Source of the DNA: an uncultured Butyrivibrio sp.
Lineage (GTDB): Bacteria > Bacillota > Clostridia > Lachnospirales > Lachnospiraceae
Length of the DNA: 41,443 nucleotides
NCBI GenBank assembly: GCA_947168335.1
Contig: CAMVLM010000014.1
Location: 1-41,443 of the forward strand
Direction: 5' to 3'
Made by a program: the position numbers and the translations under genes. Shown one piece after another: positions 1 to 41,443 of the stretch; position 1 is the stretch's first letter; the number at the start of each line of letters is the position of its first letter. The notes beneath the pieces are model-generated. The model saw only the letters and a program-made list of their open reading frames with translations. It was not told where the DNA came from and did not search any database.

Positions 1-1
1 T

Positions 2-75
<74 letters not shown>

Positions 76-113
76 TTTTTCAAATTAAGAGATTGCTTGG
101 TTTGAGAGAGCAT

Positions 114-188
114 GGTGGGTATGGCGCAGTTGGTTAGCGCGCCAGATTGTGGTTCTGGAGACCGTGGGTTCGAGTCCCACTATCCACC
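114..188 (+). tRNA. tRNA-His (GTG)
   Basis: Cloverleaf with anticodon stem CCAGA/TCTGG and loop TTGTGGT (anticodon GTG). The extra 5' G (G-1) at 114 faces C73 at 188, the identity element of bacterial tRNA-His. It lies in the same cluster as tRNA-Arg with no terminator between them, so co-transcription is likely. Confidence 0.95.
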
Positions 189-272
189 CTTTTTTATTTT
201 TAAAGGGCGTGACTCAGAGATTTATTTTTTTATGAATTCGAGTTATTATTAATACAGCAATGCTGTGTATGA

Positions 273-344
273 TGGGCTATCGCCAAGCGGTAAGGCACAG
301 CACTTTGACTGCTGCACTCGTGGGTTCGAATCCCGCTAGCCCAG
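273..344 (+). tRNA. tRNA-Gln (TTG)
   Basis: Acceptor TGGGCTA pairs with TAGCCCA. The anticodon stem CAGCA/TGCTG encloses CTTTGAC (anticodon TTG), and the discriminator is G. A weak U1-A72 first pair, seen here, is typical of tRNA-Gln. It is third in the cluster. Confidence 0.95.
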
Positions 345-382
345 TTACTTGATATATATCTGCTATTGCAGTTCATATATAT

Positions 383-455
383 GAGATACTAGCTCAGTTG
401 GTAGAGCACTTGACTTTTAATCAAGTTGTCGTGGGTTCGATTCCCACGTGTCTCA
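383..455 (+). tRNA. tRNA-Lys (TTT)
   Basis: Acceptor GAGATAC pairs with GTGTCTC. The anticodon stem CTTGA/TCAAG encloses loop CTTTTAA (anticodon TTT), and the discriminator is A455. It is last in the cluster and is followed directly by an intrinsic terminator. Confidence 0.95.
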
Positions 456-467
456 TTAGATACATGA

Positions 468-500
468 AACCTCAGATTTTATCTGGGGTTTTTATTTTTT
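468..500 (+). terminator. Intrinsic terminator of the tRNA cluster
   Basis: A 10-bp stem (468-477 with 481-490, one G-U pair) closes a 3-nt loop and runs into a T-rich tract. It ends the Arg-His-Gln-Lys tRNA transcript. Confidence 0.85.
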
Positions 501-523
501 TCATGGTCTTTTGTAAGAACCTG

Positions 524-551
524 TTGTAAGATTTTGAGTGTGATTTAATAT
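524..551 (+). promoter_or_regulatory. Candidate sigma-A promoter for the small secreted-protein gene
   Basis: TTGTAA (524-529), a 16-nt spacer and TAATAT (546-551) lie about 40 nt upstream of the start at 594. It is the best -35/-10 pair between the tRNA terminator and the gene, but only a moderate match. Confidence 0.45.
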
Positions 552-593
552 TTAAAACAATTTAGTGTTAAATGAGTGGAGGGAGCAATAGAT

Positions 594-1034
594 ATGAAAA
601 AACAATTATTTACATTTATCATGGCGACTGCAATATTCTCCGGAGCTTTTATTGGAAAAAGCATGGATGCACATGCTCTTGACGATAACAACGGTGCTCA
701 GGTTGCTGCTGCCGCTGTTACTGACCCGGATTTTGATGCGGCATATTATGCACACAGATATCCGGATCTTTTGGCAGCGGGACTGCGCACCCCGGAACAG
801 CTATATCAGCACTGGATCACATATGGCAAGTCAGAGGGAAGGGTAGGCAGTCAGACTTATAAGGTACCTGAATCTTTGATTCCGACTCCCAAGGTTTTTG
901 CTCCTGATTTTGATGCGGCATATTATGCACACAGATATCCGGATCTTTTGGCAGCGGGACTGCGCACTCCGGAACAGTTATATCAGCACTGGATTACATA
1001 TGGCAAGGCAGAAGGAAGGGTAGGCAGGCAATAA
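594..1034 (+). CDS. Small secreted protein with two near-identical 40-residue modules
   Basis: This 146-residue protein starts at ATG 594 behind a GGAGGGAG ribosome site; an in-frame GTG at 576 lies upstream of that site and is unlikely. A signal peptide (Lys-rich start, hydrophobic stretch, AHA-type cleavage region near residue 30) precedes two copies of a module beginning DFDAAYYAHRYPDLLAAG and ending HWITYGK-EGRVG. Modules of this type (Tyr-rich, NPDV/YPDL core, YG-EGR end) recur in secreted proteins of Lachnospiraceae, but I know of no biochemical role. The copies are about 96% identical at the DNA level, pointing to recent duplication. It sits just upstream of a sensor kinase pair, though a functional link is only a guess. 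Confidence 0.8.
   Translation: MKKQLFTFIMATAIFSGAFIGKSMDAHALDDNNGAQVAAAAVTDPDFDAAYYAHRYPDLLAAGLRTPEQLYQHWITYGKSEGRVGSQTYKVPESLIPTPKVFAPDFDAAYYAHRYPDLLAAGLRTPEQLYQHWITYGKAEGRVGRQ
729..1027 (+). repeat. Intragenic direct repeat, two 122-bp units 177 bp apart
   Basis: Unit 1 (729-850) and unit 2 (906-1027) differ at about five positions, mostly synonymous. They encode the duplicated module of the 594-1034 protein and are separated by a short unrelated linker encoding a Pro/Val-rich stretch. Confidence 0.9.
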
Positions 1035-1086
1035 CATTTTGCGTTATATCATATAACTTACAATCTGGAATTCATTTGAGGGTAAT

Positions 1087-2421
1087 ATGGCGAAAGCTAA
1101 TGATTTTATCAATATTGGAATATCAATTTACGGGACGCTGATCTGTCTGATCAAGCTTTTTGGTTACAGACAGGTTGGAAAGCTTAAGAGGAGCAACAGC
1201 GCAAATTTCGAAAACATGCTTAGAGCAGAGTGCGCTATGCTTGTATTTGTCTTTTTGGCAAATGTTTTTCCTTATATCATCATGGATGTGGGAACCGGAC
1301 TCTTTCTTGCAAACTGCTGCTATGCATTTGTTTATTTCGCATATTATGTACTTCTTACAGCGTTTGTCTATTTTGCCACTGAGTATATTTCCAAGGAGAC
1401 CGGAAATCGAATAAAGCCTGCACCATATACATTTCCTGTTGCGCTGATATCTGCAGCTATCTGGGTGATATCTGCGTTTAACGGTATGGTTGTTGATACT
1501 GCAGGCAGATTTATATCAAGAGGACCATTATACGGCCTGGGACAGATAGGCGGATATCTTTTGATCATAGAGCCTTTTTATTACATCATGAAATACAGGA
1601 AATCATTGGACAGAAAAAATATGGTACTGCTGTCGACTTTTGTGGTCCTTCCTCTTATGGGAGTAGTCCTGAGAAGCGTTTATCCGGGTATAGTGTATAT
1701 GCCCTTTATGATCCTTCTTTCAATCATTCTTGTGGATAATACCATCAGATATGAGCAGGAGGTTCTGATTATTTCTCAGCAGGAAAGTCTTGCAAAAACC
1801 AGAATTCGTGTTATGCTCAGTCAGATAAAACCACATTTTCTGTACAATGTACTAAATTCCATTTATGTTCTGTGCGAGCAGAATCCGGAGAAGGCTCAGG
1901 AGGCGGTAGGGGATTTTTCTGAATATCTCAGGGCCAATCTTAATTATATCGAAGAAGAGGATAATATTGCCTTTACAAAGGAAATGGAGCTTGTAAGACA
2001 TTATCTCAGTCTTGAGAAGATAAGGTTCGAAGATAAGCTGAATGTGGTCTATGATTTGAAATTAAACGGATTCAAGCTTCCTGCCCTTTCGGTGGAGGTT
2101 CTTGCTGAGAATGCCGTTAAGCATGGCCTTTTGAAGAAAGAAGAAGGCGGAACGGTAACAATCCGGTCATATCTGGAGTACAATAACTGTGCAGTAATTG
2201 TCGTTGAGGATGACGGAGTAGGATTTACCAAAGAAGATTTAGAGGATAAAGGTAAAAAACACGTTGGACTTGATAATCTTCGGGAGAGATTATCATCCAT
2301 GGTCGGTGGAACGCTTGATATTGAGAGCATAGCCGGGGAGGGCACCAGAGCAACAATCAGAATTCCTCTGGTGGACAGTGTGATTATGTTGGAGGGAAAT
2401 GATGAATATCATAGCAGTTGA
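1087..2421 (+). CDS. LytS/YehU-type membrane sensor histidine kinase
   Basis: A 444-residue two-component sensor kinase. The N-terminal half (about residues 10-225) is a series of hydrophobic segments consistent with six or seven membrane helices. The catalytic half has the His_kinase (PF06580) motif QIKPHFLYNVLNSI with phospho-acceptor His250, then an HATPase domain with N-box ENAVKHGL and G-box DDGVGF. The length fits this family, whose members usually pair with LytTR or other winged-helix regulators. The start ATG follows GAGGGTAAT. It overlaps the following regulator gene by about 20 bases, so the two are translationally coupled. The signal is unknown. Confidence 0.88.
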   Translation: MAKANDFINIGISIYGTLICLIKLFGYRQVGKLKRSNSANFENMLRAECAMLVFVFLANVFPYIIMDVGTGLFLANCCYAFVYFAYYVLLTAFVYFATEYISKETGNRIKPAPYTFPVALISAAIWVISAFNGMVVDTAGRFISRGPLYGLGQIGGYLLIIEPFYYIMKYRKSLDRKNMVLLSTFVVLPLMGVVLRSVYPGIVYMPFMILLSIILVDNTIRYEQEVLIISQQESLAKTRIRVMLSQIKPHFLYNVLNSIYVLCEQNPEKAQEAVGDFSEYLRANLNYIEEEDNIAFTKEMELVRHYLSLEKIRFEDKLNVVYDLKLNGFKLPALSVEVLAENAVKHGLLKKEEGGTVTIRSYLEYNNCAVIVVEDDGVGFTKEDLEDKGKKHVGLDNLRERLSSMVGGTLDIESIAGEGTRATIRIPLVDSVIMLEGNDEYHSS

Positions 2422-3199
2422 CGACGAGAAGCTTGCTTTGGACGGGTGTATCAGTGCAGTAAAAAAGGCAAAGCCCGAAGTTGAAGTTGATGGCTTTAGA
2501 AGCGGGGCAGAAGCACTTGAGTTTGCAAAGTCCTATAAGCCTGACATTGCTTTTCTTGATGTGGAAATGAGATCAATGGGCGGCATAGAGCTTGCGCACA
2601 GGCTTCAGGAGATGAATCCGTCTGTAAATATAATTTTTGTAACAGGTTATTCTGAATATATGAAAGAAGCTTTTTCTTTATATGCAAGCGGATACATCAT
2701 GAAGCCTGTTACTGTTGCCAAGGTGACAGATGCTTTGGAGCATCTGCGCTTCCCTGTTAAGGAGAGTGGCAATTATAAACTTAAAGTCAGAACCTTTGGA
2801 AATTTTGAGGTATTTGACAAAGAAGGAATTCCTGTGAATTTTGCTTACAGCAGGACTAAGGAACTGCTTGCTGTGCTTATTGATGCAAACGGTGCAATGC
2901 GTACATTCGAACAGATTATGGAGGATCTGTGGATGGATGAGGATGATGCAGGTTCTCACAGTTCATATTTGAGAAACCTTTTTGCTGATATGCAGAGAGT
3001 TTTTGCTGAGCTGGATTGCAGCAATGCACTTATAAGGAGGAGAGGCGCGGCCTGTATTGACAGGAATTATTTTATGTGTGACTACTTCGATTATCTGTCA
3101 GGAAGAGATGTTTCCCAGTTTGCAGGCGAATATATGTCGCAGTACAGCTGGGCGGAAATGACTCTTGGAAGACTTATGACACTTTCGGATGACGATTGA
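2402..3199 (+). CDS. Response regulator with receiver and SARP-like winged-helix domain
   Basis: A 265-residue regulator. The receiver domain (about 1-120) has the acidic pair DDE near the N-terminus, phospho-acceptor Asp53 in AFLDVEM, and a conserved Lys in YIMKPV. The C-terminal domain (about 125-230, KLKVRTFGNFEVFDKEG and following) resembles the OmpR/SARP-like winged helix of the CheY-SARP regulators common in Clostridia. I chose ATG 2402 over 2399 because GGAGG at 2391-2395 is then 6 nt away. It partners the overlapping kinase; a terminator lies about 135 nt downstream. Target genes are unknown. Confidence 0.87.
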   Translation: MNIIAVDDEKLALDGCISAVKKAKPEVEVDGFRSGAEALEFAKSYKPDIAFLDVEMRSMGGIELAHRLQEMNPSVNIIFVTGYSEYMKEAFSLYASGYIMKPVTVAKVTDALEHLRFPVKESGNYKLKVRTFGNFEVFDKEGIPVNFAYSRTKELLAVLIDANGAMRTFEQIMEDLWMDEDDAGSHSSYLRNLFADMQRVFAELDCSNALIRRRGAACIDRNYFMCDYFDYLSGRDVSQFAGEYMSQYSWAEMTLGRLMTLSDDD

Positions 3200-3335
3200 A
3201 AATTCTGAAAATTCCAGGAATATAGCGGATTTTTAACACTGTGACACTTTTGTGACGGTATATATGAGACAATAAAGTCCCAAATGATTTCCTCTATTAT
3301 ATAGTTCCCTCTATAATAATTAAGGATGAGAAAGG

Positions 3336-3359
3336 CGTCTGCTTTGCAGGCGTTTTTTT
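3336..3359 (+). terminator. Intrinsic terminator after the two-component pair
   Basis: A 7-bp GC-rich stem (3336-3342 with 3346-3352, one G-U) with loop TTT, followed by seven Ts. Confidence 0.85.
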
Positions 3360-3399
3360 CATATTAATCAAAAATTTTTTCAATGACATTAATTTTGTA

Positions 3400-3428
3400 T
3401 TGATAAAAAACATCAAGTGTATTATTAT
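3400..3428 (+). promoter_or_regulatory. Sigma-A promoter of the amino-acid ABC operon
   Basis: TTGATA (3400-3405), a 17-nt spacer and TATTAT (3423-3428) lie about 70 nt upstream of the lipoprotein start. The preceding terminator separates it from the two-component operon. Confidence 0.7.
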
Positions 3429-3495
3429 GTATATTATTCAATTGAAGATGCATATTTATACATCCAATAATGATGTTAAGAGGAGGCTAAATATT

Positions 3496-4449
3496 ATGAA
3501 GAAGAAATTTATCGCAACAATCCTTACAGCAGCTATGGCATTCAGCATGACAGCATGTGGCGGTTCAGCTGATTCAGCAGCAGTAGCAGAGAGCACAGAG
3601 GAAACTTCAGAGGCATCAGAAACAACAGAGAGCACAGAAGCTTCAGATGCTGCAGAGACCACAGAGAGTACAGATTCTGCTGCAGCAGACAGCGCAAAGG
3701 CAGAGATAAGTACAGTTACTGCCGGTAAACTTACAGTAGCAACATCACCTGATTTTGCTCCTTATGAGTTCTATGCAGTAGATGAGTCAGGTACACCCCA
3801 GCTTGCAGGTTTCGATATCGCACTTGCAGGTTATATTGCTGATTATCTTGGACTTGAGCTTGAAGTAGTTCCTGTTGACTTTGACGGTGTTCTTATGGAG
3901 CTTCAGACAAAGTCAGTTGATCTTGGACTTGCAGGTCTTTCACCCGATCCCAAGCGTGAATCAATAATGGATTTCTCAGATGTTTACTATGAGGGTGGAC
4001 AGTCATTTGTATGCCTTCAGTCCAACAAGGATAAGTTCACAAGTCTTGATGATACAAACAATTCTGAATATGAGATCGGTGCGCAGACAGGTTCCATCCA
4101 GGTAGACCTTGCTCAGACAAACAGCCCGAATGCTGACATCATTCAGCTTACAAAGGTAACAGATATCGTTGCTGAGCTTATTGCAGGAAAACTTGATGGT
4201 GCATATATTGAAACTGCCGTTGCAGAGAGTTATGCTAAGAACTATCCGGATCTTTGTGTAGTACTTGATGTTCCTTATGAAGGAGCAACAGGATCTGCAG
4301 TAGGTGTTTCAAAGGGAAATGAGGCACTCCTTAAGGGTGTAAATGAAGCAATTCAGGCAGCTAAGGCTGATGGAACGTTTGACGAATACGTTGCAATTGC
4401 CAACGAGCAGGCAAGCGGAGAGATTATCGAAGGCCTTATTGAGGATTGA
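3496..4449 (+). CDS. Amino-acid ABC transporter substrate-binding lipoprotein
   Basis: A 317-residue solute-binding protein of family 3 (PF00497). ATG 3496 follows AGGAGG at 3481-3486. It has a lipoprotein signal with lipobox SMTAC (Cys about residue 19), then a Ser/Thr/Glu/Ala-rich linker of about 50 residues that tethers the binding domain to the membrane. The binding domain shows SPDFAPYEFY and the Arg-containing SPDPKRESIMDFSDVYY segment that contacts the alpha-carboxylate in this family. It captures a polar amino acid or related compound outside the cell for the permease and ATPase encoded next. Expression is probably higher than the rest of the operon because a hairpin follows it. The exact ligand cannot be read from sequence. 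Confidence 0.9.
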   Translation: MKKKFIATILTAAMAFSMTACGGSADSAAVAESTEETSEASETTESTEASDAAETTESTDSAAADSAKAEISTVTAGKLTVATSPDFAPYEFYAVDESGTPQLAGFDIALAGYIADYLGLELEVVPVDFDGVLMELQTKSVDLGLAGLSPDPKRESIMDFSDVYYEGGQSFVCLQSNKDKFTSLDDTNNSEYEIGAQTGSIQVDLAQTNSPNADIIQLTKVTDIVAELIAGKLDGAYIETAVAESYAKNYPDLCVVLDVPYEGATGSAVGVSKGNEALLKGVNEAIQAAKADGTFDEYVAIANEQASGEIIEGLIED

Positions 4450-4468
4450 TAAGTTTGTTTAGACTGCG

Positions 4469-4493
4469 GGCGGCTTCATTATATGGAGCCGCC
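4469..4493 (+). terminator. Hairpin after the substrate-binding protein gene (weak terminator or mRNA-stabilising stem)
   Basis: A 7-bp perfect GGCGGCT/AGCCGCC stem, extendable by two pairs, follows the stop codon. The downstream tract is A/T-mixed rather than pure T, so partial termination or 3'-end protection of the upstream message is more likely than a full stop. Confidence 0.5.
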
Positions 4494-4572
4494 TATTTAT
4501 ATCATATAATTTCTTCTTGTAATATTCGGGACTTATGGCCCGGTAAATTTTCTTCAGGAAAAGAGGTAACAC

Positions 4573-5361
4573 GTGGACAGCTTTATTAAATTAGAAAACT
4601 TTTCAAAACTGACCCCCTATGCCAAATTGTTCTGGCAGGGAATGGCAGTCACCGTAATGCTTTCGCTCTTTACGGTTGCAATAGGATTTATTCTGGCACT
4701 TATTCTTTCATCCATGAGGATGTCCAGATTTTATCCCCTTGCATTTCTTGGCCTTGATAAGGAAGGACATCAGAGGGAAAAGGGAATCGGTGTATTTTTC
4801 TCAAAGTTCAATCCCCTGGATTTTCTGGCAACAGCATATGTTGAAATCCTGAGATCAACTCCTGTAATTGTTCAGGTGGCGATCATTTATTATGGTGTAT
4901 TTGGTGCACTTATTGAACTTCCCAGCTTTACTTTTATGGGTTTCATCAAGTTTGAGAGATTTTTCCCTGGTGTTATTGCTCTTGGCATGAACTCCGGTGC
5001 ATATCTGTGTGAAATAATGAGATCCGGAATCCAGTCAATCGACGGCGGACAGACCGAGGCTGCAAGATCACTGGGTATGAGTCAGATGCAGAATATGAGA
5101 TATATAATCCTTCCTCAGGCTATTAAAAATATTCTTCCGGCAATAGCCAATGAGTTTGTAGTTATTATAAAAGAGTCAGCTATCACCTATACAATCGGTG
5201 TTCAGGATATTATGTCAGCGGTTAATGCCGTAAGGGGAGCTACTTTCATTATCATCGAGCCCTTACTGGTAGCAACGGCAATTTATTTCTGCCTGTGCTT
5301 CCCTACCAGTAAGCTTATCGCGTATTTTGAAAGGAGGATGAGCCGTGGAGACAAGAGATAA
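4573..5361 (+). CDS. Amino-acid ABC transporter permease (HisM/GlnP family)
   Basis: A 262-residue membrane permease beginning with GTG at 4573, 5 nt after a GAGGT ribosome site. It has about five hydrophobic segments and the family loop [22 protein letters not shown] (about 175-196; the EAA motif that docks on the ATPase). A roughly 30-residue insertion between the first two membrane segments (around residues 60-90) and a long N-terminus are mild departures from the shorter GlnP type. It forms the transmembrane path for the substrate delivered by the upstream lipoprotein. The 3' end overlaps the ATPase gene by 17 bases, indicating translational coupling. Confidence 0.9.
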
Positions 5362-6121
5362 ACTTATTAAGATAACAGATTTGGAAAAACATTATAACGG
5401 CGGTGCCATCAAGGCTCTTGACGGTGTGACGGTAGAGATTGCCAAGGGAGATGTGATGGTAGTCATTGGCCCCTCCGGAAGCGGAAAATCAACCTTCCTG
5501 CGTTCGCTTAATCTGCTGGAAGAGCCTACCGGCGGAGCAATCATTTTTGATAATGTTGATATAACCAAGAAGAAGTATAAAGATGAAAATGGCAAGTGGG
5601 TAAAGGTCAACATGGACCTCCACAGACAGAAGATGGGAATGGTTTTCCAGCATTTTAATCTTTTTCCTCATATGACGATCATGGACAACATGATTCTGGC
5701 ACCTGTTAAGGTAAAGGGTGTGCCCGAAGAAGAAGCAAAAAAGAAGGCACTTGAGCTTCTCGACAGGGTAGGACTTAAAGACAGGGCTGAAGCATATCCG
5801 ATTCAGCTTTCGGGCGGACAGAAGCAGCGTATAGCCATTGTCAGAGCTCTTATGATGGAACCTGAGGTTATGCTTTTTGATGAGCCTACATCGGCTCTTG
5901 ATCCCGAAATGGTTGGAGAAGTTCTTGATGTTATGAAGCAGCTTGCAGATGAGGGTATGACAATGGTTGTTGTTACTCATGAGATGGGATTTGCAAGGGA
6001 AGTTGGAAACAGAGTGCTGTTCATGGCTGATGGTAAACTCCTCGAGCAGGGAACACCTGAGGATATTTTTGAGAATCCCAAGCATCCCAGACTTAAAGAG
6101 TTCCTCAGCAAAGTGCTTTAA
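5345..6121 (+). CDS. Amino-acid ABC transporter ATP-binding protein (GlnQ family)
   Basis: A 258-residue ATPase starting with GTG 5345 after AGGAGG. It carries Walker [11 protein letters not shown]-loop [12 protein letters not shown], signature LSGGQKQR, Walker [13 protein letters not shown] and the H-loop VVTHEMGFA. Between the Walker A region and the Q-loop it has a charged insertion (about residues 76-95, [18 protein letters not shown]) that is longer than in GlnQ of model species. It powers import through the upstream permease. The next gene encodes an amidohydrolase on the same transcript, suggesting that the imported compound is then cleaved. Confidence 0.92.
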
Positions 6122-6139
6122 TACTGATTGAGAGTAATT

Positions 6140-7576
6140 ATGAATGCTGATAAGACAGTTGTAATTGATAAAATTAATGATAAGGCATCACTCATCGGGG
6201 ATGTGGCAGACAGGATATGGGAGTACGCTGAATTATCCCTTAAGGAATACAAGTCCTGTGATCTTTATTGCGAAGTCCTTGAAAAAGAAGGCTTTAATGT
6301 GGAGAAGGGAATCTGCAATATTGAAACTGCATTTTCTGCGAGCTTTGGTAGCGGTAAGCCTGTGATAGGTATTCTTGCGGAATACGATGCTTTGTCAGGG
6401 CTTTCACAGGAAAGGGGAGCAGTTGCTCAAAATCCTGTTACTGAAGGCGGAAATGGGCATGGATGTGGTCATAATCTGTTGGGAGCAGGTTCTCTTGCTG
6501 CAGCAATTGGCATAAAGGAGTATCTGTCATCCACGGGTTGTTCAGGAACTGTGATTATGTATGGATGCCCGGGTGAGGAGGGATGCGCCTCCAAGGCCTT
6601 CATGGCAAGAGATGGAGAGTGGAAAAAGCTTGATGCTGCTCTTACCTGGCATCCTGCAGATTCAAACGAGGTGGTGACCGGATCATCAAACTCCTGCATT
6701 CAGGTAAAATATACTTTTCATGGAATAGCATCTCACGCATCAGGAGCTCCTGAGAGAGGCCGAAGCGCCCTTGATGCGGTTGAGCTTATGAATATTGGCG
6801 TGCAGTTTTTGAGAGAGCATATGGGTGATAAGGCGAGGGTACATTACGCTATCACCGATGCGGGCGGTGTAAGTCCCAATGTTGTTCAGCCAAGAGCAGA
6901 AGTACTTTATATGGTCAGATCAAATCATGTAAGAGAGGCTGTTGAACTTCAGAAGCGTGTTGATAAGATCGCAGAAGGGGCAGCTCTCATGACTGAGACC
7001 ACCTATGACAGAACATTTATTGATGGCTTGTCGGATACGGTTACAAACCGAACCCTTGAGAAGGTTGTATACAGTAATTTCAAGGATCTTGGTGTTGTGA
7101 GATTCACAGATGAGGAAAAAGAATTTGCTGTAAAGTTATCAAAAACTTACGATAAGGGCAGTAAGGTGGCAGGTATCGGTTCGGGATTCAGCGAGGATTA
7201 TGCAGCTGAAGTTATAAAACTGAAGGGCGATTCAGATGGTATGAATGAGTTTCTTCTGCCATATTTTACAGGCGAAGCTTTTGCGCCTGCTTCAACTGAT
7301 GTGGGAGATGTGAGCTGGCAGTGCCCTACTGTTCAGGTGCATGTAGCTGCATGGCCTGATGGATGTCCGGGTCACAGCTGGCAGAATGTATCTTCAGCAG
7401 GCAGCTCCATCGGCCACAAGGCAGCAGTACATGCCGGTAAGATACTGGCAGCGACAGCGGTTGATCTTTTTGAGAAGCCGGAGCTTCTGAAAGAGGCCTG
7501 GGCTGAATTTGAACAAAGGACTAAAGATGGTTATGTATGCCCGATTCCGGCAGATGCAGTTGCCAGAATGCCATGA
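6140..7576 (+). CDS. M20-family amidohydrolase, AbgB-like
   Basis: A 478-residue cytoplasmic metallopeptidase-like hydrolase. ATG 6140 is preferred to an in-frame TTG at 6128 because a GAGAG stretch precedes it. It has the M20 features AEYDALSG, GHGCGHNLLGAG (metal ligands Cys/His), YGCPGEEG and LTWHPAD, and aligns best in memory with p-aminobenzoyl-glutamate hydrolase subunit B and related amidases that cleave N-acyl amino acids. It lies 18 nt after the ABC ATPase, so the operon looks like 'import an amidated or peptide-like compound, then hydrolyse it'. There is no AbgA partner in the window. The substrate is unproven. Confidence 0.82.
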   Translation: MNADKTVVIDKINDKASLIGDVADRIWEYAELSLKEYKSCDLYCEVLEKEGFNVEKGICNIETAFSASFGSGKPVIGILAEYDALSGLSQERGAVAQNPVTEGGNGHGCGHNLLGAGSLAAAIGIKEYLSSTGCSGTVIMYGCPGEEGCASKAFMARDGEWKKLDAALTWHPADSNEVVTGSSNSCIQVKYTFHGIASHASGAPERGRSALDAVELMNIGVQFLREHMGDKARVHYAITDAGGVSPNVVQPRAEVLYMVRSNHVREAVELQKRVDKIAEGAALMTETTYDRTFIDGLSDTVTNRTLEKVVYSNFKDLGVVRFTDEEKEFAVKLSKTYDKGSKVAGIGSGFSEDYAAEVIKLKGDSDGMNEFLLPYFTGEAFAPASTDVGDVSWQCPTVQVHVAAWPDGCPGHSWQNVSSAGSSIGHKAAVHAGKILAATAVDLFEKPELLKEAWAEFEQRTKDGYVCPIPADAVARMP

Positions 7577-7604
7577 TTTGATTGTACAGGCAAGAAAAAA
7601 TAGA

Positions 7605-7634
7605 TTGACGTAAAGTCGCATAAGGCGGTATATT
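7605..7634 (+). promoter_or_regulatory. Sigma-A promoter of tRNA-Leu(TAG)
   Basis: TTGACG (7605-7610), an 18-nt spacer and TATATT (7629-7634) place the start of transcription a few bases before the tRNA. Confidence 0.65.
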
Positions 7635-7644
7635 ATAACGGTTA

Positions 7645-7725
7645 GCGGATGTGATGGAATTGGCAGACATGCAAGATTTAGGTTCTTGTGCCTTTGGCGT
7701 GCGGGTTCAAGTCCCGCCATCCGCA
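7645..7725 (+). tRNA. tRNA-Leu (TAG)
   Basis: Acceptor GCGGATG pairs with CATCCGC. The anticodon stem CAAGA/TCTTG encloses TTTAGGT (anticodon TAG). A long variable arm (class II) is present, the T-loop is TTCAAGT and the discriminator is A. Confidence 0.94.
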
Positions 7726-7730
7726 TTAAA

Positions 7731-7759
7731 AGAGATGCAGATTTATGCATCTCTTTTTT
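7731..7759 (+). terminator. Intrinsic terminator of tRNA-Leu(TAG)
   Basis: Perfect 9-bp stem (7731-7739 with 7746-7754), 6-nt loop, then a T run. Confidence 0.88.
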
Positions 7760-7863
7760 CTTGCAAGTAAGATGTGGCGGAATTAAAATTATTATATAAT
7801 ATAGGCCCAAGAGCCGCAAAAACGAGTTGTGTATATACTTTCGACTTACAAAAGGAGGTGCCT

Positions 7864-9465
7864 ATGAAGCTGTGTTTCATCGGTGCAGACCATGAAGTTA
7901 CTGGAAGCTGCCATTATTTGGAAATTGGTGATAAGCATATTCTTGTTGATTATGGTATGGAACAGGGAAGGATTTCTTTTGAACATGTGGAACTCCCTGT
8001 GGCGGAGGCCGAAATCGACTATGTTTTTCTTACACATGCTCATGTGGATCATTCCGGAAATCTTCCGCTTTTGTTTGCAAGGGGATTCAGAGGAAAGATT
8101 TTTATGACAGAGCCCACTGCAGATCTGTGTAATATAATGCTTCGGGACTGTGCACATATACAGATGCAGGAAGCAGAGTGGAGAAGCCGTAAAGGTAAGA
8201 GAAACAAGGAAATCAAGCAGATCGAACCTCTGTATACAATGGAGGATGCTGACGGCACATTAAAGCTTATAGTGCCATGTCCTTATGATACTAAGATAGA
8301 AATATGCGAAGGTGTGGAAATCAGATTTACCGATATCGGACATCTTCTCGGCTCGGCCAGTATTGAGGTTTGGGCTACTGAAAAAAATGCCACAAAGAAA
8401 ATCGTATTTTCCGGCGATATAGGAAACTATGATCAGCCGATAATAAAGGATCCTGCATTGACGGATTCTGCGGATTACGTGGTTATGGAGTCGACTTACG
8501 GTGACAGATATCATGGTGAGGAGAGGCCTGATTATGTGGCTGAACTTACTGAGATACTAAACAGAACATTCGCAAGAGGAGGCAATGTGGTAATTCCTTC
8601 TTTTGCAGTTGGAAGAACTCAGGAGATGCTCTATTTCCTGAGAACGATTAAAAAGGAAAAACTTGTAACTGCAGTCAGTGATTTTCCTGTTTATGTTGAT
8701 TCGCCCATGGCTGTTGAGGCAACGGAAGTTTTCACGGATCATGCCCTTGACTGTTATGACGAAGAGGCGCTGGCTCTGGTTAAAAAACATATAAATCCGA
8801 TTTCTTTCCCGGGACTTAATCTTGCGATTACTACAGAGGAATCAAGAGAAATCAATGAGGAGGAGACTCCTAAAGTTATTATTTCTGCCTCCGGTATGTG
8901 CGAAGCGGGCAGAATCAGGCATCATCTGAAGCATAATCTGTGGCGCCCGGAGTCCACAATTCTGTTTGTTGGATATCAGTCTGTGGGAACCACCGGAAGA
9001 GCTATTATTGAGGGGGCAGATAAGGTCAGACTGTTTGGTGAAGAAGTTGATATACAGGCTGAAATATGCAAACTGACAGGTCTTTCCGGACATGCTGATA
9101 AGGGAGGCCTGATAAACTGGATACAGGGCTTTAAGGAAAAGCCGAAGAGAGTTTTCCTTGTTCATGGCGAGGATGGCGTCTGCACATCTTTTGCAAAATG
9201 TCTTGCTGAGGAATATGGATTTAATACGTATGCGCCTTACAGCGGAACTGAATTTGACCTGATTTCAGGGCAGATTATCAAGGAAGGTGTGCCTGTTGCA
9301 GCTATCAAGAAGCCTGCCAAACTTGTATCCGATGTATTTACAAGACTTAAGGCTGCCGGCGCAAGACTTACTGCTATTATTGCAAGAAGCGAAGGCATGA
9401 CAAACAAGGATAAGGCGAAATTTGCAGACCAGATTCTGGCACTTTGTGACAAATGGGATAATTGA
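7864..9465 (+). CDS. Beta-CASP metallo-beta-lactamase-fold hydrolase (RNase-like)
   Basis: A 533-residue protein starting at ATG 7864, directly after AAAGGAGGTG. An in-frame ATG at 7774 is rejected because it lies just behind the tRNA terminator. It has the metal-binding motif HAHVDHSG, the later ligands in GHLLGSAS and FSGDIGNYD, then beta-CASP motifs (MESTYGDR, PVYVDSPMA, SASGMCEAGRI) and the RMMBL motif LSGHADKGG. These define the CPSF73/Ysh1-like group of RNA-processing nucleases, distinct from RNase J. A C-terminal extension of about 60 residues follows. It probably acts on RNA in the cytoplasm. It stands alone between tRNA-Leu and thyA, which begins 57 nt later. Confidence 0.88.
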   Translation: MKLCFIGADHEVTGSCHYLEIGDKHILVDYGMEQGRISFEHVELPVAEAEIDYVFLTHAHVDHSGNLPLLFARGFRGKIFMTEPTADLCNIMLRDCAHIQMQEAEWRSRKGKRNKEIKQIEPLYTMEDADGTLKLIVPCPYDTKIEICEGVEIRFTDIGHLLGSASIEVWATEKNATKKIVFSGDIGNYDQPIIKDPALTDSADYVVMESTYGDRYHGEERPDYVAELTEILNRTFARGGNVVIPSFAVGRTQEMLYFLRTIKKEKLVTAVSDFPVYVDSPMAVEATEVFTDHALDCYDEEALALVKKHINPISFPGLNLAITTEESREINEEETPKVIISASGMCEAGRIRHHLKHNLWRPESTILFVGYQSVGTTGRAIIEGADKVRLFGEEVDIQAEICKLTGLSGHADKGGLINWIQGFKEKPKRVFLVHGEDGVCTSFAKCLAEEYGFNTYAPYSGTEFDLISGQIIKEGVPVAAIKKPAKLVSDVFTRLKAAGARLTAIIARSEGMTNKDKAKFADQILALCDKWDN

Positions 9466-9522
9466 GAAAAGTGTGATATAGTTTGTAGGGAAAAATAAAA
9501 AGCAAAATCTGGAAGGGGAAGT

Positions 9523-10374
9523 ATGAGTAAAGCAGATGAGATTTTTATAAATATGTGCAAGGACATTCTTGAGAATGGCACCAGCACTGAAGGGGAGAAG
9601 GTTCGCCCCCATTGGGAGGATGGAACTCCGGCTTATACCATAAAGAAATTCGGCGTGGTAAACAGATATAATCTGGCAGAGGAGTTTCCTATCATGACAT
9701 TAAGGAAAACTGCTCTTAAGAGTGCTACAGATGAGATGCTCTGGATATGGCAGCAGAAGTCCAATAATATCAATGACCTGCACAGCCATGTGTGGGATGA
9801 ATGGGCTGATGAGACAGGCTCTATAGGAAAAGCTTACGGATATCAGATGGGTATCAAACACAAGTATAAAGAGGGAATGTTTGACCAGGTGGACAGAGTT
9901 ATCTATGACCTTAAAAATAATCCCTTCAGCAGACGTATTATGACGAATATGTATGTTCATCAGGATCTTTCAGAGATGAATCTTTATCCCTGCGCATACA
10001 GCATGACTTTCAATGTTACCCAGAAAAAGGGTGATGACAGGCTGACACTTAATGCAGTGCTTAATCAGAGATCACAGGATGTCCTTGCTGCCAACAACTG
10101 GAATGTTGTTCAGTATTCGGTACTGGTTCACATGCTGGCTCAGGTATGTGATATGAAGGTTGGAGAACTTGTGCATGTGATCGCTGATGCTCATATTTAC
10201 GACAGACATGTAGAGCTTATTAAGGAGCTTATTTCAAGAACTCCGAAGCCGGCACCGACATTCCATTTAAATCCCGATGTCCATGACTTCTATGAGTTTA
10301 CAAGAAATGATGTTTCTCTTGAAAACTATGAGGTTGCTGGAGAGCAGATCAAGGATATCCCGATTGCGGTTTAA
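9523..10374 (+). CDS. thyA: Thymidylate synthase
   Basis: A 283-residue ThyA that methylates dUMP to dTMP using methylene-tetrahydrofolate and yields dihydrofolate. The catalytic Cys lies in NLYPCAYSMTF, followed by LNQRSQDVLAANNWNV (dUMP phosphate and Asn ligands) and IADAHIYDRHVE. The C-terminus ends KDIPIAV, as in the family. It starts at ATG 9523 behind GGAAGGGGAAG. It lies 41 nt upstream of folA, the enzyme that recycles its dihydrofolate product, a classic pairing. The length matches the family (about 264-285). Confidence 0.97.
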   Translation: MSKADEIFINMCKDILENGTSTEGEKVRPHWEDGTPAYTIKKFGVVNRYNLAEEFPIMTLRKTALKSATDEMLWIWQQKSNNINDLHSHVWDEWADETGSIGKAYGYQMGIKHKYKEGMFDQVDRVIYDLKNNPFSRRIMTNMYVHQDLSEMNLYPCAYSMTFNVTQKKGDDRLTLNAVLNQRSQDVLAANNWNVVQYSVLVHMLAQVCDMKVGELVHVIADAHIYDRHVELIKELISRTPKPAPTFHLNPDVHDFYEFTRNDVSLENYEVAGEQIKDIPIAV

Positions 10375-10415
10375 TGACGGCTTTTACAAATAATTACTGA
10401 GAGGTTTTTTACAAG

Positions 10416-10904
10416 ATGAAAATGATATTATCTGCTGATGAGAACTGGGCCATAGGTAATAAAGGACAGCTTCTTATCAGAATTCCCAATGATATGAAGA
10501 ATTTCCGTGCCGAGACCATGGGTAAGGTTCTTGTTTACGGTAGAAAGACTCTGGAGACATTTCCCGGAGCGCAGCCGCTTGAAGGCAGAAAGAATATAAT
10601 TCTTTCAACCAACCCTGATTATCAGGTGAAAAATGCAACAGTGGTACACAGCATAGATGAGTTAAAGGATGCTATTTCAGAATATGATACGGACATCGTT
10701 TACTGTATCGGCGGTGCCAGGGTTTATGAGGAACTCCTTCCTTTGACAGATACCTGTATAGTAACCAAGATCGACAGGAGCTTCGAGGCTGACAGATATT
10801 TTACAAATCTCGATGAATCCGAGGATTGGGAGCTCGTAGAGGAGAGCGACGAGCAGGCTTACTTCGATACAACTTATACTTTCAGAACATATAAGAGAAA
10901 GTGA
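10416..10904 (+). CDS. folA: Dihydrofolate reductase
   Basis: A 162-residue enzyme reducing dihydrofolate to tetrahydrofolate with NADPH, completing the thymidylate cycle begun by the upstream thyA. Family features are ENWAIGNKGQL at the N-terminus, the IPNDMKNF substrate helix (Asp at the catalytic position), the nucleotide-binding GKVLVYGRKTLE, and CIGGARVYEELLPL. It starts at ATG 10416; GAGAGG sits about 10 nt upstream. A strong terminator follows, so thyA-folA form the end of this transcript. Confidence 0.96.
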   Translation: MKMILSADENWAIGNKGQLLIRIPNDMKNFRAETMGKVLVYGRKTLETFPGAQPLEGRKNIILSTNPDYQVKNATVVHSIDELKDAISEYDTDIVYCIGGARVYEELLPLTDTCIVTKIDRSFEADRYFTNLDESEDWELVEESDEQAYFDTTYTFRTYKRK

Positions 10905-10913
10905 TTAAAAGTC

Positions 10914-10954
10914 CCGCATTGTCTGTTGTAACTGACAGGTGATGCGGAATTTTT
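10914..10954 (+). terminator. Intrinsic terminator after folA
   Basis: A long stem of about 13 bp (10914-10926 with 10935-10947, including G-U pairs) with an 8-nt loop, followed by AATTTTTATT. Confidence 0.85.
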
Positions 10955-11064
10955 ATTAATCCTTAAGATAAGCTTAAGATTGCATACAATATTGTGATTT
11001 TATCTGTTATATATGTTAAAATAGGTTGTAATTTTGGGGAATACTAATAAAAAGGGGAAAGAGT

Positions 11065-12354
11065 ATGAAAAAAGTTTTATTTACAGTCATTTCATGTTTT
11101 GTACTGCTTCTTGCAATGCCTGAGGATGTAAATGCGGCAGCAGGACACAAAGCCAATGGTTCAACAATGCAGCAGGATGCATATGAGCTTTCATTGGAGA
11201 AGATGTACTATGATCATGGAAGCGACAATGAGGGAAAGTTTTACAAATTCAAGACAGGTACTCAGGAAGGCCTTTATCTCTTAAGTCTTCAGACTGTCGT
11301 AATGGATGCACAGAACACAACAAACAAGTGCACATCTTATGTAAAGGTTGTGGACAGATATGGCACAATTGTTTCTGCTGCACAGGCAGGTGGTAATGCC
11401 GGTGATTACAGAAATGCATACGATGGTACAAAGCCCGGAAGAGCCATGGATATTATTCTTCCTGTTGAGGGCCTTTCAGCAGATACATATTACTATATTT
11501 GCCTGGTGCCCAATGATGGCAACAAGAATGCGGCACTTGATATAGTAAACTCTTTTGAGGTTGATTTTGTACCTTTCAGAGCTGCTGATAATTTCAATAT
11601 GAAATATGGCACAAATGGAGAGCTTGAGTTTTCATGGAGCAACTCCCAGTCTTACAACACATACAATCCGCTTACACCTTATGATGGTTTCCAGATTGAA
11701 CTTTCTCAGGGCAAGCAGGTAAGAAGACAGTATGCCGGTAACGGTGGTACAACTAGCTACAAGATTGCAGCAAATAATGCAGATCTTAAGGCGCTTGGTT
11801 ATCCTAAAAACAGTATAACCGTTAAGCTTGGCTGCATTCAGACATACCACTCTCTTTTCAACGAGAGTAAGTCAGTAGATAAGTGCGTTTATGCTACTTC
11901 AATATTCACAACCAAGAGCCTGAATAAAAAGGCAGAGTCTTCTGTCAGCGGTTTGAGATACAAGATCACAAATCCCAAGTCAAATGGTAACGGTACTGTT
12001 TCAGTTGTAGGCATAGCAGGTGATACACCCAAGAAGGTTGTTATCAGTGATAAAGTTAAGATCAACGGTATTACTTATAAAGTAACAGCCATTGAGAAAA
12101 ATGCTTTTGCCAATAACAAGAAGATCACTGAAGTAGAAATCGGCAAGAATATCAGAGCAATCAGAAACAAGGCATTCTTTGGATGTACCAAACTTAAGAA
12201 AGTTACAATTAAGAGTAAGGTTCTTAAGAAGGTAGAAAAGGACGCATTTACAAATATGGATCCCAAGGGAACAATTAAGGTTCCGAAGAGCAAACTTGCA
12301 AGTTATAAGAGACTTTTCGACAAAAAGTACACAAAGGGTGTTGTAATTAAATAA
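11065..12354 (+). CDS. Secreted protein with C-terminal BspA-type leucine-rich repeats
   Basis: A 429-residue exported protein. A signal peptide (Lys-Lys start, hydrophobic core, cleavage near VNAAAG at about residue 27) precedes a large beta-rich region of unknown family (about 40-290). From about 300 onward there are BspA/LRR_5 repeats with the usual hallmarks (KVTAIEKNAFANNKKITEV, IRAIRNKAFFGCTKLKKV). Such repeats mediate surface adhesion or protein contacts. There is no sorting signal or obvious anchor. ATG 11065 follows AAAGGGGAAAGAG. The gene is monocistronic, with terminators on both sides. Its function is unknown. Confidence 0.85.
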   Translation: MKKVLFTVISCFVLLLAMPEDVNAAAGHKANGSTMQQDAYELSLEKMYYDHGSDNEGKFYKFKTGTQEGLYLLSLQTVVMDAQNTTNKCTSYVKVVDRYGTIVSAAQAGGNAGDYRNAYDGTKPGRAMDIILPVEGLSADTYYYICLVPNDGNKNAALDIVNSFEVDFVPFRAADNFNMKYGTNGELEFSWSNSQSYNTYNPLTPYDGFQIELSQGKQVRRQYAGNGGTTSYKIAANNADLKALGYPKNSITVKLGCIQTYHSLFNESKSVDKCVYATSIFTTKSLNKKAESSVSGLRYKITNPKSNGNGTVSVVGIAGDTPKKVVISDKVKINGITYKVTAIEKNAFANNKKITEVEIGKNIRAIRNKAFFGCTKLKKVTIKSKVLKKVEKDAFTNMDPKGTIKVPKSKLASYKRLFDKKYTKGVVIK

Positions 12355-12369
12355 TAAGGTAATAAATTG

Positions 12370-12400
12370 CCGGCATGCGGATTTTTCGTATGCCGGTTTT
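12370..12400 (+). terminator. Intrinsic terminator after the BspA-like gene
   Basis: A 10-bp stem, CCGGCATGCG paired with CGTATGCCGG (one G-U), with a 7-nt loop, then TTTT. Confidence 0.85.
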
Positions 12401-12411
12401 GTGTTTGTTTA

Positions 12412-12440
12412 TTGACCAAATTCGTTGTTTGCGATATTAT
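12412..12440 (+). promoter_or_regulatory. Sigma-A promoter of the TrpXYZ-type ABC operon
   Basis: TTGACC (12412-12417), an exact 17-nt spacer and TATTAT (12435-12440). The predicted start near 12447 gives a 5' UTR of about 70 nt containing the inverted repeat at 12455-12483. Confidence 0.75.
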
Positions 12441-12454
12441 ATACTTGTTTTACT

Positions 12455-12483
12455 TTTACGGTTTAAAGCGTTGAAACCGTAAA
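12455..12483 (+). promoter_or_regulatory. Perfect 10-bp inverted repeat in the 5' UTR (operator or RNA hairpin)
   Basis: TTTACGGTTT and AAACCGTAAA flank a 9-nt loop. The repeat begins about 8 nt after the predicted transcription start and ends about 30 nt before the AGGAGG ribosome site. There is no T tract, so it is not a simple terminator. It fits a repressor operator just downstream of the promoter, or a stabilising 5' stem-loop. Confidence 0.65.
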
Positions 12484-12515
12484 GACAAACCTATTCAAAA
12501 GAGGAGGATTATAGT

Positions 12516-13661
12516 ATGAAAAAGAGAATTATTGCAGCAGTTCTTTCAGGCGCTATGGTACTTAGCCTTGCAGGCTGCGCACGTACAGCAGGTGGCACTC
12601 AGACAGCTACTGAGGCTTCATCAGATGAGGCTGTAAATGAGGCTTCTGAGGAGTCTTCTGAAGCTGAGACAGCTGAATCAGAGGAGGCAGCATCAGAGGA
12701 TACAGCAGCTGCTGAAGAGAGCACAGAAGAAGCAGCTGATGATACAGCTAAGGCAGAAGCAGGTAAGACATTTCATGTTGGTGTAATCCAGCTTGTTGAG
12801 CATCCTGCACTTGATGCAGCTACAAAGGGATTCGAAGAGGGTCTTGAAGCAGCACTTTCAGCTGATGGCTATTCTGTAGAATTCGATTATCAGAATGCTC
12901 AGGGTGAGCAGGCTAACTGTGCTACAATCGCTACAAAATTCGTAAATGATAATGATGATCTTATTATGGCAAATGCAACACCTGCACTTCAGGCAGTTGC
13001 AGCAGCTACAGGTGACATTCCGATTGTTGGAACATCAATCACTGACTACAAGTCAGCAGGTGTTATCAAGGACAACAACGAGCCCGGTACAAACGTAACA
13101 GGTGCTTCTGACCTTGCTCCCGTTGATGAGCAGATCAAGCTTCTTCAGAAAGTAGCTCCTGATACAAAGCAGGTTGCAATTCTTTACTGCTCTTCTGAGG
13201 CTAACTCAAAGTTCCAGGTAGAACTTGCTGAGGCAGCTCTTGATGCAGCAGGTATTGCATACAAAGAGTTCACTGTTGCTGATTCTAACGAGCTTCAGTC
13301 AGTTGTAAGCAACGCTGTTTCAAGCTGCGATGCTTTCTATATCCCTACAGATAATACAATCGCAGACAACATGTCTATCGTTAAGAATGCAACTCTTCCT
13401 GAGAAGATTCCGGTAATCTGCGGTGAGGAGAATATGTGCAAGAACGGCGGTCTTGCTACTCTTTCAATCAGCTACTACGATCTTGGTGTTGCTGCAGGTA
13501 AGCAGGCTTATGAGATTCTCGTAAATGGTTCAAATCCTGCTACAATGCCTATCACATTTGTTTCAGAGGGTATCACTTCTGAGTACAATCCTGAAGTTGC
13601 AAAAGCAATCGAGTGGGATGAGAGTCTTCTTGAAGGCCTTACAGCTATCGAGATGGAATAA
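12516..13661 (+). CDS. ABC transporter substrate-binding lipoprotein (TrpX / PF04392 family)
   Basis: A 381-residue lipoprotein with lipobox LAGC (Cys about residue 22) and an unusually long Glu/Ala/Ser-rich linker of about 55 residues before the periplasmic-type binding domain (HVGVIQLVEHPALDAATKGFEEG). The domain matches ABC_sub_bind, whose characterised members bind tryptophan or tyrosine or other small ligands. Conserved stretches include DIPIVGTSITDY, QVAILYCSSEANSKFQ and YIPTDNTIADNM. It is first in a three-gene operon with the matching permease and ATPase. ATG 12516 follows GAGGAGG. The substrate is not determinable from sequence. Confidence 0.88.
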   Translation: MKKRIIAAVLSGAMVLSLAGCARTAGGTQTATEASSDEAVNEASEESSEAETAESEEAASEDTAAAEESTEEAADDTAKAEAGKTFHVGVIQLVEHPALDAATKGFEEGLEAALSADGYSVEFDYQNAQGEQANCATIATKFVNDNDDLIMANATPALQAVAAATGDIPIVGTSITDYKSAGVIKDNNEPGTNVTGASDLAPVDEQIKLLQKVAPDTKQVAILYCSSEANSKFQVELAEAALDAAGIAYKEFTVADSNELQSVVSNAVSSCDAFYIPTDNTIADNMSIVKNATLPEKIPVICGEENMCKNGGLATLSISYYDLGVAAGKQAYEILVNGSNPATMPITFVSEGITSEYNPEVAKAIEWDESLLEGLTAIEME

Positions 13662-13689
13662 TTCTATTATATTTAAGGAGTAATTTAGT

Positions 13690-14571
13690 ATGATCTCGCT
13701 TTTACATGTATTGCCCGGTTCAATTGCCCAGGGACTTATCTGGGGAATTCTGGCAATAAGCGTTTTTTTGACTTTTAAGGTTCTTGATTATGCTGATATG
13801 ACTGTTGATGGCTCATTCTGTACAGGTGGAGCCACCACAGTTATGTTGATGCTTTCGGGACATAATGTATATCTGGCTCTGCTTTGCGGAACTATAGCCG
13901 GTATGCTTGCAGGTTATGTGACAGGACTTTTGCACACAATGCTTAAGATTCCTCCGATTCTTTCCGGAATCCTCACACAGCTTGGACTGTATTCAGTGAA
14001 TCTGGCTATTATGGGAAAATCCAATCAGGCAATCAGTGTTGATCAGTATGCGTTGATAGTCAGCCTTAGATTTATCAACTATTCCATAATAATGTCACTT
14101 ATTGTTGTTGCAGTTATCATTGTTCTTCTGTATCTGTTTTTCGGAAGCGAGATCGGTTCTGCAATAAGAGCGACAGGTTGTAATCAGAATATGGCTAGAG
14201 CCCAGGGTATAAACACAGGACGTTGTATCCGAATTGGTCTTGTGGTAAGTAATGGTCTTACTGCTTTTGCAGGTGGAATGTACGCCCAGTATCAGGGAAA
14301 CGCTGATGTAAATGCGGGTCGTGGTGCTATTGTTATCGGCCTTGCCGCAGTTATTATCGGAGAGGTTATTTTCGGAACCAGACATAATTTTGCACTTCGT
14401 ATGGCATTTTCTGTTTGCGGCGCGATCATTTATTACATTGTTATCGCAGTGGTATTGCAGCTTGGACTTCCGTCTACATATCTTAAGCTGCTTAGTGCTG
14501 TGCTTGTTGCTATTTTCCTTGGTATCCCTGCTATACAGAGTTATTTTGGAATCAAGAGCAAGCAAGCCTGA
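13690..14571 (+). CDS. ABC transporter permease (TrpY-like, branched-chain permease fold)
   Basis: A 293-residue inner-membrane protein with eight or nine hydrophobic segments. The N-terminus (GSIAQGLIWGILAISVFLTFKVLDYADMTVDGSF) and the loop EIGSAIRATGCNQNMARAQGI, which contacts the ATPase, are typical of the permeases paired with PF04392 binding proteins. It starts 29 nt after the binding-protein gene with a GGAG ribosome site and ends 37 nt before the ATPase gene, in one operon. Only one permease gene is present, so a homodimer is expected. Confidence 0.88.
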   Translation: MISLLHVLPGSIAQGLIWGILAISVFLTFKVLDYADMTVDGSFCTGGATTVMLMLSGHNVYLALLCGTIAGMLAGYVTGLLHTMLKIPPILSGILTQLGLYSVNLAIMGKSNQAISVDQYALIVSLRFINYSIIMSLIVVAVIIVLLYLFFGSEIGSAIRATGCNQNMARAQGINTGRCIRIGLVVSNGLTAFAGGMYAQYQGNADVNAGRGAIVIGLAAVIIGEVIFGTRHNFALRMAFSVCGAIIYYIVIAVVLQLGLPSTYLKLLSAVLVAIFLGIPAIQSYFGIKSKQA

Positions 14572-14607
14572 GACAATAATCTGAATATTTAGAGGAAGAG
14601 CATAGAT

Positions 14608-15399
14608 ATGTTAGAGATAAAGAATCTTGTAAAAATATTTAATAAGGGAACGATCAATGAGAGAGTGGCATTAAATGGTGTTAACCTCACATTGAACGAC
14701 GGTGATTTTGTTACTGTTATCGGTGGTAACGGTGCAGGTAAATCGACTATCCTCAATGCTGTCGCAGGTGTATGGCCGGTTGATGAAGGCAGCATAATTC
14801 TTAACGGTCATGATATTACAGGCTTACCTGAATATAAGAGAGCAAAGTACATTGGCCGTGTTTTCCAGGATCCTATGATGGGTACCGCAGCAACAATGCA
14901 GATTGAAGAGAATCTGGCACTGGCAAAGAGACGTGGTCAGGCAAGAGGCCTTGGCCCCGGTATAAATGCTTCTGAAAGAGCAGAGTATAAGAACCTTCTT
15001 AAGTCTCTTGATCTTGGACTTGAGGACAGACTAACAAGTAAGGTTGGACTTTTGTCCGGTGGTCAGAGACAGGCTGTAACACTTCTTATGGCTTCTCTGA
15101 AAAAACCTGATCTTTTGCTTCTGGATGAGCATACAGCAGCCCTGGATCCCAAGACTGCAAAGAAGGTGCTTGAGATTTCCGAGAATATCATCAAGGAACA
15201 TAACCTTACAGCACTTATGGTTACTCATAATATGAAAGACGCTATCGCTCATGGTAACCGACTTATTATGATGAGTGAGGGACGCATCATCTATGATGTA
15301 TCCGGCGAAGAGAAGAAGAATCTTCATGTTTCTGACCTTCTTCAGAAATTTGAGGAGGCCGGAAGCGACGAAGTAAATGATGCCATGGTTCTGTCATAA
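14608..15399 (+). CDS. ABC transporter ATP-binding protein (TrpZ-like)
   Basis: A 263-residue ATPase with Walker A GGNGAGKST, Q-loop VFQDP, signature LLSGGQRQA, Walker B LLLLDEHTAALDP and H-loop VTHNMKDA. The DEHT variant, His in place of the usual Pro after the catalytic Glu, is characteristic of this transporter group rather than a defect. It energises the permease just upstream. ATG 14608 is preceded by AGAGGAAGAG. The operon ends at a hairpin around 15496-15540. Confidence 0.9.
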   Translation: MLEIKNLVKIFNKGTINERVALNGVNLTLNDGDFVTVIGGNGAGKSTILNAVAGVWPVDEGSIILNGHDITGLPEYKRAKYIGRVFQDPMMGTAATMQIEENLALAKRRGQARGLGPGINASERAEYKNLLKSLDLGLEDRLTSKVGLLSGGQRQAVTLLMASLKKPDLLLLDEHTAALDPKTAKKVLEISENIIKEHNLTALMVTHNMKDAIAHGNRLIMMSEGRIIYDVSGEEKKNLHVSDLLQKFEEAGSDEVNDAMVLS

Positions 15400-15495
15400 G
15401 ACTTTATGAAACACCATAAAATGTCATAATAAGACAGACTGGATGGTGAAATGGCTAATCAGATGAAATCTGATTGCAAATAACAATTCATATAG

Positions 15496-15540
15496 AGCCT
15501 CAGAAATATATAGATGATTCTATGTATATCTGGGGCTTTA
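15496..15540 (+). terminator. Probable terminator of the TrpXYZ-type operon
   Basis: AGCCTCAGA (15496-15504) pairs with TCTGGGGCT (15529-15537, one G-U), with a partly self-complementary AT-rich apical region, then TTTATTG. The T tract is short. The rest of 15400-15690 holds only a small TCAGA/TCTGA hairpin near 15460 and the promoter at 15572; I see no gene in it. Confidence 0.6.
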
Positions 15541-15571
15541 TTGCAGCCTGTATTACATTTGGCATGAATTC

Positions 15572-15600
15572 TTGCAAAATAGGCAGTGACATAACATAAT
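15572..15600 (+). promoter_or_regulatory. Sigma-A promoter of the LRR-VWA-MoxR operon
   Basis: TTGCAA (15572-15577), an exact 17-nt spacer and CATAAT (15595-15600), about 90 nt upstream of the first gene of the trio. Confidence 0.6.
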
Positions 15601-15690
15601 GTAATTTGAATTACTGAATGAATAAAAAACAATTAAAAACGGCAATCAACCTAAAATAAACATAGAAAGAATAACAAATAACCTGTAGTT

Positions 15691-16668
15691 ATGAGTAAGT
15701 TTACATACGAGATAAAAACAGATAACGATAAAAATCAGTATATCGAGATCACCGGACAGGAGACTGACGAAGGTGAGACAGCCAGCATAATTGATATACC
15801 TGAGGCAATAGAGGTGAATCCGGCAGAAGGAGCAGAGGATGATTCTTCTGCAAAGAGTCTGCCGGTCAGGGCAATCGGAAATCACGCATTTTCATCCAGG
15901 AAGGATATAAAGGAAGTAATGCTTCCGGACAGCATTGATACTATTCTGGGATTTGCGTTCCATAATTGCAGTAATCTGCGAAAAATATCATTGACCGATG
16001 GCGTCAAAGAATTTCTGGATGGAAGTACGAGGCAGTGTGACAGTCTGGAGATCGTAGATGTTACCATAAAAAGAAATAACTATGAGATAGTACGCAGTAT
16101 TCTGGGGGACAATGACAGAAGGCTTACCTTCTTCCTGCATTCGGAAGGGAAGGATGAGGCAATCCTGGTATTTCCCGGATTCAATTATGATTTTGTTGAG
16201 AATACAATGGCAAGGACAATCCAGTTTGCCATTGAAGGAACCGGATATGCCTATAGAGAATGCGTTAAAAGTAGTCTGATAAATTTCAGGGAGTATGACA
16301 ATCTCTTCTCAAAGGCATCAGCTGACGATAGTGTCACCGCCGAGATGATAGCTGTAGCAAGGCTTTTAGCGCCCTATGAGTTGTCAGAGGATAATCGTGA
16401 GATATACCTGAATTGGTTAAAAAAGAATGCATATAAGAATTTGACCAGATTGATCAATAATAAAAAGACAGCCATATCATTTATGGAAATGGAAGATGTT
16501 ATTGATTTTTATATAAAAAGAAAACTCATTGAATCTGATGTGGCAAAGAAACTGACACACCTATCATCTGAAAGAGGTTTGACAGCAATAGTCAGTCTTT
16601 TGATGGAGTACAATAATGACAGTAATGACACATCCGGTGATAATGGGCTGTTGGAGCTTGATTTCTGA
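15691..16668 (+). CDS. Intracellular leucine-rich-repeat (BspA-like) protein, first gene of the LRR-VWA-MoxR operon
   Basis: A 325-residue protein with no signal peptide or membrane segment. Residues of about 65-125 form two or three LRR_5 repeats (VRAIGNHAFSSRKDIKEVMLP, then ILGFAFHNCSNLRKISL), the same fold used by secreted BspA proteins, here apparently cytoplasmic. The remaining 200 residues are mostly helical and match no family I recognise; they include TGYAYRECVKSSLINFREYD and a C-terminal helical region. No Shine-Dalgarno sequence is visible before ATG 15691. Its stop lies 2 nt before the VWA-like gene, so the two are tightly coupled. It may be the recognition or substrate-binding subunit of the trio; this is inference. 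Confidence 0.75.
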   Translation: MSKFTYEIKTDNDKNQYIEITGQETDEGETASIIDIPEAIEVNPAEGAEDDSSAKSLPVRAIGNHAFSSRKDIKEVMLPDSIDTILGFAFHNCSNLRKISLTDGVKEFLDGSTRQCDSLEIVDVTIKRNNYEIVRSILGDNDRRLTFFLHSEGKDEAILVFPGFNYDFVENTMARTIQFAIEGTGYAYRECVKSSLINFREYDNLFSKASADDSVTAEMIAVARLLAPYELSEDNREIYLNWLKKNAYKNLTRLINNKKTAISFMEMEDVIDFYIKRKLIESDVAKKLTHLSSERGLTAIVSLLMEYNNDSNDTSGDNGLLELDF

Positions 16669-16670
16669 TT

Positions 16671-18023
16671 ATGAATAATAGAGAGCAACGAGAAAATCTT
16701 GGCAATCAAATATGGACTGCTGTGAAGACGGAGCTGCTTCTTTCCATGCCTTTTCTGGCACCTGCACTTTCGGTATTGGGATGGAGAACAGAGCTGTCTA
16801 CCACATCGGTGGGAACAGATGCGGAAAATATTTTGTTTAATCCTGAATATGCCTTCAGGACGTATGTTGAGGATCCATCCAAGTTAAACAGAACTTATCT
16901 GCATATGCTTCTGCATTGCCTGTTCAGGCACATGTACAGGGGCCCTGAATTTGAGGATCCTGATCTATGGAATTTATCCTGTGATATTGCTGTTGAAAAT
17001 ATTCTGGATTCCATGGATTATCAGTGCATTTACAGGGTAAGTTCGGACTTAAGGGACAGATGCTATTCGCAGTTAAAAGAGAAAGTGCATGTTCTTACAG
17101 CAGAGAAGCTTTACAGATACTTTGAAAATGGTGATTATTCAATCGAGGAACTGGAAAAGCTTGAGCGGGAGTTCCTTTTTGATGACCACGGATTCTGGGA
17201 CAGACTGCAGGACTTGCCTGATAAGAATGATCAGCAGAATGATAAGGATGCCCCGAATATTGATATGCAAATGCAGATCAGAATGAGAAAGGCAAACCTC
17301 AAAGAGCGGGAGGAGTTCTGGAAGGAGACAGCAAAGCGTATCAGATCTGATGTGGCATCGATTGGTGATGAAAAGAGTGCGGAATCCGGAAGTCTGAAAT
17401 TTTATCTGCAGGCAGAGAGCGTGGATAAAACTTATTATACGGAGTTTTTGAATCATATAGCTGTTATCAGGGAAGAACTGCGAATAGATCCGGACAGCTT
17501 TGATTACGGAATGTATCAGTATGGAATGGAGCTGTATGGCAACATGCCTCTGATCGAGGAAAATGAGTACAGCGAAAGCCATAAGGTAGATGAACTTGTG
17601 ATAGCCATTGATACTTCAGCATCATGTTCTGATGAACTTGTGCAGAAGTTTCTGAATGAAACTGCAGGGATACTCAGACGTAGCGAAAACTTTTTCAGAC
17701 AGATTCACGTTCATATAATAGAATGTGATAACAGGGTACAAAAAGATATCCTAATAAAACATCCGGAGGATATGGAAAAATACGCTGAGAATTTTGAAGT
17801 GGCAGGCGGTTATGGTACTGATTTCAGACCTGTATTTGAATATGTGGAAAGTGAGCGAAGAAAAGGAAAGCTGAGAAATCTGAGAGGTCTGATGTACTTT
17901 ACCGACGGCTTTGGAGATTATCCCATGAAGGAAACGGAATATGAAACGGCATTTATTTATCCTTCAGACAGGGAAGCAGACACGGAGCATATGCCTGAAT
18001 GGGCTATCTGCCTCTACATATAG
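16671..18023 (+). CDS. DUF2201-type putative metallopeptidase/VWA-like protein
   Basis: A 450-residue cytoplasmic protein with the two-part layout of the DUF2201 family. The N-terminal region contains H78-M-L-L-H82 and H87, then WNLSCDIAVE, which resembles the putative zinc metallopeptidase domain but has Met where HExxH enzymes have the catalytic Glu. A charged helical linker (about 170-240) follows. The C-terminal VWA-like domain has an intact MIDAS-type motif D314-T-S-A-S and YFTDGFGDYP. The stop follows WAICLYI. VWA proteins of this kind pair with MoxR-type AAA+ ATPases, encoded next. No Shine-Dalgarno sequence precedes the ATG, so translation probably depends on coupling to the upstream LRR gene. 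Confidence 0.82.
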   Translation: MNNREQRENLGNQIWTAVKTELLLSMPFLAPALSVLGWRTELSTTSVGTDAENILFNPEYAFRTYVEDPSKLNRTYLHMLLHCLFRHMYRGPEFEDPDLWNLSCDIAVENILDSMDYQCIYRVSSDLRDRCYSQLKEKVHVLTAEKLYRYFENGDYSIEELEKLEREFLFDDHGFWDRLQDLPDKNDQQNDKDAPNIDMQMQIRMRKANLKEREEFWKETAKRIRSDVASIGDEKSAESGSLKFYLQAESVDKTYYTEFLNHIAVIREELRIDPDSFDYGMYQYGMELYGNMPLIEENEYSESHKVDELVIAIDTSASCSDELVQKFLNETAGILRRSENFFRQIHVHIIECDNRVQKDILIKHPEDMEKYAENFEVAGGYGTDFRPVFEYVESERRKGKLRNLRGLMYFTDGFGDYPMKETEYETAFIYPSDREADTEHMPEWAICLYI

Positions 18024-18123
18024 ACGGTGTAGCAGACAGGAAATACATTCCAACATATAGTATTACAGCAGGCGCGGAACAAATGCCTGAATATATAAAC
18101 GAAACAACAGATAGGAAAAACAC

Positions 18124-19647
18124 ATGAATATAAAAAGAGCAAAACAGGAAATAATCAACACGATCAAGGCTTATAGAGAAAAGGATGAAATGGGAAACTA
18201 CCTTATTCCCATACAGAAGCAGCGCCCGATTCTTCTTATCGGACCCCCGGGAATAGGCAAAACAGCCATTATGGAGCAGGTCGCAGAGGAACTCTCTGTA
18301 AATCTGGTCTCATATACAATTACACATCACACAAGACAGAGTGCCATCGGTCTTCCTTTTATCTCTCATAGAGAGTACGGGGACAAGGATACTGCAGTGA
18401 CAGAGTATACCATGAGTGAGATCATCGCTTCTGTTCATGACAAAATAAAGCAGACAGGAGTAAAAGAAGGAATATTGTTCCTTGACGAGATCAACTGCGT
18501 TTCCGAGACACTGGTTCCCACCATGCTTCAATTTCTTCAGTACAAGACATTTGGAACGCATAAGGTGCCGGATGGATTTGTGATCGTTACAGCCGGAAAT
18601 CCGCCTAAATACAACAGGGCTGTCAGGGATTTTGATATCGTAACTCTGGACAGAGTAAAACGAATTGATATTGAAGAGGACCTGGAGGCCTTCTTCGAAT
18701 ACGCTGATGTTGCAGGAGTACACGGCTCCATCAGAGCATATCTTGATATTCATAAGGACAATTTTTATCGCATAAAAAGCGACGTGGACGGCAAGCGCTT
18801 TGTAACGGCAAGAGGATGGGAGGATCTGTCCCAGCTTATATACGCTTACGAGAAGCTTGGAATTGACGTTGATGAAACAGTTACGGGGCAGTATCTCCAG
18901 GAAAAAGAAATTGCCAGAGATTTTGCAATGTACTATGCCCTTTACAGAAAATACGAGGATGTTTATAACGCCGGAGCCATTTTGGATGGAGTTATTCCTG
19001 AAGATAAAAGCAAGCTGAAGAAGGCACCGTTTGACGAAAAATTGAGCATTATTAATCTTCTTATGGATAAAATCTCACAGGAGTTTATGTCCTATGACAA
19101 GGATTTCAAAGTGCAGAAGAGACTTCAGCAGGAGATTGTTTCAATAGTAAAGGGCGAGGATACGGTAGATATTCTTGCTGCTCTTAAGGCCAGAAGAGAA
19201 GCGCTTTCATCCGAGTATGAGAGCAAGAAGGGCGAGCATCTCATGGACAAGGAGTCAGAGCTGGTATTAAAGCTTACCACAGATGCGTTAAGTGACCTTG
19301 AGGAGAGTCTTACCAAAGATTCAGTATCTTCAGATAACCTTCATGACGCTGATGCGACAAAAGAACTTCACAAGATGCTGATCAAATCCTGGTATGCAAA
19401 CCGTGAAAAGGAAAGAAGAGGCTTTGCGGAAGAAACATCCATGCACCTTAAAAACTGTTTCAGATTCCTTGCAGAAGTGTACGGAGAGGATCAGGAGCTT
19501 GTGCTGTTCCTGACCCGTCTTGATTCCGGTCATTACAGTCTTTCTTTCATACAGAAGGAAGGCTCTGATGAGTATTATAATTACAACAAACTTCTTCTTT
19601 TAAGAGAGAAGAGAAACGATATCATCTCAAAGATTCTGGAGATATGA
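18124..19647 (+). CDS. MoxR-like AAA+ ATPase
   Basis: A 507-residue ATPase. Residues 1-250 are the AAA+ core, with Walker A GPPGIGKT (40-47), Walker B ILFLDEIN (Asp121, Glu122), a sensor-1-like VTAGNPP, and an Arg-rich VTLDRVKRI segment. The sequence HHTRQSAIGLPF after the first strands is characteristic of MoxR-type proteins. The C-terminal half (about 330-507) is helical and charged and longer than in simple MoxR proteins. MoxR ATPases with VWA partners act as chaperones or remodelers (as in RavA-ViaA or CbbQ-CbbO). Here the VWA partner is 100 nt upstream and an LRR protein precedes it. The start has only a weak AGGA site. Confidence 0.86.
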   Translation: MNIKRAKQEIINTIKAYREKDEMGNYLIPIQKQRPILLIGPPGIGKTAIMEQVAEELSVNLVSYTITHHTRQSAIGLPFISHREYGDKDTAVTEYTMSEIIASVHDKIKQTGVKEGILFLDEINCVSETLVPTMLQFLQYKTFGTHKVPDGFVIVTAGNPPKYNRAVRDFDIVTLDRVKRIDIEEDLEAFFEYADVAGVHGSIRAYLDIHKDNFYRIKSDVDGKRFVTARGWEDLSQLIYAYEKLGIDVDETVTGQYLQEKEIARDFAMYYALYRKYEDVYNAGAILDGVIPEDKSKLKKAPFDEKLSIINLLMDKISQEFMSYDKDFKVQKRLQQEIVSIVKGEDTVDILAALKARREALSSEYESKKGEHLMDKESELVLKLTTDALSDLEESLTKDSVSSDNLHDADATKELHKMLIKSWYANREKERRGFAEETSMHLKNCFRFLAEVYGEDQELVLFLTRLDSGHYSLSFIQKEGSDEYYNYNKLLLLREKRNDIISKILEI

Positions 19648-19792
19648 TGATAAAAAATGATAGGTCATAAGACTTAATTTTATTCTTCTTTATGCCGAAA
19701 AAGTATTTGAAAGTGTAACCTGTGGTTTTGTGTGCGAGAAAACGATAATAAATTGCACTATATATAGTGAAGATCACCGAGGGGGACTACAG

Positions 19793-20569
19793 ATGAAAAG
19801 AATACTTAATACACTGCTTGCGGCTATACTGACTATTGCAATTGTATTTGCACTGGTTCCGTCTTCGGCAGGTGCGGTGTTTAATGATCTTGAAAGAAGA
19901 GGAGTAAAATATGATCTGGTCAAAGGAAACTGGACAGTGTTTTATACTAAACTTCCGGGATCCAAAAGTTATCAGAAATTATATGCAAGAATAACCAAAT
20001 TCAGACGTGTAGATCCTTCAGAGTCAAGTACAGGTGGAGGCGGTGGTTCCTCGTCAGGTGATGATGCTGTTATCACGGTCACCATGACAGTTGAGGTTGC
20101 GCTTCCCAAGGCATTGCCCAAGGGAATCGCTAAAAAGCTTGCTAAAAGAACAGCGGCGAACAGCGGAGGAGATATGTTTATCGATTATGTTGAGCTATGC
20201 ATAGTCGACAAACGTTCTGGAGAAAATCTGAACACCAGCGTGACAGATGGTGAAAATGGCGATAACTACAAGACCGTTACCGTAACGGAATCAGAGTGGA
20301 AGAAATACAAGCCGCAAAGAGTAAGGTGGAAGGGCGGAGCATACAATTATTACGTTGCCTATGCCAAGAGTCTTACAATTACTTTCCCTAAAAAATATAA
20401 GAATACCTGTGTAGGAGTATGCGGAAGCCATGTCAATTCCTATCCCAAAATGCAGGAGTGGAATAAGGGCTTTCAGGAAGGATATCTTGTATTTTCCGAC
20501 ACAACTCACGTTAAGACCGGTAATAAAAAGGAAACGGCAAAGCTGTCACATTTTATAAATATTAAATAA
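19793..20569 (+). CDS. Secreted protein of unknown function with a Gly/Ser linker
   Basis: A 258-residue exported protein starting at ATG 19793, 7 nt after GAGGGGG; an upstream in-frame TTG or GTG-type start has no ribosome site. The signal peptide covers about residues 1-28 (cleavage near SAGAV). A Gly/Ser-rich stretch (SSTGGGGGSSSG, about 78-90) separates two beta-rich parts. It has two Cys in CVGVCG. I do not recognise a family. It is flanked by the MoxR gene upstream (145 nt, no clear terminator) and a strong terminator downstream, so read-through from the trio operon is possible. Confidence 0.7.
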   Translation: MKRILNTLLAAILTIAIVFALVPSSAGAVFNDLERRGVKYDLVKGNWTVFYTKLPGSKSYQKLYARITKFRRVDPSESSTGGGGGSSSGDDAVITVTMTVEVALPKALPKGIAKKLAKRTAANSGGDMFIDYVELCIVDKRSGENLNTSVTDGENGDNYKTVTVTESEWKKYKPQRVRWKGGAYNYYVAYAKSLTITFPKKYKNTCVGVCGSHVNSYPKMQEWNKGFQEGYLVFSDTTHVKTGNKKETAKLSHFINIK

Positions 20570-20572
20570 TAC

Positions 20573-20623
20573 AATACCGCAGTTTGAGGAATCCTTTTTA
20601 TATTCCCAAACTGCGGTATTTTT
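20573..20623 (+). terminator. Strong intrinsic terminator
   Basis: A 14-bp stem (20573-20586 with 20607-20620), extended by a further 5 bp after a 1-nt bulge, with a T-rich loop and TTTTT after the stem. Confidence 0.92.
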
Positions 20624-20725
20624 CGCTTTTATTAGTTAAATTTAATTATTTGATAATAAAGGTTTGGCAATAATTGGGAGTATAATATACCTATACTGTA
20701 AACTTTTGCATGATGGGGTATCTTC

Positions 20726-22033
20726 ATGAAAAAGATTCTGATCGTTGACGATGAAAAGATTACTCTGAAAATGACCCAGCATATACTTGCGGGAAAATAT
20801 GAGACAATCTGCGTATCATCCGGTAAGAAAGCAATCGAGGCTTATAAGCATGAAAGACCTGATATGATCCTTACTGATCTTCATATGCCCGAAATGTCCG
20901 GATTTGAGCTTCAGAGCACTTTGCAGGATCAGTATGCCGAGCACATTCCTGTTATGTTTATGACTGCTGATGACAGCGATGAAACGGAGGGTAAGGGCTT
21001 TGAGGCAGGTGCCGTAGATTTTATCAGGAAGCCGTACAGAGCAGATGTTCTTCTTAAGAGAATAGAGAATATTCTGAAGAATGTTGAGGAGATAAAAGGC
21101 CTCAAAGCTGCTGCTGAGACGGATCCCATGACAGGTCTTCTCAACAAAGCATCTTCTCAGGTTGAGATCGGGGCAATGTGCCGTGAGAGCAGTGGTGTAC
21201 TCATGATGATAGATCTGGACAGCTTTAAGCTGGTCAACGATCTGTACGGGCACAGTATGGGCGATAAAGTGCTCATAAGATTTGCCGAGATCATTCGCGC
21301 AGCAATAAGGAGCAATGATATTGCTGGACGTATGGGCGGAGATGAGTTTATTGCTTTCTGCCAGAATATTATGGATGAAGATATAGTTGCGGAAAAAACC
21401 CGATATATAAATGAAGAACTGCTTAAGTCCGCTAAAGAATTCATGGGCGAGGATATGAACATCCCGCTGGGGGCATCGGTTGGTGCCGTATTAGCCCCTC
21501 AGGAAGGAACGGACTTCCTGACATTGTATAAAAAAGCTGACAAGGCGCTTTACAGTGTTAAGCAGAACGGAAAGCACGGACATTGTATGTTTGTTGAGCA
21601 TGCGGTGCCTGATGATGAAAAAGAAATACAGACCACAAGCATTGAGCAGGAGATGATGATCCTGGGCGAAAGAAACAAAGGGCGTGGAGCATATGCACTT
21701 CCTGTTGATCAGTTCAAGGTAATATACAGATTTCTGGCCAGAATGGAAGCCAATTACCAGAATGAAAACAGGTTTGTGATTTTTACGATTACGCCTGTTG
21801 ATGAAAAAGTTTCAGCGTCGGACCTGACAGAACGGTTTTATGAAATAATATGTAATTCTTTAAGGGGAAGTGATGTTGTAACTCACAACGGAAAGAACCG
21901 TGTGGAAGTGCTTCTGCTTGAAGCAGAACAGATATACTGCGATATGGTAATCAACAGAGTTCTTGATAACTGGAAAAAGAATTCCGAGAACCTGAAATGT
22001 ACTATTACTTATGAGATGGAAATTGTAAAGTGA
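20726..22033 (+). CDS. Response regulator diguanylate cyclase (REC-GGDEF)
   Basis: A 435-residue protein. The receiver domain (1-120) has DDE near the N-terminus, phospho-acceptor Asp in MILTDLHMPEMSG, and the FIRKPY Lys. The GGDEF domain (about 130-295) keeps the active motif RMGGDEF (about 204-208) and an RxxD inhibitory site (RSND) five residues before it, so it should make cyclic-di-GMP with product inhibition. The last 135 residues look like a second, degenerate cyclase-like fold with no signature motif. It is followed after 3 nt by a phosphodiesterase gene. Start ATG 20726; its ribosome site is weak (GGGGTATC). Confidence 0.9.
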   Translation: MKKILIVDDEKITLKMTQHILAGKYETICVSSGKKAIEAYKHERPDMILTDLHMPEMSGFELQSTLQDQYAEHIPVMFMTADDSDETEGKGFEAGAVDFIRKPYRADVLLKRIENILKNVEEIKGLKAAAETDPMTGLLNKASSQVEIGAMCRESSGVLMMIDLDSFKLVNDLYGHSMGDKVLIRFAEIIRAAIRSNDIAGRMGGDEFIAFCQNIMDEDIVAEKTRYINEELLKSAKEFMGEDMNIPLGASVGAVLAPQEGTDFLTLYKKADKALYSVKQNGKHGHCMFVEHAVPDDEKEIQTTSIEQEMMILGERNKGRGAYALPVDQFKVIYRFLARMEANYQNENRFVIFTITPVDEKVSASDLTERFYEIICNSLRGSDVVTHNGKNRVEVLLLEAEQIYCDMVINRVLDNWKKNSENLKCTITYEMEIVK

Positions 22034-22048
22034 AAAATGGAGTTATCA

Positions 22049-23359
22049 ATGAGTGGTTTTGATGGACATAACGGCGAGAACAAAAATGAAATGATGCTGC
22101 ATTATCTCACTGGGCTTCCAAACGCAGGTGGATACATCATGGCTGTTGGGAAACTTGCTGCGACTTCGGATATAACTAAGTATACCGCGTTTCAGTTTAA
22201 TCTGAAGGGATTTGGAAATATCAACCAGCGCTACGGTATGGACAGGGGCAACGAGATTATCAAGATGGTTGCAGCAAAAATCCGTAAGTTTCTGGGAGAA
22301 GATGAAATCCTTGGTCATCTGGGCGGTGATACTTTTGTTGCCATGGTAAAAAATGATAATCAGATAAAATTCTGCAGATTTTTACATGGGATAGAAGTCG
22401 AACTCCCCACAGAAAACGGTGTTGATAAGCTTAAAATATCATCCACAATTGGATTGTGGGAGATAGAGAATCCGCTTAATGATATGGGTGAAGTTATCTC
22501 CAACTCTTCAGTAGCACTTCAGTATGCGAAGCATGTGGTACATCAGCCTGTTGTAAAAGCCACTGCTGATATGCTCAGCAAAGTATCAATGCAGAAGACT
22601 ATCCTTGAGAGATATCATCAGGCTTTGGATAACAGGGAATTTCTGGTTTTCTATCAGCCTAAGGTTGATTCAAGAACAAAAACTCTTGTTGGTGCGGAGG
22701 GACTTGTCAGGTGGATACATGATGGAGAAATGGTTTCTCCCGGAGTCTTCATTCCGCCTCTCGAGCGCAATGGAGAGATAGTACTTCTTGATTATTATGT
22801 CCTTAAAAGAGCCTGTGAGGATATTAAAAACTGGATAGACCAGGGAATAGAACCTGTTCCGATATCAGTTAATTTTTCAAGAAAGGATCTGCTTGATCCT
22901 GATCTTGCAGAGAATATCGACAAAATAATAAATGCTTCCGGAATAGATAAGAAGTATATTGAGGCTGAAGTTACAGAGACTGTGGATGAGCAGGAGCACG
23001 GAGAACTTGCAACATTCATATCAGATCTTTATATGAGGGATATAAAAACCGCTATAGACGATTTTGGTGCAGGTTATTCATCTCTTGCAACCCTCAGGGA
23101 ATTCCAGGTACATACGCTGAAGATTGACAGATCTTTTATCAATACCGAAGACTTCTCCTGGAAGGATGAGATTATTCTCACAGACATTATCCACATGGCA
23201 AAGGCTTTGGGAATGGATGTTATAACAGAAGGAGTTGAGAGACAGGATCAGGTTGACTTCGTAAATAAGGTCGGATGTTATGTGATACAGGGCTTTTTCT
23301 ATGACAGACCTCTTCCCTATGATGATTTTGTAAACAGGCTTAAAAACAAGCAATATTGA
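22049..23359 (+). CDS. Degenerate GGDEF-EAL cyclic-di-GMP phosphodiesterase
   Basis: A 436-residue protein. ATG 22049 is placed 6 nt after GGAG; an in-frame ATG at 22037, overlapping that GGAG, remains possible and would add four residues. The N-terminal GGDEF domain has GHLGGDTFVAM, so the catalytic Glu is lost. The EAL domain starts at about residue 185 (LVGAEGLVRWIHD, EGL instead of EAL) and keeps the metal and catalytic residues: Asn in VNFSRKDL, Glu in EVTET, Asp-Asp in AIDDFGAGYSS, Lys in LKIDRSF, Glu in TEGVE and Gln in IQGFFYDRP. It should degrade cyclic-di-GMP. Together with the upstream cyclase it forms a two-gene make/break module. Confidence 0.9.
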   Translation: MSGFDGHNGENKNEMMLHYLTGLPNAGGYIMAVGKLAATSDITKYTAFQFNLKGFGNINQRYGMDRGNEIIKMVAAKIRKFLGEDEILGHLGGDTFVAMVKNDNQIKFCRFLHGIEVELPTENGVDKLKISSTIGLWEIENPLNDMGEVISNSSVALQYAKHVVHQPVVKATADMLSKVSMQKTILERYHQALDNREFLVFYQPKVDSRTKTLVGAEGLVRWIHDGEMVSPGVFIPPLERNGEIVLLDYYVLKRACEDIKNWIDQGIEPVPISVNFSRKDLLDPDLAENIDKIINASGIDKKYIEAEVTETVDEQEHGELATFISDLYMRDIKTAIDDFGAGYSSLATLREFQVHTLKIDRSFINTEDFSWKDEIILTDIIHMAKALGMDVITEGVERQDQVDFVNKVGCYVIQGFFYDRPLPYDDFVNRLKNKQY

Positions 23360-23368
23360 TATATTCAG

Positions 23369-23398
23369 GGTGCTGCAGTTAAACTGTGGCACCTTTTT
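23369..23398 (+). terminator. Intrinsic terminator after the phosphodiesterase gene
   Basis: An 11-bp stem (23369-23379 with 23383-23393, two G-U pairs) with a 3-nt loop, followed by TTTTT. Confidence 0.88.
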
Positions 23399-23588
23399 CA
23401 TGTGGGGAATTTAAGAAAAGTGAGTAAAAATTTCAATAAAACAGGTCATAAATGAAAGTTAAAAACATTTGTTTTTTCTATAAAGTATTTCCAAAATCAA
23501 ATCGATAATAATAGTGAATAAAGAAATTACATGCAAAAAGGCCTGACGCATGAAACAAATAATATGAGAAGTACGGAGGATAAGGCTT

Positions 23589-23753
23589 ATGTATATGTAT
23601 GAATTGTTTCTTGCAAGAGATGTAAATGGAAAAAGCATACACTTCATAGAGACTGACCATAAGGTAGATGACCTTGAGAAGTGGCTCAAGACATTAGTAA
23701 AAGACAACACAATATCAGAAGATGTTGCAAATGCTGTAACCTTCGTATGGTAA
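23589..23753 (+). CDS. Small protein of 54 residues, unknown function
   Basis: A short gene in the gap between two terminators. ATG 23589 (or the in-frame ATG 23595) lies 9 nt after GGAGG at 23575-23579, the best ribosome site in the region, and the frame is open to TAA 23751. The product begins MYMYELFLARDVNGKSIHF and ends VANAVTFVW, with a helical Asp/Glu/Lys/Trp-containing middle (KVDDLEKWLKTLVKD). It has no signal peptide, membrane segment or Cys. It looks like a small soluble alpha/beta protein. Its own terminator follows at 23836. I do not recognise a family. Confidence 0.65.
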   Translation: MYMYELFLARDVNGKSIHFIETDHKVDDLEKWLKTLVKDNTISEDVANAVTFVW

Positions 23754-23835
23754 TTAAATAAGAAAAAAGCTTCGCTTAACAGGACAATAGGATCAGACAG
23801 AATAAGTGAAGAATACAATAGATAGAAGCAGTAAC

Positions 23836-23866
23836 AAAGAGACTACGCAAAGGTAGTCTCTTTTTT
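23836..23866 (+). terminator. Intrinsic terminator after the 54-residue gene
   Basis: An 11-bp stem (23836-23846 with 23853-23863) with a 6-nt loop; the stem's 3' arm runs into a six-T tract. Confidence 0.88.
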
Positions 23867-23894
23867 ATGACCTGGTATTATAGGAAAAACCGCC

Positions 23895-23923
23895 TTGCCA
23901 AAAAGATTGAATTAGGGTACAAT
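23895..23923 (+). promoter_or_regulatory. Sigma-A promoter of the DUF1858 gene
   Basis: TTGCCA (23895-23900), an exact 17-nt spacer and TACAAT (23918-23923), about 50 nt upstream of the start codon. Confidence 0.7.
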
Positions 23924-23973
23924 CCAATCACATTAAAAAAACAAGTAAGATTTAAGTTATATAGGAGGAAAAG

Positions 23974-24189
23974 ATGAGCGACAATATTATCGAATCCAGT
24001 ATGCTTGTAGGTGAGATTATTACTAAACATCCTATTGCAGCTCAGTTCCTTATGGAGTGTGGCATGGGCTGTATTCATTGTCCTGCTTCCCAGATGGAAT
24101 CACTTGCTGAAGCTTGTGCAGTACATGGTATAGATGGTGATGAGATTACAGATGCACTTAATGATTATCTCGCACAGCATAATGCATAA
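23974..24189 (+). CDS. DUF1858 redox-disulfide-type small protein
   Basis: A 71-residue protein starting at ATG 23974, 8 nt after AGGAGG. It matches the DUF1858 / 'hybrid cluster protein-associated redox disulfide' family, with the N-terminal MLVGEIITKHP, the central FLMECGMGCIHCPAS containing a CxxC pair plus an upstream Cys, and a short C-terminal helix. The family is thought to take part in thiol or iron-sulfur redox chemistry, but no activity is proven. No hybrid-cluster protein gene is adjacent here. It has its own promoter and terminator, so it is monocistronic. Confidence 0.88.
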   Translation: MSDNIIESSMLVGEIITKHPIAAQFLMECGMGCIHCPASQMESLAEACAVHGIDGDEITDALNDYLAQHNA

Positions 24190-24211
24190 TATAATATGAG
24201 TTAAATAGAAA

Positions 24212-24249
24212 GCCCGGAGGCCCTGATGATGACCTCCGGGCGCTTTTTT
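24212..24249 (+). terminator. Intrinsic terminator between convergent genes
   Basis: A perfect 9-bp stem, GCCCGGAGG with CCTCCGGGC, a 12-nt loop, then TTTTTT. It serves the DUF1858 gene; on the other strand the same stem ends the GTPase-nuclease gene, although the A-side tract there is shorter. Confidence 0.88.
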
Positions 24250-24256
24250 CATATTT

Positions 24257-26977
24257 TTATAATCTGTCGCGAATTTCTTCTTCGGTTCTTTTTATCTCAA
24301 GCCAGAAATCTGATGCGCTCATTCGGATGGCTCCGGCGCCATATATGATCACCTGCTCGATGGCATCTGATGTTGCTACGGTTACGCGGCTTGTCTTGCT
24401 GTATTTGTGAGCTGTTCTTTCAATATACTGATCAGCGGTTTCAGCTTCTTTTGTAAATACCACATCAAGATTATTGTAGCGGTAAACCCTTTCGGTTCCA
24501 CCGGGCACCCGGTAAGCATCATAAACAAGGATCACGGTTTCTCTTCTGAAGCCCTGGAAATTTGAAAGAATATCCATGAGAGAATCTCTTGCGGATTTCA
24601 TATCCTTTTCAGCAAGGGATTTCAGCTCGGGGTTCGAATATATAATGTTATAGCCATCGACAAGAAGATATGCATCTTCGGGCTTGTATTCCTTTGGCGC
24701 GCGGTATTTTTTCTGAGGAGCTGAAGAGGCGGCTTTGCGCTTTCTTGCTTCCTCGGCTTTGGCATCATAACGGGGCTTCACCGGGCCGTAGGTCCGCTCA
24801 AAGATCCTGTCAAGCTCCTGAATGGTAGCATCATATGCCCTGGAGCGCTCTTCATAACTAAGCTCTTTCTCACCTCTTACATCGCTTGAACGGTAGCTTT
24901 GCAGCTTGTCTCCATATGCAGTAAGGTCTGTTTCAAAGACAGCGTCCGTATCGGAATCAGTAAGACCGCTATCCGGATTCCAGCCTGTTTCCACGTGCAT
25001 GTAGTTTCTGACTTCGTCCCATGGAATAACCGTGCCGGCACCGTGGGAACAAAAGACGCTTCCGGTAGGCTGGGCAAGATCTCTTTCGGGATCGTAGCCA
25101 TAGGCGGCAATTATTTCGTCGGAGTTATGACAGGGAGCATAACCGGACAGGCTAAGGTCGATTCTTCCCTGGCCATGAGTGTAGGAGATAAGTTCTCTTG
25201 CGTAGTCTCCAAGCTCGGATGCCGGAATTGTACCTGTAATAACAGCTTCGCCCTCAGCATTCATATCGGGAGGATTGCTGCTTCCGTTCATGCGGTTTAT
25301 ATCATTTAATGCTCGTCCAAGGCTCTCCTGAGGCAGAGTGATCTCATAATCATATACGGGTTCAAGTAGGATGCTTTCTGCCATCATAAGCCCCTGTCTC
25401 ACAGCGCGCATTGTGGCTTCTCTGAAGTCACCTCCCTCGGTATGCTTTTCGTGGGCACGGCCGCCGATAACAGTAATTCTCATATCAGTAATCTCTGATC
25501 CGGTGAGAACTCCTCTTATATGGAACTCATTAAGATGGGACAAAATCAGGTTCTGCCAGTTCCTTGCAAGGATATCCGTAGGGCAGTCCAGATCAAAAAC
25601 AAGTCCGCTTCCGGGTTCGCCGGGAGTGAGCATGAGATGAGCCTCAGCATAATGTCTTAACGGTTCAAAATGGCCGACACCTTCCACGGGAGCTTTGATT
25701 GTTTCTTTATATACAATGTTTCCCGGTGCGAAATCTATATCAAATCCAAATCTTTCCATGCAAAGATGCTTTAAAACTTCCATCTGTACCTGACCCATGA
25801 CCTGGACGGTTATATCGCCTGTCTCGGGAGATTTTTCCACTGATAAGAGAGGTTCTTCTTCCGATAAGGTTAAAAGATCGGAATACACTTTAAAGGGATC
25901 GGCATCCTCGGGAAGAATAAGTCTTGATGACAGTATCGGCTGTAAAAGGTCCTGTGAGCCTTCACTGCTTTTTCCAAGCCCCTGTCCCGCTTTTGATAAG
26001 GACAGACCTGTGACAGCAACGATCCTGCCGGCTTCGGCTTCTTTCATCAGTTCAAATTTTTCACCGGAGTAAAGTCGTATCTGGTCAACCTTTTCAGAAC
26101 CGGAAGGGAAGTCAACTATGTCTCTTGGATGCAGAGCGCCGCCTGTTATCTTCATCCATGTAAGGCGGCTGCCCTGGGAATCCCTGGAAATCTTGTACAC
26201 ACGTGCACTGAATTCAGCAGGATATTCCCGGGAAGCAGTAAGTGTGTCTAAGAGGTAAATGAGTTTGGATACGCCATCCATCTTAAGGGCAGAGCCAAAA
26301 ATGCAGGGCACAAGCTTCCTTTCCGATGCAAGTGACTGCGCGTCATCCAGAGTTACTTTCTGCTCTTTTTCCAGATAATTATCCAGCAGCACATCATCAC
26401 AGACAGCTATCTCTTCCTGAATTTCTTCTGATAAAAAGAGATCCTCCTTAATCTCTGTGGGTTCTTTGTCGGTTAAAAGCTCCGTGAAGTCTATTACATG
26501 AGCAAAAAGGTGCTCCCTTATATCCTTGAGGATGCTGTCTTTGTCAGTTCCGCTCTGATCCATTTTATTTACGAATATGAAAACCGGAACATGATAGTGC
26601 TCCAGAAGTCTCCACAGGAGTCTTACCTGGGCAGTGACCATATCTGCAGCGCTGATAATAAGTATGGCTGCATCCAGAACCTTCATGGTGCGCTCTGTCT
26701 CCGGGGCAAAATCAGCATGTCCCGGGGTATCAAGCAGAGTCACATGTGTATTTTCGGAAAAATCAAGCTCGGCCTGTTTTGAAAAAATTGTTATTCCACG
26801 GCTTCTTTCCAAAGAGTAGGTATCGAGAAAGGTATCCTTATGATCAACCCTGCCTGTTTTTCTTATTGCTCCCGTTAAAAAAAGCAGTGCCTCCGAGAGA
26901 GTTGTTTTTCCGGCATCAACATGTGCGTAAATGCCTATATTTAAGTGCTTTTTGTTAGTATTGTTTGTCTGATTCAT
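24257..26977 (-). CDS. TetM-like ribosome-protection GTPase fused to a Rae1/YacP-type NYN endonuclease domain
   Basis: A 906-residue protein. Residues of about 10-680 are an EF-G-like translational GTPase of the TetM/TetW group: G1 AHVDAGKTT, switch ERSRGITI, G3 DTPGHADF, G4 NKMD, then EF-G-type domains and the TetM-like stretch PTGSVFCSHGAGTVIPWDEV. A Lys/Arg/Ala-rich linker (about 735-765) leads to a C-terminal domain (about 767-906) matching Rae1/YacP: LLVDGYNIIYSN, LVYDAYRVPG, VVFTKEAETADQYIE, VATSDAIEQVIIYGAGA, with the four acidic residues of the NYN nuclease site. TetM-type proteins enter the ribosomal A site; B. subtilis Rae1 cuts mRNA there. TetM itself is about 640 residues and lacks this domain. 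No Shine-Dalgarno sequence precedes the ATG. Acquired tetracycline resistance is not implied. Confidence 0.9.
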   Translation of the reverse strand: MNQTNNTNKKHLNIGIYAHVDAGKTTLSEALLFLTGAIRKTGRVDHKDTFLDTYSLERSRGITIFSKQAELDFSENTHVTLLDTPGHADFAPETERTMKVLDAAILIISAADMVTAQVRLLWRLLEHYHVPVFIFVNKMDQSGTDKDSILKDIREHLFAHVIDFTELLTDKEPTEIKEDLFLSEEIQEEIAVCDDVLLDNYLEKEQKVTLDDAQSLASERKLVPCIFGSALKMDGVSKLIYLLDTLTASREYPAEFSARVYKISRDSQGSRLTWMKITGGALHPRDIVDFPSGSEKVDQIRLYSGEKFELMKEAEAGRIVAVTGLSLSKAGQGLGKSSEGSQDLLQPILSSRLILPEDADPFKVYSDLLTLSEEEPLLSVEKSPETGDITVQVMGQVQMEVLKHLCMERFGFDIDFAPGNIVYKETIKAPVEGVGHFEPLRHYAEAHLMLTPGEPGSGLVFDLDCPTDILARNWQNLILSHLNEFHIRGVLTGSEITDMRITVIGGRAHEKHTEGGDFREATMRAVRQGLMMAESILLEPVYDYEITLPQESLGRALNDINRMNGSSNPPDMNAEGEAVITGTIPASELGDYARELISYTHGQGRIDLSLSGYAPCHNSDEIIAAYGYDPERDLAQPTGSVFCSHGAGTVIPWDEVRNYMHVETGWNPDSGLTDSDTDAVFETDLTAYGDKLQSYRSSDVRGEKELSYEERSRAYDATIQELDRIFERTYGPVKPRYDAKAEEARKRKAASSAPQKKYRAPKEYKPEDAYLLVDGYNIIYSNPELKSLAEKDMKSARDSLMDILSNFQGFRRETVILVYDAYRVPGGTERVYRYNNLDVVFTKEAETADQYIERTAHKYSKTSRVTVATSDAIEQVIIYGAGAIRMSASDFWLEIKRTEEEIRDRL

Positions 26978-26984
26978 GGAGATA

Positions 26985-27013
26985 ATTTTAGCATATTTGG
27001 AAAAATATTAAAA
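26985..27013 (-). promoter_or_regulatory. Extended -10 promoter of the GTPase-nuclease gene, predicting a leaderless mRNA
   Basis: On the minus strand TGCTAAAAT gives an extended -10 (TAAAAT at 26990-26985), with a weak -35 TTTTAA 17 nt upstream. Only 7 nt separate the -10 from the ATG, so transcription should begin at or next to the start codon. This agrees with the absence of a ribosome site. Confidence 0.5.
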
Positions 27014-27030
27014 AAAAAATAAAATGGGTG

Positions 27031-27059
27031 TTGATTTTATTTTTTGGTCGTGTTATTAT
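27031..27059 (+). promoter_or_regulatory. Sigma-A promoter of tRNA-Pro(AGG)
   Basis: TTGATT (27031-27036), an exact 17-nt spacer and TATTAT (27054-27059), 12 nt before the tRNA. It is divergent from the GTPase-nuclease promoter. Confidence 0.75.
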
Positions 27060-27071
27060 ACCACTTGTCGC

Positions 27072-27145
27072 CGGGGTGTAGCGCAGTTGGTTAGCGCGCT
27101 ATCTTAGGGAGGTAGAGGCCGCGAGTTCGAGTCCCGCCACTCCGA
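27072..27145 (+). tRNA. tRNA-Pro (AGG)
   Basis: Acceptor CGGGGTG pairs with CACTCCG; the C1-G72 first pair is typical of tRNA-Pro. The anticodon stem CTATC/GGTAG encloses TTAGGGA, giving anticodon AGG with G37. The T-stem GCGAG/CCCGC has one A-C mismatch. The discriminator is A. The A at wobble position 34 would need conversion to inosine by TadA. Confidence 0.9.
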
Positions 27146-27153
27146 CTAAACAG

Positions 27154-27192
27154 AACCTTGAATTCGATTTTGGATTCAAGGTTTCTTTTTTT
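27154..27192 (+). terminator. Intrinsic terminator of tRNA-Pro
   Basis: A 12-bp stem (27154-27165 with 27172-27183, one G-U), 6-nt loop, followed by a run of Ts. Confidence 0.9.
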
Positions 27193-27245
27193 TCTACTGT
27201 CTTTTGTGATAAAATTACTAAAATGCAATTTATGAGGAGACAGGT

Positions 27246-28538
27246 ATGAAAAAAATAAGGGGAAAAAATTTTATTGCTGCAGTTGTCTTCGCAACAGTTC
27301 TTGGAACGTCTTTTATTTCTGATAATAGTTTTATTTTTCCTGATTTAGAAGTTCATGCAAAGGAAGAAGAGACCACTCTTTCAAAGCCGGTGATAAACGG
27401 GCTGAATAATGCCTACAAAGGCGTGATAATAACCTGGAATGAGGTGCAGGGGGCAAAGGGATACAGAATTTTCAAACGTATGAAGTCCACACAGAAATGG
27501 ACCCTCATCCGTACTGTGGCCTCTACTGCGGAGAGGAGATATCTGGATACAGATACCATGAAGGATGGAGGCCTGTACACCTACATGATCCAGGCTTTTG
27601 ACGGTGATAAGGTTTCAGAGGAGTCTGATACTAAGACAATCGTCAGAGTTACCATTACAAATGCCCGAGTTACTGTTTCATACAAACAGAAGAGCGGCAG
27701 GGATATGGCCAGACTGATAAATGATTTCAGAACAGGCTCTGACTGTTGGGCCTGGAATTCAAGCAACACTCAGAAGGTTTATATAACCGGGCTGGCTAAA
27801 CTCAGCTATGATTACAGCCTGGAAAAAGCGGCCATGATCAGAGCAGCCGAGATTGCTGTCAATTTCTCACATGAAAGACCAAACGGCAAGGACTGTTTCA
27901 GCGTGCTCAATGACAACGGATATAATTACACAAGCGCAGGTGAGAATATTGCCTATGGATTTAAGAGCGCAAAATCAGCTTTTAAGGCCTTTCAGGAGAA
28001 CAACAACAAGTACGAGGGACAGGGCCACAGAAGAAATATGCTGAGCTCTGATTACAATGTCTGTGCCATAGGACATGTAAATGTCGGAGGAGTGAATTAC
28101 TGGGTTCAGCTTTTTGCAAATACGACGGATGATTCGGATTACACAAAAAGTAAAGATTCCAAAACAAATGTGAATATTGAGATAGCTTCTGAAGACGTTT
28201 CTGTATATAATAAGACATTACAAAAGATGGGTGTGGTCTACAAGGATTATGCGCCTTCTAAAGTTAAGATTAAAACAGTGGAACCTGAAAAGAAACAGGT
28301 AACCCTTACCTTCACAAGGTCCAGGGGAGCGCTGGGATACGAAATATACAGGTCAACTAAAAAGAAGTCCGGATATGAACTGATAAAAAGGACTACAAAG
28401 CAGAATAAGCTTACTTATACGGATAAGAAGCTCGACAGAAAGAAAAAGTATTATTACTACATTGTTCCATACAGAATTGCTCATGATGAATATGTATACG
28501 GCAAAAAATCAGATGTGGTTTCTGTAAGAACCAGGTAA
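27246..28538 (+). CDS. Secreted CAP (SCP/PR1) domain protein with flanking FN3-like domains
   Basis: A 430-residue exported protein. The signal peptide covers about residues 1-39 (longer than usual, ending near EVHAKEE). An FN3-like domain (about 45-130, NNAYKGVIITWNEVQGAKGYRIFK) is followed by a CAP domain (about 150-295) with the conserved SHERPNGKDCF, GENIAYGF and QGHRRNML segments and a YNVCAIGHV end; the His and Glu cavity residues are present. A second FN3-like domain (about 340-428) closes the protein. CAP proteins of this type are common in gut Clostridia, and their role is not settled. ATG 27246 follows GAGGAGACAGGT. It is followed after 26 nt by cysE, with no terminator between. Confidence 0.87.
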   Translation: MKKIRGKNFIAAVVFATVLGTSFISDNSFIFPDLEVHAKEEETTLSKPVINGLNNAYKGVIITWNEVQGAKGYRIFKRMKSTQKWTLIRTVASTAERRYLDTDTMKDGGLYTYMIQAFDGDKVSEESDTKTIVRVTITNARVTVSYKQKSGRDMARLINDFRTGSDCWAWNSSNTQKVYITGLAKLSYDYSLEKAAMIRAAEIAVNFSHERPNGKDCFSVLNDNGYNYTSAGENIAYGFKSAKSAFKAFQENNNKYEGQGHRRNMLSSDYNVCAIGHVNVGGVNYWVQLFANTTDDSDYTKSKDSKTNVNIEIASEDVSVYNKTLQKMGVVYKDYAPSKVKIKTVEPEKKQVTLTFTRSRGALGYEIYRSTKKKSGYELIKRTTKQNKLTYTDKKLDRKKKYYYYIVPYRIAHDEYVYGKKSDVVSVRTR

Positions 28539-28564
28539 TACCAGAAAACAGAGGTGAAGTATCG

Positions 28565-29482
28565 ATGGATATTGGAGAACGTCAGAATCTGAAAAATGAA
28601 ATAGAAGGTATAGTTGATCTCATTCTTAATGATTATTCACAGGGCAGGGATGTGGATCAGCTTGATGTTTTTAACCAGCCGGACAGAGATTCGGTGGTTG
28701 ATATTGTAAAAAAGCTTTTGAGAATTCTTTATCCCGGGTATTACAGGGACAAGGTTTACAGAAGTTACAACGACAGCAACAGGATTGCCATCATTATCGA
28801 GGATGTTATTTATAATCTTCAGAAGCAGATGGCCATCGCTTTCAGACATACAAATGAGTATGAGAATGCGTCTGATGATACGCTGACCTGCGGAGCAAGA
28901 TGCATTACACTTGAATTCTTCAGGAAGATTCCTCATATCAGAGAGTTGGTGGATACTGATCTCCAGGCTACTTTTGACGGGGATCCCGCAGCATTCAGCA
29001 AGGAAGAGATAATTTTATCTTATCCGGGGCTTCTTGCCAGCACCATCAACAGAATAGCGCATGAGCTTTATCTTCTTAAGGTGCCGCTTATTCCCAGAAT
29101 TATGACGGAGTATGCACATTCTGTCACCGGAATAGATATTCATCCCGGTGCCACCATCGGAAGATATCTGATGATAGATCACGGAACCGGTATCGTTGTT
29201 GGTGAAACATCAATAATCGGTGAACATGTAAAAATCTATCAGGGTGTAACTATCGGTGCTCTTTCAACAAGAGGTGGCCAGACGCTCAAGGGAGTTAAGA
29301 GACATCCCACCATTGAGGACAATGTAACAATCTACGCCGGAGCATCAATCCTTGGCGGAGAAACAGTTATAGGTCATGACAGTGTTGTAGGTTCCAATGC
29401 GTTCCTTACAACATCTATTGCACCCGGAACCCGTGTCAGCATTAAGAATCAGGAGCTTCAGTTCAATAATGGGAATTTCTGA
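28565..29482 (+). CDS. cysE: Serine O-acetyltransferase
   Basis: A 305-residue enzyme that acetylates L-serine with acetyl-CoA, the first step of cysteine synthesis. The N-terminal helical region (about 1-170) precedes the left-handed beta-helix of hexapeptide repeats (about 190-305): DIHPGATIGRYLMIDHGTGIVVGE, containing the catalytic His-Asp, then YQGVTIGALSTRGGQ and NVTIYAGASILGGETVIGHD. It is longer than E. coli CysE (273) because of the N-terminal part, as in the EpsC-like Clostridial and plant-type enzymes. It starts at ATG 28565 behind AGAGGTGAAG. No cysK is visible nearby; its only operon neighbour is the CAP protein upstream. Confidence 0.93.
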   Translation: MDIGERQNLKNEIEGIVDLILNDYSQGRDVDQLDVFNQPDRDSVVDIVKKLLRILYPGYYRDKVYRSYNDSNRIAIIIEDVIYNLQKQMAIAFRHTNEYENASDDTLTCGARCITLEFFRKIPHIRELVDTDLQATFDGDPAAFSKEEIILSYPGLLASTINRIAHELYLLKVPLIPRIMTEYAHSVTGIDIHPGATIGRYLMIDHGTGIVVGETSIIGEHVKIYQGVTIGALSTRGGQTLKGVKRHPTIEDNVTIYAGASILGGETVIGHDSVVGSNAFLTTSIAPGTRVSIKNQELQFNNGNF

Positions 29483-29525
29483 TTTTTATAACCGCAACAA
29501 AGATGAAAAAATTTAATATAGCCCC

Positions 29526-29553
29526 TAAAGTCTGTAATGAATGTGACCGATAT
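29526..29553 (+). promoter_or_regulatory. Sigma-28 (SigD/FliA-type) promoter of flgE
   Basis: TAAA (29526-29529), a 16-nt spacer and ACCGATAT (29546-29553) match the flagellar-sigma consensus TAAA-N15-GCCGATAT closely. The predicted start near 29559 gives a 5' UTR of about 110 nt before the hook-protein gene. Confidence 0.75.
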
Positions 29554-29572
29554 AGAGGATGTAGGTAATAGT

Positions 29573-29632
29573 ATGTTTATGCCTATGTGTATCGGCAGCA
29601 CAGGATGTGTCTGTATTAAGTGTCAGGGATGA
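29573..29632 (+). CDS. Possible Cys-rich 19-residue leader peptide in the flgE 5' UTR
   Basis: An open frame MFMPMCIGSTGCVCIKCQG with four Cys, inside the predicted flgE leader and preceded by AGGTAATAGT. There is no homology I can name and the ribosome site is weak. It may be a chance frame. Confidence 0.2.
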   Translation: MFMPMCIGSTGCVCIKCQG

Positions 29633-29668
29633 TGATTTATAGCTTTTATATGCAGAAAGCGTGATTGT

Positions 29669-30991
29669 ATGGTTAGATCATTATGGTCCGGAGTTGCGGG
29701 ACTTAAGACACATCAGATGAAAATGGATGTTATTGGTAATAACGTAGCTAATGTTAATACCACTTCTTATAAATCACAGCAGACTACTTTTGGAGATCTT
29801 CTTTATCAGACCACCAGAAGGGCAAACGGGGCAACGGCTACAAAGGGCGGAATTAACGCAAGACAGGTTGGTCTGGGCGCCAGAACTTCTGCAATAATGA
29901 CCAATGTAGGTAAGCAGGGTTCAATCCAGAGTACGGATAATGCTCTTGATGTCAGTATATCCGGCGATTCATTTTTCATGGTGGAAAATGCCAACGGAGA
30001 AATGAATTATACCCGTGACGGTTCATTTGCAGTTGATGCACAGGGCTATCTTGTTACCAGATCAAATGGATATTATGTGAGAGGAACCGGCACAGAGGAT
30101 GCTCAGGTGGGAACTCACGGCAGAATACAGATACTTCCTATAGATGATGACGGCAATCTCGAGAAGATGGCAGGAGAAGCCACAACTTATGCCAGAATCA
30201 CAGGCAATATAAGCAGAACAGATACTCAGCTTAAGGATGCGGCAGGAAGAACTGTAGATCTTGAATTTTATGGAAAAGACGGCAATACTTACACAGTAAG
30301 ATTTAAGTTTACAAATGCGGGCGATGATAACGATACAACCTATACCGCAAACATTACGAAAATATATGACAGCAATCATAAGGAAATTGAGGGTGGCATT
30401 GCGGATGGTACATCAGTGGCACTTTCATATGATGCCGCAACAGGTAAATTTGTAAGCGCTAACGGAGCTGAAGACGGAAAGGTACAGCTTGCCTTCCAGG
30501 GTGATGCTGCTATAGCAGGAGCTCTTACAATTGATTTTTCAGAGACCACAAACTATGCGCCTCTTAACGGACAGTCAAGCTCCAAGATTGAAGCATACAG
30601 AGGCGATAAAGAAGGTAACAATGAAGGTTATCCCGAAGGCGATATGAATGGTTTTTCAATCGGCAGAGACGGAACCATTACAAGATTCTACAGCAACGGC
30701 CAGAACCGTTTTGCAGGACGAATCGTGGTTGCTGAGTTTGCGAATGTAACAGGTCTTGCCAAGGAAGGAGAGAACCTCTATTCAGTAACAGGTAACTCCG
30801 GTGCGGCAAATCTCATGTTTGTAAACGAAGACGGTGGTTATATGACATCAGGTACTCTTGAGATGAGTAATGTGGATCTGTCCACAGAGTTCACAGATAT
30901 GATTACAACTCAGAGAGGTTTCCAGGCAAACAGCAGAGTTATTACCGTTACAGATACGCTTCTGGATGAATTGAGACGTCTGAAATCCTGA
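29669..30991 (+). CDS. flgE: Flagellar hook protein FlgE
   Basis: A 440-residue rod/hook-family protein. The N-terminus (MVRSLWSGVAGLKTHQMKMD, then VIGNNVANVNTTSYKS) is the flagellar basal-body rod motif, and the C-terminus (TSGTLEMSNVDLSTEFTDMI, then TQRGFQANSRVITVTDTLL) is the FlgE/FlgG C-terminal helix. The variable middle (about 140-330) fits a hook protein rather than the 260-residue FlgG or FlgF. It polymerises into the hook outside the cell after export by the flagellar type III system. The gene stands alone, outside a flagellar operon, with a sigma-28-type promoter, so it may be an extra or late-expressed hook protein. The ribosome site is weak. Confidence 0.85.
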   Translation: MVRSLWSGVAGLKTHQMKMDVIGNNVANVNTTSYKSQQTTFGDLLYQTTRRANGATATKGGINARQVGLGARTSAIMTNVGKQGSIQSTDNALDVSISGDSFFMVENANGEMNYTRDGSFAVDAQGYLVTRSNGYYVRGTGTEDAQVGTHGRIQILPIDDDGNLEKMAGEATTYARITGNISRTDTQLKDAAGRTVDLEFYGKDGNTYTVRFKFTNAGDDNDTTYTANITKIYDSNHKEIEGGIADGTSVALSYDAATGKFVSANGAEDGKVQLAFQGDAAIAGALTIDFSETTNYAPLNGQSSSKIEAYRGDKEGNNEGYPEGDMNGFSIGRDGTITRFYSNGQNRFAGRIVVAEFANVTGLAKEGENLYSVTGNSGAANLMFVNEDGGYMTSGTLEMSNVDLSTEFTDMITTQRGFQANSRVITVTDTLLDELRRLKS

Positions 30992-31014
30992 TGGTGTTAA
31001 TGGAACATTAAAAT

Positions 31015-31068
31015 AAGCCCGAAATGAGCCCTTTTCCAAGAGAAAAGTACCTTATTTCGGGCTTTTAA
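31015..31068 (+). terminator. Intrinsic terminator after flgE
   Basis: A 10-bp stem, AGCCCGAAAT with ATTTCGGGCT (extended by one A-T pair), encloses an inner CTTTTC/GAAAAG hairpin and is followed by TTTT. Confidence 0.85.
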
Positions 31069-31106
31069 TTTACAAATATTCGTTCAAGAAATGTTTAATA
31101 AAATAG

Positions 31107-31135
31107 GGGACATACGCCGAAATATATAGTACAAT
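31107..31135 (+). promoter_or_regulatory. Sigma-A promoter upstream of the CIRCE element
   Basis: GGGACA (31107-31112), an exact 17-nt spacer and TACAAT (31130-31135). The predicted start near 31142 puts the CIRCE element in the 5' UTR, about 25 nt downstream. A TAAA/GCCGAAAT pair here resembles a sigma-28 site, but its 13-nt spacing is short. Confidence 0.6.
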
Positions 31136-31164
31136 AATAGTAGAAAAGGAGAATATTGCGACAA

Positions 31165-31191
31165 TTAGCACTCGGTACTAGACAGTGCTAA
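31165..31191 (+). promoter_or_regulatory. CIRCE element (HrcA operator)
   Basis: TTAGCACTC, a 9-nt spacer and CAGTGCTAA match the CIRCE consensus TTAGCACTC-N9-GAGTGCTAA with one mismatch (C for G at the first base of the right arm). Known role: HrcA represses heat-shock operons through this inverted repeat. Here it sits 64 nt before the mecA-like gene. Confidence 0.9.
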
Positions 31192-31254
31192 CAATATGTT
31201 ATATAATCGGCTACAAGTTCTTTTTATAACCAAATGGGAAGGAGATGAGGCTAT

Positions 31255-32019
31255 ATGGTAATCGTAAAAATGAACAATACTACTGTAGAGTGCAGTATTG
31301 CTGCATCAGAACTTCGTGAAATAGGCCTCACCCCTGAAGCAATCATGAATGGCGAAAAGAAAAGCTTTCCGTTCATGGCACAGCTAAACAGGGAAGTTGG
31401 CGAGCAGCTGGGTTACGATCCCGAAACGGAAGTACTCATGATGAGTAAGAATATGATGGTTGATGGAAGTGTGCGCATTTTCGCCATAAAGATGTCCAAT
31501 GAGGACATTCAGAAATCCGCTGACAGGATCAGAGGTTCAGCTGAGGCTATTCTTAAGGAAATGACCCAGGAGAGAGTAGACGCCATTAAGCGTAAGACAG
31601 GCTCTGAGAAGGGTGAGGCACTCAATGAAATGATAGGTCAGGTTTCCGAGCTTATTGAACAGATATATGACCAGGATGAGGTGGAGGAGCCGCATATTGA
31701 GGCTATGGCGAAACCTCTGGTAAATATTGAGAGATATATGGCGAAGTTCGACAGCATAAATTCCGCAGCAAGGTTTGCCAAGGTATCCTATAGTTATCCG
31801 ATCACGGCTTCAAAGCTTTATAAGGAAGGGGATAGTTATTATCTGACCCTTGTACTTGAGCCTGATGGAGAGAATGCAGTTTACGACCTTAGAAGGAGCG
31901 GACTGGAGTACGCAGAGGATCTTGTAATGAACTCTGCAGAACAGACACACATTGAGGAGACAGCTAAATGCATCATTAAAGAGGATGCACTGGTACATCT
32001 TAAGGATATGATATGCTAA
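31255..32019 (+). CDS. mecA: MecA-like adaptor protein for ClpC
   Basis: A 254-residue protein of the MecA/NegReg family (PF05389). The N-terminal substrate-binding region (VECSIAASELREIGLTPEAI, about 8-75) and the C-terminal half (about 150-254: ARFAKVSYSYPITASKLYKE, YYLTLVLEP, LEYAEDLVM) follow the MecA layout with an acidic linker. MecA adaptors deliver target proteins to ClpCP; in B. subtilis ComK is the target. The upstream CIRCE element places the gene under HrcA heat-shock control, as suits a protein-quality-control adaptor. ATG 31255 follows AAGGAGATGAGG. Its 3' end overlaps the arginase-family gene by 7 bases. Confidence 0.82.
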   Translation: MVIVKMNNTTVECSIAASELREIGLTPEAIMNGEKKSFPFMAQLNREVGEQLGYDPETEVLMMSKNMMVDGSVRIFAIKMSNEDIQKSADRIRGSAEAILKEMTQERVDAIKRKTGSEKGEALNEMIGQVSELIEQIYDQDEVEEPHIEAMAKPLVNIERYMAKFDSINSAARFAKVSYSYPITASKLYKEGDSYYLTLVLEPDGENAVYDLRRSGLEYAEDLVMNSAEQTHIEETAKCIIKEDALVHLKDMIC

Positions 32020-32789
32020 TACTTGATTTTACAGGAATATATGAGAACGAGAGTTTTGATTTCTGCAAAGAGACGGACTCTCGTTCTCTTTTGTTTTCAG
32101 AATATATAAGTCTGAAGGATATAAGCGGGACAAACTGTATATGTGATGATTTTGCCAAAGAGGAGATCAGCAGGAGATTGATGGATTTACCTTCGAAGCA
32201 CAGGATCAGATTTTTTGACAATGGGAATTATCACTATATGTCCAGAATTCTGATGGAGAGTGTTAAGGAGGAAAGCTTTGACCTTATTGTGCTGGACCAT
32301 CACCCTGATATGAAGTGGACGGGGTACGGTGAGATATTATCCTGTGGCTGTTGGGTGCTTAGTGCTCTTAAGGATATACCGGGGCTTAAAAATGTATATC
32401 TTATCGGTGCAGATGAAAAACTTATGGAAGAAGCTTATCAGGATAATCCTGAGATAGCGGGCAGAGTGTTTTATTTCAGGGACTTTTTGTCCTTTAAGAA
32501 AAAACTGGACGAGTCTGAAAGCGACATGGCAAAGAAAGTTTATATATCCGTGGATAAGGATGTTTTGTCTGAGGAAGAACTTATGACAAACTGGGATCAG
32601 GGAGATATGACAGCGTCGGAACTGATAGACGGACTTTCATTTTTGAAAGAAAAATTTGGAGATGATGTTATTGCTGTGGATGTTTGCGGAGAGTGTATTT
32701 TTGATGATCCGGAGGCTTTTTCTGCACGTGGTTTTACTGCGAGCAATATTTTAAATTACAAATTAATAAACGGTTTTCTGAAAACTTAA
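32013..32789 (+). CDS. Arginase/agmatinase-family protein
   Basis: A 258-residue protein of the ureohydrolase fold. It shows metal-ligand motifs DHHPDM (about residues 95-100, the DxHxD site), SVDKDVL (Ser179-x-Asp181-x-Asp183) and an upstream GNYHYMS that would hold the first His. The family usually runs to about 300 residues, so this one is short, and its N-terminal 60 residues are divergent. Substrate could be arginine, agmatine, formimidoglutamate or something else; I cannot tell. ATG 32013 overlaps the mecA 3' end by 7 bases, so both genes share the CIRCE-controlled message, an unexpected combination. Confidence 0.78.
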   Translation: MLILDFTGIYENESFDFCKETDSRSLLFSEYISLKDISGTNCICDDFAKEEISRRLMDLPSKHRIRFFDNGNYHYMSRILMESVKEESFDLIVLDHHPDMKWTGYGEILSCGCWVLSALKDIPGLKNVYLIGADEKLMEEAYQDNPEIAGRVFYFRDFLSFKKKLDESESDMAKKVYISVDKDVLSEEELMTNWDQGDMTASELIDGLSFLKEKFGDDVIAVDVCGECIFDDPEAFSARGFTASNILNYKLINGFLKT

Positions 32790-32889
32790 TAATTTTTTCA
32801 GTATTAGGAAATATGATTACTACTCATAACACATTACAATGATATTTGGAGGCATTGTTAAATTTTCTTTAGATATAAGGGAGATTATT

Positions 32890-34911
32890 ATGAGCAGAGA
32901 GAACAATGAAAATGCATCAATAAAAGGGCTGAACAGTGTTAAGACCAAGCTGATCTTAACAATGGTTTTACTTGTATCAATTCCGCTTATTGTGGCAATT
33001 GCAGCAAGCTATACCAGTTCAATGAATGAGGGCCTTGAGGATGCAAAAACAATCAACACCAAGCAGTGTATTGTTGTTAAAGAGCAGTTCATGACTGTTA
33101 TTGATCAGCAGGTAAGAGCTCTTCAGGCTGTTGCCGGAAGTCCTTATACAATTAATTTCATTAAGGATGAGGCATCACGTAATCCCGATGAGATGAAGGC
33201 ATTCCTTAATCAGGCAACAAAGCCTTTTGATGATGGAAATGCTATCGTTGTTTCCGGTGCTGATGGTATGCAGGTTGCAAGATCTGATGATGGTAATCTC
33301 TCGGATATTTCGGAAAGAGATTATTTCCAGGGTGCAATCAAGGGCAATGTATATCTTTCAGAGGTTCTTGTTTCTAAAGCGACAGGTGCCCGCATTATCG
33401 TTCCGGCAGTTCCGGTCTATGATACAGATTATTCTACAATTATCGGTATTGCTCAGAGAAGTTATGATCTTTCAATTCTTTACAAGCTTCTTACTGAGAA
33501 TGTTTCTAATAGCCAGAAGGCTTATATCACAGATAAAAACGGTATTCTTATCGCTACATCAGAGTATGAGATTTCTGCTGATTCCGAAGAGGAGAACAAG
33601 AGTGACAAACAGTTCTTCCAGATGGCACAGACCATGGATTCAGGTTCTTATATAACAACAGGAAGTGACAAGAGACTTGTCTCTTTTGTTAAAGAGCCTA
33701 CTACCGGATGGATTGTAATTTTCTCAGAGGATTACAATGAGACCATGGCAGCAGCCAGAAATAGTGCTCTGCTTATAGTTATTATTGGAATTATAATGAT
33801 CATCGCAGCAATCGTTATATCCTTTACAATGGCTAAATCCTTCACAGGACCTATGTATGAAGTTAACAGCGCACTTCATCATCTTGCAAACGGTGAATTT
33901 GTTGAGATTGAAAAGTATAAGAACCGCAAGGATGAATTTGGCGAGATGATAGGAAACACCAACGCGGTGCTGGATGTTCTTGGTGGTATTGTTACAAATA
34001 TCAAGTCCTCTGCTGTTTCTGTAAATACATCCTCTGAAGAACTTGCTGATGCGGCAAGTCAGATTTCACAGACTGCGGATGATGTCTCCAATGCAGTTCA
34101 GGAAATTGCATCCGGTGCTACACAGCAGGCTGATGAAATTCAGAGCGTAACAGAAAATGTAGGTAATATCGATACTGCTACCGGAAACGTTCAGAACAGT
34201 ACAGACGATCTTTCAGGTATTGCTTCCAGAATGCAGCAGGTATCTACAGAGTCTGCACAGAGCCTCGCTGACCTGCAGCAGAGCAGCCAGAATATGAGTG
34301 ATCGTATTGTTCAGATCACCGAGAAGATCGGTGCTACCAGCAAAGCGGTTGAAAACATCAATGAGAAGGTTGAAGGTATTGCATCCATCGCTACCCAGAC
34401 CAATCTTCTTTCACTCAATGCTTCAATTGAGGCAGCAAGAGCAGGTGATGCAGGTAAGGGCTTCGCGGTTGTTGCTGAAGAGATCGGTAAGCTTGCTGAA
34501 GATTCCAGAAATATGGCTGATGACATCAGAAGAGAGATGGATGTCCTTCTTGCAGAATCTCAGTCTGCAGTTGAGATGGCAGCTGAAGTACAGAGAGGCA
34601 ATGATGAGCAGCAGCAGGTTCTCGGAACTACAGTTCAGAGTGTAAATGCAATGATAGAGGATATTTCCTCAACTGTTGTCAGTGTTAAGAGTATTGAGAC
34701 AGATGCAAATACCTGTGTTGATGCCAAGAATGTTGTGGCTGATGCCATGGCTTCACTGTCAGCGATTTCTCAGGAGAATGCAGCATCTTCAGAGGAAACA
34801 GGAGCTTCCATGCAGGAGCTGTCCGCTACTGTTACCACACTTTCCGGTTCTGCTGATTCACTTAAGAATATTGCAGAAAAGCTCAGTGAGGATATGAAGT
34901 TCTTTAAATAA
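32890..34911 (+). CDS. Methyl-accepting chemotaxis protein with dCache-type sensor
   Basis: A 673-residue chemoreceptor starting at ATG 32890, 7 nt after AAGGGAG; an in-frame ATG at 32839 has no such site. One membrane helix (about 18-40), an extracellular dCache sensor domain (about 45-285, with [11 protein letters not shown] and [18 protein letters not shown]), a second helix (about 293-316), HAMP and a cytoplasmic signalling domain follow. The hairpin tip has [20 protein letters not shown] and [16 protein letters not shown], and a Gln/Glu pattern suited to methylation. The ligand is unknown; small organic molecules are usual for dCache. It forms a single-gene transcript ending at the hairpin near 34938 and fits the motile lifestyle implied by flgE. 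Confidence 0.92.
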
Positions 34912-34937
34912 AAATAAAACTTGCTATAATATATATG

Positions 34938-34966
34938 GCAGCCGGCATTTTCTGCCGGCTGCTTTT
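34938..34966 (+). terminator. Intrinsic terminator after the chemoreceptor gene
   Basis: A perfect 10-bp stem, GCAGCCGGCA with TGCCGGCTGC, 5-nt loop, then TTTT. Confidence 0.9.
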
Positions 34967-34997
34967 ATATTATTCAGAGAATTTCAAAGGGGAGAGT

Positions 34998-35333
34998 ATG
35001 GATAAAAGGATACGTGACAGGATCAAGAGGATTGAAAAGCTTGAGATAGAGCTTCTTTCTGATGAACAGATAATTGCTGAGAAAAAAGAAGTTCTGATTC
35101 TTGTGGAGGCTGTGCAGAATGAGCTTCTTAGGAGAATCATCATGATGGCAGCTTTTTCTGTTATGATAGCGATATGCGTGGTCGGACTTCTTGCAAATCC
35201 TACTCCGCTTAATCTGCTTGCAGTGCTGGTCAGCATAATGCTTATGATAGCTGCAATTGTGCAATACACGCAGAAATATCGCAATCTTTCGGATTTGTAC
35301 AAGGCTGCTGACAAGTTATATATAACAGAATGA
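34998..35333 (+). CDS. Small membrane protein with N-terminal coiled coil, unknown function
   Basis: A 111-residue protein starting at ATG 34998 behind AAAGGGGAG; an ORF reaching back to 34935 would begin inside the preceding terminator and is rejected. A charged N-terminal helix (about 1-48, KRIRDRIKRIEKLEIELL) with heptad-like spacing leads into two membrane helices (about 50-68 and 73-91) separated by a short loop, LANPTPLN. The C-terminus is soluble. No family is recognised. It sits between the chemoreceptor and the tRNA-Leu pair. Confidence 0.6.
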   Translation: MDKRIRDRIKRIEKLEIELLSDEQIIAEKKEVLILVEAVQNELLRRIIMMAAFSVMIAICVVGLLANPTPLNLLAVLVSIMLMIAAIVQYTQKYRNLSDLYKAADKLYITE

Positions 35334-35343
35334 AAATAAATGA

Positions 35344-35372
35344 TTGACAAAATGGCATGTTATAGATAGAAT
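35344..35372 (+). promoter_or_regulatory. Strong sigma-A promoter of the tRNA-Leu pair
   Basis: Consensus TTGACA (35344-35349), an exact 17-nt spacer and TAGAAT (35367-35372), 14 nt before the first tRNA. Confidence 0.85.
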
Positions 35373-35386
35373 ATCTATTGTCGCTT

Positions 35387-35470
35387 GCAGGAATGGCGGA
35401 ATTGGCAGACGCGCACGGTTCAGGTCCGTGTGATAGCAATATCATGAGGGTTCAAGTCCCTTTTCCTGCA
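35387..35470 (+). tRNA. tRNA-Leu (CAG)
   Basis: Acceptor GCAGGAA pairs with TTCCTGC. The anticodon stem CACGG/CCGTG encloses TTCAGGT (anticodon CAG). A class II long variable arm is present, the T-loop is TTCAAGT and the discriminator is A. Confidence 0.95.
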
Positions 35471-35506
35471 TCTGTTCGAAATTTGGACAGGAACTAAATA
35501 TGAAAT

Positions 35507-35590
35507 GCGGAAGTGTCGGAATTGGCAGACGAGCAAGACTAAGGATCTTGTGATGGCTACATCGTGAGGGTTCAAGTCCCTTCTTCCGCA
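35507..35590 (+). tRNA. tRNA-Leu (AAG), likely integration site of the downstream element
   Basis: Acceptor GCGGAAG pairs with CTTCCGC. The anticodon stem CAAGA/TCTTG encloses CTAAGGA (anticodon AAG), with a long variable arm and discriminator A. The gene is intact and lies immediately before the mobile element, so its 3' end is the probable attachment core. A at wobble position 34 implies inosine modification by TadA. Confidence 0.93.
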
Positions 35591-35602
35591 CGAAAAACTG
35601 AC

Positions 35603-35634
35603 AAAGCTTGTCTTATTATGAGACAAGCTTTTTT
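35603..35634 (+). terminator. Intrinsic terminator of the tRNA-Leu pair
   Basis: An 11-bp stem (35603-35613 with 35621-35631), 7-nt loop, then TTTT. Confidence 0.85.
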
Positions 35635-35805
35635 ATGTCTCAAGAACCGCATAAAATAGGGCTTTTTATACCATCTTTATGTCTGTCATTAGCTGTCATG
35701 TTTTTGGGTAATATAATATAATTTTTATGGTATGTGATATAAATTATGATAATTAGTGTGATACTTTATGAAAACAGAAACCACAATATCTTGTAATTTT
35801 AGCTC

Positions 35806-35834
35806 TTGAAATCATAGGTATAGTATGATAGTAT
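35806..35834 (+). promoter_or_regulatory. Candidate promoter for a non-coding transcript in the element
   Basis: TTGAAA (35806-35811), an exact 17-nt spacer and TAGTAT (35829-35834). The predicted start near 35841 leads into a region without an open gene that ends in the terminator at 36051-36094. The stretch 35635-35805 is AT-rich and I see nothing else in it. Confidence 0.5.
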
Positions 35835-35840
35835 TATTTT

Positions 35841-36094
35841 GTAACAATTAAATATGAGACAGTGCTGAGAGATAATTTATAGCTTTTGTTATGAGTTATT
35901 TGGAAGCGTCGTTGATAGGTGGATAGTTTTCAGCATAGACACACATATGACTTATCATATCCTAACACAACTGGATATGTGGGACGGGGCTATTCATTGT
36001 TTAGTCACTTGAGTGAGTGCCGGACTCATACACAGACAAAAAGCGGGGAAAAAGTGAGACGATAACATGAAAATGTTGTTGTCTCACTTTTTTT
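35841..36094 (+). ncRNA. Candidate structured non-coding RNA of about 250 nt
   Basis: The region between the promoter at 35806 and the terminator at 36051-36094 has no convincing coding frame. It contains several potential stems: GCTGA near 35866 with TCAGC near 35931, CATATCC/GGATATG around 35955-35980 with a 10-nt loop, TCACT/AGTGA around 36004-36015, and the terminal 10-bp stem. Its base composition is less AT-biased near the 3' half than the surrounding element. I do not recognise an Rfam family. A long 5' leader with attenuation for the next gene is the alternative. Confidence 0.45.
36051..36094 (+). terminator. Strong terminator or attenuator before the element's first gene
   Basis: A perfect 10-bp stem, AAAGTGAGAC with GTCTCACTTT, encloses a second hairpin (AACAT/ATGTT). 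A T-rich tract follows. The ATG of the next gene is only about 25 nt away, so the structure may work as an attenuator for the operon. Confidence 0.85.
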
Positions 36095-36118
36095 ATTTTG
36101 CTCAGAGAGGAGAAAACA

Positions 36119-36313
36119 ATGGATAGAGCAAATCAGGATATAAGAGATGCACTTAAAAAGAGTAATGTGAAACAGTGGGAACTAGCTGAAAGATTTGGCT
36201 TATCGGCAAATTATTTTGTGATGAAGTTAAGAAAAGAGTTACCTGAAAGTGAAAAAATTAAAATGTTTTCACTTATTCAGAAAATATCTGAAGAAAAGGG
36301 GGCGAAGTTATGA
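36119..36313 (+). CDS. Small helix-turn-helix regulator (Cro/phage repressor-like)
   Basis: A 64-residue protein starting at ATG 36119, 7 nt after GAGAGGAG; an in-frame TTG at 36098 lies in the terminator's T-rich tail. The sequence KKSNVKQWELAERFGLSANYF is a helix-turn-helix of the kind found in small phage and conjugative-element regulators. It overlaps the next gene by 4 bases (ATGA). It is first in the element's operon, just after the attenuator-like hairpin, so it may control its own transcript. Confidence 0.7.
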   Translation: MDRANQDIRDALKKSNVKQWELAERFGLSANYFVMKLRKELPESEKIKMFSLIQKISEEKGAKL

Positions 36314-36510
36314 GAAAGACAAACTGTGAAGAGAATGTTTCTTTGAGACTTGCAGTAAATACAAATGAACTTCCGCTGATCTTAGGATGCGGTAAAGATA
36401 CCGCTGTGAAAATTGGAACAGAAGCAAGAGCGAGACTTCAGATTGGAAAAAGAGTTCTATGGAACTTAGAGAAGATTCAGGATTATTTGAACAGTGTTTC
36501 TGAAGGGTAG
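36310..36510 (+). CDS. Excisionase-like small winged-helix protein
   Basis: A 66-residue protein starting with the ATG of an ATGA overlap. The layout (ELPLILGCGKDTAVKIGTEA, then a basic ARARLQIGKRVLWNLEKIQDYL) resembles the MerR-like/excisionase (Xis) fold common in Firmicutes elements: HTH in the middle, a basic wing, and a C-terminal helix carrying the conserved 'kIqdYL' end. Its probable role is DNA bending at attachment sites, together with the element's integrase, or local regulation. It is cotranscribed with its neighbours. Confidence 0.65.
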   Translation: MRKTNCEENVSLRLAVNTNELPLILGCGKDTAVKIGTEARARLQIGKRVLWNLEKIQDYLNSVSEG

Positions 36511-36515
36511 AGCTT

Positions 36516-36644
36516 ATGAGTGTAAGAATTAAAGCATCTGTAATAAGGAATGTTAAGAAGAATAAAGCTATCAGGGATAAAAACACCCTTAAAAACATGG
36601 ATAGACCTGAAAATATAAGGGGTGATATTCATGGCAAGAAATAG
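36516..36644 (+). CDS. Basic 42-residue peptide, unknown function
   Basis: A frame starting at ATG 36516, 8 nt after GAAGGG, ending at TAG 36644 and overlapping the replication-initiator gene by 14 bases. The product is rich in Lys, Arg and Asn (MSVRIKASVIRNVKKNKAIR and following). It fills the gap between two genes of the operon with a plausible ribosome site, but no family is recognised and it could be a chance frame. Confidence 0.35.
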   Translation: MSVRIKASVIRNVKKNKAIRDKNTLKNMDRPENIRGDIHGKK

Positions 36645-37407
36645 AGGATATGTCTCTATATGGAGAGATATACAAGATAATGATCTATGGAATGCTGAAC
36701 CATTTTCAAAAGGGCAAGCGTGGATTGATTTGATATTAAGTGCAAATCATGAGGAAAAAACCTTTTTGCTTGGAAATGAGACTGTTAATGCTGAAGTCGG
36801 TTCTGTCATTACTTCAGAACTTAAGTTGATGAATAGATGGAAATGGGGAAAAGAAAAACTCAGGAATTATCTAAAACTACTTGAAAAACTCGGAATGATA
36901 AAACGGATACCAGATCATAAGAAGACTGTAATTATTATTTGCAACTATGCGGAGTATCAGAAAAATCAGACTATTACTCAGACTGATTTGAACGCAGAGT
37001 GCAAGGGACTTAGTGGTAATTTACAGACCGATATTCAGACCGACAACAGACCATCAACAGACTGTGAGCAGACCATGAACCATACACAAACAATAACTAA
37101 GAATAACTATACAATAACTAAGAATAAAAAGAGAGAGTCATGTGTATGTCATAAGTATGGTGAGTATGGAAATGTACTACTTAGTGAGGATGAACTGAAA
37201 AAGCTTCAGGTGGATTATCCTTCCCTTTGGAGAAATAAACTGGAAGCTTTATCAGGATATATGAAATCAACTGGGAAAAGATATAAAGATCATTATGTAA
37301 CACTTAGAAACTGGATAAAAAAAGACCTAAAGGAAGGGGGTGAATCATGTGGAGTCGATAGCACAGAGGATAAAGGCAAAGTCTTCAATCCTGAAGAGTT
37401 CTTATGA
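36631..37407 (+). CDS. Phage-type replication initiator / DnaD-like protein
   Basis: A 258-residue protein starting at ATG 36631, 8 nt after AAGGGG; an in-frame GTG at 36622 overlaps that site. The N-terminal domain (YVSIWRDIQDNDLWN, then WIDLILSANHEEK and LKLLEKLGMIKR) is the winged helix found in phage replisome organisers. A Gln/Thr/Asn-rich linker (about 110-165) follows, then a C-terminal DnaD/DnaB2-like helical domain (WRNKLEALSGYMKSTGKRYK, then VTLRNWIKKD). It binds the element's origin and recruits helicase together with the next gene's product. Its 3' end overlaps the helicase-loader gene by about 59 bases in another frame. Confidence 0.82.
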   Translation: MARNRGYVSIWRDIQDNDLWNAEPFSKGQAWIDLILSANHEEKTFLLGNETVNAEVGSVITSELKLMNRWKWGKEKLRNYLKLLEKLGMIKRIPDHKKTVIIICNYAEYQKNQTITQTDLNAECKGLSGNLQTDIQTDNRPSTDCEQTMNHTQTITKNNYTITKNKKRESCVCHKYGEYGNVLLSEDELKKLQVDYPSLWRNKLEALSGYMKSTGKRYKDHYVTLRNWIKKDLKEGGESCGVDSTEDKGKVFNPEEFL

Positions 37408-38203
37408 TTTTAGTATATGTCCAACTTGTAACGGAACAGGATGGAGACTATTTAAAAAAGATTGTTCGGAGATTTATGGAACAGAATCTTTTGTGGATTA
37501 TGTTGAACCTTGTCCTACTTGTAATGGTGGACTTGCTGAAAGAGCTGAGGAAGCAAAGAAAAAGAGCGATATTCCAACTGTTTTCTATGATAAAAAATAT
37601 GAGAGCTTCAACTGGAAAATATATAAAGATACATCAGGAAATGTTGTTGATATGTCTAAAACACAGAGGTTAGTTGAGAACTTCCTTCTGAAGTATCCTG
37701 AATGGAAATCACAAGGACTAGGCTTTTATATTTCAAGTAAAACAAAAGGTTCAGGGAAAAGTTATCTCGCTTCGTGTCTGTGCAATTCATTAATGGAAAT
37801 GTATGCCATGAAAACAAAGTTTGTTAATGCCACAAAGCTTCTTGATATCTCACAGTCAGGTGATAAAGACTCTCCTGATGAATATAAGCGAGAGCCAATA
37901 AAACTACTTTGTAATTGTGAACTTTTAGTTATTGATGATTTGGGACAAAAAAAGAGTGCCTATGATTGGATGAACGATATTCTTTTTAGAATTGTAGATG
38001 ATCGTATGACAAAAAAGTTAGTTACAGTGTTCACATCTAATCTGAGCATAGAGGAACTAGCTCTTGATGACAGAATTGTTGAGAGAATAAATAAAGTATC
38101 GTTTCCAATTAAGCTTCCTGAATACAATGTTCGCTCAAGAGAATCAAATAATGCAAAGCTCCGGTTTATAAAAAGTATGGGGCTAATGGAAGGGGGTGAA
38201 TGA
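37349..38203 (+). CDS. DnaC-like helicase loader ATPase with N-terminal zinc motif
   Basis: A 284-residue ATPase. GTG 37349 lies 5 nt after the near-perfect ribosome site AAGGGGGTGA; GTG 37340 overlaps that site. An N-terminal CPTCNGTG and CPTCNGG pair suggests a zinc finger (about 24-60). The AAA+ core has a P-loop TKGSGKSY, Walker B LLVIDDLG and VFTSNL (sensor 1), as in DnaC/IstB-type loaders. It would load the host helicase at the origin bound by the upstream DnaD-like protein. The long overlap with that gene and the GTG start are typical of packed phage or element operons. Confidence 0.85.
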   Translation: MESIAQRIKAKSSILKSSYDFSICPTCNGTGWRLFKKDCSEIYGTESFVDYVEPCPTCNGGLAERAEEAKKKSDIPTVFYDKKYESFNWKIYKDTSGNVVDMSKTQRLVENFLLKYPEWKSQGLGFYISSKTKGSGKSYLASCLCNSLMEMYAMKTKFVNATKLLDISQSGDKDSPDEYKREPIKLLCNCELLVIDDLGQKKSAYDWMNDILFRIVDDRMTKKLVTVFTSNLSIEELALDDRIVERINKVSFPIKLPEYNVRSRESNNAKLRFIKSMGLMEGGE

Positions 38204-38565
38204 TGAATACATATAGTGAGCGTGTCATAACAGCTTTTGCGACATATACAAAAACTGTAGACCTTGTAAAAGCAACAGGACTAAGCAAGTCCACTATTGT
38301 GAGATATAAAAAAGATAGTCATTTATTGGAACTTGCAGAGGAGAGAAGGCTTCAGGTAGTAAAAGAATCTGTCTATAAGATGCAGTCTGAATTGACTAGG
38401 TGTGTGGATACTCTAGTGCAAATAAGAGATAGTGCAGAAGTAAATCCACAAATAAGAGTGTATGCTTGCAACTGTATTATGAACCATTGTAGGGACTGGA
38501 CTTTATCTGTTGATGTAATGGAGAGAGTAGAAGCACTTGAGAAGATTGGAGAAGATGATGAGTAA
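38203..38565 (+). CDS. Small helix-turn-helix protein, unknown role
   Basis: A 120-residue protein. ATG 38203 is better spaced from AGGGGGTGA (38191-38199) than ATG 38200. Residues of about 10-40 (AFATYTKTVDLVKATGLSKS, then TIVRYKKD) form a helix-turn-helix of the type seen at the N-terminus of small terminase-like and transposase-like proteins. The rest is helical with a Cys-containing stretch, CNCIMNHCRDW. It overlaps the helicase loader by one base and the next gene by a few bases. It could be a small terminase subunit-like protein, but no large terminase follows in the window. Confidence 0.6.
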   Translation: MNTYSERVITAFATYTKTVDLVKATGLSKSTIVRYKKDSHLLELAEERRLQVVKESVYKMQSELTRCVDTLVQIRDSAEVNPQIRVYACNCIMNHCRDWTLSVDVMERVEALEKIGEDDE

Positions 38566-38749
38566 AAAGTGTGATGAACTTAATGATAATGTAAGGCTTA
38601 AAGAATCATTCAGACAATTCATAATAGATTATAGAAAAGCACTTGCTATTTTAATGGGAGCTGTGGATGAATTGGAAGTGATAAGCAAGGAAATAGTCCA
38701 AAATAAAACGGATTGTTCCAAAAATAAAGGGGGTAACAATATTGAGTGA
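38558..38749 (+). CDS. Small helical protein, unknown function
   Basis: A 63-residue protein. ATG 38558 (or 38555) lies 6-10 nt after GGAG; the upstream TTG at 38537 is less likely. It overlaps both neighbours by 8 bases, which supports it as a real gene in the operon. The product is charged and helical with a central hydrophobic stretch (ALAILMGAVDELEVISKEIV) too short and acidic for a membrane helix. No family is recognised. Confidence 0.55.
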   Translation: MSKKCDELNDNVRLKESFRQFIIDYRKALAILMGAVDELEVISKEIVQNKTDCSKNKGGNNIE

Positions 38750-39146
38750 GCAATATCCGCTCTATGATGAGAATACTCATATGTATTACAGATTGTTTGG
38801 TGAATATTCCAGAGAATATGAACCAACAATTAAAACGACTTTGGGTGATGTTAAAGAATCTAAACTTGCTGAGACAGCAAGCAATCAGAAGAGAATAGAT
38901 GTGATTAAAAAAAACAATACACCACCTATAAAATCATGTCCATTTAAAGGGATTTCTTATACTACCGCATGCAACTTAGATTGTGCATGGTGGAGTGATT
39001 TAGGATGTCTTTTGATAAGAGATGGAGAATCCAAAATAGTTACAAAGGGTAAATGTCCAATATCGCATAGAAGTTGCGGTGAGAACTGTGCATTATTGAT
39101 TGATGGGAATTGTGGATTACTAGAAAGAATAGGAGAAAACAAATGA
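38742..39146 (+). CDS. Cys-rich small protein, possible zinc- or metal-binding
   Basis: A 134-residue protein starting with TTG 38742, 8 nt after AAAGGGGG, and overlapping its neighbours at both ends. The C-terminal half carries nine Cys (CPFKG, TTACNLDCAWW, GCLL, GKCP, RSCGENC, GNCGLL), suggesting one or two zinc sites or disulfides. The N-terminal half is polar with no motif. I know of similar Cys-rich open frames in Firmicutes phage and element replication regions, but no defined function. Confidence 0.55.
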   Translation: MSEQYPLYDENTHMYYRLFGEYSREYEPTIKTTLGDVKESKLAETASNQKRIDVIKKNNTPPIKSCPFKGISYTTACNLDCAWWSDLGCLLIRDGESKIVTKGKCPISHRSCGENCALLIDGNCGLLERIGENK

Positions 39147-39730
39147 GAAATAATTATTATGAACTGAAGAAAATTGTTGATGAAGGTTATACAGAGTGTC
39201 AAAGTACGCTTCGGGAGTATAACAAGCTCAAAAAGGAAAGAGAAGAAGGTCATTATTCATATGAATATTTGCAGTCAGAGATTCTTCCTAAAATGGATAA
39301 ACTAAAGCAGAAAATTTCAAGTATTCAGGATAAAGTTAGATCAGAGTCAAAAAGAATAACGGAAGCTGAAAAAGCTGGTTTAAAAAGAGCTGATAGACTT
39401 AATCCTTCAGAATTAACAGATGATGTGAAACTTCTTCAGGGAAATCTTATCCTAGAGGAAGCTGATATAGAAGGAATACTTGAACGCAGTACAAATAATA
39501 GGACAATGACTCAGCTTGCGCTCAGATACGCTAAAGAACATGAAATGAAGATAAATGGTTATTATAATAAAGCTTCTTATAGTTCAGATAGATTGGATGA
39601 AATAAATGATGCAGTATCTATTATTGTAAAGTGGTTTGATACTGATAGTGAGAAATCATATAAAAACATTTATGATGTGATTTTTGGTGATGATTCAGGG
39701 ACTTCGGAAGCATTTAGTATAAGTGAGTGA
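39143..39730 (+). CDS. Coiled-coil protein, unknown function
   Basis: A 195-residue protein starting at ATG 39143, 7 nt after AGGAG, overlapping the Cys-rich gene by 4 bases. The first half (about 10-80, REYNKLKKEREEGHYSYEYL and following) is strongly helical and charged with heptad-like spacing. The second half is also helical. There is no catalytic motif, signal peptide or membrane segment. Its position in the replication operon suggests a role in DNA metabolism or regulation, which is a guess. Confidence 0.55.
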   Translation: MRNNYYELKKIVDEGYTECQSTLREYNKLKKEREEGHYSYEYLQSEILPKMDKLKQKISSIQDKVRSESKRITEAEKAGLKRADRLNPSELTDDVKLLQGNLILEEADIEGILERSTNNRTMTQLALRYAKEHEMKINGYYNKASYSSDRLDEINDAVSIIVKWFDTDSEKSYKNIYDVIFGDDSGTSEAFSISE

Positions 39731-39735
39731 TATTT

Positions 39736-39981
39736 ATGGATAAAAGTATTATCAACAGAATTACAGCTCTTGAGAATAAAGCCCCTTCGGATATCGTTAT
39801 TCATGCAATTACTTCTTCTGGTGAAATTGTGAACGAGAAAGTTAGAAATGTTATTGATAAGGATGGAAGGATAAAGGATGGTTTCAGAGGAATAAGTAAT
39901 GAATCAGGGACTATTGAGAGTGGTACTAGGCTAAAGGACTTAGATAGAATTTTGGCATATATCAAGAATGAAGCAATATAA
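39736..39981 (+). CDS. Small protein of 81 residues, unknown function
   Basis: It starts at ATG 39736; an in-frame GTG at 39727 overlaps the preceding stop codon. The ribosome site is weak (GTGAGTGA). The product is a mix of helix and strand (NRITALENKAPSDIVIHAIT, then DKDGRIKDGFRGI) and has no recognised family. It lies directly after the coiled-coil gene and is followed after 12 nt by another small gene, in the same operon. Confidence 0.45.
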   Translation: MDKSIINRITALENKAPSDIVIHAITSSGEIVNEKVRNVIDKDGRIKDGFRGISNESGTIESGTRLKDLDRILAYIKNEAI

Positions 39982-39993
39982 AAGGAGAACAGA

Positions 39994-40158
39994 GTGAAAA
40001 GAAATAATGATATAGCTCAGGTAAGCTTTTTAGCTTATGAAGCAACTTGTACAAGGTATGAACGCATGATAGATAAAGTATTTATTGTATGTATCGCTGA
40101 AGCAATAATGACATTTTTATTATTAGTAGTAGGAAAAACAAACGTGTTGCGTACATAA
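39994..40158 (+). CDS. Small membrane protein of 54 residues, unknown function
   Basis: A short gene starting with GTG 39994, 7 nt after AAAAGGAG, ending at TAA 40156-40158. A polar N-terminus with Cys (YEATCTRYERMI) precedes one hydrophobic stretch (about 29-46, VFIVCIAEAIMTFLLLVV) that reads as a membrane helix. A strong ribosome site and operon position support it. The last codons coincide with the first GTTGCGTACA-type operator at 40146-40159. Confidence 0.55.
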   Translation: MKRNNDIAQVSFLAYEATCTRYERMIDKVFIVCIAEAIMTFLLLVVGKTNVLRT

Positions 40159-40159
40159 T
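40146..40159 (+). promoter_or_regulatory. Operator-like palindromic site, copy 1
   Basis: GTTGCGTACATAAT resembles the two sites at 40546 and 40579 but has a degraded right half. It overlaps the stop codon of the 54-residue membrane protein gene. Confidence 0.4.
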
Positions 40160-40289
40160 AATAAAGTGCCTTTATTTGATGTTTTAAGGGGGCTATTTTG
40201 AAACTTATGTAGTGTTATGGATAATAGTTTATTGACTTATAAATAAAAACGACAAATAGAGCCTTTAATGAGTTTTGTAGCAAAAAGCT

Positions 40290-40478
40290 CTATTTATCAG
40301 AATTATCGCGCTCCATAGTTTCAGAGATAGCCCTTTTAATAAATCCATTAACGGATTCAGAACGCTCCTGAGAGTGTAGTTTTATTTTTTCATAGTATTC
40401 TTTTGTTAGATCAAGAGGAACTCTCTTGAGTTTTTCCTTATGGTAGTTATTCAAATATTCTTTTCTATCAGTCATCAC
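40290..40478 (-). CDS. Ribbon-helix-helix (Arc/CopG-like) DNA-binding protein
   Basis: A 62-residue protein on the minus strand, the only gene in the element facing the other way. The N-terminal basic segment is followed by KRVPLDLTKEYYEKIKLHS (strand plus helix A) and ESVNGFIKRAISETMER (helix B), the ribbon-helix-helix pattern of Arc-like repressors and plasmid/antitoxin regulators. ATG 40478 follows AAGAGG. It could repress the divergent promoter at 40547-40575, whose palindromic sites lie about 70-115 bp upstream of its start codon, or act as an accessory DNA-bending protein. Confidence 0.75.
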   Translation of the reverse strand: MMTDRKEYLNNYHKEKLKRVPLDLTKEYYEKIKLHSQERSESVNGFIKRAISETMERDNSDK

Positions 40479-40545
40479 AAAACCTCTTAGTATAATCTGT
40501 CATTCATTATAACAGACTAGATGTATTAGTGTTATATACAATGTA

Positions 40546-40559
40546 GTTGCGTACACAAC
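40546..40559 (+). promoter_or_regulatory. Palindromic operator overlapping the -35 box, copy 2
   Basis: GTTGCGTACACAAC reads almost the same on both strands (GTTGyGTACrCAAC). It contains the -35 hexamer of the promoter at 40547-40575. With the site 33 bp downstream, it forms a pair on about the same face of the helix. Confidence 0.65.
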
Positions 40560-40575
40560 AAAATAAAGATATAAT
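40547..40575 (+). promoter_or_regulatory. Sigma-A promoter of the integrase-proximal operon
   Basis: TTGCGT (40547-40552), an exact 17-nt spacer and consensus TATAAT (40570-40575). Operators cover both the -35 box and the predicted start near 40582. It would drive the 40635 gene and the integrase. Confidence 0.7.
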
Positions 40576-40578
40576 CAT

Positions 40579-40592
40579 GTTACGTACACAAC
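40579..40592 (+). promoter_or_regulatory. Palindromic operator at the transcription start, copy 3
   Basis: GTTACGTACACAAC is one base different from copy 2 and lies 33 bp after it, covering the predicted transcription start. Confidence 0.65.
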
Positions 40593-40634
40593 ATTTGACA
40601 GATAAAGTCAATGAAAGAAAGAGAGGTAGAAAAG

Positions 40635-40910
40635 ATGGATATGGATGCTTTTATTATGAATGTTGCGAAGGATTATTTTGATGTGGTGGGACATACTGAA
40701 GTTGAATGCAAAATAGATACAAATTTCTCAAGTGAATACTGGGAAGCTTCAAAGAAGTTTCAAGATGCACTAGACCAGTGTGTTCAATATATTGGCGAAG
40801 AAACGAGAAATAACATAGATGTTGCTTCGGCGGAAATGCTTTATCAATATGGATTGAATACATTTATAAATGGTTTCAAATATGCGCTGAAGCTTGCAGA
40901 TATTAACTAA
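40635..40910 (+). CDS. Small protein of 91 residues, unknown function
   Basis: It starts at ATG 40635, 9 nt after GAGG; an in-frame ATG at 40611 has no ribosome site. The product is acidic and helical with aromatic residues (VAKDYFDVVGHTEVECKIDT, then YGLNTFINGFKYALKLADIN). It is the first gene behind the operator-controlled promoter and lies 11 nt before the integrase gene, so the two are coexpressed. No family is recognised. Confidence 0.55.
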   Translation: MDMDAFIMNVAKDYFDVVGHTEVECKIDTNFSSEYWEASKKFQDALDQCVQYIGEETRNNIDVASAEMLYQYGLNTFINGFKYALKLADIN

Positions 40911-40921
40911 GGGGGTGAAAA

Positions 40922-41428
40922 ATGGCTAGACAGAAAAAAACAAGTAATGGATATTACAGAAAAACTTTTATGTTTGGTGGAAAAAGATATTGTGTGTATG
41001 GAAAAGATCAGAGAGAACTTGTCGAAAAATTAGCTTTAAAAAGACAGGAACTTGAGGAAGGGGTTATAAATCATATAAACCCGACATTAAACTCATACTA
41101 TGATTATTTTACAGAGGTAAGAATAAAAGAACAAAGAGAGTCAACAATCAGATCTCAAAAGGTTCAATTCAAACTAATATCTGATGTAAAAATTTCTAAG
41201 TACATGACATTTGGTGAAATGAGGATTAAGGATATTTCAAGAAGAGATATTGAGACTGCAAGGCAGATGCTTCTTGATCATGAAAAATCTCCTGAGTATT
41301 TGAATATATGCTTTGCACATTTGAATCATGTGTTTGAGGTTGCAGTAATGGACGATACGATTCAGAAGAATCCTTGTAAAGCACTCAATGTATCTGCTAA
41401 TCTAAATGTAGGTCAGATGGCTCATTGA
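40922..41428 (+). pseudogene. Tyrosine integrase, N-terminal part only (early stop)
   Basis: A 168-residue product with the N-terminal domains of a phage/ICE tyrosine recombinase: a basic arm-binding region (about 1-50, GYYRKTFMFGGKRYCVYGKD), a SAM-like core-binding domain (about 55-155, YYDYFTEVRIKEQRESTIRS, then MTFGEMRIKDISRRDIE, and AVMDDTIQKNPCKALN). Full-length relatives run to about 380-400 residues and carry the catalytic R-H-R-Y domain; here a TGA at 41426-41428 ends it first. Translating the other two frames over 41380-41443 shows no continuation, so a simple frameshift is not obvious. ATG 40922 follows AAGGGGGTGA. The catalytic domain would have to be separate, lost or rearranged beyond the window. 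Confidence 0.75.
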
Positions 41429-41443
41429 AAATTCAGTCACTCA

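Follow-up and report, generated by a model that had tools for sequence, protein, structure and literature searches.

A translational GTPase joined to a Rae1-like nuclease probably stands in for the separate Rae1 protein in some Lachnospirales

Rae1 (YacP) of Bacillus subtilis is a separate small protein with an NYN nuclease domain that carries characteristic acidic residues, and it is described as an endonuclease that cuts mRNA in the ribosomal A site in the accessible portions of three reports (PMC6613710, PMC10100781, PMC12320835). Tetracycline ribosomal protection proteins such as Tet(M), Tet(O) and Tet(W) have a five-domain layout like that of elongation factor G (EF-G). The two have been seen in one protein before: Tet-YacP fusions, which are Tet proteins of clostridiales with an acquired YacP-like NYN domain, were described in ten Clostridiales species and read as a possible resistance mechanism (Atkinson 2015, BMC Genomics 16:78, PMC4342817). 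The gene that we describe has the same domain combination. The accessible text of PMC4342817 holds nothing on a separate GTPase family, a single origin, displacement or remnants of rae1, loss of the Rae1 tail, or the residues at the domain IV tip, and our literature search, which did not reach the main Rae1 papers, returned no further treatment of the fusion.

The window, a stretch of 41,443 nucleotides from an uncultured Butyrivibrio sp., contains one uninterrupted ATG-to-TAA open reading frame of 906 residues at 24257..26977 on the minus strand. By open reading frame, Pfam and alignment to solved structures, it encodes a translational GTPase, after which come an extension, then a linker, and last an NYN nuclease of the YacP/Rae1 type. 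All features below lie on the same strand. The G domain (residues 9–246, 26240..26953, Pfam GTP_EFTU) has intact VDAGKTT, DTPGH and NKMD motifs and is followed by domain II (residues 255–333, 25979..26215, EF-G_D2), domain III (residues 357–416, 25730..25909, EFG_III), domain IV (residues 420–533, 25379..25720, EFG_IV) and domain V (residues 537–619, 25121..25369, EFG_C), so that all five domains of EF-G are present. Alignments to EF-G and TetM place the tip loop of domain IV at residues 504–519 (25421..25468), which carry GGRAHEKHTEGGDFR. Between residue 619 and the start of the NYN domain at residue 771, Pfam found no family. Conservation and a structure model define here the end of domain V with a family-specific extension (residues 598–668, 24974..25186), marked by the pattern CHN...SVFCxHG...W...MH, and a linker (residues 669–770, 24668..24973) recognised by its variable length and by low-confidence stretches in the model. 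The NYN domain itself (residues 771–904, 24266..24667) was assigned by Pfam NYN_YacP and by alignment to PDB entries. Read on the plus strand, the span 24257..26977 has many stops.

The same architecture recurs in 39 full-length fusions from the order and in 80/80 named loci, which were the best 80 of 595 relatives retrieved when the query took in the NYN domain. An assembly artefact is ruled out by this recurrence. The original prediction that one polypeptide joins a GTPase to a Rae1-like NYN domain is borne out by the 906-residue frame, the Pfam domains and the relatives with the same layout. The nearest named relatives come mostly from Butyrivibrio. No neighbouring gene is conserved, the largest cluster of neighbours reaching 8/80 named loci once frames overlapping the fusion are set aside, and in the window Rfam identified tRNAs only.

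In the predicted model (mean pLDDT 85.8, pTM 0.68) the GTPase, the extension to about residue 660 and the NYN domain are ordered, and confidence is low at residues 1–5, 671–705, 738–740 and 750–764; with a pTM of 0.68, the position of the NYN domain relative to the GTPase is not fixed. EF-G chains head the structural matches, and TetM (3j9y) aligns over model residues 9–655, in a comparison that barely probes the NYN part and has no Rae1 among the 50 matches listed. The extension has no sequence match in the PDB. Since the TetM alignment reaches residue 655, the extension may sit where the short C-terminal part of TetM does in the modelled fold. From H661 to D774 the chain spans 61–143 residues across the fusions, part of it at low confidence in the model.

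The match to NYN_YacP (Pfam PF05991; E 1.7e-45) scores 155.5 bits, well above the family cut-off of 24.6, and this part of the protein aligns over 135 residues, the acidic ones included, with the B. subtilis YacP/Rae1 structures 5mq8 and 5mq9 (E 4.8e-24). The predicted catalytic residues are D774 in DGYN (24656..24658), D820 in YDAY/FDAY (24518..24520), D849 in TAD (24431..24433) and D871 in TSD (24365..24367). We compared 134 distinct fused sequences (the window, 39 from the order, 78 named and 16 others), chosen by BLAST match to the NYN domain; all four aspartates are kept in 134/134 and E853 in 132/134. Judged by these alignments, the nuclease active site is kept intact across the fusions. 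The expectation that all four acidic residues are present thus holds well beyond the window, and their loss in close homologues, which had been named as evidence against a nuclease, was not seen. Every fetched frame of at least 780 residues with the GTPase and its extension also had the NYN domain. In a tree of the NYN domain by itself, a Butyrivibrio group and one further sequence (L042) fall among separate Rae1 proteins with moderate support, and a single NYN clade of the fusions is not rejected (AU p 0.345); a second fusion origin or a domain swap may have taken place in Butyrivibrio.

The GTPase had been called TetM-like, and TetM is indeed the best whole-length match among solved structures (residues 10–613). 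To that extent the name 'TetM type' is partly right. When domains IV and V are taken together (residues 420–620), EF-G matches best (2e-16, versus 3e-13 for TetO and 7.5e-12 for TetM). The best NCBIfam model, NF012153 (tet_protect), gives 426.3 bits against a curated cut-off of 775. On the tet_M_W model NF033148 the window protein reaches 285.2 bits against 1100, and most of the listed full-length fusions reach about 240–330 bits. It also stays below the threshold of the EF-G model TIGR00484 (252.3 bits versus 659.4), and its genome has a separate EF-G of its own, on contig C97.

The trees point the same way. Their rows take in about half of the fusions of the order, 16 other fusions (L223–L238) and, from the 80 named loci, a few. 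In a careful tree of 71 rows, built without EF-G and without one long row, the 41 fused rows form one clade (support 100/99) placed among 22 non-fused GTPases, and eight tet or tet-like rows, three of them above the tet_M_W cut-off, form a separate clade (100/100). A quick tree of 73 rows, 42 of them fused, agrees. The extension after domain V is common to fused and non-fused members and is absent by sequence from 10/10 tet or tet-like comparators. At the domain IV tip, H509 aligns with H573 of Thermus thermophilus EF-G and with Y507 of TetM, and it is histidine in 131/134 fused and 23/23 non-fused proteins; K511 aligns with P509 of TetM and is lysine in 131/134 fused and 21/23 non-fused proteins. 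Of the ten tet or tet-like comparators, six have Y and P at these positions, and four, which fall below the cut-off, have D or C and V. As judged from scores, trees and tip residues, the GTPase is a distinct family, related to the Tet proteins and to EF-G and separate from both, and the sampled fused GTPases have a single origin by the tree. The label 'TetM type' fails on the cut-off, on the tree and at the tip.

These results bear directly on whether the protein is a tetracycline-resistance ribosomal protection protein, with the added nuclease as a new resistance mechanism. That reading can draw on the whole-length match to TetM, on the rank of the tet_protect model, on the accessible text of PMC4342817, which calls such fusions Tet proteins, and on at least one public record in which the fusion of Agathobacter rectalis is labelled a TetM-family protein. 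We nonetheless consider it highly improbable. The tet_protect score falls far short of the cut-off, the protein lies outside the clade of eight tet or tet-like rows, and the proline and tyrosine of TetM at the tip are replaced by lysine and histidine in 131/134 fusions each. Furthermore, genes above 1100 bits on the tet_M_W model occur in 6/196 genomes of the order, and two of these genomes (G005 and G153) carry such a real tet gene beside the fusion.

The distribution of the fusion also speaks against a resistance gene on the move. A profile of the extension finds members of the GTPase family in 88/196 genomes of the order, of which 64 have the fused form and 22 the non-fused form; the other two (G084 and G174) are unclassed because these genomes are without any NYN domain. 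In two genomes of genus g46 (G039 and G164), GTPase domains I–III are followed on the same strand by an NYN domain, and neither domain IV, domain V nor the extension is recognisable; these bring the fused total to 66/196. About 87 codons separate domain III from the NYN domain in G039, and G164 has a stop inside the NYN match, so that these may be either decaying genes or a sign that the nuclease does not need domain IV. In its own family, f1, the fusion occurs in 20/22 sampled genomes, unlike a patchy mobile gene. Only 2 of 72,556 plasmid records match the last 307 residues over 80% or more of their length, and both are non-mobilizable, of 252 and 518 kb. Among 50,697 phage records there are two matches, both unverified faecal scaffolds, and of 47 stretches of viral contigs that fit a pattern, two encode a relative, over query residues 1–164 only and with no NYN domain. 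With matches this rare (2/72,556 and 2/50,697), we reject a mobile resistance gene. We also reject a defence system, for which PADLOC gave only LeoA (E 0.0047). Mapping the distribution and the age of the fusion had been proposed as a check: the distribution is now charted across 196 genomes of the order, with 20/22 in f1 and one GTPase clade.

The fusion and the separate rae1 gene almost exclude each other. A YacP domain (PF05991) is found in 163/196 genomes of the order, and the 33/196 genomes without any imply that Rae1 is dispensable in some. Among the 130 non-fused genomes, 97 have a YacP domain that is not linked to a GTPase, the frames listed being about 170–272 residues long. An intact separate rae1 stands beside the fusion in 1/66 fused genomes (G171, a metagenome-assembled genome with 5% contamination, where the copy lies between rlmB and sigH). 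A Fisher test, in which fused genomes were scored for intact separate copies and the remaining genomes for any match to YacP, gives p 2e-25, with relatedness ignored. Second YacP matches occur in four of the 66 fused genomes (G021, G050, G171 and G159). Those of G159 are fragments of a single fusion contig that is broken up, G050 has a 41-bit piece of rae1 with an internal stop between rlmB and sigH, and G021 has, also between rlmB and sigH, a 27-bit piece covering 26 positions. By their sequences, the three genomes G171, G050 and G021 resemble steps in the loss of rae1. Among genomes from outside the order, 14/14 fused ones have the fusion as their sole YacP, and a separate YacP is present in 2/2 that carry the non-fused GTPase.

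The site from which rae1 is missing can be located. In B. subtilis, yacO, the homologue of rlmB, shares a transcript with rae1, according to the accessible part of PMC6613710. Around the 25 best-scoring separate rae1 loci that we fetched from the order, rlmB was recovered as a same-strand neighbour in 19 and sigH in 22. The fusion gene lies away from this site. On contig C48 of the window's genome, 45 bp separate rlmB from sigH, and there is no YacP match between them. We checked 24 fused genomes by the distance between profile matches, and rlmB and sigH are within 600 bp in 18 of them and within 300 bp in 17; in the rest, three have 2–10 kb of other DNA at the site with no YacP in it, one has the two genes on different contigs, and two have no clear sigH. 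Families f1, f17, f22 and f24 each contain both states, the fusion and a separate rae1 alone, and so does genus g96, where G153 is fused and G161 has a separate rae1. Either the switch would have happened more than once, or the losses came after a period of overlap.

Displacement of the separate rae1 by the fusion is well supported by these gene counts and remnants. Because fused genomes nearly always have the separate rae1 gone or decayed, and because the fusion keeps the active site, the fusion probably does the job of Rae1, and we hold this part of our interpretation with good confidence. It also bears on the substrate. The first proposal for NYN/YacP proteins, cited in the accessible part of PMC4342817, gave them a part in the maturation of rRNA and tRNA, and the nuclease might accordingly mature rRNA or tRNA, or damage them under stress, with the GTPase giving it access to the ribosome; with the A-site mRNA endonuclease activity of B. 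subtilis Rae1 cited above, and with a fusion that stands in for the rae1 gene, such a role appears very unlikely. The fusion is probably a housekeeping translation factor and not a tetracycline-resistance gene. The original prediction had likewise favoured a ribosome-rescue or translation-quality system over drug resistance, and this preference gains weight from the presence of the fusion in nearly all of f1, from the displacement of rae1, and from real tet_M_W genes that are separate and rare.

The fused NYN domain differs from the separate Rae1 of the order in its C-terminal tail as well as in ending a GTPase and lying away from the rlmB–sigH site. All 25 separate Rae1 proteins have 48–51 residues after the column of S887; the fused proteins have 18–190 (135 rows), and the window protein 19. 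A tail motif, picked after the tails had been viewed, is found in 22/25 separate Rae1 proteins versus 8/134 fusions, and a narrower first motif in 17/25 versus 3/134. The conserved C-terminal tail was not found in the window protein. The accessible part of PMC6613710 reports that the Rae1 substitution R166P behaves as a loss of function in B. subtilis, and by its numbering R166 would fall in the tail. We infer that the tail may serve targeting and that the GTPase may take this over after fusion.

On balance, we think it rather likely that the fusion is the Rae1 of these bacteria, that it cuts mRNA on paused ribosomes, and that the GTPase provides engagement with the ribosome. By sequence, a GTPase from a distinct family of translational GTPases has been joined to the rae1 (yacP) nuclease; the GTPase module would bind paused ribosomes at the site used by EF-G and Tet proteins, where domain IV would probe the A site. 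Once GTP has been hydrolysed and domain IV has withdrawn, the NYN domain on its flexible tether would enter and cut the A-site mRNA, and this cut would start decay of the message and rescue of the ribosome. The GTPase would replace the targeting given elsewhere by the conserved tail of Rae1, which is lost in most sampled fusions. Since domain IV and the NYN domain cannot both fill the decoding centre, the steps would be sequential, or the NYN domain would cut just outside it. Ribosome binding, the A-site cut, control by GTP and the sequential use of the A site are all proposed from sequence comparisons. The full GTP-coupled scheme is tentative, possible rather than probable. The g46 fusions, with no recognisable domain IV, speak against a strict need for this domain.

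The non-fused GTPases have the same tip and extension with no NYN domain attached, so the GTPase should have a role of its own. A more specific version of the scheme would make the fusion an mRNA cutter gated by a translational GTPase, in which domain IV, with its EF-G-like histidine and nearly invariant K-H-T-x-G-G-D-F tip, senses whether a stalled ribosome has an empty A site, hydrolysis of GTP passes this site on to the tethered Rae1 domain for cutting of the codon, and the non-fused GTPase would be the partner of Rae1 in lineages where the two proteins are separate. We regard this version as conceivable but doubtful. To our knowledge, the fusion would then be the first mRNA cutter under the control of a translational GTPase. 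RelE-type toxins have another fold and no GTPase. The outcome predicted for the fusion, a cut in A-site mRNA, is the same as that of the RelE-type A-site mRNA endonucleases in the accessible part of PMC12320835.

Alternatively, the chain might hold two unlinked activities, an EF-G-like housekeeping factor and Rae1, fused for co-expression or for proximity to the ribosome with no gating by GTP. The long and variable linker of 61–143 residues, partly disordered in the model, would suit this arrangement, as would the two g46 fusions with no recognisable domain IV. The GTPase also occurs by itself in 22 genomes of the order, of which 21 have YacP elsewhere, a weak association (Fisher p 0.025) that uses an earlier classing of two other genomes. 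Against this, the 41 fused tree rows need one change only, with no reversion in the sample; the Rae1 tail has eroded after fusion, which suggests that the GTPase has taken over targeting; and the joining of two ribosomal A-site proteins by chance seems improbable. We judge two unlinked activities to be unlikely and prefer a fusion in which the GTPase engages the ribosome for the nuclease.

These bacteria thus offer a lineage in which the catalytic domain of Rae1 is tied to a GTPase and the free enzyme has decayed, which makes the question of how Rae1 gains access to the ribosome testable. The non-fused GTPase family is a possible partner of Rae1 elsewhere. In one case already, this probable housekeeping gene, which common bacteria of the gut and rumen carry, has received a tetracycline-resistance label, and such mislabelling could inflate counts of resistance genes.

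A fusion gene is also carried by a plasmid. A 252-kb plasmid of Agathobacter rectalis (NZ_CP143948.1) bears it at positions 1156–3957 of locus L357, where the record annotation labels it a TetM/TetW/TetO/TetS family resistance protein; in the sister record, L358, the label is translation factor GTPase. The plasmid search further recovered a separate YacP/Rae1-like NYN gene on 12 Clostridioides plasmid records of about 97–150 kb (H5–H16), and these plasmids are possibly phage-like. Records of Listeria, Staphylococcus and Enterococcus phages were also matched in the phage search.

The fusions of two genomes of genus g46, G039 (L364, 2403–4844) and G164 (L365, 1705–4096), are shortened or decaying. 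In both, the NYN domain sits behind GTPase domains I–III, with domain IV, domain V and the family-specific extension not recognisable, and in G164 the NYN match is itself interrupted by a stop.

In the window, a tRNA-Pro gene with anticodon AGG (27072–27146, plus strand) lies just upstream of the fusion gene and is divergent from it, and a second tRNA gene, tRNA-Leu(AAG), is located at 35507–35591. Both anticodons begin with A34, which is uncommon in bacteria. By-eye reading of the ORF list placed two neighbouring plus-strand genes at 20726–23359, one apparently for a response regulator with a GGDEF domain and the other apparently for a GGDEF-EAL protein, which are likely a c-di-GMP pair.

Two IMG/VR contigs (L338, L339 1606–2160) match this GTPase family from domain IV to the extension, with no NYN domain matched. 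The non-fused GTPase gene of genome G024 (L205, 740–2706) is broken across frames and has stops inside, and this genome retains a separate rae1; the GTPase seems to be dispensable in G024.
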